Made by a program: the position numbers and the translations under genes. From positions 186,001 through 250,000 of the forward strand of contig NZ_SCHL01000004.1 of the NCBI RefSeq assembly GCF_004099695.1: a DNA stretch of 64,000 nt, written 5' to 3'. Source of the DNA: Methanosarcina sp. MSH10X1 (GTDB lineage: Archaea; Halobacteriota; Methanosarcinia; Methanosarcinales; Methanosarcinaceae). Shown here piece after piece: positions 1 through 64,000 of this stretch (the first letter of the stretch is position 1; each line of letters starts with the position of its first letter). The notes below the pieces were generated by a model. It was not told the DNA's origin and made no database searches. It saw nothing but the letters and a program-made list of their open reading frames with translations.

Positions 1-1205
1 CTGTTTCGGATGAAGAGATCCGCATAGATGAGATTTATTTTATCCCTACTACGGAAATCGAAGACAATAAGCGCGTACATCACCTTCTGATTTTACCTTC
101 GATTTCGAAAGCTGAGGAACTGGCTGAACGCATTGCTCCTTTTGGCAATCTTGAGGCTGACGGTCGCCCGAATATCAGGCTGGACGGCAGTGAAATTGCG
201 GAAATCGCAAAAGACCTTGGAGCACTTATAGGCCCCTGCCACGCCTTTACTCCGTGGACAGCGCTTTACGGGTATCATGACAGCCTGAAAAGCTGCTACG
301 GGGATATGACGGATTATATCTCTTTTTTAGAGCTTGGCCTGAGTGCGGACAATGATTATGCCGACAGGATAGAGGAACTACACCGCCTGACTTTTCTTTC
401 GAATTCCGACGCCCACTCCCCTTCGACCAATAAACTGGCAAGGGAGTTTACGCAATTTGATGTGCCTGAGCTTACCTTTGAGGGTTTGAAGAAAGCTATC
501 CTCAGGGAGCAGGGGTACGGGGCTACTCTGAATGTAGGGTTTTTTCCCGAAGAGGGCAAGTACAACCGGTCAGCCTGCATCAAGTGTTTTACCCAGTATG
601 CGCTGCCCGAAGCCGTTGAGAATAAATGGCGCTGCCCGATCTGCGGAGGCGTTGTAAAGAAAGGGGTTTTCGACCGCATCAATGAACTTGCAGATTTTAA
701 AGAGCCGAAGCACCCTGACCACCGCCCCCCTTACCTTCACCTGATTCCTCTTGCCGAGATTATCCAGATGGCGCTCGGGCATGCAAGCGTCCAGACAAAA
801 GGTGTGCAAACCGCCTGGAATAAATTGATAGAACGCTTCGGAAACGAAATCAATGCGCTTATTTATTCCGAACCGGAGGATCTGAAAATTGTGGGCAACG
901 ACCGGATTGTAAACGCGATCCTCGCCTTCAGGAAAGGCAATGTAATAATCCACCCGGGTGGCGGAGGCCAGTACGGCTGGGTTGAGCTGCCTGAAAACCT
1001 GAAAGAGGTAGAAATCCGCAATGGACAGCTTTCACTTGCAGACCTTGAGAAACTGAAACCCGGGAAAGGAAGCAAGTCCGGCAAAAAAATCGATAAAAAG
1101 CCCCGGAAAGAAACTGCCGAAGCCGGGAAAGAAGAGTCGGAGAATAAAGAACCTGATGATAAAGAACCGGAAGATGCAGGCCAGAGTTCACTTTTCGATT
1201 TTTGA
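1..1205 (+). CDS. Endonuclease Q (EndoQ), PHP-domain DNA repair nuclease, 5' truncated
   Basis: The frame is open from base 3, so the N-terminal part of the gene lies outside the window. The visible part carries the end of a PHP phosphoesterase domain (PCHAFTPWTALYG, then SNSDAHSP), a four-cysteine zinc motif (CIKC...CPIC) and an HhH-like segment (EPEDLKIVGNDRIVNAIL), the arrangement of the archaeal TIGR00375/EndoQ family. EndoQ cuts 5' to deaminated bases such as hypoxanthine, uracil and xanthine. The lysine/glutamate-rich tail ends in QSSLFDF, which fits a PCNA-interacting PIP box (QxxLxxF). EndoQ-PCNA interaction is known in other archaea; its use here is inferred. A tRNA gene follows. Confidence 0.9.
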   Translation, partial: VSDEEIRIDEIYFIPTTEIEDNKRVHHLLILPSISKAEELAERIAPFGNLEADGRPNIRLDGSEIAEIAKDLGALIGPCHAFTPWTALYGYHDSLKSCYGDMTDYISFLELGLSADNDYADRIEELHRLTFLSNSDAHSPSTNKLAREFTQFDVPELTFEGLKKAILREQGYGATLNVGFFPEEGKYNRSACIKCFTQYALPEAVENKWRCPICGGVVKKGVFDRINELADFKEPKHPDHRPPYLHLIPLAEIIQMALGHASVQTKGVQTAWNKLIERFGNEINALIYSEPEDLKIVGNDRIVNAILAFRKGNVIIHPGGGGQYGWVELPENLKEVEIRNGQLSLADLEKLKPGKGSKSGKKIDKKPRKETAEAGKEESENKEPDDKEPEDAGQSSLFDF

Positions 1206-1244
1206 GGTATCACCTCCCGATTTTTAAGGTATCGTTCCCGCTGA

Positions 1245-1258
1245 TGACAAAATATATA
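1245..1258 (+). promoter_or_regulatory. Possible TATA element before tRNA-Ser
   Basis: The A/T run AAAATATATAT lies about 100 bases upstream of tRNA-Ser(CGA) and just after the EndoQ stop codon. It matches an archaeal TATA box, but the distance implies a 5' leader on the precursor. Low certainty. Confidence 0.3.
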
Positions 1259-1351
1259 TGAAAGAAAGTATATTCACTAACCCTGCATCTGAAATACGGT
1301 GAACTAAAAGCGTGGACAGTGCCCGAAAATCTTCTCACTTTAAACCGGAGT

Positions 1352-1435
1352 GCCCAGGTAGTCTAGCGGTAAGGCGACGGTCTCGAAAACCGTTTCTTCT
1401 TTGGGAGAGCGCAGGTTCGAATCTTGCCCTGGGCG
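1352..1435 (+). tRNA. tRNA-Ser (anticodon CGA)
   Basis: The acceptor stem GCCCAGG pairs perfectly with CCTGGGC, and the discriminator is G, as usual for archaeal serine tRNAs. The anticodon stem ACGGT/ACCGT encloses CTCGAAA, giving anticodon CGA at 1384-1386. A 17-base variable arm (1394-1410) marks a class II tRNA. The T arm is GCAGG-TTCGAAT-CTTGC. No intron, and CCA is not encoded. Confidence 0.95.
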
Positions 1436-1519
1436 CTTCTCTTAATATTTCGGCATGTGAAACCTTTTTCCTGCCGTTAACTATTTAAAATAGAAAACAC
1501 ATTTGAGTATCCTTGTTAA

Positions 1520-1711
1520 GGGGCTGTGGCCTAGCCCGGCATGGCGATGGGCTCCAGCGGATAAATGATGAACAACGGGTCTACCGAATCTTTCCCGACG
1601 GGGCAGGATAATGAGGAACCGTTGGAGCACTGATAGATGCTCACCAGAAGACTGTAAAAGCAGTTGTTCGGAGATACCCGTCGATCGTGAGTTCGAATCT
1701 CACCAGCCCCA
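1520..1711 (+). tRNA. tRNA-Trp (anticodon CCA) with a 118-base intron
   Basis: Acceptor GGGGCTG pairs with CAGCCCC and the discriminator is A. The T arm is GTGAG-TTCGAAT-CTCAC. Anticodon stem ATGGG (1547-1551) pairs with CCCGT (1677-1681), and the spliced loop reads C-T-CCA-G-A with the anticodon at 1554-1556. The intron (1558-1675) sits between positions 37 and 38, the canonical place for archaeal splicing-endonuclease introns. Inside it is a box C/D guide RNA, listed separately. Confidence 0.95.
1558..1675 (+). ncRNA. tRNA-Trp intron encoding a box C/D 2'-O-methylation guide RNA
   Basis: Box C is ATGATGA (1565-1571), box D is CTGA (1630-1633), D' is probably CCGA (1584-1587) and C' probably ATGAGGA (1611-1617). 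The guide before D' pairs with tRNA-Trp positions 36-43, and the base five before D' (G1579) faces C39. The guide before D pairs with positions 31-36, and the base five before D (G1625) faces C34. By the box C/D plus-five rule the targets are nucleotides 34 and 39 of the same tRNA, the two sites known for euryarchaeal pre-tRNA-Trp introns. Pairing was read directly; modification is inferred. Confidence 0.92.
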
Positions 1712-1810
1712 CGTTTTTTAATTTAATTTTACTTTCCTGTATTTACCGTTTTAATACTTTTTCTCTATATATTCTATATTCTCTCTAACGTTCCTGCTCT
1801 GCGCATACTC

Positions 1811-1862
1811 TTTTAATATTTTAATATTTTATTAATATTTTATTAATATTTTAATATTTTAA
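1811..1862. repeat. AT-only low-complexity repeat (TTTTAATATT units)
   Basis: About five imperfect copies of TTTTAATATT/TTTTATTAATATT lie between tRNA-Trp and the next gene. Such a run may serve as a terminator-like or promoter-proximal A/T tract. A TATA-like TTTTTAATA follows near 1889, about 60 bases before the ATG at 1953. Confidence 0.5.
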
Positions 1863-1952
1863 GATCTATTGAAGTAGATTACGAAGTCGAACTTTTTAAT
1901 ACTTACAAGCATGAAGAGTTTTAAGAAGTAATACTTTCAGGCAACTTCCCCA

Positions 1953-2789
1953 ATGGTTAATAACCTTCAAACCCAATCTTCTTCTACCTGCTCAAGCCTG
2001 CTCAATATAACCGAGGTTTCTATTTTGAGACGCGAAAAAGAAGAAATAGCTGTCCTTGTCAGAGCCACCCCTGAGAAAAGTAAAAAAGATTGGGAAGGAC
2101 ATGCCGTCGGAGTAATCGGTATCAATAAACATAGAGAATTATTAAGGCTCTATCCTCTGGGATTCAGGTACGGGGAAGGGCTGGTTGATTTCAGGAAGAA
2201 TGACATGCTTGAGGTTACGGTTACAAAACCCGAGCACGACATCAGATGGGAAAGCAGGAAAGTCCTCAGCCATACAAACCTGGGAAAATCCCTGAGGGAA
2301 AGGGAAATAAAAGAGCTTATCCTGCCGCTCGTAACATCTATAGAAAGGCTGAATATCGAGGGAGCAAGCCTTGGAGTGATAAAGCCGGAAATCCAGAATA
2401 TCGAGATAAGGGTGAACAGTACTGAGGCTTATGACCGGCAGCAGTATTTCAACCTCATGGGAGACTTTCTGGAAAAAGGGGAAAAAACCGCCAGAATGCC
2501 AGTTGAGATCAGATTTTATTTCAGGTGCGAGGGGGAAAAGGCTTGCAGGGGACATAAAGTAATCCTGTTCGATTGGGAATTCAATGAGACCGTCCGGAAC
2601 ATTATAAGGGACGTGCACAAACCCGCAGCAGTGGAAAAGAAGGTAAAAGAGCATTTTTCCGACCTCATAAAAGAAAAAGAACTTTACTTTATCATGGGTA
2701 CGCATTTCACGTATGGAACCTGGATGATAACAGGGCTTTTCTGCCCGGAAAAAAACGGCAAGATTCAGAGCAGCCTTTCAGGGTTTTAA
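1953..2789 (+). CDS. Conserved hypothetical protein, 278 aa
   Basis: I do not recognise a characterised family. The protein is soluble, with no signal peptide or membrane segment. Residues 20-95 look like a beta-rich domain (ITEVSILRREKEEIAVLVRA...), and the C-terminal third has a paired-cysteine stretch (CEGEKACRGHKVILFDWE) and a hydrophobic GTHFTYGTWMITGLF segment. The nearby C-x-G-x-K-x-C-x-x-H pattern could hold a metal, but this is only a possibility. The gene is monocistronic, between tRNA-Trp and a convergent aminotransferase gene. There is no strong Shine-Dalgarno sequence before the ATG. Confidence 0.7.
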   Translation: MVNNLQTQSSSTCSSLLNITEVSILRREKEEIAVLVRATPEKSKKDWEGHAVGVIGINKHRELLRLYPLGFRYGEGLVDFRKNDMLEVTVTKPEHDIRWESRKVLSHTNLGKSLREREIKELILPLVTSIERLNIEGASLGVIKPEIQNIEIRVNSTEAYDRQQYFNLMGDFLEKGEKTARMPVEIRFYFRCEGEKACRGHKVILFDWEFNETVRNIIRDVHKPAAVEKKVKEHFSDLIKEKELYFIMGTHFTYGTWMITGLFCPEKNGKIQSSLSGF

Positions 2790-2919
2790 GAGCATATCGG
2801 AAGACGGCTTAAAGGAATCTAAACAAAGTATGAAAGCTTTATAAACAAAGTCTGAAAACTGGAAAAAGAAGAAAAGGAACTGTATCATAATGCGATTATG
2901 AACCTGGTTATAAAAATTT

Positions 2920-4104
2920 TCATCCTTCGAGTTCTTTTTCTAAAAAGGCTTCCAGCCTGTCCATACCTTCTTTTATATTCTCAATGTTGTTGGCGTAGGA
3001 GAAACGCAGATAGCCCTCTGCCCCGTTCCCGAAATCGATTCCCGGGGTAACTGCAACGCCAGCCTCGTTGAGGATACGGCGGCTCAGTTCCAGAGAGTCG
3101 CTGCCATATTTGCGGGCGTCGGCAAGGACGTAAAAAGCTCCCATAGGCTCTTTACGGACGTCAAGTCCCATTCCGATGAGCCTTTTCAACATATACTGGC
3201 GGCGCGTATTGTAGGTCTGGACCATCTTAGCAACGTGTTCCTGTGGGCCTTTAAGGGCTGTAATTGCTGCCTCCTGGACAAAAGAGTTGGCACAAATGAA
3301 AAAGTTCTGGTGGATTTTCTGGATTGCACGGACGCACTCAGGAGGGCAGATAATATAACCGAGCCTCCAGCCGGTCATTGCATAGAGTTTTGAAAAGCCG
3401 TTCAGGACAAAGGCGTTTTTCGTGTACTCTAGAATGGTATGGTCGTCCCCGCCATAGATCAGACCCTGGTAGATCTCATCCGAAACAATAGGAATTCCTT
3501 TTTCGTCGGCGATCTCAGCAAGCCCCTGCAAACTTTCCGGGGGCATAACGTGTCCGCCAGGGTTTGAAGGACTGTTGATCAGGATGGCTTTGGTGTTCGG
3601 GCTCAGGCACTGCCTTACGGTTTCCGGTTCGAGGGCGAACCCGTTTGTTTCATTCGTGTAGACAAAAACAGGAGTCCCGCCAAGGTATTTAACAAAATTA
3701 GGATAACAGGCATAATGAGGATTTGACATTATTACTTCATCCATTTTCTCAAGCAGCGCCATAAAAACCATTAGGAGAGCCGGGCTTGTGCCCGAGGTTA
3801 CAATAATCTGATCCGGATTCAGGTCGACTCCGAACTTCTGGTGGTAAGACTCAACTATTGATTCCCTGAGCGAAAGGAGACCCTGGCTGTGAGTGTATTT
3901 TGTAGACCCGCGATAAATAGCAGCACAAGCGGCTTCACAGATATGAGGAGCCGTAGGGAAATCAGGTTCTCCAACCTCGAGATGGATTATGTGTCTTCCC
4001 TCAGCTTCCAGAGCCTGGGCACTTTCCAGCACTTCCATCACATAGAAAGGAGGAATATCTTCAGATTTTTGTGATAAGATGCATTCGGAGTTTATCGAAA
4101 ACAT
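2920..4104 (-). CDS. PLP-dependent class I/II aminotransferase
   Basis: Fold-type I aminotransferase of about 394 aa, the usual length for the aspartate/aromatic aminotransferase group. Visible landmarks are the N-terminal GEPDFPTAP, the NSPSNPGG cofactor-region motif, SDEIYQGL with the PLP-contacting Asp and Tyr, the Schiff-base lysine in NGFSKLYAMTGWRLGY, and the carboxylate-binding arginine near FSYANN. It would move an amino group between an amino acid and 2-oxoglutarate in the cytoplasm; the exact substrate cannot be read. I chose the ATG at 4104 because AGAAGG lies six bases upstream; an ATG seven codons earlier has none. Converges with the upstream hypothetical gene. Confidence 0.88.
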   Translation of the reverse strand: MFSINSECILSQKSEDIPPFYVMEVLESAQALEAEGRHIIHLEVGEPDFPTAPHICEAACAAIYRGSTKYTHSQGLLSLRESIVESYHQKFGVDLNPDQIIVTSGTSPALLMVFMALLEKMDEVIMSNPHYACYPNFVKYLGGTPVFVYTNETNGFALEPETVRQCLSPNTKAILINSPSNPGGHVMPPESLQGLAEIADEKGIPIVSDEIYQGLIYGGDDHTILEYTKNAFVLNGFSKLYAMTGWRLGYIICPPECVRAIQKIHQNFFICANSFVQEAAITALKGPQEHVAKMVQTYNTRRQYMLKRLIGMGLDVRKEPMGAFYVLADARKYGSDSLELSRRILNEAGVAVTPGIDFGNGAEGYLRFSYANNIENIKEGMDRLEAFLEKELEG

Positions 4105-4350
4105 AAAAGACCTTCTGAAAATCAATTATCGTGAAAGGGGCTGAAGTAAAAGCAAGTAAGCCGCTGAAGCTATACCTGAAACTGCGTATGCTTTCAAGAT
4201 TTAAATATTCTGTGGGAAAAATCCCAATCATAATTGAGAGAACAAAAAGAAAAAAGTTAATTTCTGAGATGGCGCAGTGAAAAAAGATAAGTCCTGCGAA
4301 AACACAACGAGAAAATTAATTCTTGATATGAAACAAGTTCCATAGGCAGC

Positions 4351-5010
4351 TTAATTTCTCGGCATAACTTTTTCTAAAATCTCTACATCCTGGCTATCCC
4401 AGCCCTGACTCTCAAGCGTTTTTGCAAAATCCCGCTGAAAAGCCTGGAATTTTTCAACATTTTCGGGAATGATATTAAGGAAATCATAGTCTCCATATGC
4501 CCCCGTAAAGAAAGATGAAACCGTTTCCTCAAATTTTTCCTCGATTCTCTGAGGGTACCAGAACCCATTCTGCGAGAGCAAGACCAGGTTAGGGTCAGGA
4601 ACAGGTACCTCGTCCGAATAAGTGTAAAGCCCTATGAAAATTTCTTCCCCGTACTTTGCAAGAACCAGTTTCTTCTCAAACCCGGATTTCTGAAGTTTGA
4701 GAAACCACTCACTCTTTAAAAGATCAGCAACCTCATTCAGGACTCCGTGGGCTGTAAGTATTTTTTCTGCCGCCTGCTGGATTTCCAGAATAAAAGTTTT
4801 GCGCTGCTCTTCAGGCATATCGAGACAGGACATACAGCTATCATCGGATGAAGCCCCGGAATGAGCCTCTTCTTCATCGGATTTTCTTGATTCCCCGACG
4901 TTTGCTTCAGCCTCTCCTTCATAATCCTTTCCAGCACCCTGCCGCATCTCATTCTCAGGATATTTTACCGTAATTTCGCACCCCCTATGTATATAGGTCG
5001 GAATACTCAT
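4351..5010 (-). CDS. Hypothetical protein, 219 aa
   Basis: No recognised family. The N-terminal 75 residues are acidic and probably disordered (rich in E, G, S, D) and contain CMSCLD. The remaining 140 residues look globular and mixed alpha/beta, with hydrophobic and aromatic stretches such as WFLKLQKSGFEKKLVLAKYGEEIFIGLYTY. No signal peptide or membrane span. It sits alone between the aminotransferase and the transporter genes, all on the minus strand but separated by A/T-rich spacers. Probably a lineage-specific cytoplasmic protein. Confidence 0.65.
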   Translation of the reverse strand: MSIPTYIHRGCEITVKYPENEMRQGAGKDYEGEAEANVGESRKSDEEEAHSGASSDDSCMSCLDMPEEQRKTFILEIQQAAEKILTAHGVLNEVADLLKSEWFLKLQKSGFEKKLVLAKYGEEIFIGLYTYSDEVPVPDPNLVLLSQNGFWYPQRIEEKFEETVSSFFTGAYGDYDFLNIIPENVEKFQAFQRDFAKTLESQGWDSQDVEILEKVMPRN

Positions 5011-5122
5011 AAATAATACCCATAAGCATCAGTTACCACAAACTTTTTCAAAAAAAAGGCTTGCGTTGCGCCGGTCGATAACGCTCCGGTTACACCGGTT
5101 TAGATAAAGCATTAGTTTTTGT

Positions 5123-5226
5123 CAAACTTTTTTAGAAAAAGTTTGCGATAAAGCCTTTTCTCAAAAGGTTTTCGCTCAAGCCTTTTCTCAAAAGGCTTGC
5201 GGTCAAGCCTTTTTTGAAAAGGCTTG
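5123..5226. repeat. Four 23-bp palindromes at an exact 27-bp period
   Basis: Hairpin units start at 5123, 5150, 5177 and 5204. Units 3 and 4 are CAAGCCTTTT-n-AAAAGGCTTG; unit 2 is a variant and unit 1 has CAAACTTTT/AAAAGTTTG. The last unit contains the stop codon of the transporter gene at 5203-5205, so the array lies at the 3' end of that gene and may form stacked hairpins in its mRNA. A partial relative (AAAAAGGCTTGCG) lies at about 5050. Confidence 0.85.
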
Positions 5227-5913
5227 TAGCTCAACGGATTCTGGGCTGGATCCTGGACTTCTTTCGGAGTCGGAAATGCTGTTCTCGTTTTTGGAGGCAA
5301 GCCACCTGACTCCAAGATATACAAAGGGGGTATCAAGGAGAGCGAAACCGATTTTAAGGATCCAGAGAGGTAAAATCATCTGTATAACGGTAGCGGCATT
5401 AAGCTCCGGGGTCACCCGATAAAAAGCGACAAACATAAACACAGTTGAATCAATCAATTGAGAAATGATTGTTGAAAGGTTATTTCTGAGCCAGAGGTGC
5501 CTGCCGTTCGTTTTCCGCTTCCAGAAATTGAAAGCCCAGATATCATGGTGCTGGCTTATAAGAAAAGCTGCCATACTCGCTACGATGATGCGCAGGGAAC
5601 TTGAAAAAATCCTGGTATAAGCCTCATTATCCTGATATATTAAAGCAGGGGTAAGACCTGTACATAAAGATACAAAGATAAACGCAATACAGAGCGACAG
5701 AAAACCGGCATGCACAAAAATCCTTGTAGTCTCTTTTCCCTTAACTTCTTCTACTATGTCCGTAATCAGGAAAGTCGGAGGATACCCTAAAAATCCTACT
5801 GAGGTTACGATGCCGAAGATCTCAATTAGCTTATTTCCCAGGAGATTCCCTAGCAGCAAGCAACTGATGAAAATCGTAAGCAAGATCTGTAACTTGTAAT
5901 TCGTGGATTTCAT
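5203..5913 (-). CDS. Queuosine/archaeosine precursor transporter, YhhQ/VUT family
   Basis: Membrane protein of 236 aa with about six hydrophobic spans. It carries family features of the TIGR00697 group: an early NLLGNKLIEIFG segment, a GYPPTFLITDIVEEVKGK motif after the first helices, the SQHHDIWAF loop and a late SQLIDSTVFMFVAF helix with QLID. YhhQ-type proteins take up 7-deazaguanine precursors (preQ0/preQ1); in archaea these feed archaeosine synthesis on tRNA. The hydrophilic C-terminal tail runs into the palindromic repeat array, where the stop lies, so the last 20 or so residues may have been added by repeat expansion. No biosynthetic partner gene is adjacent. Confidence 0.85.
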   Translation of the reverse strand: MKSTNYKLQILLTIFISCLLLGNLLGNKLIEIFGIVTSVGFLGYPPTFLITDIVEEVKGKETTRIFVHAGFLSLCIAFIFVSLCTGLTPALIYQDNEAYTRIFSSSLRIIVASMAAFLISQHHDIWAFNFWKRKTNGRHLWLRNNLSTIISQLIDSTVFMFVAFYRVTPELNAATVIQMILPLWILKIGFALLDTPFVYLGVRWLASKNENSISDSERSPGSSPESVELQAFSKKA

Positions 5914-6130
5914 GGGTTTCAGAGCCTGAATTTGGGTTATTGGGTTGAATGCACCGTTTTTAAATAAGATTAAGAATATTTAATTAACTTTACCAGTGAT
6001 CTTACTGAATCTTTTTAATCGGGTGTTTTTAACTGAATCTGTTCAGTTAAATTTTTTAATCGTACCTCGCTGTGGTGGCTTAGAATTTTCTGAGGTAACT
6101 TATGGCGCAAAAGATCCCGTAAGATAAAGA

Positions 6131-6958
6131 TTACCTGAAACGTTCAGCTCTTTTTAAGAGGTTTTGAGGAGAACGGTCCACTTCATCGCAGATAATCCTG
6201 TGACGGAATGAGCCCGGAAGAATGGAGCAGGTCTGATTATCCGTACTCCGAAGCCCCCAGGTCTCGTCCGTCAGCAGAAAGTAAGAATCTTCAAGCCTGA
6301 CACCTTTTGCCTCCAGCGAAGAGAGTACCAGCGGGTCAGAGAGGTCTTTTCTTATTTCCTCTGCGGCTTTTACCTGGGTGCCAGGTCCTCCTTTTTTTAT
6401 AAGATAAAGCCGGTCATCCGAGAGGATTTTGTCAATTGTACGTATAATCAGCCTGTAACAGGTTTTTTTATTCGTGGATTTTTCTTCGACTTTCCCCAGA
6501 TAAAGAATATTGTTCCCTTTTCGGGCAATATCGGATAGAATATCCTCTCTCCGAGAAAAAGACTCCACTTCGCAGGTGGGAATATTAAGGAAAAACACCG
6601 GGAATTTTTTAGACAGGCTGTCCGCAATTGCCTGATTCACTTTTTCGCGTGGTATATACTCAAAGTTAATGCTTAGCCCGGAAAGCTTCTTTTCGATTTC
6701 CTGCTTTTCCTTCTGGAAAATTTTCACAGCTTCAGTAGAATCATTGTAAATGGTAATATCCAGGTCGCCTTTGGAAAAAATTCCGGTCAGAGTTACAGCG
6801 AAATCAAGAGCTGAAAGTTCACAATCAAGATTACTTTTTGGGACATCGGGAACCTTTGTTGTAGATTGGTGAATCTGCTCACCGTCCCGGAGTACCGTAC
6901 AGCCGATATAAGAGTTCTCACCTTCGTTAAAGGAAGCGTCACAGTAAACTTCTAACAT
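6131..6958 (-). CDS. RNase H-like domain protein
   Basis: The first 130 residues match the RNase H type I fold: LEVYCDASF with the first catalytic Asp, CELSALDFA with the Glu, IYNDST with the second Asp and NQAIADSLSK with the final Asp, all in correct order. The remaining 145 residues form a second domain I do not recognise (LSDIARKGNNILYLG...), which might bind nucleic acid or a partner. I placed the start at 6958 because RNase H folds begin almost at the initiator and GGTG lies eight to ten bases upstream; an in-frame extension to 7048 is a hydrophobic shadow. The likely activity is cleavage of RNA in RNA/DNA hybrids. No operon partner. Confidence 0.75.
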   Translation of the reverse strand: MLEVYCDASFNEGENSYIGCTVLRDGEQIHQSTTKVPDVPKSNLDCELSALDFAVTLTGIFSKGDLDITIYNDSTEAVKIFQKEKQEIEKKLSGLSINFEYIPREKVNQAIADSLSKKFPVFFLNIPTCEVESFSRREDILSDIARKGNNILYLGKVEEKSTNKKTCYRLIIRTIDKILSDDRLYLIKKGGPGTQVKAAEEIRKDLSDPLVLSSLEAKGVRLEDSYFLLTDETWGLRSTDNQTCSILPGSFRHRIICDEVDRSPQNLLKRAERFR

Positions 6959-7277
6959 GCTTATTTTCACCTTTTCAGTAGAAAAATTTCTTACGAACCG
7001 GGCTAAGATATACAGGCCAAACATACAGAAGTAATACGATAGGGCCACAAATTGTAGTCACTATTGATAAAGTATGATATTAGAAATATATTACGTATAA
7101 ATGAAATAAAAGGAGTCCGGGGAGTATAAGCTGAAAAAGTCAGGGTAAAACAGAGAAAAAGGAAAGAGAAGAAAAAAGAAAAAAGAGAAGAAAAAAGAGA
7201 AGAAAAAAGAGAAGAAAAAAGAGAAGAAAAAAGAGAAGAAAAAAGAAAAGAAAAAAGAAAGGGAAAAAATAATTAGA
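6959..7277. other. Intergenic region with purine-rich repeat
   Basis: No gene seen. It holds the RNase H gene promoter (A/T-rich, 7040-7100) and, nearer groEL, the purine repeat listed separately. Confidence 0.5.
7165..7260. repeat. 12-bp purine tandem repeat GAGAAGAAAAAA
   Basis: Five or more near-perfect copies lie directly after the groEL stop. On the groEL transcript this is a pyrimidine tract (TTTTTTCTTCTC)n. U-rich tracts terminate archaeal RNA polymerase, so the repeat may serve as the groESL terminator. Confidence 0.75.
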
Positions 7278-8894
<1,617 letters not shown>

Positions 8895-9008
8895 TCACCT
8901 GGATTAAAATCAAATTTTTCCTGAATCAAATTTAATTTACCCTTAGCTTTCCTGCACAGATTCGAATATACTCTTGCACTTCGTTCTCAGAATCTGCCCC
9001 ATCAAGCA

Positions 9009-9287
9009 TTATTCTTCCATAACTGTCGCCAGAATATCCTTGAAGTCGACAAAAATGTATTTTTCATCGTCGATTTCAATTTCATCTGACTGGTATCCCC
9101 CATAGATCACACGGTCACCTTTCTTCAGGGGAAGTTCCTTTCCATCTTCAAACGTTCCCACTGCAATAACAATTCCCTCCTTTTTCTCCTGCCGTGCAGA
9201 TTCCGGGATATAGATCCCGCCTTTTGTAACTTCTTCTTTCTTCTGGTGCTTGAGCAGCACTCGTTCGCCAATAGGTCTTATAATCAC
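9009..9287 (-). CDS. groES: Co-chaperonin GroES (10 kDa)
   Basis: 92 aa. IIRPIGERVLLKH at the N terminus, the mobile-loop region KEEVTKGGIYIPESA, the GDRVIYGGYQSDEIEIDDEKYIFV core and the terminal DILATVMEE are standard GroES features. It caps the GroEL ring. Translation starts at GTG (9285-9287), supported by a strong AAGGAGG about nine bases upstream. It lies upstream of groEL on the same strand and is divergent from a winged-helix regulator gene; two palindromes lie in the shared promoter region. Confidence 0.96.
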   Translation of the reverse strand: MIIRPIGERVLLKHQKKEEVTKGGIYIPESARQEKKEGIVIAVGTFEDGKELPLKKGDRVIYGGYQSDEIEIDDEKYIFVDFKDILATVMEE

Positions 9288-9374
9288 TTTATTTTTCCTC
9301 CTTATACGTAAGTGACCCCATATTAGCTGAACATTAAATGGTAGCTATGAGTCAGTATGGGATTGGTCAAGATA

Positions 9375-9414
9375 TTGAGCGCTCGTCCGCTCAACTATCT
9401 GCATATAATGCAGA
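9375..9414. promoter_or_regulatory. Two adjacent perfect inverted repeats in the groES / regulator divergent region
   Basis: TTGAGCG-n6-CGCTCAA spans 9375-9394 and TCTGCAT-ATA-ATGCAGA spans 9398-9414. Both are perfect 7-bp dyads, three bases apart. They lie just downstream of a TATA-like sequence for groES (minus strand, about 9421-9430), so a bound protein would cover the predicted start site. They do not match the CIRCE element. Binding by the divergent winged-helix protein is inferred. Confidence 0.6.
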
Positions 9415-9420
9415 ACTCAT

Positions 9421-9430
9421 ATTTAAAAAT
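9421..9430 (-). promoter_or_regulatory. Predicted TATA box of groES-groEL
   Basis: On the minus strand this reads TTTTTAAATATG, an archaeal TATA-box match about 135 bases upstream of the groES GTG. The implied start site near 9400 overlaps the palindromes. Confidence 0.45.
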
Positions 9431-9491
9431 TGCCGGAAAAATAAATACGATCCTCAAAAAATTGAAATGATCACGATAAAATGTAAATAAA

Positions 9492-9500
9492 CTATATATA
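9492..9500 (+). promoter_or_regulatory. Predicted TATA box of the winged-helix regulator
   Basis: CTATATATA lies about 25-33 bases before the ATG at 9525, which fits a nearly leaderless transcript. No Shine-Dalgarno sequence precedes the ATG, in agreement. Confidence 0.5.
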
Positions 9501-9524
9501 TTAGGAATTGTAAAATATACACTG

Positions 9525-9932
9525 ATGGTTCAACAGATAACCCTCAGACACCTTGAAAAACCTCATATCAAAAGTCTGGAAGAGGATCTTCTATGGTTAT
9601 GCAATAGCTTCGGTTTTTCTTCGGGCAGGGACACGGAAAATACCTCGACAAGGATAATTTTTAGCCTGCTTGACAAACTCTCAAATGCTGAGATAACTTC
9701 CTCAGAAGCCCTTGCTGACGACCTTGAAATAAAAATATCAAGGGTAAACCATCATCTCAGGAATCTTAACGATTCGGGTCTTCTTTACAGAAAAAAACGC
9801 CTGATATACCTCCGTGGAGGCAGCCTGAAAGCTGCAGTAAAAGAGATGCGGAAGGACTCAGAAAGGATCTTCGATGAGCTTGAAAGCATAGCTGAAGAAA
9901 TAGATTCCAGGATAGGTATCAAAAACCGTTGA
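9525..9932 (+). CDS. Winged-helix (ArsR-like) transcriptional regulator
   Basis: 135 aa. Residues 45-95 form a winged helix-turn-helix: a helix, then ITSSEALADDLEIKISRVNHHLRNLNDSGLLYRKKRLIYLRG with a recognition helix (SRVNHHLRNL) and a wing. The C-terminal helix (MRKDSERIFDELESIAEEID) probably dimerises. The gene is divergent from groES-groEL and faces the palindromes, so it is a good candidate for the chaperonin regulator, but this rests on position only. Its stop TGA overlaps a TTG that can start the next gene, suggesting coupled translation. Confidence 0.75.
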   Translation: MVQQITLRHLEKPHIKSLEEDLLWLCNSFGFSSGRDTENTSTRIIFSLLDKLSNAEITSSEALADDLEIKISRVNHHLRNLNDSGLLYRKKRLIYLRGGSLKAAVKEMRKDSERIFDELESIAEEIDSRIGIKNR

Positions 9933-11173
9933 AAATTAATAAAGCCGATGAAAGTCGGGCGAGAGCCCGGGAAGAGAATCAATTAATTGGGACCGGAAAG
10001 AAATTCAATAATAAACCCGTTTATTTTCCAGCCGTGAATCGAGTATCCATAGTACGCTGCCCTGATTACTCCGACACAAAAAAAGCTGTAGCAGAGGCTC
10101 TTGAACTGCTCGGAGGCCTTGAGAAGATAATCCAGCCAGGCGACCGCGTACTTCTGAAACCGAATATCCTCGCAGCCAGTTATCCGGAAAGTGCAGTGAC
10201 CACCCACCCATCGGTTGTAGCGTCAATGTGCGAATTTGTAATTCAGGCAGGAGGGAAACCCATAGTAGGGGACGGAGCCGGGATCTCAAGACCGGGAGCC
10301 ACCTCAAAAGCCCTGAAAACTTCCGGTATAGAAGAAGCTGCCAGAAAAGCCGGAGCAAAGGTAGTGAATTTCGAAACCTCAGGCTTTACCCTGGTAGATG
10401 TCCCTGATTCCCTGCAGTTCCGCAAACTATATGTCGCAAATCCTGTCCTTGAAGCCGATGTTGTGATATCTCTTCCGAAATTAAAAACCCATGAGCTTAC
10501 CCACTACACAGGCGCAGTAAAAAATTTTTTCGGAGTTCTCCCTCTGAGGTGCCGGAAAGAGGCACACCTTCTTGGAAAAAGGGACCTTTTTGGCGAAGCT
10601 GTCGCCGACATATACTCAGTTGTCAGGCCCGCTTTTGCAGTTATGGACGGAGTTGTCGGTATGGAAGGGAACGGGCCCTCTCATGGGAAACCCGTAAACT
10701 CCGGGGTAATTCTGGCAAGTCAGGATTGTGTTTCCCTTGACATTGTGGCTGCGGAAATGATAGGTTTTGAACCTCTAAGGATTCCCACGACTGCAGGAGC
10801 CATGAAAAAAGGCTTTGGAAACCAGTGCCCTGTTGTGGTCGGAGCCCCATTAAAAGAAGTCAAAATGAAATTCAAACCATCCAGCGGAGGAGTCAGTACA
10901 GCTCCCTCCTTTCTTACCCGTACCCTGGGCAAATACTATAAAATATATCCAAGGATCAACAGGAGAAAGTGCACTCACTGCGGAGCTTGCTATTTAAACT
11001 GTTCTCCTCATGCCATAGAAAAACTCGAAGACGGTAGTTACAGAATCAATCAGGAGAAATGCATTTTATGTTACTGCTGCCGCGAACTGTGCCCCAGTAA
11101 CGCGGTAGAAATCAAAAAATCCTTGCTTGCAAAGCTCATGACAGAAAAAAATAATCTAATTCGTAAAACATAA
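9929..11173 (+). CDS. DUF362 protein with C-terminal 2x[4Fe-4S] ferredoxin domain
   Basis: The N-terminal 300 residues match DUF362 (GDRVLLKPNIL, GDGAGIS, PKLKTHELTHYTGAVKNFFG), a family of iron-sulfur-associated proteins of unknown reaction. The C terminus holds two ferredoxin cluster motifs, CTHCGACYLNCSPHAI and CILCYCCRELCPSNAV, with all eight cysteines. An electron-transfer role in the cytoplasm is likely. The frame can start at TTG 9929, overlapping the regulator stop (TTGA), or at GTG 10034, which begins exactly where typical DUF362 proteins start (VNRVSIVRCPDYSD). The first choice has a coupling signal; the second fits the family length. Confidence 0.85.
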   Translation: MKINKADESRARAREENQLIGTGKKFNNKPVYFPAVNRVSIVRCPDYSDTKKAVAEALELLGGLEKIIQPGDRVLLKPNILAASYPESAVTTHPSVVASMCEFVIQAGGKPIVGDGAGISRPGATSKALKTSGIEEAARKAGAKVVNFETSGFTLVDVPDSLQFRKLYVANPVLEADVVISLPKLKTHELTHYTGAVKNFFGVLPLRCRKEAHLLGKRDLFGEAVADIYSVVRPAFAVMDGVVGMEGNGPSHGKPVNSGVILASQDCVSLDIVAAEMIGFEPLRIPTTAGAMKKGFGNQCPVVVGAPLKEVKMKFKPSSGGVSTAPSFLTRTLGKYYKIYPRINRRKCTHCGACYLNCSPHAIEKLEDGSYRINQEKCILCYCCRELCPSNAVEIKKSLLAKLMTEKNNLIRKT

Positions 11174-11220
11174 AAAATAATCCAGAGGGGCATTTAACAT
11201 ACCCCCTGCTATTTATCACT

Positions 11221-13233
11221 TCAGTGATATTTGCGTTCCCGTCTTGTTGCAATTTCTTTTTCTCTTTCCAGCCTCTGCAGTCTCTCCTCATCACTCTCGG
11301 TTTTTTCCAGACTTTCTAACCTTTCTTTCTCCTGCCGCGCCATTGCTTCCTCTGCCGTTTCCAGGGAACCTGTTCTTTCAGTACGGGTACCTGTTCTTTC
11401 AGTACGGGTAGTAGTCCTCTGTGGTTCGGTTTCTCTGAATACTCCTGCCGTTTCCCCCCTCTGCCAGTAAGGCTCGTATCCGTAGTAGGTATAGGATCTG
11501 GAAAGCTGCTCACGGGTTAAAGGCCAGTTGTCCTTATCAAAGCCCTCTGCCCTTTCCAGGACATCCTTGCTAATATTGAGAACAAAGGCGTGCTCATGCG
11601 GTCTTGGGGAGAGAGCCTGCCAGGGGATAGCAAAGAGTTTATCGGCCATGCCCAGGAACCCGCCAAAAGACATGACGGCATATGCCACTCTACCGCTTTC
11701 GAGATCAATCATTAATTCTTCAATTCTTCCAAGATCTTCCCCAGCCGTGTTGATGACTCTATCCGTTTTTATCGTACTTGCGGACAAGAAGTCCGGCATC
11801 TCCCTACCTTCTTCGCCTCTCGCCCGGACCATTGTTTCGGCTTCCGCCCTTTCTCTTTCAAACTGTGCAAATCTTTCTCTTTCGGCTTCAGCCTGCCTCT
11901 CTACTTCAGTACGTTCTCTTTCCAGCTCTGCCAATCTCTGTCTCTCGGTCTCAGCCTGTTTCTGGGCTTCTGCACACTCTCTCTCCAGTTGAGTAAGTCT
12001 GTCTCGACGGGCTCCTTCCTGTGTCTGTACTGACCTCAATTCCTCTTCGAGCCGGGATACCTTTTCTCTTTCCTCCTGTCTTCTTGCTTCCTGTAACTCT
12101 CTTTCCAGCTGTTCCAGTTTCTGTCTCTCTGTCTGTGCCTGTCTTTCTGCCTCAATTCTCTCTGTTTCCAGCCGTCTCAGCCTATCTCTTTCAGTCTCTG
12201 CCTGCTTCTCAGCCTCCATCCGCTGCCTTTCCAGCTCCGAAACTTTTTCTTCCTGTGTCCTCCTTAACTCTTCAAGCCTTTCTCTTTCCTGCTGCGTTAT
12301 TTTCTCTTCTTCCGGTCCTACCGGCATTGATCTTTCTCTTTCAATCCGTGCAGCCCTTTCGGATTCGGTCTCAGTTGGCATTGCTGCTGAAACTCCCGCT
12401 GCTGAAACCCCTGCTGCTGCAGCTCCTGCTGCCGGTACCGTCATTTCTTTCTGCCAGTAAGGCTCGTATCCATAGTAGGAGTAGGTTCTGGAAAGTTCCT
12501 CACGGGTTAAGGGCCAGTTGTCCTTATCAAAACCCTCGGCTTTGTCGAGAATCTCTTTAGATACATTGAGAGCGAAAGCGTGCTCATGCACTCTCAATGT
12601 GAGAGCATCCCAGGGAATAGCAAAGTATTTGCTGCCAATGCCCAGGAACCCACCGTGTGAGATTACGGCATATCCTACTTTTCCATTCTGGAGATCGATC
12701 ATAAATTCCTCAACCTTCCCGATATCGTCTCCAGCCGTACTGACAATCTTATCCCCTTTTAGCGTACCTGCTGACAGAAAATCCGGATTTTCCCGGTCTC
12801 CCGATGTTCTTTCCCCTGTGGTCCGGGCCATCCTCTGTGACTCGGTCTCTTCAGTCATTCCTGCAGCCACTCCTGCCTGCCAGTAAGGCTGGTATCCATA
12901 GTAACTGTATACAGTGGTCAGCCACTCACGGGAAGTTACAGGCCAGTTGTCCTTATCAAAGCCCTCAGCTTTCTCAAGAGTTTCTTTAGGAACATCAAGG
13001 ACAAGGGCATGGTCGTGAAGTTTCATTCTAAAAGCCTGCCAGGGAATAGCAAAAAGTTTATTGCCCATACCCAGGAATCCGCCGAAAGAAAGTACTGCAA
13101 AAGCTAACCTTCCATCACGAAGGTCAATCATTAATTCTTCAATCTTTCCAAGGTCGTCTCCGGCTGCGTTAACGACCTTATCCCCCTTTAACGTGCTTGC
13201 TGACAAAAAGTCTGGATTACTTCTATTTGCCAT
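11221..13233 (-). CDS. Three-module PRC-barrel protein with a long coiled coil
   Basis: 670 aa. Three PRC-barrel modules of about 118 residues occupy roughly residues 1-119, 145-262 and 490-605. Each runs from NPDFLSAxTLKGDKVV through ELMIDLxxGRxAYAVLSFGGFLG and LFAIPWQAL to AEGFDKDNWPLT and YSYYGYEPYWQ. Between modules 2 and 3 is a highly charged E/R/Q-rich helix of about 190 residues predicted to form a coiled coil. The tail is again charged. PRC barrels occur in photosynthetic reaction-centre H subunits, RimM and archaeal proteins; function here is unknown. No signal peptide. The ATG follows GGGGG. It is the last of three tandem paralogues. Confidence 0.85.
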   Translation of the reverse strand: MANRSNPDFLSASTLKGDKVVNAAGDDLGKIEELMIDLRDGRLAFAVLSFGGFLGMGNKLFAIPWQAFRMKLHDHALVLDVPKETLEKAEGFDKDNWPVTSREWLTTVYSYYGYQPYWQAGVAAGMTEETESQRMARTTGERTSGDRENPDFLSAGTLKGDKIVSTAGDDIGKVEEFMIDLQNGKVGYAVISHGGFLGIGSKYFAIPWDALTLRVHEHAFALNVSKEILDKAEGFDKDNWPLTREELSRTYSYYGYEPYWQKEMTVPAAGAAAAGVSAAGVSAAMPTETESERAARIERERSMPVGPEEEKITQQERERLEELRRTQEEKVSELERQRMEAEKQAETERDRLRRLETERIEAERQAQTERQKLEQLERELQEARRQEEREKVSRLEEELRSVQTQEGARRDRLTQLERECAEAQKQAETERQRLAELERERTEVERQAEAERERFAQFERERAEAETMVRARGEEGREMPDFLSASTIKTDRVINTAGEDLGRIEELMIDLESGRVAYAVMSFGGFLGMADKLFAIPWQALSPRPHEHAFVLNISKDVLERAEGFDKDNWPLTREQLSRSYTYYGYEPYWQRGETAGVFRETEPQRTTTRTERTGTRTERTGSLETAEEAMARQEKERLESLEKTESDEERLQRLEREKEIATRRERKYH

Positions 13234-13397
13234 AATTTTAACCCCCTATACTTTACAAATGTTTACTAAAATGCCTGCATTCTAAGTACAGATTCGAATT
13301 TTTTCCCCGATTAAGTTTATATCAGCGTCTTGATCTGCCAGCGATTGATACCTGATCAGCTCCGCCCGATTAAAGCCCGGGTATTGACTGGCTGACA

Positions 13398-14192
13398 TTA
13401 TAATCTCGGTGTCTGCCAGTAAGGCTCATATTCGTAGTAACTGTACACTTTAGAAAGCCAATCAAAGGTAGTCACAGGCCAGTTGTCTTTGTCAAAGCCT
13501 TCTGCTTTTTCCAGAGTAAATTCAGGAATATTAAGTATGAAGGCATGTTCGTGAAATTTTACTTGAAGCGCCTGCCAGGGAATAGCAAAAAATTTGCCGC
13601 TCACATCCGGAAATCCTTCAAGAGAAAGTACGGCATATGCTACTCTTCCAGCCTGGAGATCGATTACTAACTCTTCAATCTTCCCAATATCCTCTCCAGC
13701 AATACTGACAATCTTTTGCCCTTTTATAGTGTCTGCCGGCAAAAAATCGGGATATTTCCGACCTGTTGTTCTTCCCATTCGGGCCATTCTTTCAGATTCT
13801 GCCTCTCCACGCAACCAGGTTTGTTCTGCCACTACAGTTTGCCAGTAAGGCCAGTGTCCATAATAAGTGTATATGCCGGAGAGCTCCTCACGAGTTAAAG
13901 GCCAGCTGTCCTTATCGAAACCTTTGGCTTTTTCCAGAACCTCCCTGGAGATATCAAGAACGAAAGAATGCTCACGTACTTCTTTTGTAAGAGGCTGCCA
14001 GGGAATAGCAAAGAGCTTATCTCCCCTGTCCAGAATTCCACCAAAAGAAAACACTGCATATGCTATTCTTCCGTTTGCAAGATCAATCATTAATTTTTCG
14101 ATCTTTCCAATATTCTCCCCAGTTTTATTGACTACCTTATTCCCTTTCAGGGTACCTTCGGACAAAAAATCCGGATCATTCCTATCCGCCAT
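13398..14192 (-). CDS. Two-module PRC-barrel protein
   Basis: 264 aa with two PRC modules of the same pattern as the neighbours (NDPDFLSEGTLKGNKVV..., then YPDFLPADTIKGQKIV...), each ending in a Tyr/Trp-rich Y-x-PYWQ segment. I chose the ATG at 14192 because all paralogues begin MA(D/N)R-x-(N/D)PDFLS and GGGGAG lies upstream; the 21-codon extension is spurious. Module 2 is the most divergent of the cluster (SLEGFPDVSGKFFAIPW instead of SFGGFLG...). Middle gene of the array; probably cytoplasmic and possibly oligomeric. Confidence 0.82.
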   Translation of the reverse strand: MADRNDPDFLSEGTLKGNKVVNKTGENIGKIEKLMIDLANGRIAYAVFSFGGILDRGDKLFAIPWQPLTKEVREHSFVLDISREVLEKAKGFDKDSWPLTREELSGIYTYYGHWPYWQTVVAEQTWLRGEAESERMARMGRTTGRKYPDFLPADTIKGQKIVSIAGEDIGKIEELVIDLQAGRVAYAVLSLEGFPDVSGKFFAIPWQALQVKFHEHAFILNIPEFTLEKAEGFDKDNWPVTTFDWLSKVYSYYEYEPYWQTPRL

Positions 14193-14333
14193 AGTTTCCA
14201 GCTCCCCAAATTCGGAGGTACGCATTTTAAAGCCTGAACTCCAGAACAGCTTCAAATTTCTCTCCCGGTAAAATTAATTTCAACCTCCCTATTTGCCAGT
14301 AATTTATGTCCATATCTGTCCGCTCGGTTAGGC

Positions 14334-15152
14334 TCAGATATTGCCCGGTCGATTTTCTATTCTCTGTGTCTGCCAGTAAGGCTGGTATCCATAGTAACTG
14401 TATACATTGGACAGCCATTCACGGTTGGTTACAGGCCAGTTGTCCTTATCAAAGCCCTCAGCTTTCTCGAGAGTTTCCTTAGGAACACCAAGAACAAGAA
14501 TATGTTCATCTGCTCTTGGGGAAAGAGCTTGCCAGGGAATAGCAAAAAGTTTATTGCCCAGGCCCAGGAATCCGCCAAAAGAAAGAACGGCATATGCTAT
14601 TCTTCCATCCTCAAGGTCAATCATCAGCTCTTGAATCTTCCCAAGATCTTCTCCTTCATTATTGACGACCTTATCCCCTTTTATTGTGCTTGCTGACAAA
14701 AAATCAATGTTACTCCTGCCTTTCACAGTTTCGGCCTGCGCCATCCTTTCAGATCTGGCCTCTCCGGGTACTCCGGTTTGTTCCGCCACCGAAGGTTGCC
14801 AGTAAGGCCTGTACCCGTAGTAGGTGTAGGTTCTGGAAAGCTCCTTATGCGTGCTTAAAGGCCAGTTGTCTTTGTCAAAACCTTCAGCTTTTTCCAGGGT
14901 TTCTTTAGGAATGTCAAGTAAAAAGGCATGCTCGTGAACCCTCGCTTTGAGAGCCTGCCAGGGAATAGCAAAGAGCTTATCGCCCAGGCCCAGGAATCCC
15001 CCAAAAGAAAGGGCAGCATATGCTATTCTTCCATTATGAATGTCAATCATTAATTCTTCAATTTTCCCAAGGTCCTCTCCTGTACTGCTGATGACCTTAT
15101 CCCCTTTGATCGTACCAGCTGACAAAAAATCCGGATTATCCCTATTTGCCAT
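14334..15152 (-). CDS. Two-module PRC-barrel protein
   Basis: 272 aa, the first gene of the three-gene PRC array. It holds two PRC modules (residues about 1-120 and 145-262) with consensus NPDFLSAGTIKGDKVI, ELMIDIHNGRIAYAALSFGGFLG, KLFAIPWQAL, AEGFDKDNWPL and YGYRPYWQ. GGGAG precedes the ATG. The spacers after this gene and after the second gene are also similar to each other (TGCCAG...GCCCGG), so the tandem duplication seems to have included intergenic DNA. Confidence 0.85.
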   Translation of the reverse strand: MANRDNPDFLSAGTIKGDKVISSTGEDLGKIEELMIDIHNGRIAYAALSFGGFLGLGDKLFAIPWQALKARVHEHAFLLDIPKETLEKAEGFDKDNWPLSTHKELSRTYTYYGYRPYWQPSVAEQTGVPGEARSERMAQAETVKGRSNIDFLSASTIKGDKVVNNEGEDLGKIQELMIDLEDGRIAYAVLSFGGFLGLGNKLFAIPWQALSPRADEHILVLGVPKETLEKAEGFDKDNWPVTNREWLSNVYSYYGYQPYWQTQRIENRPGNI

Positions 15153-15719
15153 AGTTCAAACTCCCTACATTTCAGGAGACATTCGTCTCAAAGACTGCAC
15201 CCCCAGACACAGCTCCGAAACCTCCCCTCTAATTAATATTATTTTTTTGATGTTACTTAAAACTACCGGAATCATTAAAAGTAATATTTTATGTTATTAA
15301 GTAGGAAGTTATTGATAAATATTATAAAGAGGAAATAGAAAAGAAAATTTTTTTTCAAGAATTTTTCTTTTGTGACTGAAGGTATCAAGCTGAAAAACCG
15401 CCTGAAATTCGGAGGAAAGGTTCTCATACAGCAAAAGAGATTGCTGAAACTGAGGGATAAAAAGTACGGATTTACGGAGAAAAATCTTTAGTTAGATTTG
15501 AGAATCAGCTCTTTGCAACGTACTAAACGTAATTTAAAATATATTATCGATGTAAATCGGAAAGTCTGCTAGTTCTGAAAGAGAGGAAAAGCCAGCAATT
15601 AAGTTATAATCTTTTCCTTTTTATCTTTTTGAAAGCTCTTTTAACCCAGAAAGCCGGAAATATATACAAAAAGATTTTTCAGGCAATATTTCTCTAATCT
15701 TACCTTCGAAGGTGATAAG
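15153..15719. other. Intergenic region
   Basis: The first 100 bases hold the PRC array promoter. A/T-rich DNA follows, with a 39-codon open frame (GTG 15372 to TAG 15491; lysine/leucine-rich) that I do not call a gene. The last bases include GAAGGTGATAAG, the ribosome-binding site of the next gene. Confidence 0.5.
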
Positions 15720-15938
15720 ATGCTCCATACCTATATAGACACCGAATATGCTCCGGAAAAGTGCTCTCTTTGTGGTGGAACCGGGCATGCTAATGGCAGA
15801 ATTTGTGAAGCTTGCATGGGACAGGGTGATGTACTCGTCGCTCAACCTGCAATAATATGTCCTCTCTGTAACGGGTCCGGAAGTATTGAAATTGGAATCT
15901 GCAGGGCATGTGGAGGAAGCGGTTGGGCCCTTCTCTGA
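15720..15938 (+). CDS. Small DnaJ-like zinc-finger protein (four CXXCXGXG motifs)
   Basis: 72 aa. Four copies of the DnaJ cysteine motif occur at C15/C18, C29/C32, C47/C50 and C61/C64, each followed by (G/N/M)GxG. In DnaJ this arrangement binds two zinc ions and helps hold unfolded substrates. Here it is almost the whole protein, with no J domain or C-terminal DnaJ domains. GAAGGTGATAAG supplies a ribosome-binding site. A role as a zinc-binding chaperone accessory or regulator is inferred. It converges with the HNH-like gene. Confidence 0.8.
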   Translation: MLHTYIDTEYAPEKCSLCGGTGHANGRICEACMGQGDVLVAQPAIICPLCNGSGSIEIGICRACGGSGWALL

Positions 15939-16004
15939 AAAGGGTTTTCCCGAAACAGGATTCAAAAGAACAATTTACAGGGGAACTCCGGATTCTCCGA
16001 AAGC

Positions 16005-16607
16005 CTATCGGTTTTGCCTTTCCCTAAATTCGGCTTTTATTTCGTCAGGCAGGCAGTCAAAACAGGTCTCATAGTTTACGGCCTTGTATTTTTTCCTGCA
16101 TACGGGGCAGAGATTCATGCCCCTGAGGCTTGCAAAATGGCAGCGTTTGCAAAGCACAACTGCATTTGTCAGAGACTCGCATTCTCCCTCTGCTTTTTTA
16201 GTTTCTTCCTCAATCAACGCTTTAATCCCGGTTTCTTCAAGCCATTCATGATAAAGCTTTTTAAAGTTGCCATCTCCCAGGTCCTCAAGAAGCACCTCGG
16301 TAAACTGTTCCTCAAGGTCAGTATGATCAGGCTCGGCTTTATGTATAGTCGAGGCTTTATGCCAGTTCGGGTGACTTTTATGTCGATGTTTGCCGGTCGG
16401 GATGTTATCGAACTTCTGGTACTTCTGCCTGTAAACTTCCCTGAATCTGGAATACGCAGCTCCGTAGATTTCAGAACTGACCTGAGCCGGAGAAAAACCT
16501 CTGGGAATATGAACACAGAGGGAATCGGAAGACCCGCACCATGCGCAGGTTTTGCCTTTGACAAACTCGGCTCTTTTTTCTTTCCATTCTTTTGTATTGC
16601 GTTTCAT
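16005..16607 (-). CDS. HNH-like zinc-binding protein
   Basis: 200 aa. It has CAWCG near the N terminus (C21, C24), histidine-rich middle segments (GKHRHKSHPNWH, IHKAEPDH), then VVLCKRCHFASLRGM, CPVC and CFDC. The spacing C-x2-C ... H ... C-x2-C-H resembles HNH/His-Me finger endonucleases plus an extra zinc ribbon. A DNA-cleaving role is possible but I cannot place the catalytic histidine with confidence. GAGGTAACTCT before the ATG supports the start. Monocistronic. Confidence 0.6.
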   Translation of the reverse strand: MKRNTKEWKEKRAEFVKGKTCAWCGSSDSLCVHIPRGFSPAQVSSEIYGAAYSRFREVYRQKYQKFDNIPTGKHRHKSHPNWHKASTIHKAEPDHTDLEEQFTEVLLEDLGDGNFKKLYHEWLEETGIKALIEEETKKAEGECESLTNAVVLCKRCHFASLRGMNLCPVCRKKYKAVNYETCFDCLPDEIKAEFRERQNR

Positions 16608-16980
16608 AGAGTTACCTCAAGCAGACTTTATTAAAACGGGGATTTTAAGAATCGAGGCATTAAAAGGAAATTGAAAAATGATCTAGATGCATAACTGACG
16701 GCATGAAATTAAATAATTATGCCTCTGAGAATAAATTAAGAAAATCTTTGGAAGGAGTAAAAAGACTCGGAATAAGTAAAGAATGTTTAAAAAATACCCA
16801 GAGAAGCTTGCAAAGCAAATAAGGAAGAGTTATCAAACAAATTAAAAGGATAATAAGTCGGATAATATACCAGCCTAAACAAAAAAATAAATTAAATAAA
16901 GACACAATTACACTAAAGGCTCAATTTAAGTTATAGATTTGAAGACAGCATGCCTGAAAGGGGTAGAGAAGGAGAGGATC
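16608..16980. other. Divergent intergenic region
   Basis: A/T-rich, shared by the HNH-like gene and the lipoprotein gene. A 62-codon hydrophobic minus-strand frame (16717-16905) has no ribosome-binding site or recognisable family and is not called. Confidence 0.4.
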
Positions 16981-17775
16981 TTGATTAGTAAATTGGTATC
17001 CGTAATGCTTATAATTCTGTTAATTTTTTCAGCCGGGTGTATTGAGGGACAATCTGGAACCTCAGAGAATATAACAATAACCCACAAGACCTATGGGGCT
17101 TTTACGCTTCCAGAAATGCAGCTACAGATCTTGACTGTAAACGGTACGCATGTCGTATTTACGACATCGGGTATAGAAGGGGAATTCAAGCAAGTATATG
17201 AAAGACCTTTTAATGAGACTGATTTTGAAGAACTTGTAGACCTGTTTGAGAGAAACGGATTTTTTGAGATGCAGGACCGCTACACCCCACAGGAAGGACA
17301 ACCTGTAGTTGCGGATGTCGGGACAGTGGAAATAAGCTTATCAGGGGAAAATAAAGCAAAAACAGTAATTGTAGATCCTTATTATTCGGAATATATGCCT
17401 GAAGGCCTTCAGGAGATCGATTCGGCACTGATCGAGCTTCGAGCCTATGCTGTATCCACTTCGCCTGAGGAAGCCGAAGAAATAGCGGAAAACTGGATAA
17501 AAAGCGCTCCTACGTACGGTTTCGACGGCTTCGACCTGAAGCTGGAAAACCACGAGATTCTGGAGTCGATTCCAGAACAGCATATTCTGACCTATACTTC
17601 TACAAGCAGGCACGGAGGTTATGGGAACCGTACAGGCAAGATGGTGACTCAAGTTATTACTCCTCACAGGATAGAAGTCACAGTCTCAGACGGGAATGTA
17701 ACGTCTGCCATAATCGATGGGAAATGGGATGAGCTTGCCCAGAAACCTGCCGAGAGAGAAACTGAAAAACACTGA
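16981..17775 (+). CDS. Secreted lipoprotein of unknown function
   Basis: The N terminus is a signal peptide ending in a lipobox: ISKLVSVMLIILLIFSAGC. After cleavage the Cys would be lipid-anchored on the outer face of the cell membrane. The mature part (about 240 aa) is acidic, with several N-glycosylation sequons and a repeated beta-rich look; residues 60-110 resemble small DUF6438-type domains, but this is a weak impression. I chose TTG 16981 because GGAGAGG lies five bases upstream and the signal peptide begins there; the frame also opens at TTG 16939. Confidence 0.7.
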   Translation: MISKLVSVMLIILLIFSAGCIEGQSGTSENITITHKTYGAFTLPEMQLQILTVNGTHVVFTTSGIEGEFKQVYERPFNETDFEELVDLFERNGFFEMQDRYTPQEGQPVVADVGTVEISLSGENKAKTVIVDPYYSEYMPEGLQEIDSALIELRAYAVSTSPEEAEEIAENWIKSAPTYGFDGFDLKLENHEILESIPEQHILTYTSTSRHGGYGNRTGKMVTQVITPHRIEVTVSDGNVTSAIIDGKWDELAQKPAERETEKH

Positions 17776-17995
17776 CATAACCGACTTTGCAAAAATGAAG
17801 GATCCGGGATGGGCAGGCACGAGAGAATACTGAATTTTTGAAGATAATCGAATCCTCTGGGGGTTATTGAGCCCCCGGAGAGTACTGATTTCTTATTAAT
17901 TTTATCTTTGAGCTAAAGACTTTCAGGGAGAAATTAAAGGGTTCCCGGTGATACGTCACCGGATTTCTAACTTTTTTCTTTGATCTGAGATATTG

Positions 17996-19267
17996 TCAGA
18001 TCACAACCATACCGGCAGAATTGTCGGTCTCGTTTTCCATGCCAGTCAAACTGTTGTTATTCCGAGTGCTCGGGGAAGAAACACGTAGTAATTCATCGAG
18101 TTCCCTGACCGTCTCATTATTTATATCTCTGCCAAGAACCCAGGCAAAATTAAATACCTGCTGGCTGGGATATGTGGGTTCGGGTTTAATAACCTGCAGG
18201 TAAGAACGTGCAGCATCCGGCAGTTCACCACCTGGCTCCGTTAAGATAAGGAACCCATGTTTTCCCATATGGGACAGCACTCCACTTGGAACTACAGTTC
18301 TCCAGTCCTCAGGGTTCGCCAGAAGAAGATTATGCCCTGGCTCGGCGTAACCCCATCCGACACTGCGGGATTTATAGCCGACAAGCCAAGAGGTCATATG
18401 CCCGCTGTCCTTATATCCGGCCCACCTTACTGCCATCTCCTGGGGCGTACTTCCCGGAATACGCTGGACGTGCCCGTACTGAGAAAGCTCTGCCATTGTC
18501 TCGTTATCGACAACGGAAGAGGGAGCAAATACATATATGTAAGGGTAATATGGCCACCGTTTTTCAAGAATTCTCCTCGTTTCTTCGGGCACCCCATCCG
18601 GGGTTACATAGGCAAACCCATCTCCCATATGCGCGTTCCAGGAGGCGGCTGGATATGCATACTCAAGAGCATCGATAGAAGCTACAAAAACAATCTGCCT
18701 GTGATCAGATTCCAGTACTGCAATGTATTCATCCAGGACTTCTGTAAACTCTATAGGATTTGACGCACGTATCGTACGGGTTTTCAGTTTAAGTTTTTCA
18801 ACCTCATCTACTACACTCCTATCAATATCCCCTACGATGTACACCTGAACATTATTATCCATCATAACCCCTTCAGGTCCCAGCCTTTCAAGCTCTTTTC
18901 TGGTCTCTTCCGGCAGTACGGTGCCGTTTCCGGTAACAAATAGCATAGGCGCATTAACCGGCATGTGCTGCAGGCGCGTTGTGGCGATTGCGGTTGCCGG
19001 GTCATCATCTCTTACAAGGACGACTGCACCGGGTCTATCCTTATCCTGGGCAGCGGCATAGATTGTCTGGGAATAAACAGTGGCTGTTTGAATGTGATCT
19101 TCGGCGGAAAGCCTAGCAGTGCTGCCCGTCAACTCAAGCAAATTCTCGTTTTGCGCCGTACTTATATCAAGAGGTTCTCCCTGGGGTTCCCAGAGCAATA
19201 CATATCCCGAGATAAAAATAACAGCAAGGGCTGCAACTGCGAAAAGAGTATATAGAGGCTTGATCAC
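17996..19267 (-). CDS. Membrane-anchored protein with cell-wall-binding-repeat-2-like domains
   Basis: One N-terminal membrane segment (LYTLFAVAALAVIFISGYVLLW) then an extracellular region of about 390 aa. Segments such as VQVYIVGDIDRSVVDEVEKL, TRTIRASNPIEFTEVL and IVFVASIDALEYAYPAASW match the CWB2 pattern (hhhhGG/D...h....h....hRhxG). CWB2 domains anchor clostridial surface proteins to wall polymers; the archaeal ligand is unknown. GTG 19267 is the likely start: GGAAGGAGGGAG precedes it and it overlaps the previous stop (GTGA), showing translational coupling with the upstream membrane protein. Confidence 0.7.
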   Translation of the reverse strand: MIKPLYTLFAVAALAVIFISGYVLLWEPQGEPLDISTAQNENLLELTGSTARLSAEDHIQTATVYSQTIYAAAQDKDRPGAVVLVRDDDPATAIATTRLQHMPVNAPMLFVTGNGTVLPEETRKELERLGPEGVMMDNNVQVYIVGDIDRSVVDEVEKLKLKTRTIRASNPIEFTEVLDEYIAVLESDHRQIVFVASIDALEYAYPAASWNAHMGDGFAYVTPDGVPEETRRILEKRWPYYPYIYVFAPSSVVDNETMAELSQYGHVQRIPGSTPQEMAVRWAGYKDSGHMTSWLVGYKSRSVGWGYAEPGHNLLLANPEDWRTVVPSGVLSHMGKHGFLILTEPGGELPDAARSYLQVIKPEPTYPSQQVFNFAWVLGRDINNETVRELDELLRVSSPSTRNNNSLTGMENETDNSAGMVVI

Positions 19268-21150
19268 ATCTCTCCCTCCTTCCATCCGGCTTTAACCATA
19301 AAATAATTAGGAATAAGGGCAACTAAAAGACCCGCTGATGCGGAAATCCAGAGTGGGGTTATCCAGAGCCAGAGGTCTTCTCCGCTCATCCATCCCCTCC
19401 AGTTCATAACATACCATGCAGTTATGAACATCCCCAGAGAAGCACTGACCATGGAAAGGATGACCACGGGAAAAGCCTTTTTTACGCCTTCCCAGTACTT
19501 CATTTCACGCATGTCAGCCATCATAGGTCCCATATAAAACAGGGAGGACACAATAATGGCAGGAACGACCATTACCAGCCACATAATAGTCGTCATCGGA
19601 GCGCCTAACCAGTATACCGATGTAAATTCAAAAGTCCGTAAAAGCGGCAGCCCGGAAAACTGGAAAAGGTACATGAAAGCTATCATCAGTCCCATCCCTA
19701 TTCCTGTACTCATAATCGTAGCCGACAGGGCTTTTGCCCAGGGAGGGCGCATGAATTTTGCCATTTTGCCCATTGACATCACAGGTCTTTCATGGTAAGT
19801 CATAAGAAAAGCCAGGATTCCCAGGGGCCCGAATACCAGGATTGCCATTGGCCAGTAAATCCTGGGATAAAAAGAACTGTAAGGCAGGCGCTTCGGCATA
19901 ATAAAGAGAGCCCAGATAGCTCCGAAGAACCCTATGAAAAACCAGGACCAGCCAAGGAGGGCAAGTCCGCTTGCTCCGGCCACCTGGTTTTTGAATTCAC
20001 GGACCTCAAGTGCAAGGTCAGCTCTTGCCTGGGCGTTATAACTTACACTATCAGGATTTCCCACAACCCTTGCATTCATGAAAGGACCGTCTGAAGGGAA
20101 GGAAAAATAATCAGGAGAAAGTCTCCAGAGATACTGGTCAACGTAATCATTCAGATCTTCTTTTTCAGTATAAAGCAATGGCCCGTAGTTGCCCTGGTAA
20201 GCCATAGGCAGAGCGGCTGCAGCAAACTCCGGGGTCTCGGGATTTGCCAGTATGAAATTATAGTATGCATCGAAATGGAGGTTTTCATCCATTCCCCACC
20301 CGAAATTACCCCATCGGCTTCTTGCCCAGAGCAGAGAGTGTCTGTAAATGTTCTCGTCTGCCACCCTGTTTACGTCTCCAAAGGTTTCCAGTTCTTCAAG
20401 AAACTCGTCTGAAAGCAGCCTCTCCGGGGAAGCCACGAAAATAACCTTTTCCTCTCCGTTTTCGAGTAAATTCTGCAAACTCTGAGGAATGGATCCGTTC
20501 TCAACAGGGACTACAGGCGCCCTGAAGTATGCAGCAGTATATGCTGCGGGCAGGGCATAAGCAGGTTCTTCTGCCGAAACTACCACGATGGCAGGACTAT
20601 CTCCGAGAAGAGTTATCGATTCCTCGACAAGGGCATCCAGGTTTCTCTGGTCATCCCCCCCAGCTCCATAAATAAGGGTCTGGTTTCTTGCTGCAGCCAC
20701 GGGTGCCATTACTGCGGCTGCGATAGGGTCAGCAGGAACTTCAAGAGGTTCGGTCGCATATATTTCAACCATTGAATTTCCAACCTTATCAGGCGTATCT
20801 CCCGGAATTCTCTGTACGTTTTTCATGGTATATCCTATGCGGGACTCCTGATCAGATCCGTTTCCATAAGCAGCCGAAAGAATCCAGATATACCCCGCAG
20901 CACTGAGAATTATTGCAGCAGTCAGTACCGCGATTCCCCACACAAACCATTTGTTCGTGTTTAATCCGGTTGCAGACTCTCTGGGTTCCTCAACCCGATG
21001 GAGCTGACCTGCAGAAATCAGAGATGCAATTGTTCCTCCAAGGCTTGCGCCAAATATAATAAAAAAGATAGTAACCGAGCCGTAAGGCGCTGCAAAAAGA
21101 GGTTCAAGCCTGGGTATTGCAAGGCTGCCGTTTTCTGCAAAGTAGCCCAA
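19264..21150 (-). CDS. Polytopic membrane protein with an external CWB2-like domain
   Basis: 628 aa from the first available start. Layout: two N-terminal membrane segments, an external region of about 280 aa with CWB2-like stretches (PAIVVVSAEEPAYALPAAYTAA, EEKVIFVASPERLLSDEFL), and about six C-terminal membrane helices with PRIYWPMAILVFGPLGILAF. I do not recognise the membrane domain with confidence. The first canonical start is TTG 21150, inside what looks like the first helix: the frame stays open to 21298, adding a charged leader and a hydrophobic segment. No ATG, GTG or TTG occurs there, and a run of eight G lies at the ribosome-binding position. Coupled to the downstream gene. Confidence 0.72.
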   Translation of the reverse strand: MGYFAENGSLAIPRLEPLFAAPYGSVTIFFIIFGASLGGTIASLISAGQLHRVEEPRESATGLNTNKWFVWGIAVLTAAIILSAAGYIWILSAAYGNGSDQESRIGYTMKNVQRIPGDTPDKVGNSMVEIYATEPLEVPADPIAAAVMAPVAAARNQTLIYGAGGDDQRNLDALVEESITLLGDSPAIVVVSAEEPAYALPAAYTAAYFRAPVVPVENGSIPQSLQNLLENGEEKVIFVASPERLLSDEFLEELETFGDVNRVADENIYRHSLLWARSRWGNFGWGMDENLHFDAYYNFILANPETPEFAAAALPMAYQGNYGPLLYTEKEDLNDYVDQYLWRLSPDYFSFPSDGPFMNARVVGNPDSVSYNAQARADLALEVREFKNQVAGASGLALLGWSWFFIGFFGAIWALFIMPKRLPYSSFYPRIYWPMAILVFGPLGILAFLMTYHERPVMSMGKMAKFMRPPWAKALSATIMSTGIGMGLMIAFMYLFQFSGLPLLRTFEFTSVYWLGAPMTTIMWLVMVVPAIIVSSLFYMGPMMADMREMKYWEGVKKAFPVVILSMVSASLGMFITAWYVMNWRGWMSGEDLWLWITPLWISASAGLLVALIPNYFMVKAGWKEGEM

Positions 21151-21485
21151 AAGCCCGAAAATAAGTCCTCCCAGAATCGTTCCGATCAGAGTGATAAAAA
21201 GAGATTTTGAAGTAAAGATCCTGCTTTTTCCAAGCTGCTTTGATTTATCTTTCTCATTATCATTACTTTCTTCAGCTATACTAACCCCCCCCGGATATTA
21301 GCTTCTTATGCCTGAGATTCTCAGTCCAGACCTGTCTAAAAATAACGATTTATTAATAATTAGATTTAGATATTATAAAATCCCGACGTTTTAAAAAGAA
21401 AAGATAAGACGCGCTACTACAGCGGTGAAAACGGATCAATAAAAACTAAGCCGGATAAAGTAATAAGGCTGGCAGGATAAATCTA
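21151..21485. other. Upstream region of the membrane protein gene
   Basis: 21151-21297 is an in-frame extension of the preceding gene without a standard start codon. The C8 run at 21285-21292 reads as GGGGGGGG on the coding strand. 21300-21485 holds A/T-rich promoter DNA and the spacer after the GltS-type gene. Confidence 0.5.
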
Positions 21486-22910
21486 TCATTTTCGGCCAAA
21501 ATATAAAAGTCCTGCCGCTGCCCAGAAGAGCATAATAATGGTTGTCAGGATAAGCACCGGAACCGGGCCGAAATTAAAGATTAAAGGGACTGACATAGCC
21601 GTAAACAGCCCCCCTCCTACAACTGGCTCAAACATAAGCTGCTTGTACCCAAAACTCTCAAGGGCGGGGGACTTATTATCTGGATCTGCAATTTTCATCA
21701 GCAAAAGCCCGCTGGCAGTCATGCCCATGGACTGTCCGAAATCGCCAATGCCTCTTTCAAACCAGTATGTGGGTATCATCCTGGGTCCCAGCAAAAGAAA
21801 AGCTGCTACGTTCCAGACAATGCCAGCAACACTCAGGATGATAAAAGGCATCAGATTGCCGCCTATTACATCAAGGGAAAGTGTTGCAATAGCACTGGCG
21901 ATCAGAATATCCAGGGAGAGGCCCTGTATCCTCATCATCAGGTTTCTGTCAAGTGTTTTATATTTATCAAATTTATCAAGAAACAGCTCTAGAATAATCC
22001 CGCCAATCATTGCAAGCGGAAAAAGAGGGATATGTTCAAGAAGGTATATGCCTGTCGCCCTGCCCCATGTGAATTCCTCTATCAGGCGGAGAACCTGAAG
22101 AATAATATAGCCTATTCCTATAGCAACTCCGACATAGGCGAAATGAAGGGAGAGAGGTTCAATAGATTCAGGTCTTGTTGTGATTTTGCCTGCGGACTCC
22201 CTCGCATCGAAACCAACAATTCCTGCCTGCTCACTTTTTTCAAGAATTACCTCGCCGGGGTCCTGCAAAATAACTGATTTCCCGGTTTTTACGCCATAGT
22301 TTAAAAGTATAATTCCGAGAATTACGCTGAAGAGTAAGCCTACCGTAGCAAGGCCGAGTGAAAGGTCTGCCCCTTCAGGGAACCCCACCTCTTCAAAGGT
22401 GGAAGCCATGCCTGCCGCAGTCCCATGCCCTCCTTCGAATCCGATCTCAATGAGTGCCCCTGCAACAGGATCAATATCAAAGAAGGGAGTCAGTATAAAA
22501 ATAGCTATCATTATCCCGAAAACATACTGTCCCCAGGCTATGGTCTGACCAAATGCTACCTGGGGTCCGGCTATATTCCAGATCTCTCGGATTCCGGGAA
22601 GTTTTTTCCCGAGAAAGAGTGTGGCGAAGATAATGTTTATAAAAAGCCCGGGGAGAGCAGCCCACACAGTCAGCATATCCTGAGGAAATATCCCGCCTGC
22701 TAGCAGGGCGAGCAGGGTATTTTCATATTCTGACCATTCAATAAGATTACCCAGGATTTGCGGCCCGAGGATGAGAGCCAGAAATCCACCGATCAAAGAA
22801 CTTGGAATAAAAAGTTTCTGAAGATGAGGAGTAACAACCCTTACCCATTTTCCCAGCAGTAAAAGTATCCCCAGAACAATAAAACTCATTCCTATCATAG
22901 AGGGTGACAT
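21486..22910 (-). CDS. GltS-family sodium/glutamate symporter
   Basis: 474 aa with about eleven hydrophobic segments. The N-terminal GILLLLGKWVRVVTPHLQKLFIPSSLIGGFLALILGPQ is the signature start of GltS carriers, and the repeated FEGGHGTAAGM and GIGDFGQSMGMTASGL loops match the two inverted re-entrant loops of the family. GltS carriers take up glutamate with sodium. The protein is longer than E. coli GltS (about 400 aa) because of a soluble insert near residues 215-245. AGGT precedes the ATG. Substrate in this organism is inferred from family. Confidence 0.82.
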   Translation of the reverse strand: MSPSMIGMSFIVLGILLLLGKWVRVVTPHLQKLFIPSSLIGGFLALILGPQILGNLIEWSEYENTLLALLAGGIFPQDMLTVWAALPGLFINIIFATLFLGKKLPGIREIWNIAGPQVAFGQTIAWGQYVFGIMIAIFILTPFFDIDPVAGALIEIGFEGGHGTAAGMASTFEEVGFPEGADLSLGLATVGLLFSVILGIILLNYGVKTGKSVILQDPGEVILEKSEQAGIVGFDARESAGKITTRPESIEPLSLHFAYVGVAIGIGYIILQVLRLIEEFTWGRATGIYLLEHIPLFPLAMIGGIILELFLDKFDKYKTLDRNLMMRIQGLSLDILIASAIATLSLDVIGGNLMPFIILSVAGIVWNVAAFLLLGPRMIPTYWFERGIGDFGQSMGMTASGLLLMKIADPDNKSPALESFGYKQLMFEPVVGGGLFTAMSVPLIFNFGPVPVLILTTIIMLFWAAAGLLYFGRK

Positions 22911-23071
22911 GTCAATGTACCTTCAGACTCCCTGTTGTAATATTCACACACAATGTATTAAATACCGGGCTATTTCCAGATAATAGATCTTCATCCGATA
23001 ATAGGCATACCCGGATACCTGGAAAACGAGAAAAACTACGAACCTGCTACTTTTCAGCCTGTGCCCGGAGT

Positions 23072-25075
23072 TCAAGCTTCACCTTTCTCATTGCTGAAAC
23101 AGATAATGTACGCTGTTCCCGGGCTCCTTTTAAGCTCGATATAACCGTCGATCTGTTCCACTAGAATATTTACGAGCTGGAGCCCCAGAGAGTTGGTATT
23201 TTGAAAGTCGATTTCCTCGGGGATTCCTCTTCCGTTATCAGTTACCGTGAGTATATAGCGGAAACTACCATAATCTCTACAGTTCTTTCCATCTGTGGAT
23301 TCTTCTCCGTCCGGACAGTTTTTATCCGTACCTGAGAGCCCATACTTTGCGGCAAGAGTTTCGGTTCTGCAAAAATTTATATCGATCTCTCCTCCCCTTT
23401 CCGCAGGAAAAGCGTGCTTCAAAGCGTTCGAGACCAGTTCATTTACAATAATCCCCAGCGGAATCGCGGTATCCATGCCCAGATGTACCTGTTCAAGGTT
23501 AAGTTTGAGATTTATATTGCTATTTCCCACCCTGTAAGAACTGAAAAGGTCTGCGGTTAGTTTTTTCAGGTAATCTGAAAAATCGAGGGTATCCGTGCTT
23601 TCACTTTCATGAAGTTCTTCATGGATCATTGCTATGGATGCAACCCGGTTCTGGCTTTCCCTGAAAGCTTCGAGTACCTCTCTGTCTTCGAACTTTTCTG
23701 CCTGAAGGCTGAGCAGGGATGAGATTACCTGAAGATTATTTTTTATGCGGTGATGAACTTCTTTTATCCGGATCCGGTCTATTTTTTCCAGGGCCTCTTC
23801 AGCCATTTTCCGTTCAGTGATATCATAAACCAGACCCTGGAACTTTCCTGAGCTCTCAGGTTTCTCTGGAATTTTCTGGATAATTTCCCTGACCCATTTT
23901 ATCTCCCCGTCTTTTTTCCGTATCCGATATTCGCTCTCAACAATAAAATCCGGGTTTAACCTCAATTTTTTTCTTTTTCTTAAAATAACAGGGCGGTCTT
24001 CAGCCAGGACTATTTCCTGCCAGTCGACCTTTCCCGAGAGAAAATTCTGCTTTGAATAACCTGTCATTTTTTCAGCAGGGCCGTGTATGAAGACCATTTT
24101 AAAATCGTTACTGAACTGGAAACCGATCCCCTGGAGGTTCTGCATGAAAGAACGGTAACTGCCCGGATCTTCTCCGCGATCGTCCTCTTCCTCCATACTG
24201 CGAGGTTCGGTCAGGTACCGCCTGGCTATCATTCGGCATATATGACTGTACTCATCCCCCAGGAAAAAGGCTTTCTGCCTGAAATCCTCTTCCCGGTGTT
24301 TAAGCTCCCTGAAGAGGAGACTGCAGGGCTCTTCAAAACCGACATCCACAATCGCTTTATAAATCAGGTAAAAAGATAGTATTTTAAAAAGGAGACTTAC
24401 GACGTTTGAAGCCTCGTCTATTTGGCTGTAAAATATAAATGACAGTTCTGCAAAGATTGTCAGGACTATGGATATTGAAAGCAGCCTGAGTACATCTTCT
24501 TCAAACCTGTCCCTGGCTGTATACAGGAGAAATAAAGAGCAGAGAAGCATGAAGGAAATCATGTATCCGCTTATTACTCCGAACGGAGTGAATCCACCCT
24601 GGATATAGGAATCCGGAAAATTCTGGAAGATGAAGATTGAAGCCAGGCAGATAGCGGTGGTCACTGCGTATGCAAGGAAAGCTTTCCAGGCAAAAACTGC
24701 GTTTTCAGATGTTCTGGAATTTCCCTCCTGGTTTTCTCCAGTTCGTATTAAAAACAACGGAGCAACCAGAAAAGAAGCACTTTCCAGTAATCTTGCTATT
24801 ATTCCCAGCTGAACGGCAAGGTTTGTAGCAAACCCGGTAAATATCCCCATTCCGTGGAATGTAAGCGTGCTCAAAAAGCCTACACTTCCGATAAAAAAGT
24901 AGCCGACTCCCAGAATAATAAGATACCGGTTTTCCAGGCGGTTTCTCGATTTCCAGACTATAAGGAATATTACATATGCAACGTAGACGCTGAATAATTC
25001 TACTACCGTATAGAACAGGAGGTAATTGTTGAGACTAATTAAGTACAGCAAAATAATTATGATTACCCAGACCAC
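23072..25075 (-). CDS. MASE3 sensor histidine kinase with PAS and HisKA_2 domains
   Basis: About seven membrane helices form an N-terminal MASE3-type sensor (residues 1-215). A PAS domain follows (about 320-435, with SEYRIRKKDGEIKWVREII and GLVYDITERK), then a HisKA_2 dimerisation helix with the phospho-acceptor in EVHHRIKNNLQVISSLLSLQAEKF, and an HATPase_c domain (IVNELVSNALKHAF, TDNGRGIP). No receiver domain or adjacent response regulator. The first standard start is GTG 25075, but the frame opens at CTG 25129, directly after TAG, and this aligns residue for residue with the ATG of the paralogue at 30808. The true start may therefore be CTG. Confidence 0.85.
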   Translation of the reverse strand: MVWVIIIILLYLISLNNYLLFYTVVELFSVYVAYVIFLIVWKSRNRLENRYLIILGVGYFFIGSVGFLSTLTFHGMGIFTGFATNLAVQLGIIARLLESASFLVAPLFLIRTGENQEGNSRTSENAVFAWKAFLAYAVTTAICLASIFIFQNFPDSYIQGGFTPFGVISGYMISFMLLCSLFLLYTARDRFEEDVLRLLSISIVLTIFAELSFIFYSQIDEASNVVSLLFKILSFYLIYKAIVDVGFEEPCSLLFRELKHREEDFRQKAFFLGDEYSHICRMIARRYLTEPRSMEEEDDRGEDPGSYRSFMQNLQGIGFQFSNDFKMVFIHGPAEKMTGYSKQNFLSGKVDWQEIVLAEDRPVILRKRKKLRLNPDFIVESEYRIRKKDGEIKWVREIIQKIPEKPESSGKFQGLVYDITERKMAEEALEKIDRIRIKEVHHRIKNNLQVISSLLSLQAEKFEDREVLEAFRESQNRVASIAMIHEELHESESTDTLDFSDYLKKLTADLFSSYRVGNSNINLKLNLEQVHLGMDTAIPLGIIVNELVSNALKHAFPAERGGEIDINFCRTETLAAKYGLSGTDKNCPDGEESTDGKNCRDYGSFRYILTVTDNGRGIPEEIDFQNTNSLGLQLVNILVEQIDGYIELKRSPGTAYIICFSNEKGEA

Positions 25076-25129
25076 TATTTCATAGAGATCTACTTTTAGC
25101 GCACTTTCCCTGACGACTGAGATATTCAG

Positions 25130-25707
25130 CTACCCCCGTTGCACTTAAATCGCTGAAAAGTTAATGGTTTTGTACCTGCAATTATTTACCAGATAATGGA
25201 AAAGGAGGAGCAGAGCGGATCGCAGAAAAGAGATTAAGAAGAAGCCCGGAGTTCTATATCCCGTTTACCGTATCCCCCAATACAGCCGCCCAAACGATAT
25301 TTTCCCCCAGATATATCGATTCTGAGCAGGATAAACCTCCAGGCAGTTCTTTAATTTATTTCGTACCCAGCTCACTTCCCAACTCCAGAATATATTATGG
25401 ACATAAATTATTTTAAATTAATTATTCAAAAAATTGCCTGCGGGCAAAAAATAATCAGGCGTAAAATGTTTTAAGCTCTTCAGAGAAATTTCGACTACAC
25501 CGGGCCGAAGTTACTTGGAAAATGTAATAAGTTTTCTCAAACACCTATTCTTTTTTCTGCCCTTTATTTTTAATAAGAGAGTATTTATATAATGATTCAA
25601 GCTTAATTTTTATACTCTATACGTTTAAGGGTTTGAACATAGATACTATAAATTAGCATGGTTTATCTTATCAATTAATCCAGTTCGACAGGGGGTTGAG
25701 GGAAGTA
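25130..25707. other. Divergent intergenic region
   Basis: 578 bases between the MASE3 kinase and the phosphoribosyltransferase gene. Strongly A/T-rich from 25380. No open frame, RNA or repeat identified. TATA-like AATTTTTATACTC lies near 25605. Confidence 0.45.
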
Positions 25708-26367
25708 ATGTCATATTTTAAAGACAGGGTAGATGCCGGAAGAAGGCTGGCAAAAGAACTTTCGGAATATGCAAACCGTTCGGATGTATTGATACTTGCG
25801 CTTCCGCGTGGCGGCGTTCCGGTAGCATTTGAAGTTGCAAAGGAACTGAATGTAAAAATGGATGTGTTTATTGTACGGAAACTGGGGGTGCCCGGAAATG
25901 AAGAACTGGCAATGGGAGCTATTGCCTCTAACGATATCCGGGTGCTGAATGAGGATGTTATCAGGTCATTTCAGATACCTGATAGAGTAATTGCTACCGT
26001 AGCTGCGAATGAGCTAAGGGAACTTGAACGCAGGGAACGCCTCTATCGCGCAGACAGGCCCAAACCCGAGATCAGCGGCTCGACTGTAATTTTGATAGAT
26101 GACGGGCTTGCTACGGGTGCAACAATGCGTGCAGCTGCAGCTGCCCTTAAAACCAGAAACCCGGCTAAAATTGTGGTTGCAGTGCCCACGGCTGCACCTG
26201 ATACATGCGAGTTTTTCGGAAAAGAAGTAGACGAAGTGATATGCGTGACTACCCCCGAACCTTTCTATGGGGTTGGAGCCTGGTACGTTGATTTCAGACA
26301 GACAACTGACGAAGAGGTCATTGAACTTCTGGATAAAGCTGCGAGCTATCAGCCAGAGCAACAATAA
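25708..26367 (+). CDS. Phosphoribosyltransferase-domain protein
   Basis: 219 aa. Type I PRTase fold: LILALPRGGVPVAFEVAKEL near residue 30 and the PRPP-binding loop VILIDDGLATGATM near residue 128. Members of this group often lie beside or are fused to an alpha/beta hydrolase of the dienelactone-hydrolase type, which is the case two genes downstream. The acceptor base is unknown; salvage or stress-linked nucleotide chemistry is possible. Start ATG 25708 follows GAGGGAAGTA; an upstream in-frame TTG (25696) is less likely. Confidence 0.82.
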   Translation: MSYFKDRVDAGRRLAKELSEYANRSDVLILALPRGGVPVAFEVAKELNVKMDVFIVRKLGVPGNEELAMGAIASNDIRVLNEDVIRSFQIPDRVIATVAANELRELERRERLYRADRPKPEISGSTVILIDDGLATGATMRAAAAALKTRNPAKIVVAVPTAAPDTCEFFGKEVDEVICVTTPEPFYGVGAWYVDFRQTTDEEVIELLDKAASYQPEQQ

Positions 26368-26413
26368 ATAGAGCTAAAACCCCGAATTAATAAACATGCC
26401 AGGGAGGCAACAG

Positions 26414-27862
26414 GTGTCACAGGTTAAGAGATTCACTATTCTTCAAATGAACGATAGCCATGGATATATAGAGCCCCATCCCGAACTTTACTGGCAAGGT
26501 GATCAGGAGCTTTTCAAAACCGCTGGTGGGTATGCACGTATTACAGGTTTATTCAAACAAATTCGTGAAGAAAATCCTGACGGGGTAGTAGCACTTGACA
26601 ACGGAGACACTATACACGGGACCTTTCCGGCAGTAAACAGCAAAGGAAATTCTCTTATACCCATTTTAAACAAAATGGCTTTCGATGCAATGACTGCCCA
26701 CTGGGAGTTTGCATACGGTCCAGACCACTTTAAAGAATTTTCCAGTAAACTTATCTATCCTATGCTTGCAATCAACTGCTACGAAAAAGCCAGTAACAAA
26801 TTAGTTTTCCCACCTTATCGCGTAATTGAAAGGAGTGGGCTGCGCCTGGGTATAGTTGGTATCGCATCTAACATCATTGATAAAACCATGCCTGAGCATT
26901 TCAGCAAAGGGATTTACTTTTCTCTGGGTAACCAGGAACTGCCCGGATATATAAATGAACTACGTGAGCATGAAAAAGTTGATTTGATTATTGTACTATC
27001 GCATCTGGGTTATCCTCACGATCTGAAGCTCGCTCAAGAAGTAAAAGGTATTGACATATTGTTGAGTGGACATACTCACAACCGCCTGTATCATGCGGTA
27101 ATGAGTAACGGAACTATAATAATGCAGTCTGGTTGCCACGCTTCATTTATCGGAAGAATAGACTTGCAAGTAGAAGATGGAAAAATTATAGATTTTAAAC
27201 ATGAACTGATAGACATAGACGAGACAATTAAAGCAGATGAAGAGGTTGAATTAATAATCGATGATTTGATGAGACCTCACAGAGAAATGTTAACTACTGT
27301 GGTGGGATCTACCAAAACTGCACTTAATCGCTATCGGGTTTTAGAAACGACAATTGATAACCTACTTCTCCAGTCCATGGCCTACGCAAGTGGAATAAAT
27401 TTAGCTTTTTCCAATGGATGGCGGTATGGTGCTCCTATATCTCCTGGCACAATAACAATGAATGACCTCTGGAATATTATTCCCACCAATCCTCCCATTT
27501 CGACATGCGAGATAACAGGGTCAGAACTATGGGAAATGATGGAAGACAATCTGGAAAAAGTGTTTTCATGTGACCCTTATCAACAAATGGGCGGATATGT
27601 CAAACGCTGTCTCGGTTTAAATCTTTATTTTAAAATAGAGAATCCAGCAGGCAAAAGGATACAGGAATTTTATATAGACAACGAAAAGGTTTATCCCGAA
27701 AAGGTTTACAACGCCTGCTTTGTAACTTCACAGGGGATACCGGAACGTTATGGGAAAAAGCGTAAAAGTATTGGAGTTACTGCTATTGAAGCACTCAAGT
27801 TGTATCTGGCAAAACATAGCCCTGTTACAATAGAACTGATGAATACAATAGTCCCTATTTGA
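26414..27862 (+). CDS. 5'-nucleotidase/SoxB-like metallophosphoesterase without signal peptide
   Basis: Two domains: calcineurin-like phosphoesterase (about residues 5-240) and 5_nucleotid_C (about 270-480). Metal motifs are MNDSHGY, LDNGDTIHG, LSHLGYP and GHTHNR. In place of the usual GNHEFD the protein has TAHWEFAYG, a form I associate with SoxB-like members of this superfamily. Most family members are exported; this one has no signal peptide and is probably cytoplasmic. GTG 26414 is favoured because GGGAGG lies seven bases upstream; an ATG six codons earlier lacks one. The substrate (nucleotide, cyclic nucleotide or other) cannot be fixed. Confidence 0.8.
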   Translation: MSQVKRFTILQMNDSHGYIEPHPELYWQGDQELFKTAGGYARITGLFKQIREENPDGVVALDNGDTIHGTFPAVNSKGNSLIPILNKMAFDAMTAHWEFAYGPDHFKEFSSKLIYPMLAINCYEKASNKLVFPPYRVIERSGLRLGIVGIASNIIDKTMPEHFSKGIYFSLGNQELPGYINELREHEKVDLIIVLSHLGYPHDLKLAQEVKGIDILLSGHTHNRLYHAVMSNGTIIMQSGCHASFIGRIDLQVEDGKIIDFKHELIDIDETIKADEEVELIIDDLMRPHREMLTTVVGSTKTALNRYRVLETTIDNLLLQSMAYASGINLAFSNGWRYGAPISPGTITMNDLWNIIPTNPPISTCEITGSELWEMMEDNLEKVFSCDPYQQMGGYVKRCLGLNLYFKIENPAGKRIQEFYIDNEKVYPEKVYNACFVTSQGIPERYGKKRKSIGVTAIEALKLYLAKHSPVTIELMNTIVPI

Positions 27863-27907
27863 TAATGTTATTCTAACAGAATATGGGAATTAATGTGGGG
27901 GAAAGTA

Positions 27908-28588
27908 ATGAAAGAACTATCGAAAACAGAGCAGAAAAGTATGGAAGTCCGTATTCCAATTGGGCCGATTTATCTTAACGGAAACCTGGACATTCCTGAA
28001 GGTGCAAAAGGACTTGTCGTTTTTGCACACGGCAGCGGGAGCAGTCGTTTCAGCTCTCGGAACAGGTATGTTGCGCAGGAGCTTCAGAAAGAAGGTCTTG
28101 GAACACTTTTATTCGATCTCTTGACAACCGAGGAAGAGAGGGTTGACATGGTAACGGCTCACATCAGGTTTGATATTGACCTGCTTGCAAACCGGCTTGT
28201 TGAAGTTACAAACTGGCTTTTAAATAATCCTGACACCAGAGAACTCATTATAGGTTATTTTGGGGCCAGTACGGGAGCAGCAGCAGCGCTCATTGCTGCA
28301 AAAGAGCATGCAAACGCTGTAAAAGCAGTCGTCTCCAGAGGAGGGAGACCCGACCTGGCTGAAAAAGCCCTGTCGGATGTAAAGGCTCCGACGCTGCTTA
28401 TTGTAGGTGGGCAGGATTTTCAGGTAATCGAGATGAATCAATGGGCATTGGACCGGTTGAAGGTAGAGCAAAAAGAACTTAAGATTGTCCCCGGAGCAAC
28501 CCATCTTTTCGAAGAGCCGGGCACGCTGGAAGAAGTTGCAAATCTGGCTGGAGAATGGTTTAAAAGCTATCTTCTGGAAAAGAAATAA
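27908..28588 (+). CDS. Dienelactone-hydrolase-type alpha/beta hydrolase
   Basis: 226 aa. VVFAHGSGSSRFSSRN supplies the oxyanion region, IGYFGASTGAAAAL the nucleophile elbow (serine in G-A-S-T-G), PTLLIVGGQD the acid strand and VPGATHLF the catalytic histidine, so the triad is complete. The family hydrolyses esters or lactones. It follows the nucleotidase gene by 45 bases on the same strand, and the pairing with a PRTase matches bacterial fusions. ATG 27908 follows GGGGGAAAGTA. Confidence 0.82.
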   Translation: MKELSKTEQKSMEVRIPIGPIYLNGNLDIPEGAKGLVVFAHGSGSSRFSSRNRYVAQELQKEGLGTLLFDLLTTEEERVDMVTAHIRFDIDLLANRLVEVTNWLLNNPDTRELIIGYFGASTGAAAALIAAKEHANAVKAVVSRGGRPDLAEKALSDVKAPTLLIVGGQDFQVIEMNQWALDRLKVEQKELKIVPGATHLFEEPGTLEEVANLAGEWFKSYLLEKK

Positions 28589-28798
28589 CAGGCAAGTAAT
28601 ATTCAGCAGAGCAGGTAGAAAAATATACATTGCCGGACAGGTTAAAAAAGTAATGAAATAGATTTAAAGTTTAAAAAACTCAAAATTTAATAAGATTTTA
28701 CTTAAATAAATTAGAAAGTATTAATTAATAAATTAATTAATATTATAGAAGAATTAGTATCTACTGATTAAATAATTTAATATTAGATTACTTTGATT

Positions 28799-30808
28799 TC
28801 ATTTCCCGGAGCTGTTGAACCAGATAATGAACTCGGTTCCCTCAGCCCTTTTCAGTTCAATGCAGCCATCGATCTGCTCCACTAGAATATTTACGAGCTG
28901 GAGACCCAGGGAATCAGTAATTTTAAAGTCGATTTCCTCGGGAATTCCTCTTCCGTTATCAGCTACCGCCAGGACGTAATCACTCTTCTGTTCAAACTGA
29001 CAGCCTGTGCCCTCCACTGGTCTTCCGAATTCCGAGATGTATTTTTCTGTTTCTTGCAGGCGAATATTGATCTCACCTTTATTTCCGGCAGGAAAAGCAT
29101 GCTTCAAAGCGTTCGAGACAAGTTCGTTTACAATAATTCCAAGCGGGATTGCGGTATCCATGCCCAGGTTAACCTGCTCAAGCTCAAGCTTAAGGTTTAT
29201 ACCATTACCCCCAACCTGATATGAGCTAAAAAGGTCTGCGGTTAGCTTTCTCAGGTAGTCTGAAAAATTGAGGATATCCAGGCTGTTGCCCTCATGAAGC
29301 TCTTCATGAATTATTGCTATGGATGCTACCCGGTTCTGGCTTTCCCTGAAGGCTTCGAGTACCTCTCTGTCTTCGAACTTTTCTGCCTGCAGGCTCAGCA
29401 GGGATGAGATCACCTGAAGATTATTTTTTATGCGGTGATGAATTTCTTTTATGCGCGTAATTTCTATTTTTTTCAAAGCTTCCTCTGTGATTTTGTATTG
29501 AGTAATATCATGAACTGAACACTGGAATTTCGCAGATGTCCGGGATTCATCCGGAATTCTTCGGATGAACTGTCTGACCCATTTTAGTTCTCCATTCCGG
29601 GTACGTATTCTGTACTCGCTCTCAATGACTGAAGCCGGATTTGATCTCAACTTTTTTATATTCTCAAAAATTATAGAACGGTCGTCAGGTATTATTATTT
29701 CTTCCCAGTCGATTTTCCCGGATAGGAAGTCCTGTCTCGTGTAACCTGTCATTTCCTCAACAGGACCGTGCAGGAATATCACTGATAAATTCCCATCAAA
29801 CTGGAATCCGATTGCATGGAGATTTTGAATGAATGAATAGTAGTCCTCCTCATTTTTTTCCAGTTTTTCCGGACCCCCGGTGAGACATTTATTTATCCCG
29901 ATCATTCCACACATACGATTGTATTCTTCCCAGAGTAGTGCTGCTTTCTGCCTGAAATCCTCCTCACTATACTTCAATTCCCTGAACAAAAAACTGTAAG
30001 GTTCACCAAACCCCATTTCTACAATAGCTTTGTAAACCAGGTAAAAAGACAGGAATTTGAAATAGTGCCCGAGGGCAAAGGAAAAATCATTAACGCTGGT
30101 GTATGTGGTAAGGGTCATTTCTGAGAATATTGTTAATACTATGGAGGCAGCGAGCAGTTTGAAAATCCTGTTTTCAAAAAAGTCTCGTTTTAAGTATAAG
30201 AGAACTAAAGAACAAAAAAGGATTAAGGATATTATATACTTGCTTACGATATCAAAAGAGGTTGGTCCTGAACCTTCGATATAACTATCAGGAAAGTTCC
30301 CGAAAACAAAAATCGAGAGTATGCAGATCAGAGTAATTATTGCATATGCGGAAAATGCTCTCCAGGCAAACATGGATTTTTCTACAGGCTTCAGGTATGC
30401 TCTTACATTATCCGTACCATGGTTTATTAAGAGCAAAGGAGCTATCAGAAAGGAGACACTTTCCATATACCTTGCTACTATCCAGAACTGGGCAGGGAGA
30501 TCTGTATCAAAGCCCGGGAACATTCCCATGTTTTCATATGATAAAGTATGTAAAAGGTCAAGTGTACCGACGAAAAAGTAAGCGATTCCTAAAAACAGAA
30601 TATACCTGTTTTCCAGAAAAGTCTTTGACTCCCAGGCAAGAAGGAAAATAACATATGCAACTATTATGCTGAAGAGTTCTATAAGGGTATGAGAAAGAAG
30701 GCTGTTACTAAGTCCAAGTATGTGAAGCAAGCCTATCATCACTACCCAGAATATTATACCGCTGTGCTCGAAGCTAATGACTCTTCCCCAGATATTCGAG
30801 ATATGCAT
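28799..30808 (-). CDS. MASE3 sensor histidine kinase, paralogue of the one at 23.1-25.1 kb
   Basis: 669 aa. Same plan as its paralogue: seven to eight N-terminal helices (MASE3), PAS (about 325-440, SEYRIRTRNGELKWVRQFI), HisKA_2 with EIHHRIKNNLQVISSLLSLQAEKF and HATPase_c with IVNELVSNALKHAFPAG and DNGRGIP. The kinase halves are near identical, while the sensor halves differ, so the two copies probably read different signals or have diverged. ATG start. No response regulator nearby. The next gene on this strand is another sensor kinase. Confidence 0.88.
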   Translation of the reverse strand: MHISNIWGRVISFEHSGIIFWVVMIGLLHILGLSNSLLSHTLIELFSIIVAYVIFLLAWESKTFLENRYILFLGIAYFFVGTLDLLHTLSYENMGMFPGFDTDLPAQFWIVARYMESVSFLIAPLLLINHGTDNVRAYLKPVEKSMFAWRAFSAYAIITLICILSIFVFGNFPDSYIEGSGPTSFDIVSKYIISLILFCSLVLLYLKRDFFENRIFKLLAASIVLTIFSEMTLTTYTSVNDFSFALGHYFKFLSFYLVYKAIVEMGFGEPYSFLFRELKYSEEDFRQKAALLWEEYNRMCGMIGINKCLTGGPEKLEKNEEDYYSFIQNLHAIGFQFDGNLSVIFLHGPVEEMTGYTRQDFLSGKIDWEEIIIPDDRSIIFENIKKLRSNPASVIESEYRIRTRNGELKWVRQFIRRIPDESRTSAKFQCSVHDITQYKITEEALKKIEITRIKEIHHRIKNNLQVISSLLSLQAEKFEDREVLEAFRESQNRVASIAIIHEELHEGNSLDILNFSDYLRKLTADLFSSYQVGGNGINLKLELEQVNLGMDTAIPLGIIVNELVSNALKHAFPAGNKGEINIRLQETEKYISEFGRPVEGTGCQFEQKSDYVLAVADNGRGIPEEIDFKITDSLGLQLVNILVEQIDGCIELKRAEGTEFIIWFNSSGK

Positions 30809-30960
30809 AACCCCTTTCCTGCAATTTACTTTATATCCAAAGAAAATATCTGTTTTATATCAATTATATTGTCTAATTTATAAATACAGTATATTTAAGG
30901 TTTCGATTTCTACTGCCTTATCTTCCACCCGTGCCTTCAGTCCTGTTATTTGCTGTGTAT

Positions 30961-33054
30961 CTAAAGCTCATTCTTAAATTTTATGATAAATTTTGTTCCA
31001 TTTTCTTTTTCCAGATCCAGACTGCCCTCTATCTGATCTATAAGGGCGTTCACAAGCTGCAAGCCCAGTGTTTCCGAGTTTCTGAAGTCGAGCGCTTCAG
31101 GAAATCCTTTCCCATTATCTGCATAAGTAAGCTTATAACTTTCATTCGCTCCAGAAAGCCTTCCCGGGCTTCCGGGAAGGGTTATATCAGGGGATCTGTT
31201 TCCGGCTATTTCTTCGGTCGATTTCTCTCTGGCAAGGGAAATCGAGATTTCCCCACCTGCTCCTGCTGGAAAAGCATATTTGAAAGAATTTGTAAACAGT
31301 TCATTTATTATAATACCCAGGGAAACTGCAGTATCAACGCCGAGGAAGACGCTGGTGATATCAAGCTTTACGCGAATTTCACCAGTTTCGGTATTGTATG
31401 ATTTGAGAAGATCAGCTATTAATTTACGTAGATAGGATGAAAAATCGAGGGAGTCCAGTTTTCCGGATTCATACAGTTCCTGGTGGATAAGGGACATCGA
31501 CAGAATTCGGCTTTCACTTTCCTTAAAGGCTTCAATGACTTTTCTGTCGCTGAACTTTTCGGCCTGAAGATCGAGCAGGGAAGAAACTATCTGCAGGTTA
31601 TTTTTAATTCTATGGTTGATCTCCTTCTTGCGCAGCTGTTCAGCTTTTTTCTTTTCCGTAATGTCCCTGCACATCTCAAGAACACCTATAATCTTTCCAT
31701 CCTCTTCGGTTACAGGGATTGCCTGGATAGACCAGACCCTGCCGTCCTTTGCAGTAAATTCCCCTGATTTTTTATTACCTGTTACGAAAATCTGCTCAAG
31801 CTGCAGGTAATCGGATAACAGCCTGCCTATACCGGCAACGTCGTCAAGGGACATCCCCAATGCCTTTTGGAGATCCATTTTCATACATTCGAGGGCAGCT
31901 TTGTTTGCCCAGATAATCTTACGTTGAGGGTTTACGAAAATTACCAGTTCGTTCAGAGAATCGAGCAGGACCTTCTTTTCCCGCTCCTGCGCCTTTAATT
32001 CCTGTTCCGCAAGATAAATCTCGTTTAACATCCCGTTGATCTCTCTTGAGAGGCGGTAGAGCTCGTCATTATCTTTAAGCGACAATCTTCTTGAAAGATC
32101 CTTTTCCGACCTGACCCGGGTAACGAAATTATCAATTCCTGTTAATCTTGAGATAAATAGCCTGTCAAGCGCAAATTTAACTCCTGCCCCGGTCATAAGC
32201 CCTGTTAACAAAAGGAAAAAATACATATTATTGAGGGTTCTTTCGCCGTGCGAATACAGTTCTCTTGGAAAATCCGCTCTCATAATCAGGGCAGGTTTGC
32301 CTGAAATATCCGGCAACTCAAAATAGCCAGCTATTCTCTCTTCACTAAGGGGTTCTACAATAGTTTTGTCAGGATTCTCTGAAATACTTTTGAATTTGCT
32401 CCGGAAATCAGGAGGCAAGTCCCCATCGGTCCTATACATCAAAAGGGAAGAACGGGTAACTCCTTTGAAATCATCAAGAAGGGCATTGTCAAAGTATCTC
32501 CCAAAGATCAGAGTGCCTTTCACAGGCCCTCCGTGTGTTGTTGTAAGAATCGGATGGCATGAAATAAAAATAGGGTTCTCATGGAGCAAAATAAAACCGC
32601 TTATGGTGTCATCTTCCGTTTTTGTGAGAAGAGTTCCGTCTTTAATTAGTTTGAGCAGGTCTTCAGGAATATGTGCTTCTTCTTTAGTATCCAGATTTAC
32701 TGATTTTGCATAGACTACGGATCCGGATTCATTTACAAAAATCATAACATTAACGTTAATTCCGGCAAGAGTCTGATTCTGGAGGTTTACATTTATATAC
32801 TGCCGGTTTCGATCCTCAATGAATTCATAAGTATCATCCCAGCAGGCCCAATCCTGTACGTTATAATCAAGATACCTCTGTTGAGTTGAAACGGCATTCC
32901 TTACCCTTTCTACATTATCCAGTGTGTCAGCCTGTTCCAGCTCCAAAAAGTTTGAAAGCTGCATATTATGGGATAACGTAAATGCTGCAATAAGAACTGC
33001 AAAAATTAGAGCAGTGATTATAAAAACCTTTTTACTGATATCTATTCTGGACAC
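30961..33054 (-). CDS. CHASE4-HAMP-PAS histidine kinase (HisKA_2)
   Basis: 697 aa. One N-terminal helix (VFIITALIFAVLIAAFTL), an extracellular CHASE4-type domain (VQDWACWDDTYEFI, about residues 35-270), a second helix near 275-295, HAMP (LTGIDNFVTRVRSEKDLSRR), a PAS domain (about 365-480) ending in EMCRDITEKKKAE, HisKA_2 with EINHRIKNNLQIVSSLLDLQ and HATPase_c (IINELFTNSFKYAF, DNGKGFP). The phospho-acceptor is the His of NHRIKNN. Downstream of it, on the same strand, is the MASE3 kinase. It senses an external signal; the ligand is unknown. Confidence 0.88.
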   Translation of the reverse strand: MSRIDISKKVFIITALIFAVLIAAFTLSHNMQLSNFLELEQADTLDNVERVRNAVSTQQRYLDYNVQDWACWDDTYEFIEDRNRQYINVNLQNQTLAGINVNVMIFVNESGSVVYAKSVNLDTKEEAHIPEDLLKLIKDGTLLTKTEDDTISGFILLHENPIFISCHPILTTTHGGPVKGTLIFGRYFDNALLDDFKGVTRSSLLMYRTDGDLPPDFRSKFKSISENPDKTIVEPLSEERIAGYFELPDISGKPALIMRADFPRELYSHGERTLNNMYFFLLLTGLMTGAGVKFALDRLFISRLTGIDNFVTRVRSEKDLSRRLSLKDNDELYRLSREINGMLNEIYLAEQELKAQEREKKVLLDSLNELVIFVNPQRKIIWANKAALECMKMDLQKALGMSLDDVAGIGRLLSDYLQLEQIFVTGNKKSGEFTAKDGRVWSIQAIPVTEEDGKIIGVLEMCRDITEKKKAEQLRKKEINHRIKNNLQIVSSLLDLQAEKFSDRKVIEAFKESESRILSMSLIHQELYESGKLDSLDFSSYLRKLIADLLKSYNTETGEIRVKLDITSVFLGVDTAVSLGIIINELFTNSFKYAFPAGAGGEISISLAREKSTEEIAGNRSPDITLPGSPGRLSGANESYKLTYADNGKGFPEALDFRNSETLGLQLVNALIDQIEGSLDLEKENGTKFIIKFKNEL

Positions 33055-33529
33055 CCCACAGCCTGTAGATAAAAGAAAACTAAGGATTATTTAAGAGGAA
33101 AACTAAGGATTATTAATCTATAAAGTAAGAACACTATATAAAATTTAGGATAAATTTGAAATAATTAAAAAAGGTAGATTGTTATTTTCCGGTTACAGGG
33201 CTTATGGCAACAAAGTAAAAATAATATTAAAAATACTCCTCCAAAAATCAGTTTCGTTTTCCTTCGAAAGCCAGTTTCGTTTTCCTTCGGAAGTCAGTTT
33301 CATTCTCTTCCAAAACTCAGTCATTCTCTTCCAAAACTCAGTCATTCTCTTCCAAAACTCAGTTTCATTTCGCAGGCTTGACATTGAAATACATTAATTA
33401 ATGTCCAGAAAACGGTAAGACTATCCTATAAATGAAAAAAATTAAGATTTTAGCTCAGTAAATTAAAAAAGCTATAAAAGCTATTGCCCTTATGAAGCTA
33501 TACTCAGAAACAGATGAGCCATTAAATAG
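33055..33529. other. Intergenic region with tandem repeats
   Basis: A/T-rich DNA carrying the 23- and 21-bp repeats listed separately. The 60-codon minus-strand frame over the repeats (33202-33384) is a repeat translation, not a gene. Confidence 0.5.
33249..33363. repeat. Tandem repeats: two 23-bp and three 21-bp units
   Basis: Two 23-bp units (33249-33271 and 33272-33294, CAGTTTCGTTTTCCTTCG...) are followed by three identical 21-bp units CATTCTCTTCCAAAACTCAGT at 33301-33321, 33322-33342 and 33343-33363. Role unknown. Confidence 0.85.
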
Positions 33530-35026
33530 TTATCTTTGCCGGTCCTGTTCCTTTACCTTCTTTTCCAGAAGCCCATAAACTGCTGGGCTTTGAATTACTT
33601 CTCCTCTGGCATTGTAACGAGAACCGTGGCAGTGGCAGTCCCAGGTTTTGTCAGCATCATTCCACGATACAGGGCATCCCATGTGCCTGCATGCAGGATT
33701 GAGGGTATAAAGTGCACCCTGCGGGTCCCTGTATACTGCCACCTTGTCCTCCCCTTTTTCAATTAAGCTGCCCTGATCAGGCTCGACTTCGGGGAGATCT
33801 TCCCGGACAACAAATTCGGAACCCTGCCTCGATCTTGAAGGCTCGTATACTTCAGTCCAGGGGTTATCCCTGCCAAGAATGGTATCCGTAAGGATAATTG
33901 CTGCAGCAGTGCCTGTTGTCATGCCCCACTTCCGGAACCCGGTAGCCAGATAGGAATGCCCGCTGTCCGGGGTAAGCCTGCCGATAAGCGGTACCCCGTC
34001 CTCAGATATTACATCTTCAGTCAACCAGCGGTAATCAATAGACCTTACATTGTAGATCGATTTTGCCCAATCCTCAAGCTGCCTGTAATGCTCATGTGTT
34101 GGATTTCCATGCCCTGTCGGATGACCCTCGCCAACCGCGAGCACCAGTTCACCTCCCTCGGCAGGCTGGGAGCGCAGAGATCGGATCGGCTCCTCGGCAT
34201 TGATAAACATTCCATCCGGAAACGTCTCTTCAATACGTACTCCAAGAACATATGACATTGACTGGGTTAGTCTTTTGAATAACTCCCCAGGCTTATCGAA
34301 GATCGGGTAATTCGTTGCTTGAATGGCATCCCCGGCTCTTACTGTTCCCCTATCAGTTTTTATCACCACGGGTTCTCCTCCCTCTATCCCGAGTGCCCGT
34401 GTTTTCTCAAAAATATAGCAACTATCTCCTTCAAGCTCCCTGGCAAGTGCACACAGGTATTTTCGAGGATGAAACTGCGCCTGCCTGTTGAAACGGACTG
34501 CACCGTAGGTATCAAAAGGCAAAGGCAGACTACTTTCAAATGTAGCCGGAAGCCCAAGGCTCCTGGCTGCCCTGACCTCATCCAGGATCTTCTGTGCGGA
34601 ATCTTCAGAGCCTGCATATACATACGCAGGTTTGTGCTCAAAGTCGCAGGATATGTTCCATGAGCGGACTATGTATTCAATTCTGTCAATTGCCTCCTGG
34701 TTAGATTCGGCGTACTGTTTCGCCGGTCCTCTCCCTACTTGTGAGATCAATCTGTCGTAGATGAGGTTGTGCTGGGATGTGATTTTTGCAGTCGTATAAC
34801 CTGTAGTCCCTTTTATTATCCTATCTGCCTCGATAACTGCGACAGAAACTCCGGCTTGCTTCAAAAGAAAAGCCGAAGTAATTCCGACTATTCCTCCCCC
34901 TATTATCGCTACATCTACGCTAATATCCCCTGAAAGAAAAGGATAATTTGATTCAGGGGTTGTCGCCAGCCAGTATGATTCTGCCCTGCCAGGCAGAGTA
35001 TAGCCGGTATCTTTCCCATTTGTCAT
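33530..35026 (-). CDS. FAD-dependent oxidoreductase with C-terminal Rieske domain
   Basis: 498 aa. DAO-type FAD domain: VDVAIIGGGIVGITSAFLL binds the dinucleotide, and ATGFRKWGMTTGTAAA lies near the flavin at the C-terminal end. A Rieske [2Fe-2S] domain follows (CRHMGCPVSW...CHCHGSRY), with both Cys-x-His ligand pairs. Electrons would pass between an amine-type substrate, FAD and the Rieske cluster. No signal peptide. I chose ATG 35026 by alignment with the neighbour paralogue; GTG 35035 is also possible. Tandem with the next gene. Confidence 0.85.
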   Translation of the reverse strand: MTNGKDTGYTLPGRAESYWLATTPESNYPFLSGDISVDVAIIGGGIVGITSAFLLKQAGVSVAVIEADRIIKGTTGYTTAKITSQHNLIYDRLISQVGRGPAKQYAESNQEAIDRIEYIVRSWNISCDFEHKPAYVYAGSEDSAQKILDEVRAARSLGLPATFESSLPLPFDTYGAVRFNRQAQFHPRKYLCALARELEGDSCYIFEKTRALGIEGGEPVVIKTDRGTVRAGDAIQATNYPIFDKPGELFKRLTQSMSYVLGVRIEETFPDGMFINAEEPIRSLRSQPAEGGELVLAVGEGHPTGHGNPTHEHYRQLEDWAKSIYNVRSIDYRWLTEDVISEDGVPLIGRLTPDSGHSYLATGFRKWGMTTGTAAAIILTDTILGRDNPWTEVYEPSRSRQGSEFVVREDLPEVEPDQGSLIEKGEDKVAVYRDPQGALYTLNPACRHMGCPVSWNDADKTWDCHCHGSRYNARGEVIQSPAVYGLLEKKVKEQDRQR

Positions 35027-35154
35027 ATTTGTCACTGAACCTTTGTTCTCGTTTATCCAGAAGATAAGAATACTTCTCTCACCGGCAACGGACGAATGCT
35101 TATAAATCAATTATGTCCGGGTCGGTTATGCGGTCCTGCAAACATACTGAGATC

Positions 35155-36696
35155 TCACTCCCTGACTTTCTTCTCCGAAAGGCTATAAACCGCAGGACTT
35201 TTAATTACCTCTCCCGTTGCCTTATAACGGGAACCGTGACACGGGCAGTCCCAGGTTTTTTCTGCATTGTTCCAGGAAACAATACATCCCATGTGCTTGC
35301 AGGAAGGATCAAGCGCGTGGAGTACCCCTGCCTCATCCCTATATGCTGCAACCCTTTCGCCTTCGAGCTTGACAACTGCGCCTTCTCCAGGTAAAATCTG
35401 CGAAGCTTTCTCATGAACAGGGGTTATTCGTTCTCCCACAAGTCCTTTGGTTGCTTCGGCAGCCTGTGAAATGAAGGTTTTAGCCGATTCGATGGGTTTG
35501 AATCGTGAAGGATTATATACTTCCTCCCAGGGATTGGACTTTCCCAGGATCATATCTGTAAGAATCATCGCTGCAACCGTTCCTGTGGTCATGCCCCATT
35601 TCCGGAAACCCGTTGCGATATACAGGTTTTCGTTACCTGAGGTCATCCGGCCAATATAGGGAACATGGTCAACGGTTATGACATCCTGAGTCGACCAGTG
35701 GTAATCAATGGAATTGACTGAGTAAACTGACCTGATCCATTTCTCAAGTTTCCGGTAGTGGTCAATTTCATTCCCCTCTCCAGTCCTGTGCCCTTCTCCC
35801 GATACAAGTATGAGCTCGCTTTCCCCGGCAGGCTGGGAACGCAGGGATCTGACAGGTACCTCGGCACTGATGAACATTCCATGCGGGAAGGGCTCTTCAA
35901 TACGAACCCCCAGTACGTATGAGCGCGATTGATGCAGGCGCTGGAAAAAGAGCCCTGGTTTGTCTTGAATTGGGAAATGGGTCGCCTGTATAACCCTGTT
36001 TGCCTTAATAGTCCCTTTATCCGTTGTTATGGTTACAGGGCCATCCCCTTCGAGCTTCAATGCTCTTGTCTTTTCAAAGATATGGCAGCCATCTCCCTCA
36101 ATCTCTCTTGCCAGAGCACAGAGGTACTTTCTGGGATGGAACTGCGCCTGATTGCCGAAACGGACCGCACCGTATGTTTTAAAAGGCAGTAAAAGATCAG
36201 ATTCAAACGAGGCAGGAAGCCCGAGGCTTTGAGCTGCGTCTACCTCATTTCTTATATCTCCAGCCGACTCCTCAGAACCGGCATAAACGTAAGCCGGCTT
36301 ACGGACAAAATCACAGGCTATGCCTTTTGAGCTCACTATGGAAGCTATCCTCTCCAGGGCCACCTGATTGGATTCTGCATACTGCTGCGCCTGCTCTCTT
36401 CCGAATTTTGAAATCAGGCGATCATAGATCAGGTTGTGCTGGGAAGTAACTTTTGCAGTCGTGTGACCTGTTACCCCTGTGAGAATCCTATCCGCTTCGA
36501 TTACTGCCACGGATTGCACGCCTGCTTCCTTTAAAAGGAAGGCTGTTGTAATACCCACTATCCCGCCCCCCAGGATTGCCACATCCATGTGCATATCTCC
36601 CGAAAGACGAGAATAGCTGGACTCAGGCGTGGTTGCCATCCAGTAAGATTCTGCCTTTCCAGGCAGGATATAATCAGTTTCTTTGTCGTCTGCCAT
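35155..36696 (-). CDS. FAD-dependent oxidoreductase with C-terminal Rieske domain (paralogue)
   Basis: 513 aa, closely related to the protein just downstream: VDVAILGGGIVGITTAFLL, ATGFRKWGMTTGTVAA and Rieske CKHMGCIVSW...CPCHGSRY. It has an extra linker of about 20 residues before the Rieske domain (SQAAEATKGLVGERITPV). ATG 36696 has GGTG six bases upstream; an ATG four codons earlier is also in frame. Gene duplication in tandem, probably co-transcribed across a 130-base gap. Confidence 0.85.
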   Translation of the reverse strand: MADDKETDYILPGKAESYWMATTPESSYSRLSGDMHMDVAILGGGIVGITTAFLLKEAGVQSVAVIEADRILTGVTGHTTAKVTSQHNLIYDRLISKFGREQAQQYAESNQVALERIASIVSSKGIACDFVRKPAYVYAGSEESAGDIRNEVDAAQSLGLPASFESDLLLPFKTYGAVRFGNQAQFHPRKYLCALAREIEGDGCHIFEKTRALKLEGDGPVTITTDKGTIKANRVIQATHFPIQDKPGLFFQRLHQSRSYVLGVRIEEPFPHGMFISAEVPVRSLRSQPAGESELILVSGEGHRTGEGNEIDHYRKLEKWIRSVYSVNSIDYHWSTQDVITVDHVPYIGRMTSGNENLYIATGFRKWGMTTGTVAAMILTDMILGKSNPWEEVYNPSRFKPIESAKTFISQAAEATKGLVGERITPVHEKASQILPGEGAVVKLEGERVAAYRDEAGVLHALDPSCKHMGCIVSWNNAEKTWDCPCHGSRYKATGEVIKSPAVYSLSEKKVRE

Positions 36697-36968
36697 ATCT
36701 TTCACCATTTCGACTCTGCTTTAATAGACCGGTTCCTGCTCTCACGTCCCCATGTTCGATTATACAGCCACAGGTCTATTTTCCTTATTTTAACATCCTG
36801 TTCTCCAGAGTGCAATATCCATCTACTTCAATTTCTACTGCAAGAAAAGCAGGATATTTTCCGGGATGCGGACTGTGTTTTATTACTAGATTGATAAGAG
36901 GGGATGCCAGTAGCCGGGCATGGATGCTTCCTGCTACCGGCTTCCCCATTGTATCCCAGGTTTTTATT

Positions 36969-38069
36969 TTACAAGCTGGCGATGCCGAATCCCATTACAA
37001 GGGCTACTGCTTCCCCAGCAAGTATGCCATAGAACGGGTTGGATAGAGCCGTGACCGCCAGAGCCGCAGCTCCTGGCAGCGGATTTTCTACCACCTGAGG
37101 CAGTTGCTGGGGCAGGATCACGAAGATGCCCAGAACCACAAGAAAACCCGCTATCGCCTGAAGCGGGACATATTCACCTACTCGTTTAACCAGACCCAGG
37201 AGGGTTATGCCCGCCATCAGCGCCATGAAAAGCGCAGTTGAGAAAACCGGATCCGGCGTCGCAGCCATAGGTGCCGGAGTAGTCTCAATCGGTCCTCCAC
37301 CCATCAAGGCGCTGGCGAGGCTGCCCAAACCTGCCATCAGGGTCACTCCATCGAGATGAGGTTCAACTCCTGCCAGATTAGAGTTGACCGTGTCGTACGA
37401 GACTACTGCCCCGGTTCTCAGGGCAAAGAGAGAGAAAGCGCCGATGAGTACCGGGCGGGAGATCCAGTCCTTCGTGTTAAGCTTTATCCGCCCAAACCTG
37501 TTACCCCCATCGTCGCCATCCTCTTTCTCCTCGCCGTCCTCTCCGCCATCGTTCTCTTTCCTGAAGCTCTCGGGCGCGTGTCTCTCGGCAAGGGTTCCCA
37601 AGACTACGCTCGCCACTATTACCCAGACCAGATTTCCGGTAAGCAGATATGCCACAACTCCTCCGGCAGTAGAGAACCCCGCTGTATGGGGTTTCTCCTT
37701 GATGTAGCCAGCTCCTACCTCCGTCAGTATTATCCCGACACCAGCAATGATGCCACCTATAACCGCTTCGTCCAGTATCTCAATGAAACTTGAATAAAGG
37801 CCGAGAAGACCCAGGATAATGCTTGGAATTGCCGAAAGGATGACTATGTGCATTATCTGGGGCCTGGACTGGGCAGTGCGCGTGGCAACGGTGATGCTCT
37901 CCACTGTGAAAGTGATTGGCGTTACAGCTCCGTAAAACCAGGTAAGAAGAGCGCCTATGGCGTAGCCAAAGCCTGCAGCCCTGGCGCTGAACCTGTGCCT
38001 GACCGCGTACATGCCCTCAGCGACACCGTCGGCGCACATGCCGACCGCTGCTATAATGGCTTCGATCAT
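36969..38069 (-). CDS. NCS2/AzgA-like membrane permease
   Basis: 366 aa with about ten hydrophobic segments and an acidic Glu/Asp/Gly-rich cytoplasmic loop (residues about 172-190, 15 acidic residues). GGGPIETTPAP and the following helix resemble the substrate region of NCS2 purine permeases of the AzgA type, but the protein is shorter than the usual 430-450 aa. GGAGGGACTGAA precedes the ATG. It follows the ureohydrolase gene by 130 bases on the same strand, which suggests it imports the ureohydrolase substrate or a related nitrogen compound. Family call is moderate. Confidence 0.6.
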   Translation of the reverse strand: MIEAIIAAVGMCADGVAEGMYAVRHRFSARAAGFGYAIGALLTWFYGAVTPITFTVESITVATRTAQSRPQIMHIVILSAIPSIILGLLGLYSSFIEILDEAVIGGIIAGVGIILTEVGAGYIKEKPHTAGFSTAGGVVAYLLTGNLVWVIVASVVLGTLAERHAPESFRKENDGGEDGEEKEDGDDGGNRFGRIKLNTKDWISRPVLIGAFSLFALRTGAVVSYDTVNSNLAGVEPHLDGVTLMAGLGSLASALMGGGPIETTPAPMAATPDPVFSTALFMALMAGITLLGLVKRVGEYVPLQAIAGFLVVLGIFVILPQQLPQVVENPLPGAAALAVTALSNPFYGILAGEAVALVMGFGIASL

Positions 38070-38199
38070 TTCAGTCCCTCCAGACCTGCACCTAGCCGCA
38101 GGCCATTATGCTACTCATGCTACTCCAGGGTCTTATCGAGAGCCCTTTCTCGGGCTGGTACACAGCAGCTAACCCAGTGCTCTGTCCGGACAAAGGAGC

Positions 38200-39423
38200 T
38201 CACCGCTCCTTGGTCACCACACTGCCGGGAGCGGCTGCGGAACCCTTCTCATCAACCTCCCTTGCTTTCTCGGTCTGAGGCTCACCCTTGCGGGTGCGGC
38301 CTAGCTTGCCTGCCTCGACCTGGGCTGCCAGGGCTTCACATATCAGGCGTACTCCCATGAGCGAAGTTACGTCTGAGATATCGTATGGCGGCGAGATTTC
38401 GACTATCTCCATGCCGATTAACCCCTCCCTGGCAAAGTTTCGAACCAGCTTGAGAGCTTCCCTCGGATACAACCCTCCTGGCTCAGGCCAGCCTGTGGCT
38501 GGGCAGAATCCTGGATCTATCGAGTCTATGTCAAATGAAAGATGGACTCCTTCAACACCATCCCAGGCAACCTCAAGTGCCATTTTGGTCACCTCCTCTA
38601 TACCCAGTTCCTCGATATCTCCAATGGTAATGACCGTGGAACCTCCCTTTCGGCCTTCTTCGACTCCGGGCCTTGGAACCTGCCAGCCTCCTATGCCTAT
38701 CTGTACCAGATTGCCCATGTCAAAATGCATCTCATGAGCGGCCCAGTAAAACGGCGTGGTATGCATCTTCTCGTCAAGATCAGTCCTCTGGGTATCGATA
38801 TGCCTATCGAAATGTATTACGCCGATGTCCTTTCCAAAACCATTCATCAGCCCGCGGGCTGTGGGAAAACCTATAGAGTGGTCTCCGCCAAGGATTACCG
38901 GAAACACCCCTTTGCCTCTGATATATTCGATCCCTTTGGTTATCTGGTCGAAGGATTTCTCTATATTTGCAGGAATGATGAATAGATCTCCAACATCCAC
39001 TATATCGAGCTGCTCTCTCAGGTCTACCCCAAGCTCGTAGTAGTAAGGTGTATACAGGCCTGAGATCCGGCGCATGCCTTCAGGGCCGAACCTGGGTCCG
39101 GGACGATAGGTAGTACCCGTATCCAGGGGGCAGCCAACAATTGCCACTTCGTGTTCGCCAACCTCCCGGATGTCAGCGAGGAAAGGCGACTTGAGGAAAG
39201 TGTTAATTCCGGCAAAGTGTGGAAGTTCACCCCGGGCGAAGGTGCTTGCCAGCTCTTTATCCTGAATCGACTCCGCAGGGTCCAGGCCGAACATGTGTGC
39301 TCTTTGCAGTTCCTTCTTCAGCCTCTTGTCTGTAAGTTCATCTTCGTACCGTTTGGCGATTTCACCCTGAAGCTCCTCACGGCGCTTCTCTTCTCTTTCA
39401 GAGAGTTTTTTTTCTTTTGCCAT
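38200..39423 (-). CDS. Ureohydrolase (agmatinase/arginase superfamily), possible guanidine hydrolase type
   Basis: 407 aa. Metal ligands of the family are all present: H182 in GGDHS, D206, H208 and D210 in HFDRHID, and D298 and D300 in SFDIDSIDP. The usual DAHxD has Arg in place of Ala. N-terminal extension of about 90 charged residues and a C-terminal tail of 35. Members split urea from a guanidino compound using two Mn or Ni ions. The large N-terminal extension and HFDRHID recall cyanobacterial proteins shown to hydrolyse free guanidine, but I rely on memory for that likeness. First of a two-gene unit with a permease. GGAG precedes the ATG. Confidence 0.8.
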   Translation of the reverse strand: MAKEKKLSEREEKRREELQGEIAKRYEDELTDKRLKKELQRAHMFGLDPAESIQDKELASTFARGELPHFAGINTFLKSPFLADIREVGEHEVAIVGCPLDTGTTYRPGPRFGPEGMRRISGLYTPYYYELGVDLREQLDIVDVGDLFIIPANIEKSFDQITKGIEYIRGKGVFPVILGGDHSIGFPTARGLMNGFGKDIGVIHFDRHIDTQRTDLDEKMHTTPFYWAAHEMHFDMGNLVQIGIGGWQVPRPGVEEGRKGGSTVITIGDIEELGIEEVTKMALEVAWDGVEGVHLSFDIDSIDPGFCPATGWPEPGGLYPREALKLVRNFAREGLIGMEIVEISPPYDISDVTSLMGVRLICEALAAQVEAGKLGRTRKGEPQTEKAREVDEKGSAAAPGSVVTKER

Positions 39424-40099
39424 TTGATCTGCTCCTTTTGCTCATGCCCCCGCATAAGTAAAATTTTTTTACTGATATATTTCTAACTGTTTTGGAGACG
39501 CTGAAGCGTAAAGGATAAAAATCAATCAGCTCCAAGTTTAACCCAGCAAAACGTTCTGGTAAATCGCAGTGCTTAGACCCCTATTTGTGCCCCCGTCTCC
39601 AAGGTTAACTTGTAACTAAGAGTATATATTATTGGGCTCTATAGAAATTCTCGATTTGAACCCGGAATTAAGCCTATCATTTTTTGTGTATGTTGCAGAC
39701 TAATAGTTATATTAAACGTAAGATTGGAGTGACCTGAATACCTGAATCTTTGTCACAGCCGGGTCCATTAAACAGCTAAATTTCAGGAATTTGCTCAGGT
39801 TTTGCAAACCCTTTATTCACATTTCGTCCTCTGTATCTATACTCAAATAGGTACTACGAAATTATCTAATTAAATATTATAAAAATCAATAGTAATATTA
39901 ACTCAGGTATCACTGGTGGAGACAGAATAATTAAAATGAAGATTGGAACCGGAAGTCAGGAATTGAAATGGAAATCCGGAAACTCCCGGGTCCCGCATGA
40001 GTTCTTTCAGAAAAGGGGCTCTGGGGAAACTGGCAAGATACACTGATCTTCTAACTGGCACACGTATTTTAAGCTATAATATGAAGTATCGAGGTACGT
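39424..40099. other. Divergent intergenic region
   Basis: 676 bases between the ureohydrolase and the kinase-phosphoesterase gene. TATATATTATT lies near 39621 and A/T-rich blocks at 39850-39900. No gene, RNA or repeat identified. Confidence 0.45.
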
Positions 40100-41278
40100 A
40101 TGAGGTATCTGGTATTTTTGAGGGGAGTACCCGGCTCAGGCAAATCAACCTTTATCAGGGAGAATAACCTCGAGCCTTATACCATTTCTTCAGATAGCAT
40201 CAGGCTGATCCTTAAGCCGCCTGTACTATCTGTCACCGGAAAACCTGTGACCTCTCAAAAAATCAATCATCGGGTCTGGGGGCTCATTTATTCACTAATT
40301 AAAAGCCATATGGAGGACGGGGATTTCATAATCCTTGACGCAACAAATGCGGGAAATGCCGATATTGCCAAATACAGGAAGCTTGTCAGATTCTACAGGT
40401 ATGAGGCTGTCTGTATCGATTTTACGGATGTTCCCCTTGAGATTGCGAAGCAGAGGAACAGGAAAAGGCCTGAATACGAAATTGTGCCTGAAAAGGTAAT
40501 TGATGAGATGTATTCTATAATAAGCAGGCAAACCGTGCCATCATTCGTTAAGGTAATAAAGCCACAGGAATTTCATGAAAGGCTCCGATATAAGGCTACT
40601 GACTTTTCCCGTTACAGGAGAATCCATCACATAGGAGATATAAATGGGAATTACAGCGCTCTCATGGAATATCTCACATGCGGGCTGAACGAGAGTGACC
40701 TGTATATTTTCCTGGGAGATTACGCAGGCAGCGGAACTGAAAATGCCGGGGTTATCAAATTTTTAACTTCCATAATGTGCAGGGACAATGTGGTCCTGCT
40801 CGAAGGGGAACACGAGTCATGTTCCTGCAGACCGGCAGAAGGCGAAGAACCCCGAAGATTCGGGTTCCCGGATACCCTGTATAATCTTCCAGAGATGAAG
40901 CAGGCAGATATTACAGAAGATGATATTCTGGATTTATGCAAAAAATTGAGGCTATGTGCTTACTATAAATTCCAGAACAGGTGCGTACTCGTAACTCATG
41001 GGGGCCTGAGCAGCCTTCCTGAAAATCTGATTTTTGTCGGAGCCGATCAGATGATTAACGGCGTGGGCGATCCAGGTGATGCATATCTTATTGCTACGAG
41101 CTTTAACAATAACACAAATGAGAACACTTACCAGGTTCACGGGCATAGAAATCCGGAGAATCTTCCTATTAAAAACGGCAGAACATTCAATTTGTGCCCC
41201 GGAAAAGATGATTTCCTTAGAGTCGTCACTCTTGACAGAGATGGGTTTTATAGCCGGGAAATTAAGAAAGGGGTATAA
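40100..41278 (+). CDS. P-loop kinase fused to a metallophosphoesterase-like domain (Pnkp-like)
   Basis: 392 aa. Residues 1-165 are a polynucleotide-kinase-like P-loop domain: RGVPGSGKSTFIREN at 8-22, SSDSIR, and ILDATN, with RNRKRPEYEIVPEKVIDEMY forming the lid. Residues 174-385 match a calcineurin-type phosphatase: GDINGN 179-184 for GDIHGN, GDYAGSG 206-212 for GDYVDRG, EGEHE 235-239 for GNHE, then THGG and VHGHR. Three expected catalytic residues are changed (His to Asn, Asp to Gly, Asn to Glu). The Pnkp ligase domain is absent. RNA or DNA end processing is inferred for the kinase part. Confidence 0.75.
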   Translation: MRYLVFLRGVPGSGKSTFIRENNLEPYTISSDSIRLILKPPVLSVTGKPVTSQKINHRVWGLIYSLIKSHMEDGDFIILDATNAGNADIAKYRKLVRFYRYEAVCIDFTDVPLEIAKQRNRKRPEYEIVPEKVIDEMYSIISRQTVPSFVKVIKPQEFHERLRYKATDFSRYRRIHHIGDINGNYSALMEYLTCGLNESDLYIFLGDYAGSGTENAGVIKFLTSIMCRDNVVLLEGEHESCSCRPAEGEEPRRFGFPDTLYNLPEMKQADITEDDILDLCKKLRLCAYYKFQNRCVLVTHGGLSSLPENLIFVGADQMINGVGDPGDAYLIATSFNNNTNENTYQVHGHRNPENLPIKNGRTFNLCPGKDDFLRVVTLDRDGFYSREIKKGV

Positions 41279-41584
41279 ACCGATCTCTGTTCTCGAACCG
41301 GAAGCTCCATTTTTAGGGGATGCCTCCTGCTCCCGGCTGATCTGAAAGATCTGCAAAAATATAAATCCAGAATATCTTTAAAGTTTTAGCCAGAGTTCTT
41401 TACAAGAGCCAGCCAGACCAAACTATCTAAAAGCTTACTTTTTAGCCTTCTTATTTTAGACTTCTTTTTTAGGCTTCTTTTTTAAACTTCTTTTCTAGGA
41501 TTATTAGTTTAGCCTTCTTTTTTAACCTTCTTTTTTAGCTTTCCTTCTTTTTTAGCTTTATTAGTTTAGCCTTATTAGTTTAGT
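41279..41584. repeat. Convergent spacer with degenerate T-rich repeat (TTTAGCCTTCTTTTTTA)
   Basis: Between two convergent genes. From about 41432 to 41582 variants of TTTAGCCTTCTTTTTTA and TTATTAGTTTAG recur eight to ten times. T-runs on the plus strand would terminate archaeal transcription of the upstream gene. Confidence 0.65.
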
Positions 41585-42058
41585 CTACTTATTTTTTAAT
41601 CTGAGATTCATAGTCGAATCTATCTGATCATCAACTTTCTCTATATAATCTATTGTAAATTCCTGAGGACTTACGAGCTTAATTATAAAATCCTCCCTGA
41701 ATTTTTTGCCATCCTTGAGTCCGTCATATCCTCCTTTCAGAGTATTCCCGTCGGACCAGGAAGCGGTGTGATCATGTGTTTCAGCCATGTTGGTGATACT
41801 GTAAATATGCAGTTCTCCGGTTTCTTTATCGAAGCCAAAAAGGTTATCCAGCTCATAGGTACCCAATTCTTCCACTTCGAACCTGTTTGCCGATTTCAAG
41901 CCCCATCCGCCCGCAGCCATGCTGAAATTCCATGTTCCCTCCAGCTTCATAACGCTTCCTCCGGTTTTTATGACTCCTTCAGCAAGCCAGTCGCCAAGAA
42001 ATACATGGAGTTTTTTTATCTCGGCAGGAATCGGATACATTTCACTAATAGTAGGCAT
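41585..42058 (-). CDS. DUF1579-like protein, probable lipocalin-type beta barrel
   Basis: 157 aa. LHVFLGDWLAEGVI...GTWNFSMAAGGWGL and repeated beta strands look like the DUF1579/heme-binding-like beta-barrel group. No signal peptide. ATG 42058 follows GGGGGAG at eight bases; the seven-codon extension is unlikely. Function unknown. Confidence 0.65.
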   Translation of the reverse strand: MPTISEMYPIPAEIKKLHVFLGDWLAEGVIKTGGSVMKLEGTWNFSMAAGGWGLKSANRFEVEELGTYELDNLFGFDKETGELHIYSITNMAETHDHTASWSDGNTLKGGYDGLKDGKKFREDFIIKLVSPQEFTIDYIEKVDDQIDSTMNLRLKNK

Positions 42059-42492
42059 AATATCTACTCCCCCATACATCGGTTACGCTGAGAGGCAATA
42101 TGTAATTTCTGTTGTACCCGGGTACACGGTTTATCAATTGGGAATTATTTGCTGGAAAACAGATCTTGGAAAACAGATCTTAAGTGTATCCGCACAGACT
42201 GGACGGGTAAAAAATTTAAATTTAAGGTTCAAGTTGAAATCCCAATAAAAACAGGTCAAGCCCTGATTAATAAAAAGGGAGAATGTGCCTGGAAAACCCC
42301 TGAGGTGGGAAATCTAAGCTAAATTTCAGCCGGGGAAGTTTTCGAAGCTTATGTAAACGGGAAACCTAAGCTGGAGATCAGGTAATAAACCTGAAAATGC
42401 AGGCTTTTCAAAAGCCTGAGACCTTTTTGGCGTTTTCTGGATACTAGCTGAACTCCAGTAAAGAGTTTGAAGGCAATTCAATCCTGATCGGA
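42059..42492. other. Intergenic region
   Basis: No gene seen. It contains one perfect 9-bp hairpin, listed separately, and the promoter of the DUF1579-like gene. Confidence 0.45.
42400..42418 (-). terminator. Perfect 9-bp hairpin downstream of DUF1699 gene
   Basis: CAGGCTTTT-C-AAAAGCCTG lies 75 bases after the stop of the DUF1699 gene on that gene's transcript. It is a plausible 3'-end structure, with no clean T-run behind it. Confidence 0.35.
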
Positions 42493-42900
42493 TCAGGCAG
42501 GAGCTTCCTTGTTCATGATATAGGCAACCATTTCAGGGTTGATTCTGCTCTCCCTTGAAACTTTTGCTTCAATATCCTCATTGGATTTACCTTCGGTTTT
42601 CATCTCCTTTATTTTCTCAATAACTGAGGATGGAATGGTGTAGTATTCGTTAATGTCCTTTCTGTGACCCCATACATCGCCTTCGATAAGCTGGATTTTC
42701 TGCATTTCAAGGAACATTTCTATGGATTTTGAAACCGTGCCCATGTAAGATTTAGGTAACTGAATAACATCGATTTTTGGGCAGGTTTCAACCAGTGCAA
42801 ATATATCCTTGTTCGAAGGTCTGAAAGCCAGATGAACAATACGTTCATTAGGGTTAAGTGTAAAGATTTCTTCTCTTGAGCTAACAACTCTAATTTTCAT
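42493..42900 (-). CDS. DUF1699 family protein
   Basis: 135 aa. It matches the DUF1699 family of Methanosarcinales: MKIRVVSSREEIFTLNPNERIVHLAFRPS at the N terminus, VQLPKSYMGTVSKS-like IQLPKSYMGTVSKSIEMFL in the middle, and EGDVWGHRKDINEYY. The C-terminal 40 residues are helical. Several paralogues are usual in these genomes; function is unknown. Small cytoplasmic protein with its own A/T-rich promoter. Confidence 0.85.
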   Translation of the reverse strand: MKIRVVSSREEIFTLNPNERIVHLAFRPSNKDIFALVETCPKIDVIQLPKSYMGTVSKSIEMFLEMQKIQLIEGDVWGHRKDINEYYTIPSSVIEKIKEMKTEGKSNEDIEAKVSRESRINPEMVAYIMNKEAPA

Positions 42901-43415
42901 GTTTTTCCCCCACTGTGAAGTTTTTTTACGTTTTACATTGATATAAGCTATTTACACTGACTATAAATATTTATCTTATAGTTCCGTTATTTTTTATATA
43001 GTCTTCCTGGTTTATGGCTTCCGTTAATGTCTTCCAACTAACCAGAAAAGAGAGTTGACCGGAAAAAGTACTGGGAGTAAGGAAAATCCCGCTAAATAAA
43101 AATAGCTTTAACAATTAATGTAGCCTGATCAGGTATTTATTGTTTATAGCTGTTATTTAATTGAAAGTCCTTGATTATAATAAAACTCATTAGTCAATAT
43201 ATATAATTAAGGGTAAAATTATAGAATAGGTAAATTATAAGATTACAGGCTATTATCAGGGCTGGAATTATTCAAACGCTCATCTTCTCTAAATAAATTA
43301 TTGCGACGTTATTATTAAATCCTTAAATTCAAAAGTGGGAGCCTTTTATTAGTAACTGCATGTAGACATTAAGGAACATTATTTTTATTAAGGAAAATTT
43401 ATCGGGGTTTTTATC
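42901..43415. other. Divergent intergenic region
   Basis: 515 bases, about 70% A/T. TATA-like ATATATATAATTAAG lies at about 43196-43210. Nothing else identified. The last bases (CGGGGTTTTTATCT) precede the TTG start of the surface protein gene. Confidence 0.45.
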
Positions 43416-44513
43416 TTGTCGAAAACAAAAAAGGTTATACTGGTGGTATTCGGAGTATTGGTTGCGCTTCAGGCTATCGCTGGCAGTGCTTCTGCTGCAA
43501 CTATTTATGTAGAGTCTGGAGATTCGATTCAAACAGCAGTAGATAATGCACTTCCCGGTGATACGGTAATTGTAAAACCGGGAATCTACGAAGGAGATAT
43601 AGAGATTTCAACTCCAAATCTAACTGTAATATCAAGCAGTCCTTATAAAGCAATAATTGAAGCTAAGGAGAATGCGTTCAATATTTATGAAAGTAATGTT
43701 GTGATAAAAAACTTTGATATAAAAGGCCCGGGGAAATCCTCAGGAGTTTGTTTTTCGTTTACCCGTACCGAATCTACAGATGGGGCTTTTTCCTGCACGG
43801 TTCAAAATAATAAAATATCCAACTTTAGCATTGGTGCAGACGTTGGATTTTATATGTACAGCGGAAGTGAAGATATTCTTAACAACGATATCTCCAACTG
43901 CCAGACAGGAATATATGCCTTTGATCTTATGTTTGAGACTCTGACAATTAGTGGGAACAGGATTACGAACTGTGATAACGGACTATATCTCATTGATGCC
44001 TCGTGCATAGTTACCAATAACAATTTTAATAACACTGTAAACGTAAATGCTCCTGATGGAGCCGGATGTACTTTCAACACAACGAAAGCAGTCGGAAAAA
44101 ACATAGTAGGCGGGCCTTATCTGGGCGGGAACTATTGGGCAACCCCTTCAGGCAGGGGTTTCTCACAGACTCATCACGATAGCAATGAAGACGGTTTTGC
44201 AGATGAGCCATATAAGCTCGAAGATTCTCCTAATTCTGTTGACTATCTGCCTCTTATACCTTTGAAAACCCCGACAGCAGCTTTTTCGGCGTCTCCTACC
44301 TCAGGAAAAGCCCCCCTGAAAGTTCAGTTTTCTGACAGAAGTACAGATTCACCTGTTCTGTGGAAGTGGAGTTTTGGAGATGGAACCTATTCAACCGCCA
44401 AAAACCCTGTACATAAATATGGTAAAGCCGGAAAATATACTGTTAGCTTAACAGCAAGGAATAAAAAAGGCAGTAACAGTGAAACCATTTCAAATTATAT
44501 CAGTGTAAAGTAA
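43416..44513 (+). CDS. Secreted beta-helix (NosD-like) surface protein with PKD domain
   Basis: 365 aa. Signal peptide VILVVFGVLVALQAIAGSASA followed by ATIYVESGDSIQTAVDNA. Residues 30-250 are a right-handed parallel beta helix of the NosD/pectate-lyase-like type, with repeated hxNNxhxNxxxGhxh strands. The C-terminal 85 residues are a PKD domain (FSASPTSGKAPLKVQFSD, WKWSFGDGTYST, KYTVSLTARNKKG). Such proteins are common on the Methanosarcina cell surface and may bind or coat. TTG start with CGGGGT eight bases upstream. Confidence 0.88.
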   Translation: MSKTKKVILVVFGVLVALQAIAGSASAATIYVESGDSIQTAVDNALPGDTVIVKPGIYEGDIEISTPNLTVISSSPYKAIIEAKENAFNIYESNVVIKNFDIKGPGKSSGVCFSFTRTESTDGAFSCTVQNNKISNFSIGADVGFYMYSGSEDILNNDISNCQTGIYAFDLMFETLTISGNRITNCDNGLYLIDASCIVTNNNFNNTVNVNAPDGAGCTFNTTKAVGKNIVGGPYLGGNYWATPSGRGFSQTHHDSNEDGFADEPYKLEDSPNSVDYLPLIPLKTPTAAFSASPTSGKAPLKVQFSDRSTDSPVLWKWSFGDGTYSTAKNPVHKYGKAGKYTVSLTARNKKGSNSETISNYISVK

Positions 44514-44565
44514 GTAATGTAATAAGTAATGTTTTAAGTAATGGCTTAAACGAAAAAATAAAAAG

Positions 44566-44631
44566 GCACGGTCTAAATGTAAAAGGTCATGTTTTAAAGC
44601 ACGGTCTAAGGGTAAAAGGTCGTGTTTTAAA
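44566..44631. repeat. 33-bp direct tandem repeat
   Basis: GCACGGTCTAA...GTTTTAAA occurs at 44566-44598 and 44599-44631, with differences in four positions. It follows the PKD protein stop and could be a 3'-UTR element. Confidence 0.8.
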
Positions 44632-44750
44632 AACTGGCATAATATTTTCAGATGTAAATCGGTACAACTTCTAGAACTGAATCCTGAAGAGCAGAAGATA
44701 TTTCTGTGACATGCTAACGTTTATTTCAATTCAGAGCCGATTGATCATAT

Positions 44751-45338
44751 ATGGTGGATATTGCAGGGAGAAAAGATCTGCGAGAAGCTAATCTTAAAGG
44801 AACTGACCTTCGAGGAAAAAACTTTCAAGGAGCTGACCTCGAAAAGGCTGACCTTATAGAGACTGACCTTAGAGAGGCTAATCTTGAAGGAGCGAACCTT
44901 AAAGGGGCTGATCTTTTTAAGGCAAATCTCAGAGAGGCTAACCTTGAAGGAGCTTATCTTATATGGGCTGACCTTAGATGGGTTCAGCTTGAAGCGGCTC
45001 ACCTTGGAGGAGCTCACCTTGAAGGAGCCAGACTTGAAGAAGCTAATCTTGAAAAGGCAGATCTTAAAGGGGCTTATCTTGAAGGCGCTAACCTTATAAA
45101 CGCTGACCTTGGAGAAGCGAATCTCGAAAGAGCTACCCTTAAGGGAGCCAATCTTGAAGGCGCTAACCTTGAAGGGGCAAAACTCGAAACAGCTTTGCTT
45201 GAGGAGGCTTACGGCCTGTCACCTGACCAGCTTTCGAAAGTGAAAACCCTTTATAATGCAAAATTAGATGAAAAGCTCCTCTTAGCACTAAAAGAGAAGT
45301 GTCCTGCACTTTTCGAGAAGCCTGAATACAAGGAATAA
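44751..45338 (+). CDS. Pentapeptide-repeat protein
   Basis: 195 aa. From about residue 8 to 150 the sequence is built of some 28 A(D/N)LxG/E pentapeptides (ANLEGANLKGADLFKANL and so on), forecasting a right-handed quadrilateral beta helix. The last 45 residues are a non-repeat helical cap (LSPDQLSKVKTLYNAKL). Some family members mimic DNA and protect gyrase; others have unknown roles. No signal peptide. The DNA itself is a near-repeat of GCTAACCTTGAAGGAG, so length could vary between strains. Confidence 0.88.
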   Translation: MVDIAGRKDLREANLKGTDLRGKNFQGADLEKADLIETDLREANLEGANLKGADLFKANLREANLEGAYLIWADLRWVQLEAAHLGGAHLEGARLEEANLEKADLKGAYLEGANLINADLGEANLERATLKGANLEGANLEGAKLETALLEEAYGLSPDQLSKVKTLYNAKLDEKLLLALKEKCPALFEKPEYKE

Positions 45339-45690
45339 TGGAGAATCATCAGAGTATTACTATAAATCTTTGTTTTCTATCTTCTGTGGATTCAGCATTC
45401 AATTTAATTCGCTGATAACCCTCCCATATCTATGCAACGCTTATATTCAGACGAGCGAGAACCATTGCAGAAACAGGATTTTTTACTATCCGGTGTCGCT
45501 TATATTAAAACATCGAAAATTTCAAATCTGTTTTGTGAGTTTCCTCATGTCAAGAGATTGAGCATATGAGGTCATCTTTTAATATTATAACCCTGTCAGG
45601 ACACATAATCTATGAACGCATACCAGTTGCAGCGATTACAGTAATTCGTTAATAATAAGAAATTAGCAGGAGTAAGCAGGAAGTGATAGT
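45339..45690. other. Intergenic region
   Basis: 352 bases with no supported gene. A 63-codon plus-strand frame (45370-45561) has no ribosome-binding site. AGGAGTAAGCAGGAAG before 45691 serves pyrophosphatase. Confidence 0.45.
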
Positions 45691-46191
45691 ATGACCGAAA
45701 GACAGGTTGAAAGTGTACTTATCGAGATTCCGAAAGGGAGCCGAAATAAATACGAGTATGATAAAGAGAAAAAAGTGATTAAATACGACAGAATGCTTTC
45801 TTCTTCAATGGTATATCCTTCAGATTATGGTTTTTTCCCAGATACCCTGGCCCTCGACGGTGACCCGTTAGATGCAATGGTTTTAACCTGGGAACCTACC
45901 TTTCCGGGATGTGTAATAGATGTACATCTTGTGGCATTATTTGACATGGAAGACGATAAAGGAAGGGATGAAAAAATCCTCTGCGTTCCAAAGAATGATC
46001 CTATGTGGAATTATATTGAGTCCGTTGACAAGGTTCCGCCTCATCTATTTAAGGAAATTACCCACTTTTTCCAGAATTATAAGAAACTGGAGGGTAAACA
46101 TGTGAATGTTTTCGGATGGAGAGGGCTCGAAACAGCAGTCACCATACTTGAGGAGGCTAAATCCCGATATATTCAGCAGGAGAAACAATGA
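45691..46191 (+). CDS. ppa: Inorganic pyrophosphatase (family I)
   Basis: 166 aa, standard length. IEIPKGSRNKYEYDKEKK at the N terminus and DGDPLDAMVL with the metal-binding aspartates are the family signature; DRMLSSSMVYPSDYGFFP matches the substrate-proximal strand. The downstream DVHLVALFDMEDDKGRDEKIL carries the remaining acidic ligands. It splits pyrophosphate to two phosphates in the cytoplasm and drives biosynthesis. A good ribosome-binding site precedes the ATG. Confidence 0.95.
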   Translation: MTERQVESVLIEIPKGSRNKYEYDKEKKVIKYDRMLSSSMVYPSDYGFFPDTLALDGDPLDAMVLTWEPTFPGCVIDVHLVALFDMEDDKGRDEKILCVPKNDPMWNYIESVDKVPPHLFKEITHFFQNYKKLEGKHVNVFGWRGLETAVTILEEAKSRYIQQEKQ

Positions 46192-46534
46192 GATCATCAA
46201 ATCAATGAGTATAACCTAGTGGTTATCATTTTTGCTTTTACGGCTGGGGAGACATAAAAAGTATGCTGTGTTGAACTATACTGTACTAAAATAGTGTGTA
46301 GTTTGTTCAAAATGTAAAGTAAAGGTTTTTTGAAATAAATATGGAGCATAATTATTTATTGAGCTGAGGTTATAAAAACAATTTATATATATAAATTATA
46401 AAGGAAATTCCTATAAAAGGAATTTCAAGCAGGTAAATAAAATATTAAATAAAGAGATAATATTGAGACAAGAAGAATCTGACTTTACACCTGAGACAAG
46501 AAGAATCTGACTTTACACCTGACACGAGAATAAT
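46192..46534. other. Upstream region of the MEDS kinase
   Basis: A/T-rich, with TATATATAAATTATAAAGG near 46385-46403 and a 28-bp tandem repeat (listed). No gene. Confidence 0.5.
46465..46520. repeat. 28-bp perfect tandem duplication
   Basis: GAGACAAGAAGAATCTGACT plus TTACACCT occurs at 46465-46492 and 46493-46520 without mismatch, 14 bases before the kinase ATG. It occupies the leader of the gene. Confidence 0.9.
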
Positions 46535-49018
46535 ATGAGAAGCGGTAGCAGAATTTCTGGTATTGATATTATTGGAAACGTGCCACGGAGGACACACTTT
46601 TGCCAGTTTTACCAGTCAAAAGAAGATTTAGTGGATATACTTATTCCCTACTTCAAGGTAGGATTGGAGAACAAAGAATTTTGCTTATGGGTCTTATCGG
46701 GTCAGTTAGATGAGAAAGGAGCAAAAGAAATCCTGGAAGCAGGCGTTCCCGATGTTAACGCTTATTTTGAGAGCGGGCAAATCGAAATCATTCCATATAC
46801 GTGCTGGCATGTGGAAGAGGATGCTTTAGATTCATGGATTATATTAAACCACCTGATTGAAAAAACCAGCAAGGCTCTCGCTAGTGGATACAATGGTTTG
46901 AGGTATAGTGGAGACGATCTATCTTTTCACGAGAAAATACTCGATTCTGTTATTGACAAATGCCCGGTGACCGCTCTTTGCACTTATCCTATCGACAAGT
47001 GCACCGCAGTTGAGATTTTAGATATTGTTTCAAGTCATCAGCTTGCTTTGATGAAAAAAGAAAATACGTGGGAGATAATAGAGAGTTCCTGCCAGAAGAG
47101 TATTATGGAATGCAAACAGGCTGAGGTTGAGCTGAGCAGGAGTGAGGAGCGATTTCGCGCTCTAGTAACGGCTAGTTCGGAAGTTGTATATCGGGTGAGT
47201 CCGGATTGGAGCGAAATGCATTATCTCTATGGTCGAGGCTTTCTTGCAGATACTGAAAGCCCAAGCCATGCCTGGCTTCAGGAATATATTCCTCCGGAAG
47301 ATCAATTGCATGTAATAGCTGTCATCAACGAAGCCATCCGGATGAAGAGTATTTACGAACTGGAACATAAGGTTCGACTGGCCGACGGCAGCTTGGGATG
47401 GGTTTTTTCACGGGCAGTTCCGATGCTGGATGCAAATGGCGAAATAATTGAGTGGTTTGGTACTGCCAGTGACATTACTGAGCGCAAAAAAGTTGAAGCT
47501 AAACTGAAAGACACACTCGATAATTTAGATAAACTGGTTAAGGAACGTACAGAAGAACTTCAAATGGCTTATGATTCATTGAAAAAGAATGAAAAAATTC
47601 TTGCTGAAGCTCAAGAAATAGCTCATCTTGGAAGCTGGGAACTGGACTTTGAGAGCAACGAATTTCGTTGGTCAAATGAACTTTATCGCATTTTTGGACT
47701 AAAGCCTCAAGAATCAAAAGTAAATTATGATACTTTTTTAAATTACATACATCCAGAGGATCGAAAACACATAGATAATGCCCTTAAAAGGGCATTAAAA
47801 GGAAAGCCCTCTGATATCAATTTCAGGATAACTCTAGCTAATGGAGAAGAGCGCATAGTCTACGCGAAATCTGAAGTTGTTTTCGATGAGAAAAATAATC
47901 CTGTTCGGGTTAGAGGAACAACTCAAGATATTACAGAGCACAGGAAAGCTGAAGAGAAACTTATAGAAAATGAAGAAAAGTACCGAAACATCGTAGAAAC
48001 AGCAAACGAGCTTATACTCACAACTGACAACAAAGCCGTAATCACTTACGTTAACAAAAGAATGGTAGATATGCTCGGATACACTATAGAAGACTCTATA
48101 GGTAGACCAATATGGGACTTCATCAGTGAAGAATGCAAACCTGTTGTCAAAAAGAATCTTGAAAAGAGAAGACAGGGAATAAGTGAGAGCTATGAATTGA
48201 AATTAATACGTAAAGATGGCTCACCCCTCTGGGGTTTTCTGAACGTTAAACCTCTTTTTAATAAGGAAGGCAAATATACGGGTGCTATGAGCATGTTAAC
48301 TGACATTACCAAGCGAAAAGAGGCTGAAGAAACTCTTACTAATACCGAAACTGCCCGTAAAAAGGAAATCCATCACAGAATAAAGAATAACCTTCAGGTA
48401 ATTTCCTCCCTGCTCGACCTTCAGGCTGAACAGTTTAAAAACCGAGCAGATATCAGGGATTCGGAAGTCCTGGAAGCCTTTAGAGAAAGCCAGGACAGAG
48501 TTACATCTATGGCTTTGATACATGAGGAACTTTACAGGGGCGGCGGATTTGAAACACTAAACTTTTCTCCCTATATTCGGGAACTCGCTGATACTCTTTT
48601 CCGGACATACAGGCTTGGGAATACCGATATCAGTTTAAACATGGATATGGAGGAGAACCTTTTACTTGATATGGATACTGCTATTCCTCTGGGGATAATC
48701 ATTAACGAACTTGTTTCCAATTCCCTTAAACATGCATTTCCTGACAGAAGGAAAGGAGAAATTCGAATCAGACTTCACAGGGAAGAATCCACAGAACCTG
48801 AAAGTGAAGATTCCGACAGTATTAGTAGCAATTTCATTTTTACCATTTCCGATAATGGCGTGGGCATTCCTGAAAACCTTGATGTTCAAGATCTTGATAG
48901 TCTTGGCATGCAGCTTGTAATATCCCTAGTGGATCAGTTAGATGGAGAGCTTGAACTGAGAAGGGATAACGGGACGGAATTCGCCATAAGGTTCAGAGTG
49001 ACAGAAAAAAGTGAATAA
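46535..49018 (+). CDS. MEDS-PAS-PAS-PAS histidine kinase (HisKA_2)
   Basis: 827 aa, cytoplasmic. N-terminal MEDS (DcmR-type) sensor: RRTHFCQFYQSKEDLVDILI ... SGQIEIIPYTCWHV... LRYSGDDLSF. Then three PAS domains with PAC segments (about 210-325, 350-470 and 480-605; SDITERKK, QDITEHRK and TDITKRKE). HisKA_2 with EIHHRIKNNLQVISSLLDLQAEQF, and HATPase_c with IINELVSNSLKHAFP and DNGVGIP. MEDS domains occur in methanogens and methylotrophs and are proposed to sense small hydrocarbon derivatives. No response regulator adjacent. The 28-bp tandem repeat lies in the leader. Confidence 0.9.
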   Translation: MRSGSRISGIDIIGNVPRRTHFCQFYQSKEDLVDILIPYFKVGLENKEFCLWVLSGQLDEKGAKEILEAGVPDVNAYFESGQIEIIPYTCWHVEEDALDSWIILNHLIEKTSKALASGYNGLRYSGDDLSFHEKILDSVIDKCPVTALCTYPIDKCTAVEILDIVSSHQLALMKKENTWEIIESSCQKSIMECKQAEVELSRSEERFRALVTASSEVVYRVSPDWSEMHYLYGRGFLADTESPSHAWLQEYIPPEDQLHVIAVINEAIRMKSIYELEHKVRLADGSLGWVFSRAVPMLDANGEIIEWFGTASDITERKKVEAKLKDTLDNLDKLVKERTEELQMAYDSLKKNEKILAEAQEIAHLGSWELDFESNEFRWSNELYRIFGLKPQESKVNYDTFLNYIHPEDRKHIDNALKRALKGKPSDINFRITLANGEERIVYAKSEVVFDEKNNPVRVRGTTQDITEHRKAEEKLIENEEKYRNIVETANELILTTDNKAVITYVNKRMVDMLGYTIEDSIGRPIWDFISEECKPVVKKNLEKRRQGISESYELKLIRKDGSPLWGFLNVKPLFNKEGKYTGAMSMLTDITKRKEAEETLTNTETARKKEIHHRIKNNLQVISSLLDLQAEQFKNRADIRDSEVLEAFRESQDRVTSMALIHEELYRGGGFETLNFSPYIRELADTLFRTYRLGNTDISLNMDMEENLLLDMDTAIPLGIIINELVSNSLKHAFPDRRKGEIRIRLHREESTEPESEDSDSISSNFIFTISDNGVGIPENLDVQDLDSLGMQLVISLVDQLDGELELRRDNGTEFAIRFRVTEKSE

Positions 49019-49122
49019 ATTGTTGCCTTTTCTAAATTTTCCCAGAAACCTGAGCCATTGTAAATAAACAGCATTTAGCTGCTTAATCTCTGTCAAATTA
49101 GACTTTGGATTGAGAACCGGTT

Positions 49123-49794
49123 TTACCTGATCTCCTCCGCCGCCTGCCTGGCACGCCCGAAAACTATCCCCAGCACTAGAAACAAAACAATAGAGACCCC
49201 GGCATAGCCCAGGATTCCAATATTCCGGAGGTTCATATTTGCCAGCGGCACCCCGATTAACCCTGCGAGGCTCAGTACACCGCTGAGAATCATGAGAATC
49301 CGAACAATTTTCTCCAGCCTGCCAATTTTGAATACCGGGGCGGCAAAGAGCATTGAGAGGGCAAAGAAAAAATCCCAGGCAAGTATGTCCAGAGTATATA
49401 CTACGGACAGCCACCTGAAGGAAAAGAATAACGAACCCCAGGGGAATCCCGCAGCCTCGACCTGGCGGCTCACAGTAAGGATAACAAAGTGGACACTACA
49501 GGTAATACCTGCCATAATGGTCATAAATGCAAGCGAAGCCAGACTGTATATTTTGGTATCGGGAGAAGCATAAGCGTGGACTGCGACCATAACAATGACC
49601 ATCAAGGGCGCTGTCACAATGATAAGCAACTCCAGTATGGAGAAGTAAGGATCACCGATCGGGTCCGAAGGCGATCTTAGCGAGAGAAATCCAAAAACCA
49701 GCGTAATCCCGTATGTTAACAGGAGGGAGGACGCAGCAAAAGATGCAATTCTTCCTATTGTTCGATGCTGTCCTGTGAAACCTTCGTGTAGCAT
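49123..49794 (-). CDS. Integral membrane protein of unknown function
   Basis: 223 aa with six or seven hydrophobic segments (for instance IASFAASSLLLTYGITLVFGF, LLIIVTAPLMVIVMVAV, SIVLFLVLGIVFG). No family recognised. ATG 49794 follows GGAAGGAG at six bases; the preceding in-frame TTG is not needed. It converges with the MEDS kinase gene. Confidence 0.7.
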   Translation of the reverse strand: MLHEGFTGQHRTIGRIASFAASSLLLTYGITLVFGFLSLRSPSDPIGDPYFSILELLIIVTAPLMVIVMVAVHAYASPDTKIYSLASLAFMTIMAGITCSVHFVILTVSRQVEAAGFPWGSLFFSFRWLSVVYTLDILAWDFFFALSMLFAAPVFKIGRLEKIVRILMILSGVLSLAGLIGVPLANMNLRNIGILGYAGVSIVLFLVLGIVFGRARQAAEEIR

Positions 49795-50327
49795 GATCAA
49801 CTCCTTCCATTACTGGTTACTCACCACGGTTTATCAACCGTGTAAGTTATCCCCTGAAGTTTACCGGTCCTAAAATACCATGTTAATAATGAGGTTGTCG
49901 ATTTTTAATTCATGTATAGAGATAGAGATCAATTAAACCGCTAGCACACATACTCATATTTCACCACTATTATTATTTCAATCCCGAAATTCGGCAAAGC
50001 AGAGCCCGCACGTTGCATAATTCTTAAGTCCCTACTTCCTGTAATAAAAGGCAGGTTGCCACAGCTACACCTGAGTTTAACTTCGGCTCATCCTGAAACT
50101 CAAAATTTGTTTCTTGAACCTTACATCCCGCATAATCGAGTAAGTCCTGAGAATGAAACAATTACGGGAAGTTTATGAGCAAAAGTGGAATAGCTTTCAG
50201 GATAAGCTCATTTACTAAGAACAAACAAGATTAAAAAATTGTATACTTTTGAAGGGAAAAGTAAGATAAAGTTCTTCGTTCTATATCAACTATCGAACAC
50301 CTTCTTTTCAGATCACGCTGTCTGGGT
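49795..50327. other. Intergenic region
   Basis: 533 bases, A/T-rich. No gene, RNA or repeat identified; the 62-codon frame at 50239 overlaps the next gene and is not supported. Confidence 0.45.
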
Positions 50328-50747
50328 TTATTCATTGTACAGGAGGCCTTCATTACCGCTAAATTTTGGTGCACGTAAACTAGTTTCCGTTATCATCAAC
50401 TTCACATCTTTAAACGTTTCAGAGTAATCCGGATTCACACCTTCGATAACGCTATCTCCACGGATTTTTGCAACTGTTTTTATTCCACAGTTAATACTAT
50501 CTTTTAAAACATTGTGAGTATAGTAGACACATGTTTTTCGGGTGCCGCTGTCTATTTCTCTTGTTGGCTCGAATCCAAAATGTTCTCTAATAACATCATC
50601 GGTTACAGGATATTGTTTTCTGGATAAGCTCTCAAGCTCTACAATAAGCGTATGTAACATCTTGTCATCCGGGGTTTCTTCGATCTTTTCAACTACCATT
50701 TTTAATTTTGTCAAATTAGCTTTTTTCGTTTCTTCACTAGTTGGCAT
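50328..50747 (-). CDS. Hypothetical protein, 139 aa
   Basis: No family recognised. N-terminal half is helical and charged (MVVEKIEETPDDKMLHTLIVEL), C-terminal half beta-rich with the Cys pair CVYYTHNVLKDSINCG. Soluble. The start MPTSEE lies after A/T-rich DNA and GGAGATAATTTGCTA, a fair ribosome-binding site. Stands alone. Confidence 0.6.
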   Translation of the reverse strand: MPTSEETKKANLTKLKMVVEKIEETPDDKMLHTLIVELESLSRKQYPVTDDVIREHFGFEPTREIDSGTRKTCVYYTHNVLKDSINCGIKTVAKIRGDSVIEGVNPDYSETFKDVKLMITETSLRAPKFSGNEGLLYNE

Positions 50748-51085
50748 AGCAAATTATCTCCTGTAAAGATTTTCTAGCACAGTTATAGGAGCTCGACGTA
50801 CATTGCTTTTTTAAAAGAAGATAATTCAGGACTTTTAAACGTAATCTTTTTCAGCATTAATAATATCTCTAATATCCATAATTAATTAAGCCACTAACAG
50901 GTATAAATAAATTAGTGCGTTAGGCACAGGAAGCATCATCAAGAGATCTATTTATTTCCTGAAAACCAATCTTTTTATAAAGATCTCTTCTGTCAATTCT
51001 CCAGATTAGCAGCTTCAGGATGTGAATTTTAATACGAATGGATTACCCGGCTATCTATTTGACAATTTAATTTTCAGTTTAGCAT
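50748..51085. other. Intergenic region
   Basis: 338 bases; promoter of the hypothetical gene at its left, then A/T-rich spacer after the amidohydrolase stop. No gene seen. Confidence 0.45.
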
Positions 51086-52249
51086 TTATTTCTCTGTCTT
51101 ATAAGCGACTTCACCATCTACGAAAACTATTTGAGGTATTGAAAATGTGTCAAATGGATGCCCGTTCATAATAACGATATCAGCATCCTTCCCCTTTTCA
51201 ATACTGCCAACCCTGTCATCTATGCCCAGTATTTTAGCGGGATTTATTGTTATTGCTTTGAGAGCTTCATACTCGTCCATTCCGTCTTTAACTGACAACG
51301 CCGCACACAGAACAAGATACTGAATTGGAATTACAGGGTGATCAGTCATAATTGCAACCATTATGCCATTCTTTGATAATAACCCCGGATTTTTAAAACT
51401 TAAGTTTTTAAGCTCTATCTTTGTCCTTCCAGCGAGATTGGGCCCAACTATGCATGGATATTTTTCTTTTTTAAGTTCATCAAGTATTAAGTATCCGTCA
51501 GTTACATGCTCCAGTGTAAGCTTCAGGTTGAACTCTCTGGCGATTCTAATTGCGGTATATATATCATCAGCCCGGTGTGCATGAGCTTTTAATGGAATCT
51601 CACCTTTCAGGACAGGAATAAGGCTTTCAAACTTTATGTTGTACTCGGGTCCGTCTTCATTCTTTGCAGCAGACTTCTCTTTTTTAGACAGGTATTCAGC
51701 GGTCTTAAAAAGGACCTCTCTTAACATAGCTGCTGTTGCTATCCGGGTTGCTGGAGTTTTATTTTTCTCTTTATAAACTCTTTTAGGGTTTTCCCCAAAA
51801 GCAACTTTCATTGCAACAGGTGCTTTGATTATCATATTGTCTATTCTTGTACCATAGGTTTTTATTGCAGCAAACTGTCCGCCAATAACATTAGCACTGC
51901 CAGGACCTGTTGCTGTTGCGGTAATCCCGGAACTTAAGGCTTCGGTGAAGCTAATATCACAGGGATTTATTCCATCTATTGCTCTGAGGTGTGGTGTAAC
52001 AGGATCAGTATCTTCGTTAGCGTCTGCTCCTTCAAAGCCCATAGAATCCTCAAAAATTCCGATATGTGAGTGCGCATCTATAAAGCCAGGGAAAACAAGT
52101 TTGCCACTTGCATCGATTATATCGTCTGCTTCTGCATTTATTGTGCCTATTTCTATTATCTTATTATCCAGTATCAGTATGTCTGCATTTTCTAAAATTC
52201 CAGCCTCAGACATTGTATAGATTTTTGCATTTTTAATTATTCTTTTCAT
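51086..52249 (-). CDS. Imidazolonepropionase-like amidohydrolase
   Basis: 387 aa. GFIDAHSHIGIFED holds the metal HxH; HAHRADDI, LEHVTDGYL and DHPVIP supply the later histidines and the Asp. It is a COG1228-type member of the amidohydrolase superfamily, acting on a cyclic amide or a peptide-like substrate. GAGGATATTT precedes the ATG. The conserved AITINPAKILGIDDRVGSIEKGKDADIVI end segment is intact. Its substrate is unknown; no pathway neighbours. Confidence 0.85.
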   Translation of the reverse strand: MKRIIKNAKIYTMSEAGILENADILILDNKIIEIGTINAEADDIIDASGKLVFPGFIDAHSHIGIFEDSMGFEGADANEDTDPVTPHLRAIDGINPCDISFTEALSSGITATATGPGSANVIGGQFAAIKTYGTRIDNMIIKAPVAMKVAFGENPKRVYKEKNKTPATRIATAAMLREVLFKTAEYLSKKEKSAAKNEDGPEYNIKFESLIPVLKGEIPLKAHAHRADDIYTAIRIAREFNLKLTLEHVTDGYLILDELKKEKYPCIVGPNLAGRTKIELKNLSFKNPGLLSKNGIMVAIMTDHPVIPIQYLVLCAALSVKDGMDEYEALKAITINPAKILGIDDRVGSIEKGKDADIVIMNGHPFDTFSIPQIVFVDGEVAYKTEK

Positions 52250-52828
52250 AAATATCCTCTTTCTGTAATTATATTATTTATACTGGCCTATATATAAGAG
52301 GCAATATAATTTTCTCGTAATATCAAAATAAAACTCTTTAAAAAAGGAGTTAGTAAGCCGTTTGAGAGAACCTTAGAAATTAGATAGTAGAAGTTTTGAA
52401 TCTTTATCATACGAACTTGCTATAAGATAAACGTTCAATAGAGAACTCAAGAATTAATTTTATTTTTCTGAAAATTAGTTATACAAAAAATTCTAAAAAA
52501 GCAGCCTTATTTTTTAGATAATATCCGTGAACATCATTTTCTTCTTAACTTTTTCCTCGTCCCAATAGATTCCCGGCGACTTAATTGAGCAAATCTATAA
52601 ATATTTTCTAGAGCTAAATTTAGTAAACTATTAAAAATATTATCTAATGATGGGTGCTCATAATGTAAGCAGAAAGTCAGATTAAAAATTGGTTCACGAA
52701 TTTTTTACTTTTTTCCTTTAACCATTGCAGGTACCTGTGAACCTTGAGCAGGTTTATAAAAGCGATTATATTCTTGACCATGTTCCAAACAGGATATGGA
52801 ACGTGTTTTAGCCTAAAGGAGCCAGAGA
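52250..52828. other. Divergent intergenic region
   Basis: 579 bases of A/T-rich DNA with no gene. AAAGGAGCCAGAGA before 52829 is the ribosome-binding site of the surface protein. Confidence 0.45.
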
Positions 52829-54493
52829 ATGGATAAAAATAAAGAAACGAAGGCGATATCCCAATTTGCCGGGTTATTACTCTGTATATTATTAATTCAG
52901 AGTGCGGTTGCAGCAGAAAATCAAAACCAGTTCACTATGGTTTTCATCAATAATTCAACGTCTGAGAATGCAACAATTGGGAATTCGACTATGGAAAACG
53001 CATCAACTGAAAATCCAATATTTGAAAATTCAACTATTCCAAATTATATATATCCTTCTTACTATTACACAGGTTTAAATGCGGGAAGTAGCACCGCGTT
53101 CACTGTGAGTTTTAATAATAATGGTAATGAAAGTCTAGTTTTAACGCCAAGTGTCATAGCTACAAATGAGACTAACAGCCTGAATGAAAGCTGGATTATT
53201 ATATCACCAGCAAATGCAACGGTAGCTCCGCATTCAGTACAATATTTTACAATTGAAGAAAATGTTCCCTGGGATGCAGCGGGCGGAGATTATACAAACA
53301 AAATAGCTTTCACCGATGATATTGAGCCTTATACAGAAGTGTACTACGATGATATCCAATATGTTAATCAAATGTACCTGCATACGTATGTCCATGCTCA
53401 TCCAAGGATAGAGCTTCAGACAAGTTATATTTCGGACACTCTTGATGCAGGTACAGAAAATGAATACAGGATAAAAATAAAAAATGTAGCACCAAGAGAT
53501 CTTACAATTAATCCAACACTGAGTACATCCTCTAATGAATATTATCCAGATTTCGAACAGGCATTTGATAACGATGCAATCGAAATCTCTGCACCTTCAA
53601 CTATAAAGGCAGGCGAAATCGAGAATATGACCATACGGGTCAATGTACCTGAAAACGCAACAGGAACTTACAGAAGGTACATCTACATGAATGTTAGTGG
53701 GAAAGGTAATGATTCGTCCATCCCCCAATTGGACCTGAACTTCAGAATCTGGAAACCACCAGCTCCTTTCGTGAAAACTTTTTACACTTCTACCGATACT
53801 CCGATAACGATCGAAGTTTCGGGTAATATGTATAGCTCCGAGACAGGATACCGTGTTTCACAAAAAAAGGATAAAATGCCATTTGAACTGGGACTGACAT
53901 GTAACTCTATCCCTGTTAACATGACTTTTGTGGAGTCTGTTGAGAGTGGCGGTGCCGATATTGAAGACTATTACTACTATTATTATTCAACTTGGGCAGA
54001 TGAATATCAAAGAGATTATCGGAACATCAATGATCATTACGTAGCAACATACAAAGCACCCGGAGAAGTAGGGGAGTGGCAGCTTACAATTCTTCCGAAA
54101 GGTGTCAGGAACTTCCAATATTTGATAAAGATAAAAGAAAATAATCGAGAAGAAATATGGAATGTAACTGGCGAAAATATTGATTCTGGAGACTCATCTA
54201 CAGGGAATGTAATCAATGAGAATGCCTCAACAATATCTACAGAAATGCCGGTTGCAGACTTCAACAGCAACGTTACTCATGGTTATTCTCCTCTTTCTGT
54301 GCAGTTTACAGATCTATCAGAAAATGCTACAGAATTCTGCTGGGATTTTGGAGACAATACATATTCGAGGGACAGGAACCCTGTACACATCTATAACGAA
54401 AAAGGGAAGTATCCCGTCAGCTTGACAGTAAAAAATGAAAAAGGAATAGATACAGAAGAAAAGAGCAAGTATATTTGGGTGTCAAGAAAATGA
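52829..54493 (+). CDS. Secreted surface protein with C-terminal PKD domain
   Basis: 554 aa. Signal peptide (QFAGLLLCILLIQSAVAA) then an Asn/Ser/Thr-rich stretch (residues about 35-75: NSTSENATIGNSTMEN and similar) full of N-glycosylation sequons. The central 380 residues hold two to three immunoglobulin-like beta domains (NEYRIKIKNVAPRDLTINPT). The last 85 are PKD (GYSPLSVQFTDLSENATEFCWDFGDNTYS). No C-terminal membrane anchor. GGAG precedes the ATG. Likely an S-layer-associated or secreted protein. Confidence 0.82.
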   Translation: MDKNKETKAISQFAGLLLCILLIQSAVAAENQNQFTMVFINNSTSENATIGNSTMENASTENPIFENSTIPNYIYPSYYYTGLNAGSSTAFTVSFNNNGNESLVLTPSVIATNETNSLNESWIIISPANATVAPHSVQYFTIEENVPWDAAGGDYTNKIAFTDDIEPYTEVYYDDIQYVNQMYLHTYVHAHPRIELQTSYISDTLDAGTENEYRIKIKNVAPRDLTINPTLSTSSNEYYPDFEQAFDNDAIEISAPSTIKAGEIENMTIRVNVPENATGTYRRYIYMNVSGKGNDSSIPQLDLNFRIWKPPAPFVKTFYTSTDTPITIEVSGNMYSSETGYRVSQKKDKMPFELGLTCNSIPVNMTFVESVESGGADIEDYYYYYYSTWADEYQRDYRNINDHYVATYKAPGEVGEWQLTILPKGVRNFQYLIKIKENNREEIWNVTGENIDSGDSSTGNVINENASTISTEMPVADFNSNVTHGYSPLSVQFTDLSENATEFCWDFGDNTYSRDRNPVHIYNEKGKYPVSLTVKNEKGIDTEEKSKYIWVSRK

Positions 54494-54698
54494 GTATTTA
54501 AGTAAAAGTAACAAAAAGGAGGCTAAGTTAGCTCCTTTTACTCTTTTTTTCCTGCTATTGGGCCTATCCCGAAATCAATATCGAAATTAAGAATTGATTT
54601 TATTATGTTTAATTGTAATATTTAAGGACAAAATAAGTGTTAGGAAAATAGGAAAAATCAATGCAAGTATCTAATACCTTTCACGCATTAATATATTT

Positions 54699-56000
54699 AT
54701 GAAACCTTCACAGCTGACTGCCGCAATCTTCTGCCTTGCCCTGGCACTCTTTGCAGCTGGATGTACGGATCCAGAAGGAACTTCTATTGAAACAACTTCG
54801 GAACAAACGACCCCTATAACAACTACTCAAAATACCGTCACTGAATCAGGCCAGAGCCTTACCGTTCATTTTCTGGATATTGGTCAAGGGGACTCAATCC
54901 TCCTTGAAATTGATGGAAAAGCCATGTTAGTTGACTCAGGGGAGCGTGACCGGGGAAAGGTTGTCGCAGCTTACTTGCAGGACCGGGGAATTTCAACACT
55001 GGATTATGTAGTTGCAACCCATCCACATTCTGATCATATCGGCGGTATGAACGATATTCTTAACAACTTCCAGATAGAACATTTTGTTGACAGTGGATTT
55101 CCCCATACCTCCAAAACTTATGAGAATATGCTGACCACTATTGATACGAAGAATATTCCTTTTGAAGTAGTCCAGGCTGGTCATAAAATTGATTTTGACC
55201 CTGCTGTTGACATTGAAGTGCTGAATCCTGCAAGCACATACTCCGACGAACTGAATGAAAACTCCGTGGTTCTTAAAGTAACGTATGGCGAAACTTCCTT
55301 TTTGCTCATGGGAGATGCAGGTCTGGAATCAGAAGAAAGCATAATGAAAGCCGGATACGATGTGGATTCTGATATCCTTAAGGTCGGACATCATGCAAGC
55401 AGATCCGGCAGCGGAGGAGCCTTTATTTCAGCTGTAAGTCCTGAAGTAAGTGTTATCGAAGTTGGAGCAGGAAATGATTATGGGCATCCCCATACCGAAG
55501 TTCTTGAAAGATTACAGAAAGCTTCAACAGTATATAGAACGGATCTGGATGGCACAGTTACAGTTACAACAGACGGATCAACTTACAGTATAACGACTGA
55601 AAAAACCGGAACTATCTCCAGTGGAAATGGGGCTTACCCCTCTACGGATTCAACAACTGAAGAACAAGCCGAAGAATACGCAGATTCAAGCTCTACCGGA
55701 TCAACCGTGTATGTGAGCGACCTGAATATTCAGGATGAATGGGTTCGGATATCAAACACAGGGTCTTCCCCGGTTTCCCTGAAAGGCTGGAAAATTGAAG
55801 ACGAAGGCAGTAAACATACCTATACTTTTCAGCCCTACACCCTGAATTCAGGAACCACCGTAACTGTATATACCGGAAAGGGCACAAACTCAGCTAGTGA
55901 GCTTTACTGGCAATCAGACAACCCTGTATGGAACAACGATGGTGACACAGCATATCTCTACGATAATAGTGGAAAGCTGATCTCAGAACTGGAGAGCTGA
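54699..56000 (+). CDS. ComEC-like metallo-beta-lactamase lipoprotein with lamin-tail domain
   Basis: 433 aa. Lipobox at the signal peptide end (LALALFAAGC). Residues 50-300 form an MBL-fold hydrolase of the ComEC/Rec2 C-terminal type: VHFLDIGQGDSILLEI, THPHSDHIGGM, LMGDAG and VGHHASRSGSGG. C-terminal 105 residues are a lamin-tail (LTD) domain (WVRISNTGSSPVSLKGWKIED). Such MBL proteins act on nucleic acid; here it would be surface-anchored, with LTD possibly binding substrate or wall. Followed at 2 bases by DUF3006, a common pair. The ATG at 54699 is preceded by a TATA-like ATTAATATATTT. Confidence 0.88.
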   Translation: MKPSQLTAAIFCLALALFAAGCTDPEGTSIETTSEQTTPITTTQNTVTESGQSLTVHFLDIGQGDSILLEIDGKAMLVDSGERDRGKVVAAYLQDRGISTLDYVVATHPHSDHIGGMNDILNNFQIEHFVDSGFPHTSKTYENMLTTIDTKNIPFEVVQAGHKIDFDPAVDIEVLNPASTYSDELNENSVVLKVTYGETSFLLMGDAGLESEESIMKAGYDVDSDILKVGHHASRSGSGGAFISAVSPEVSVIEVGAGNDYGHPHTEVLERLQKASTVYRTDLDGTVTVTTDGSTYSITTEKTGTISSGNGAYPSTDSTTEEQAEEYADSSSTGSTVYVSDLNIQDEWVRISNTGSSPVSLKGWKIEDEGSKHTYTFQPYTLNSGTTVTVYTGKGTNSASELYWQSDNPVWNNDGDTAYLYDNSGKLISELES

Positions 56001-56002
56001 AG

Positions 56003-56251
56003 ATGGAGAAGTTAAGAGAGAGTATCAAAGTTACTCTTGACCGCATAGAAGAAGGCATTGCAGTGTTGCTTATACGGGATGACGAGTCAATAAAAATCAA
56101 TATCCCTCTTTTTTTGTTGCCTGCTGAAAGTAAGGAAGGTGATATTCTGGATATTACCATAACCAGAAATGTGCAGGAAACTGAGGAAGCGAAGGAAAGA
56201 GTATCGAGCATTCTTGAGAAGCTTAAGAATAAGAATCAAGGAATGGAGTGA
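56003..56251 (+). CDS. DUF3006 domain protein
   Basis: 82 aa. DRIEEGIAVLLIRDDE and the following short beta strands ending LLPAESKEGDILDITITRN match DUF3006. Small, with a charged helical tail. It starts two bases after the MBL lipoprotein stop, so the two are co-translated; in bacteria DUF3006 proteins also sit next to MBL-fold genes. A modulatory role is inferred. Confidence 0.8.
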   Translation: MEKLRESIKVTLDRIEEGIAVLLIRDDESIKINIPLFLLPAESKEGDILDITITRNVQETEEAKERVSSILEKLKNKNQGME

Positions 56252-56384
56252 AGGCAGGAAAGATAAATAGTGCTTGCTCTTTTTTAGCGAACTTGTTAAA
56301 GAACCATTTGAGATGAATACTTTCACACAACTCGGATATGCCTTTTAAATATTGCATGAGTGATGATTTTTGAGGCTGGTTAAA

Positions 56385-56576
56385 ATGGATACATCAGAAA
56401 AATGTATCAAAATGTGTGAATTGGCGAAGGAAATTCAAAGAAAATGGGTTTTCCGTCCAAGCGATTTTGTTTATGATCCTGCTTCTGAAGAAGTAGAGGT
56501 TTCACTTCATCCCGGAAATAATTTAATTAATTGTAACGGCAAACTCATTAATGTGTGGAAATCAAAGGAGTTTTAG
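56385..56576 (+). CDS. Small hypothetical protein, 63 aa
   Basis: Begins MDTSEKCIKMCELAKEIQRK and ends with beta-like KLINVWKSKEF. GAGG lies nine bases before ATG 56385; an in-frame TTG at 56370 is the alternative. No recognised family. A C-x3-C helix at the N terminus is the only feature. It converges with the ABC operon. Confidence 0.55.
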   Translation: MDTSEKCIKMCELAKEIQRKWVFRPSDFVYDPASEEVEVSLHPGNNLINCNGKLINVWKSKEF

Positions 56577-56670
56577 AGTAAGAATGTTGAGATTAATAGA
56601 TGAGTTTTATTGGTTATAATTTTTTTTGTTTTTAACATAAATTTACGTTGCTGTTATAATTAAGAGAATT

Positions 56671-57135
56671 TTACACTTTTTTTCCCCACATTTCCTCTTT
56701 TGCCTTCTGTACTCTCTCTTTTTTAACAATTTGTGTGCCACTTAAGTTATAGTTTTCCTCTAAAGAGTTATCTGCCACACTAATAATGGAGGAAAAGTCA
56801 GGTACCGTCTTATTATAAAATTTCTTGAGACTTTCAACCCACAGCTTACCCTTTTCTTTTATTTTATATGTAACTGGTTTTTTACCTAATTCTTTTTCTA
56901 TTTCTATTAGCCCCATCATTTCAAATTTAATATTTGCTTTTGATAATCCATCCTCTCGTGGTCCAAATTTGTTCCGTTCAAAATCAAAGTTTTGCCCACA
57001 TTTATAGCTGTTTTCAATAAGAGATTCTTTTAATTCATAGCATAATTTCTCGAATTTTAGATTTCCTTCAATACAGTCTGATTTATACAAACTGTACATA
57101 TGTAGAAAATTTTTGTTTATCCTCTCTTCATTCAT
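56671..57135 (-). CDS. Winged-helix-like third component of an ABC-ATPase operon
   Basis: 154 aa. Residues 50-108 resemble a winged helix-turn-helix: a GPREDGLSKANIKFEMMGLI helix pair then a wing of KELGKKPVTYKIKEKG. No membrane segment. The ATG overlaps the stop of the ATPase gene (ATGA), showing tight coupling. In described ABC-three-component systems a small wHTH middle component partners an SMC-like ATPase; I infer the same role here. Assignment rests on gene context and a motif read by eye. Confidence 0.65.
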   Translation of the reverse strand: MNEERINKNFLHMYSLYKSDCIEGNLKFEKLCYELKESLIENSYKCGQNFDFERNKFGPREDGLSKANIKFEMMGLIEIEKELGKKPVTYKIKEKGKLWVESLKKFYNKTVPDFSSIISVADNSLEENYNLSGTQIVKKERVQKAKEEMWGKKV

Positions 57136-58949
57136 TGTACGTCAAACCCGAACAAATCTTTGTTAAATTTTACACTCACTGTTGGAAGTTCCAGAATATC
57201 ATTATAGGACCTATCAGCCGTTAGAATCAGAAATTGAGTGTCATTGGTCTTACACTTTTCTTTTATTAAGTTCAGTAAATTGGTTTTATTATGAGCGTCT
57301 TTACGAAGGTTTAGGTCATCATACAATCCATCAGCAGGATCATCAAGAATAACGAAATCAATTAATGAAGAATTATATTCGTTATCGAGATCAATAAAAG
57401 TGAATAATAAAGAGGCATCTATACATTTTTTTTCTGACTCCCCAATTTCTTTGGAGGTAGAAATATCATCTATTTCTTCATAGTTTTTGAAAGAAGTTTT
57501 AAAGAATAATTTTCCGTTTTCCAAAACAATTGGCTGGCTTTTATAGCCCATGAGCCTACCATAATAAAGGTTTATCCTTTCCAAAAATGTTTTTATGCCT
57601 TTTTCTTCTAGCTCTTTCTCCAAAATGGATCTCTTTGACTCCAAAGATTTGATTTCTGTAGTAATTTTAGCAATCTCATCATCTTTATTTTTTATCTGGT
57701 TATTTGATTCTTTAATATCCATTTCAGTTTTATTGAACTCGTTCCGAAATTTCTTTAGTTGTAGTCTCTGTTCTTCAATAAAAGTCTTAAATTTCACGTC
57801 TTCAAATGACTTAAAACTTTCAATACTTCTAACAATTTCAGGATTTAAGATAAGAGCTAAATCGTTTAGTTTACTTTTTAAATTATGTAGAAGCTCATAA
57901 TTTTTATTAAGCTCTCCCTCCATTTGCTGTATTCTTTCATTTAACTTAGGTAGCTCATCATTGGAATATTGTATTCTGTGAGAAATATTGTCATAAAGTT
58001 CCTTGTCATAACTTTCGTCCCCACAGTAAGGGCATCTTTTTTTATTATATTGAGATGCAACTTTCGAAAGGTTGGCTTTTTTACCACATACAGGACAAAT
58101 TAAAACACTAATTATTTCTTTAATTAAATTAATTAGAGACGCTTCATGGAATTTTTCTAGTTCCAGTTTTGAAATATATGCCTTGTCTAACTCCTGTCGA
58201 AGAGAGATATTTTTTCTTTGCAAGTCATTTATTTCTTTCCATAGTCCTGCATCCACTTTTTTGACATCAAAAACTTGTTTTATACTTCCATCGTCATGAG
58301 AGGAAACTAATTGTTTAAGATGTTCAATATAATTTTTTGAGGAATATATTACATTTCTCTTCTCTTTTAAACTACTCTCTAAATCTTTCTTTTCAACAAA
58401 AAAATATTCTCTTTCCTCAGTTCTTTTTTTAATTGCGTTTTTTAACTTTTCTGTCTCTTCGTTTTTAGAATTTAAGCTTGTATAAAAACTGATCATCTTC
58501 AATAGCTTTCTACTATCGTATTTTTTCAACGATGATTCCTGGTCTTGATGCAATAACCTTGCTTTAAACTCTAAACAATCTTCAGAAGGATAATCGAAAA
58601 TCTCTTTAAGTTTATTGTTTATTGACTCCATTTCAGTAATGGTTTCGATATTGCCATCTTTTAAATTTTTGATAGCCAGTTTGTGGTTATTGCCAGCTTT
58701 TCTGTCTAAAGTTAGTTCTAATTCATCATTAGATAACTTTACATAAGTATCTGCCAAATTATTGATCGGTCTAGAAGAACCTTTTATTCCAAATATAGCA
58801 TAAGAAAGGGCATCAAGTGTAGTAGATTTTCCGCTTTTGTGTTCTCCATAAATTAAAATGTGATCCTCTAATTTTGTAAGATTCACCCCTAAATATCTTC
58901 GAGAATTGAATTTAGTTATTTTGAATTCTTTAATTCGAAATTTGGTCAT
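57132..58949 (-). CDS. SMC/Rad50-like ABC ATPase with zinc-hook motif
   Basis: 605 aa. Walker A GEHKSGKST (35-43), Q-loop LLHQDQ (132-137), coiled-coil arms about 165-275 and 320-470, a two-CxxC zinc motif between them (CPVC 285-288, CPYC 306-309), an ABC signature-like IGESEKK (502-508), Walker B FVILDDPADGL (532-542) and a switch-like LILTADRSY near 574. The last acidic residue of Walker B is Asp, not Glu. It resembles ATPases of the Lamassu/ABC-three-component and Rad50 groups and may sense DNA ends. Lies three bases after the four-TM gene and overlaps the next gene. Confidence 0.85.
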   Translation of the reverse strand: MTKFRIKEFKITKFNSRRYLGVNLTKLEDHILIYGEHKSGKSTTLDALSYAIFGIKGSSRPINNLADTYVKLSNDELELTLDRKAGNNHKLAIKNLKDGNIETITEMESINNKLKEIFDYPSEDCLEFKARLLHQDQESSLKKYDSRKLLKMISFYTSLNSKNEETEKLKNAIKKRTEEREYFFVEKKDLESSLKEKRNVIYSSKNYIEHLKQLVSSHDDGSIKQVFDVKKVDAGLWKEINDLQRKNISLRQELDKAYISKLELEKFHEASLINLIKEIISVLICPVCGKKANLSKVASQYNKKRCPYCGDESYDKELYDNISHRIQYSNDELPKLNERIQQMEGELNKNYELLHNLKSKLNDLALILNPEIVRSIESFKSFEDVKFKTFIEEQRLQLKKFRNEFNKTEMDIKESNNQIKNKDDEIAKITTEIKSLESKRSILEKELEEKGIKTFLERINLYYGRLMGYKSQPIVLENGKLFFKTSFKNYEEIDDISTSKEIGESEKKCIDASLLFTFIDLDNEYNSSLIDFVILDDPADGLYDDLNLRKDAHNKTNLLNLIKEKCKTNDTQFLILTADRSYNDILELPTVSVKFNKDLFGFDVQ

Positions 58950-58952
58950 ATA

Positions 58953-59537
58953 TTATTCCTCAAACAAGCTTTTGTAGTCAAAAATAATAGTATTTTTCAA
59001 GTCTAAAAAAGAAGATCCAAAAAAATATCCAAAATATAAGGATGCCAAACCCCCTGAAATTAAAAAAATTCTATTTTGAAAAATAAGACCATAGGATAAT
59101 AGAAGAAAAGAGTTAAAGGAAGCAATAAATAAGTCTAAGAACTTTGGAATCTTTTCGGTACGTAACCCAGTGTCTAACTTATCTATTTCAATTTTGATTT
59201 CTTGTGGTAGTATGTCATGATTCTTCCTAGGATCTCTATAAATGTCATAGAGTCCGTCTTTGAACTTCTTCTTTGCTAAGGTATATTCTAACATAGGTCT
59301 TTTAAAAAAAACTCTTAAAATTGAATCATATTTTTCTAGCAATGCCGAATAAACCATTACGTAGACAACTAATAACAGGCCACTAAAAATAAAAAACTTC
59401 CAATCATTCTCAAAAGATTCTAATACGACTCCACTATCTAAATATGATGGAAGCTTGTCTATTACATAAATTAGAAGTGCCAGTGACATAGAAAGAGTCG
59501 TGTATTTACCTAAAAAGGCAATCAGCGTATCTTTCAT
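58953..59537 (-). CDS. Four-TM membrane protein, candidate effector
   Basis: 194 aa. Predicted membrane segments at about 14-28, 47-67, 134-153 and 156-175, separated by a charged cytoplasmic stretch of about 65 residues (LAKKKFKDGLYDIYRDPRKN). No signal peptide or enzymatic motif. It is encoded directly upstream of the ABC ATPase with a three-base gap, so they share a transcript. In defence operons of similar plan a membrane effector damages the envelope; that role is inferred. No family recognised. Confidence 0.7.
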   Translation of the reverse strand: MKDTLIAFLGKYTTLSMSLALLIYVIDKLPSYLDSGVVLESFENDWKFFIFSGLLLVVYVMVYSALLEKYDSILRVFFKRPMLEYTLAKKKFKDGLYDIYRDPRKNHDILPQEIKIEIDKLDTGLRTEKIPKFLDLFIASFNSFLLLSYGLIFQNRIFLISGGLASLYFGYFFGSSFLDLKNTIIFDYKSLFEE

Positions 59538-59575
59538 AGGTACATCCAGAATATAAATATTTTTATTTATTTGTG

Positions 59576-59716
59576 TTACTTCAATGAAGATGAAAGACTA
59601 TGCAAAGCATACAAAATCTCATAGGCCATATCTGGATTTACAAACCAGATAACTATAAAAACAATTACTGCAATCAAAAGGTAAGTCCCAAAGCCAGTGT
59701 GAACTACTCTACCCAT
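59576..59716 (-). CDS. Single-TM microprotein, 46 aa, first gene of the ABC operon
   Basis: A small frame, MGRVVHTGFGTYLLIAVIVF continuing IVIWF, has one hydrophobic span (about residues 9-27) and a short amphipathic tail. GGTG stands eight bases before ATG 59716, a usual ribosome-binding site. It ends 39 bases before the four-TM gene on the same strand. Short hydrophobic frames arise by chance, so this is a candidate, supported by the Shine-Dalgarno sequence and position. Confidence 0.5.
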   Translation of the reverse strand: MGRVVHTGFGTYLLIAVIVFIVIWFVNPDMAYEILYALHSLSSSLK

Positions 59717-60434
59717 TAAATCAACACCAGGTAGTAAGAACGCAAACCTTCATATATAGATTTTTCGTTTGTTAGATAGTTTTTATCTATTTTAGGATTT
59801 GTGATAACTTCTATTAATTTACAATTTTTCCTCATATTTAATAATAAGCATTCATTTTTATTTATTTCAAGTGTTTTATTATACTCATTTTATTAATCTC
59901 TATATGCTTAAGGATTTAGTAATTTGTCATTTGAGTAGATACCTTAGTTTGGTCTTTTTAGAAAAATTCTCTATATTAAACTCCGTTTGAGAAAATAAAT
60001 TTCAATTGGTCTGCTGAAGTGTAATCCCTTCGGCCAATTTATTCCCGTGAAAACAGTATGTATTTAAGAAATCAATACTTATTCTAAATTGCTGCATTGG
60101 TTCACTATAATGTTAAAGTCGCTTCCATTTAGACATTTTAACTTACAGAAATGCATGGTCTACATAGAATAGGTTTTTTAAAATCAGTTTTCTTATCTCT
60201 TTTATCTACATCCAGCTCTTTTTAAAATTTGCTCCTTAAAGGAAAAGATCTGTACAAGTATGATGACTTCTACTAATACAAAAACCAATAATATTTAAAA
60301 GAATTTAACAGAATCAAATTTTCTTGGCAGCTTACCGAAAGTTCTGTAAAATATGAACTCGAAGAAAGAATTGAAGCATTAGAAAAAGAAGTCTATAAAT
60401 CCACTAAATCAGAAAATAAGGATAATAAAAACAG
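59717..60434. other. Accessory-region spacer
   Basis: 718 bases, mostly A/T-rich, with no intact gene. The right part (60292-60434) is the remnant listed below. The left part holds the promoter of the ABC operon on the minus strand. Confidence 0.5.
60292..60434 (+). pseudogene. Coding remnant (coiled-coil C terminus), copy 1
   Basis: An open stretch after TAA at 60289 encodes YELEERIEALEKEVYKSTKS, a charged helical tail, without a start or any upstream domain. It runs directly into the partial tRNA-Val copy. A related tail (RIEALEKKMSKASKS) precedes the intact tRNA-Val at 61192-61338. Probably the C-terminal end of an integrated-element gene; identity is not established. Confidence 0.5.
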
Positions 60435-60477
60435 TGGGCCCGCTGAGATTCGAACTCAGAACTTCCGCAGTTTGAAG
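60435..60477 (-). repeat. Partial tRNA-Val copy (3' half), candidate att site
   Basis: 43 bases match the 3' half of tRNA-Val(CAC) (61327-61369) with about six mismatches: discriminator, acceptor strand and T arm are exact, and similarity falls off in the anticodon arm. It cannot form a full tRNA. This is the pattern left by integration into a tRNA 3' end. It lies 892 bases from the intact gene, in the same orientation. Confidence 0.8.
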
Positions 60478-60558
60478 TTGTTTAGAAGCAGAAAGGAAAA
60501 TATTCTCTGTCATTACCATTGTCAAAATACAAAAAGGATTGAAACACACAAAAAAAGC

Positions 60559-61143
60559 TTAAAACTTCTTATCTTCATCGGTAATCTTACGAATAACTCT
60601 GCAGGGATTCCCAACGGCAACAACGCCAGGCGGAACATCTTTTGTCACAACACTTCCAGCGCCGATAACAGCATTATCTCCGATAGTTATTCCGGGCAGT
60701 ACAACAACATTACCGCCTATCCACACATTGTTGCCGACTTTAATCGGATAAGCATATTCCAGTCCTGCATTACGGCGTTCTGCATCAAGCGGATGTTCAG
60801 CTGTATAGAAGCCACAGTTTGGAGCGACCATTACATTATCACCAAAAGTTACCTTTGCTGTGTCAAGGACGATACAGTTGTGATTCGCATAGAAATTGCT
60901 GCCTATTTCGATGTTGTAACCGTAGTCGCATATAAATGGCGGCTCGATAAGAAAAGAATCTCCGGTTTTGCCAAAAAGTTTCTGAATTAAAGCTATTCTT
61001 TCCTCGATTTTCGCCGGATGAAGCTGATTATATTCGTAGCAGATTGCTTTACAATAAGCTCGTTCCTCGATCAGCTCTTTATCATACATTGCATTATATA
61101 ATAATCCCTGAGCTGCTTTTTCTTTTTCAGTCATTTCAGCCAT
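60559..61143 (-). CDS. Maltose/galactoside O-acetyltransferase (LacA/Maa family)
   Basis: 194 aa. Left-handed parallel beta-helix acyltransferase: MTEKEKAAQGLLYNAMYDKELIEER N-terminal Mac domain, FYANHNCIVLD, the catalytic His in YTAEHPLDAERR, and hexapeptide turns IGGNVVVLPGITIGDNAVIGAG, ending AVGNPCRVIRKI. It transfers acetyl from acetyl-CoA to a sugar hydroxyl. The gene is flanked by tRNA-Val and its partial copy, so it probably came in by integration; bacterial relatives are very similar in these motifs. GGAGG precedes the ATG. Confidence 0.9.
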   Translation of the reverse strand: MAEMTEKEKAAQGLLYNAMYDKELIEERAYCKAICYEYNQLHPAKIEERIALIQKLFGKTGDSFLIEPPFICDYGYNIEIGSNFYANHNCIVLDTAKVTFGDNVMVAPNCGFYTAEHPLDAERRNAGLEYAYPIKVGNNVWIGGNVVVLPGITIGDNAVIGAGSVVTKDVPPGVVAVGNPCRVIRKITDEDKKF

Positions 61144-61191
61144 TGTTGTTTTCCTCCCTAGTAAAATGGTAATTCTGTTTATTTAATTGCC

Positions 61192-61338
61192 CTTGATCAA
61201 GAACTTAACTGTGAACTTAAAGTTACACAATTTAAAGAAAAATCTGATCTTGAATCAAGAATTGAAGCATTAGAAAAGAAGATGTCTAAAGCCTCTAAAT
61301 CCGGAAAAAAAGTTGAAAAAGAAAAGTGGGCCCGCTGA
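61192..61338 (+). pseudogene. Coding remnant (coiled-coil C terminus), copy 2
   Basis: Open frame DQELNCELKVTQFKEKSDLE then SRIEALEKKMSKASKSGKK, ending in TGA inside the 3' end of tRNA-Val (opposite strand). It shares IEALEK and the K/S-rich tail with copy 1 at 60292-60434. No start codon or upstream domain. Consistent with the C terminus of a gene next to an att site. Confidence 0.5.
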
Positions 61339-61400
61339 GATTCGAACTCAGGACCTCCGCCGTGTGAAGGCGACGTCATAACCGTCTAGACCACGAGCCC
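61327..61400 (-). tRNA. tRNA-Val (anticodon CAC)
   Basis: Acceptor GGGCTCG pairs with CGGGCCC, with one G-U at pair 5. D arm GTC-TAGACGGTTAT-GAC, anticodon stem TCGCC/GGCGG around TT-CAC-AC, variable AGGTC, T arm CTGAG-TTCGAAT-CTCAG, discriminator A. No intron. It serves as the presumed integration target of the neighbouring region. Confidence 0.95.
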
Positions 61401-61710
61401 ATAGATTGAAATTGAAAAATAAAAGGGTTAAGCAACCATAAAATAGAACTTCTTATGTATAAGCTTATCGCTTGTTAACGATGTTCGGGGCTGCCCCGAT
61501 GCGTTATGGAATCGTTTTTATATTTACTCTGTCCGGGTTCCGACTTTTTCACATTTCTTGAATTCTGCCCAGCCCATTCTCACGCTGGCGGAATTCTAAT
61601 TCACATCGAGTATTCTGTCTGGTTTGCCGGAAATTTTATTTACACAATCAATAAAGTAAATAAGTGATAGATGTGAATAACTATAAAACTAATTTCAGTA
61701 CAGGGTAGAA
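61401..61710. other. Divergent spacer with an imperfect hairpin
   Basis: Promoter region of tRNA-Val (minus) and of the prepilin peptidase gene (plus). GAATTCTGCCCAGC and GCTGGCGGAATTC (61560-61596) form a hairpin with one bulge; function unknown. GTAGAAATG at 61705 is a weak ribosome-binding context. Confidence 0.5.
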
Positions 61711-62475
61711 ATGATAGAAATCCTCAAAATTCTCTTCAGCATGCCTTTTTTGCTGTATTCGTGTTATTCCGACCTCGAATCCCGCAGGGTCTCAAATAAG
61801 GTATGGAAATCCATGCTTGCGGCTGGCTCCGTGTTTGTACTCTACGAGCTTTTTACCGGAGGGATTTCGCATCTCATGCCTCTTGTCTTGTCGGGAGTGC
61901 TTGTCTTTACGGTCGTATACATCCTTTTCCAGCTCGGGGCTTTCGGGGGCGGGGATGCCAAGGGGCTGATAGTGCTTTCTATTCTTTTTCCGACCTACCC
62001 GGTTTTTAAGATTTCAGGAGAAATATATCCCCTGCTCGGGCTTCCGCCTGTGGGGCTTTTTACTTTCACGGTGCTCGGAAATGCTCTCCTGCTGACAACG
62101 CTTGTCCCGCTCGGAATGTTCTGCTACAATCTCTTGCATTTCTCTCCTGAAATGGTCAGAAAACCGCTTTACATGTTTATAGGCTACAGGACTGAGATTT
62201 CGTCCCTGAAACATAAGAAGCATCTGGGCCTGCTTGAAAAATTCGAGCTTGACGAAACCGGAACCCTTAAAAGAGGGCTTGCCCGCGCAGGACTTAACTT
62301 CGATGCCGACCAGAAACCTGAACTTGAAGAGTACCTGAAAAAAGGGTTGATCGGAAAAGACATCTGGGTAACTCCAGGCCTCCCGTTCATGCTTTCGCTT
62401 ACAGCAGGCTTTATTACCGCAGTCATATTGGGGGATTTGATCTTTTATACCGTCATGCGCTTTATAACAGGTTAA
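61711..62475 (+). CDS. Archaeal A24 prepilin/preflagellin peptidase
   Basis: 254 aa. Catalytic aspartates in YSDLESRRVSNKVW (TM1 loop) and FGGGDAKGL (GxGD motif) mark the A24 family (FlaK/PibD/EppA). Six to seven membrane helices, plus a soluble insert (RTEISSLKHKKHLGLLEKFEL) near residues 155-205. It removes class III signal peptides from archaellins and pilins at the cytoplasmic face. Which substrate class it serves cannot be read. No pilin gene is adjacent. Confidence 0.88.
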   Translation: MIEILKILFSMPFLLYSCYSDLESRRVSNKVWKSMLAAGSVFVLYELFTGGISHLMPLVLSGVLVFTVVYILFQLGAFGGGDAKGLIVLSILFPTYPVFKISGEIYPLLGLPPVGLFTFTVLGNALLLTTLVPLGMFCYNLLHFSPEMVRKPLYMFIGYRTEISSLKHKKHLGLLEKFELDETGTLKRGLARAGLNFDADQKPELEEYLKKGLIGKDIWVTPGLPFMLSLTAGFITAVILGDLIFYTVMRFITG

Positions 62476-62555
62476 AACAGATTAAAGAGGGTTAATCAGG
62501 AACTGGATAAAACTATTCTACTTTGCCAGCCGAAATCCAGTTTGTTTTTAGACAA

Positions 62556-63143
62556 TTACCTCTTCTGTACAACAAGCAGCCCGTAGAGAATCGTTTCCGG
62601 AACAGGAGGATTCTCAGGTGTACCTTTTGCGATCCTCTCTTCAGGATAGCCCAGGTTTTCGCAGGTATAGAGCTCGGCTTCCATACCCAGTTTCTTCAGG
62701 ACTTCTGCAACCTCAAGCGAGCCAAAGGTTTCTTCCGGCAGCAGGAAAATATTTCTCCCATTCTTTAATTCCCGGATCAGTTCGGCTTTTGCAGGCTCGG
62801 AATCCCTGCCATGAGCTGTGATTGCACAGAGATTGGTCAGGTTCACCCTTGTACGCGCACAGGCTACCTGCATCGAAGAAATTCCCGGAATTACCGTATC
62901 CTTTTCCCCTGCGAATTTTCCGAGTCCTGAAAACATGGGGTCGCCTGTGGATAATACGACTGCATCGGCTGGCAGGAGATGAAGCGATTTATAATCCTTA
63001 ATCGGTTTTGCTTCACAGGCAATATACTCCTGCGCAATCTCAAGGGCTCTTTTTGCGCCATAAACCACAGAGGCTCTTTTTATAGCTTTTATTCCTTCTT
63101 CTGTGAGCATTCCGGGCCCGACTCCGACTCCTACCACGATCAT
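62556..63143 (-). CDS. cbiE: Cobalt-precorrin-7 (C5)-methyltransferase CbiE
   Basis: 195 aa. MIVVGVGVGPGMLTEEG is the SAM-binding N terminus of precorrin methyltransferases, and VVLSTGDPMFSGLGKF is the second loop, as in CbiE. It methylates C5 of the corrin ring with SAM in anaerobic cobalamin synthesis. ATG 63143 follows GAGGAG at nine bases and fits the family; a 22-codon extension is a shadow. It lies directly after cbiD, from which it is separated by 50 bases. No CbiT domain is fused. Confidence 0.92.
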   Translation of the reverse strand: MIVVGVGVGPGMLTEEGIKAIKRASVVYGAKRALEIAQEYIACEAKPIKDYKSLHLLPADAVVLSTGDPMFSGLGKFAGEKDTVIPGISSMQVACARTRVNLTNLCAITAHGRDSEPAKAELIRELKNGRNIFLLPEETFGSLEVAEVLKKLGMEAELYTCENLGYPEERIAKGTPENPPVPETILYGLLVVQKR

Positions 63144-63192
63144 TATTTTCTTCTCCTCTGCCTGTATAAGTTTTAATTTTTCAGTTAGTTTC

Positions 63193-64000
63193 TCAAACTT
63201 CCGGTTCACTATCGCTTTTGCTGTCCATCAGGACCGAGCCATCCCTGTCAATTACCACGATCCTTGCACCTTTTCCTTTCTCGATCGCCATCTCGAAGGC
63301 TTCTTTAAGGCGTGCGTGTTGAGGTGCTTTCTCAAGCATTTCGACAACGGTTGCGTATCCGCTGCCTTCAAGCATCTCAGTGTTTCCCCATTTGAGGACA
63401 AGTCCGGGAAGCCCGCAGATAATCACATCGCCTGAGGCATAATCAAGCCCTTCCGAGATCCTGCTTCCGACCATGACAACTGTATAATCAGGAAAAAGCA
63501 TGTGAGAGTAACGCATTCCTATCCTGCCTGTGGTCAGCACAACTCTGTCCGTGCAGCGGATAAGGTCTCCTTTCATCTCTCCCAGGTGGTCGTTCCAGGG
63601 CTCAACAAAACCCGTGCTCCCGAGTACGGAGATCCCGCCTTCCACCCCGATCCTGCTGTTGAGGGTTTCTTTTCCTATTCTTTCTCCGTCCGGAATTGAA
63701 ATTGTAACCTCAACGCCCTTGAGTCCCAGTTCTTCTACAGCTTCCTGCACTGCAGCCTTTATCTGTTCCATTGGCATGGGGTTAATAGCAGGCTGGCCTC
63801 TCGGAACCTGAAGCCCGTCCCTTCTAACAATTCCTATGCCTTTTCCTCCGAGAATTCGGATTCCTTCGGCTTCCCTGGCTTCGCCCACAAATTCAAGCCC
63901 CCGGGTAATATCGGATTCATGGTCGTTCCGGATCTTCTTTACAACTGCCCGTCCCTGTGAGATCTCGCTGACCTCAAGTTGAGCTCTCAGTCCCACTGGG
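63193..64000 (-). CDS. cbiD: Cobalt-precorrin-5B (C1)-methyltransferase CbiD, 5' end outside the window
   Basis: At least 269 residues of the family: [66 protein letters not shown] and the C-terminal [14 protein letters not shown]. It methylates C1 during anaerobic corrin ring contraction. The frame is open through base 64000, so the first part is not visible. Together with cbiE it is part of a cobalamin operon on the minus strand; methanogens need corrinoids for methyl transfer. Confidence 0.92.

Follow-up and report, generated by a model that had tools for sequence, protein, structure and literature searches.

The window, as we call the whole 64,000-nt stretch analysed here, carries on its minus strand a 46-codon ORF directly in front of a three-gene set that encodes a Rad50/SMC-like ABC ATPase. 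An earlier note on this DNA proposed that the ORF encodes a membrane microprotein that leads the ABC operon. The locus raises two questions: whether so short a frame is a gene, and whether it belongs to the operon that follows it. The features concerned are:

59576..59716 (-): gene of a 46-aa predicted single-pass membrane microprotein, by its ORF, homologues, dN/dS, predicted structure and hydropathy
59725..59728 (-): GGTG Shine-Dalgarno-like motif, eight bases before the microprotein ATG, read directly from the sequence
59538..59575 (-): gap of 38 nt from the microprotein stop to the ATG of the four-TM gene, with no hairpin plus U-run terminator
58953..59537 (-): 194-aa four-TM protein, operon gene 1
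57132..58949 (-): 605-aa Rad50/SMC-like ABC ATPase with a CxxC...CxxC hook, matching PADLOC PDLC03859 (LmuB-like), E=2.3e-19
56671..57135 (-): 154-aa third component that weakly matches ABC-3C middle component MC2, E=0.11

The ORF is a conserved small membrane-protein gene

The ORF translates into 46 residues, MGRVVHTGFGTYLLIAVIVFIVIWFVNPDMAYEILYALHSLSSSLK, and its start region, CCTGGTGTTGATTTAATG, places GGTG eight bases 5′ of the ATG. It has one hydrophobic span, with a 19-residue Kyte–Doolittle maximum of 2.57, and lies in line with the four-TM gene. The sequence confirms the earlier note on these points. The note also put the ORF 39 bases before the four-TM gene; the in-line upstream position stands, but the distance from its stop to the ATG of the 194-aa gene is 38 bases. 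Counting ATG ORFs of 40–60 aa with a 19-residue mean Kyte–Doolittle value of at least 2.0 and four or more bases of Shine-Dalgarno match, we found only this one in the 64-kb window, whereas randomised windows contained 0.3 on average. When the 896-nt local region was randomised, one such ORF appeared in 0.2% of trials.

Four clear homologues were found among 112 genomes of the family Methanosarcinaceae, three in Methanosarcina (G079, G081, and G097) and one in Methanolobus vulcani B1d (G064). With the window copy included, the microprotein is present in 5 of the 112 genomes, a patchy distribution, and an order-wide profile search gave no further homologues. Profile matches below about 21 bits in other archaea (L008–L032, L034–L061, and L077) were treated as noise, because those that were translated and read proved to be other-frame fragments or interrupted ORFs. 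The homologues are 48–59% identical and share the invariant positions V4, H6, G8, F9, T11-Y12-L13-L14-I15, V26, P28, and A31, i.e. a motif H-x-G-F-x-T-Y-L-L-I plus Pro28. Where dN/dS was computable (dS unsaturated) it lay between 0.12 and 0.35, being about 0.22 for the window copy against both G079 and G097, and thus far below one, the value that the earlier note had named as speaking against a gene. The microprotein evolves under purifying selection. As the only such ORF in the window, with four conserved homologues under purifying selection, the frame goes beyond chance, and 59576–59716 is a genuine, conserved small membrane-protein gene.

The earlier note expected that gene finders would usually miss it; family libraries do, with no Pfam, NCBIfam, or PADLOC model matching it. 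The window copy has no match in PHROG either, and the M. vulcani copy only a weak one (phrog_33842, E=6.5e-4); a profile search of the PDB found no relative. The microprotein is a new, narrow small-membrane-protein family of Methanosarcinaceae.

The predicted structure suits a kinked membrane peptide

AlphaFold, run with the five-sequence alignment, predicts a helix over residues 2–26, a break at N27–P28, and a second helix over residues 28–45, with a mean pLDDT of 86. Hydropathy is 2.57–2.75 in the four members measured. The hydrophobic moment of the second helix was above that of shuffles in the window, G081, and G064 copies (p 0.001–0.025), while its amphipathicity was borderline in G079 (p=0.06). 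The model suits a single-pass peptide with a kink at Pro28 and an amphipathic tail on the membrane surface. Such a peptide might insert as a single helix with the C-terminal amphipathic helix laid on the membrane surface, and might then modulate a membrane protein or oligomerise in the membrane. The strict conservation of H6, G8–F9, and T11–Y12 points to specific contacts, which could be made with a membrane partner or with the peptide itself. Our best guess is a facultative membrane peptide that would bind the one or the other.

Precedents for small proteins acting on membrane complexes exist in M. mazei (PMC10714827, PMC12774963, PMC13370731), including one that inhibits ammonium transport (PMC10714827). 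The microprotein is like the M. mazei small proteins detected by Ribo-seq (PMC11456600) in being a stand-alone Methanosarcina sORF missed by annotation, and some of those act on membrane proteins (the ammonium transporter), but its family is patchily distributed and without an assigned target. With MtrI, a 68-aa zinc-ribbon protein (PMC12774963), and MtrR, which has no transmembrane segment (PMC13370731), it has in common an accessory, membrane-associated character, confinement to Methanosarcinales, and stand-alone genes. In contrast to both, it is predicted to be an integral single-pass helix, and the window copy contains no cysteines. Taking the features of MtrI and MtrR from the papers, identity with either is ruled out by the clear predicted TM helix and the lack of a PDB relative in the profile search.

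The microprotein and the three-gene operon occur apart

The neighbouring operon resembles a variant of Lamassu/ABC-3C systems in which a membrane protein takes the effector position and the small component comes last. Its ATPase matches LmuB and it has three genes, but a four-TM protein stands where enzymatic LmuA effectors are usual (PMC10586767). The predicted fold of the four-TM protein is of low confidence (pLDDT 62), and the protein has no PDB match with E < 0.001; the 154-aa third component is conserved across the five-member set that was aligned. The same set, i.e. the four-TM protein, the LmuB-like ATPase, and a protein of ~155 aa, recurs in five further genomes of the order (G062, G009, G096, G506, and G097), where the G096 contig ends before the third gene is visible and the ATPase frame of G009 is interrupted. 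The loci are:

Window, 56671-59537 (-): three-gene set
L066:4132-7039: three-gene set
L084:3372-6207: three-gene set
L085:3676-6017: three-gene set
L086:3593-6468: three-gene set
L087:3264-6095: three-gene set

In the window, the operon is adjoined by a two-gene unit at 54699-56251 (+), a secreted metallo-beta-lactamase-fold protein with a lamin-tail domain followed by a DUF3006 gene.

A six-frame profile search of the five homologous operon regions found no microprotein relative in any of them, nor are their four-TM genes preceded by a short hydrophobic frame that resembles it at about the same length. The conserved counterpart that the earlier note suggested looking for is lacking in all five, including the closest operon (G062). 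None of the four relatives of the microprotein (G079, G081, G097, and G064) has the ABC operon adjoining it, the G097 flank being viewed as far as the contig end, about 0.4 kb past the microprotein 3′ end. G097 carries both families, on different contigs. With the microprotein a component of the homologous operon in no relative, and four relatives without the operon, the proposal that it leads the ABC operon or is its effector, inhibitor, or toxin partner finds no support in this comparison. From these arrangements, the microprotein is probably the operon's neighbour and not its part. The linkage occurs in one genome only, hence its conservation or loss is not measurable there.

The relatives are solitary genes with their own terminators

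In all four relatives, a hairpin at or just past the stop codon is followed by a U run, as in a terminator. In three of the four, almost no shuffled sequence folds as well as the hairpin (z −2.25 to −2.84); the effect is weaker in G081 (z −1.35). Their Shine-Dalgarno sites (GGAG, GGAGG, or GAGGTGA) are stronger than the GGTG of the window. A conserved 200 nt upstream of the gene is common to G079, G097, and G081; between G079 and G097, the ORF together with these 200 nt is 91–92% identical, compared with mostly 80–88% in the flanks. The conserved region holds a palindromic GTACATGTACTTGTAC element and a hairpin. As the palindrome occurs essentially only upstream of Methanosarcina microprotein copies, a regulon was rejected. 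A second conserved ORF in the G079/G097 block was likewise rejected, stops interrupting the G097 frame, and a sigma-70 promoter scan was discarded as not applicable to archaea.

Around the G079 copy, a gene at L062:5899-8611, as read from the sequence, is seemingly split by a transposase-like insertion: its parts, 5899-6369 and 7985-8611, lie on either side of a transposase at 7015-7941. Several copies of a dispersed repeat, some 50–130 nt long, occur within 11 kb (L062:3153-3307, 5559-5710, 9804-9931, 12495-12583, and 13877-13967), one of which lies just downstream of the microprotein.

A self-terminated gene of this kind recalls bacterial type I toxins, which the microprotein resembles in length, in its one hydrophobic helix, and in its own short transcription unit with a terminator. 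It might be a membrane peptide that acts like a toxin, in a type I-like or solitary module kept silent by mRNA structure or antisense RNA, though this is unlikely. The conserved 200 nt upstream would fit such silencing, and the G079 mRNA forms a stronger fold than shuffled sequences do (z −2.5), but the folds are less significant in G081 (z −1.6) and G097 (z −1.45), and the consensus fold shows little covariation. A 14-nt complement between 5′UTR and ORF runs without interruption in G079 and G097 alone; G081 has it imperfectly, G064 and the window lack it, and against random expectation it is marginal (p about 0.04). Long-range mRNA pairing, which is not conserved here, is thus marginal as a signature of a type I toxin. 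The polar residues of the N-terminal half are strongly conserved, suggesting specific binding and not membrane damage alone.

Several copies lie near tRNA genes or integrases

Upstream of the window microprotein, at some 0.6–1.7 kb, lie a tRNA gene and a decayed repeat of part of it:

61326..61400 (-): tRNA-Val (CAC), which flanks the region and is probably an integration site
60348..60477 (+): att-like direct repeat, a decayed duplicate of the 3′ portion of tRNA-Val with adjacent sequence, whose other copy is at 61239-61369

The repeat includes adjoining coding-like sequence (...LESRIEALEKKMSKASKSGKKVEKEKWAR*) and is probably the trace of a past integration. The G064 copy is about 0.8 kb from a tRNA-Ser gene, and the G081 copy is located among integrases and virus-like genes. 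The latter region (G081 L063:3201-18974) encodes three tyrosine integrases, a small hydrophobic coat-like protein, and a 671-aa surface-like protein; relatives of a 172-aa protein of the region occur in five further genomes of the family.

These surroundings and the patchy spread would fit the microprotein being cargo of a virus or mobile element, e.g. a superinfection-exclusion peptide, a reading to which we give a low chance and which overlaps our preferred explanation on the source of the gene but differs on its function. An IMG/VR pattern scan with the family alignment returned no microprotein match, nor did the window copy match any phage or plasmid record. The relatives of the G081 virus-like genes in G079 lie about 56 kb from the microprotein, and 0.85 kb separate the G097 copy from the start of an ORF for a putative chromosomal translation release factor. 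The idea of a provirus gene was tested via the G081 neighbour proteins and rejected: three of them searched in phage records had no match, and no consistent linkage was seen.

The window arrangement may stem from a local rearrangement

The window copy has no clear sequence in common with the conserved upstream region of its relatives, and its 38-nt gap, unlike the 3′ ends of all four relatives, contains no terminator. Given the missing terminator and the location within a decayed insertion region linked to tRNA-Val, the copy most likely came to head the operon by a local rearrangement, which is deduced from the decayed repeat and not from an empty-site comparison. Recombination in this region would have placed the microprotein, without its terminator, before the operon. 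With no terminator between the microprotein and the four-TM gene, read-through is possible, and the microprotein may today be co-transcribed with the operon without being one of its components. Taken together, we consider it reasonably probable that the microprotein is a stand-alone, patchy family whose placement in the window arose by rearrangement and which, more tentatively, works as a membrane peptide.

The same gap, 38 bp, in line, and terminator-free, is however the appearance expected of a recruited operon member. The microprotein could have been recruited recently as a functional operon component, made from the same transcript and serving the four-TM effector as its membrane partner or antidote; both are membrane proteins, and the ORF is intact under purifying selection. 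Set against the five operons that lack it, the closest included, and the four stand-alone relatives, this seems distinctly unlikely. It is very improbable that recruitment made the microprotein the leading gene of a Lamassu-like operon with a membrane effector, and that it controls the four-TM effector as its antidote or trigger; if true, it would form a four-part immune module with the three-gene operon.

Implications

The three-gene Lamassu/ABC-3C-like set may merit study in its own right. Adjacency to a defence operon can mislead, and the conservation of the operon compared with that of the peptide points to separate histories. The microprotein represents a genuine archaeal gene family that is under selection and described in no family library. 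Should its members turn out to be membrane regulators or toxins, they would be readily amenable to genetics in Methanosarcina, being small, patchily distributed, and equipped with a terminator of their own.
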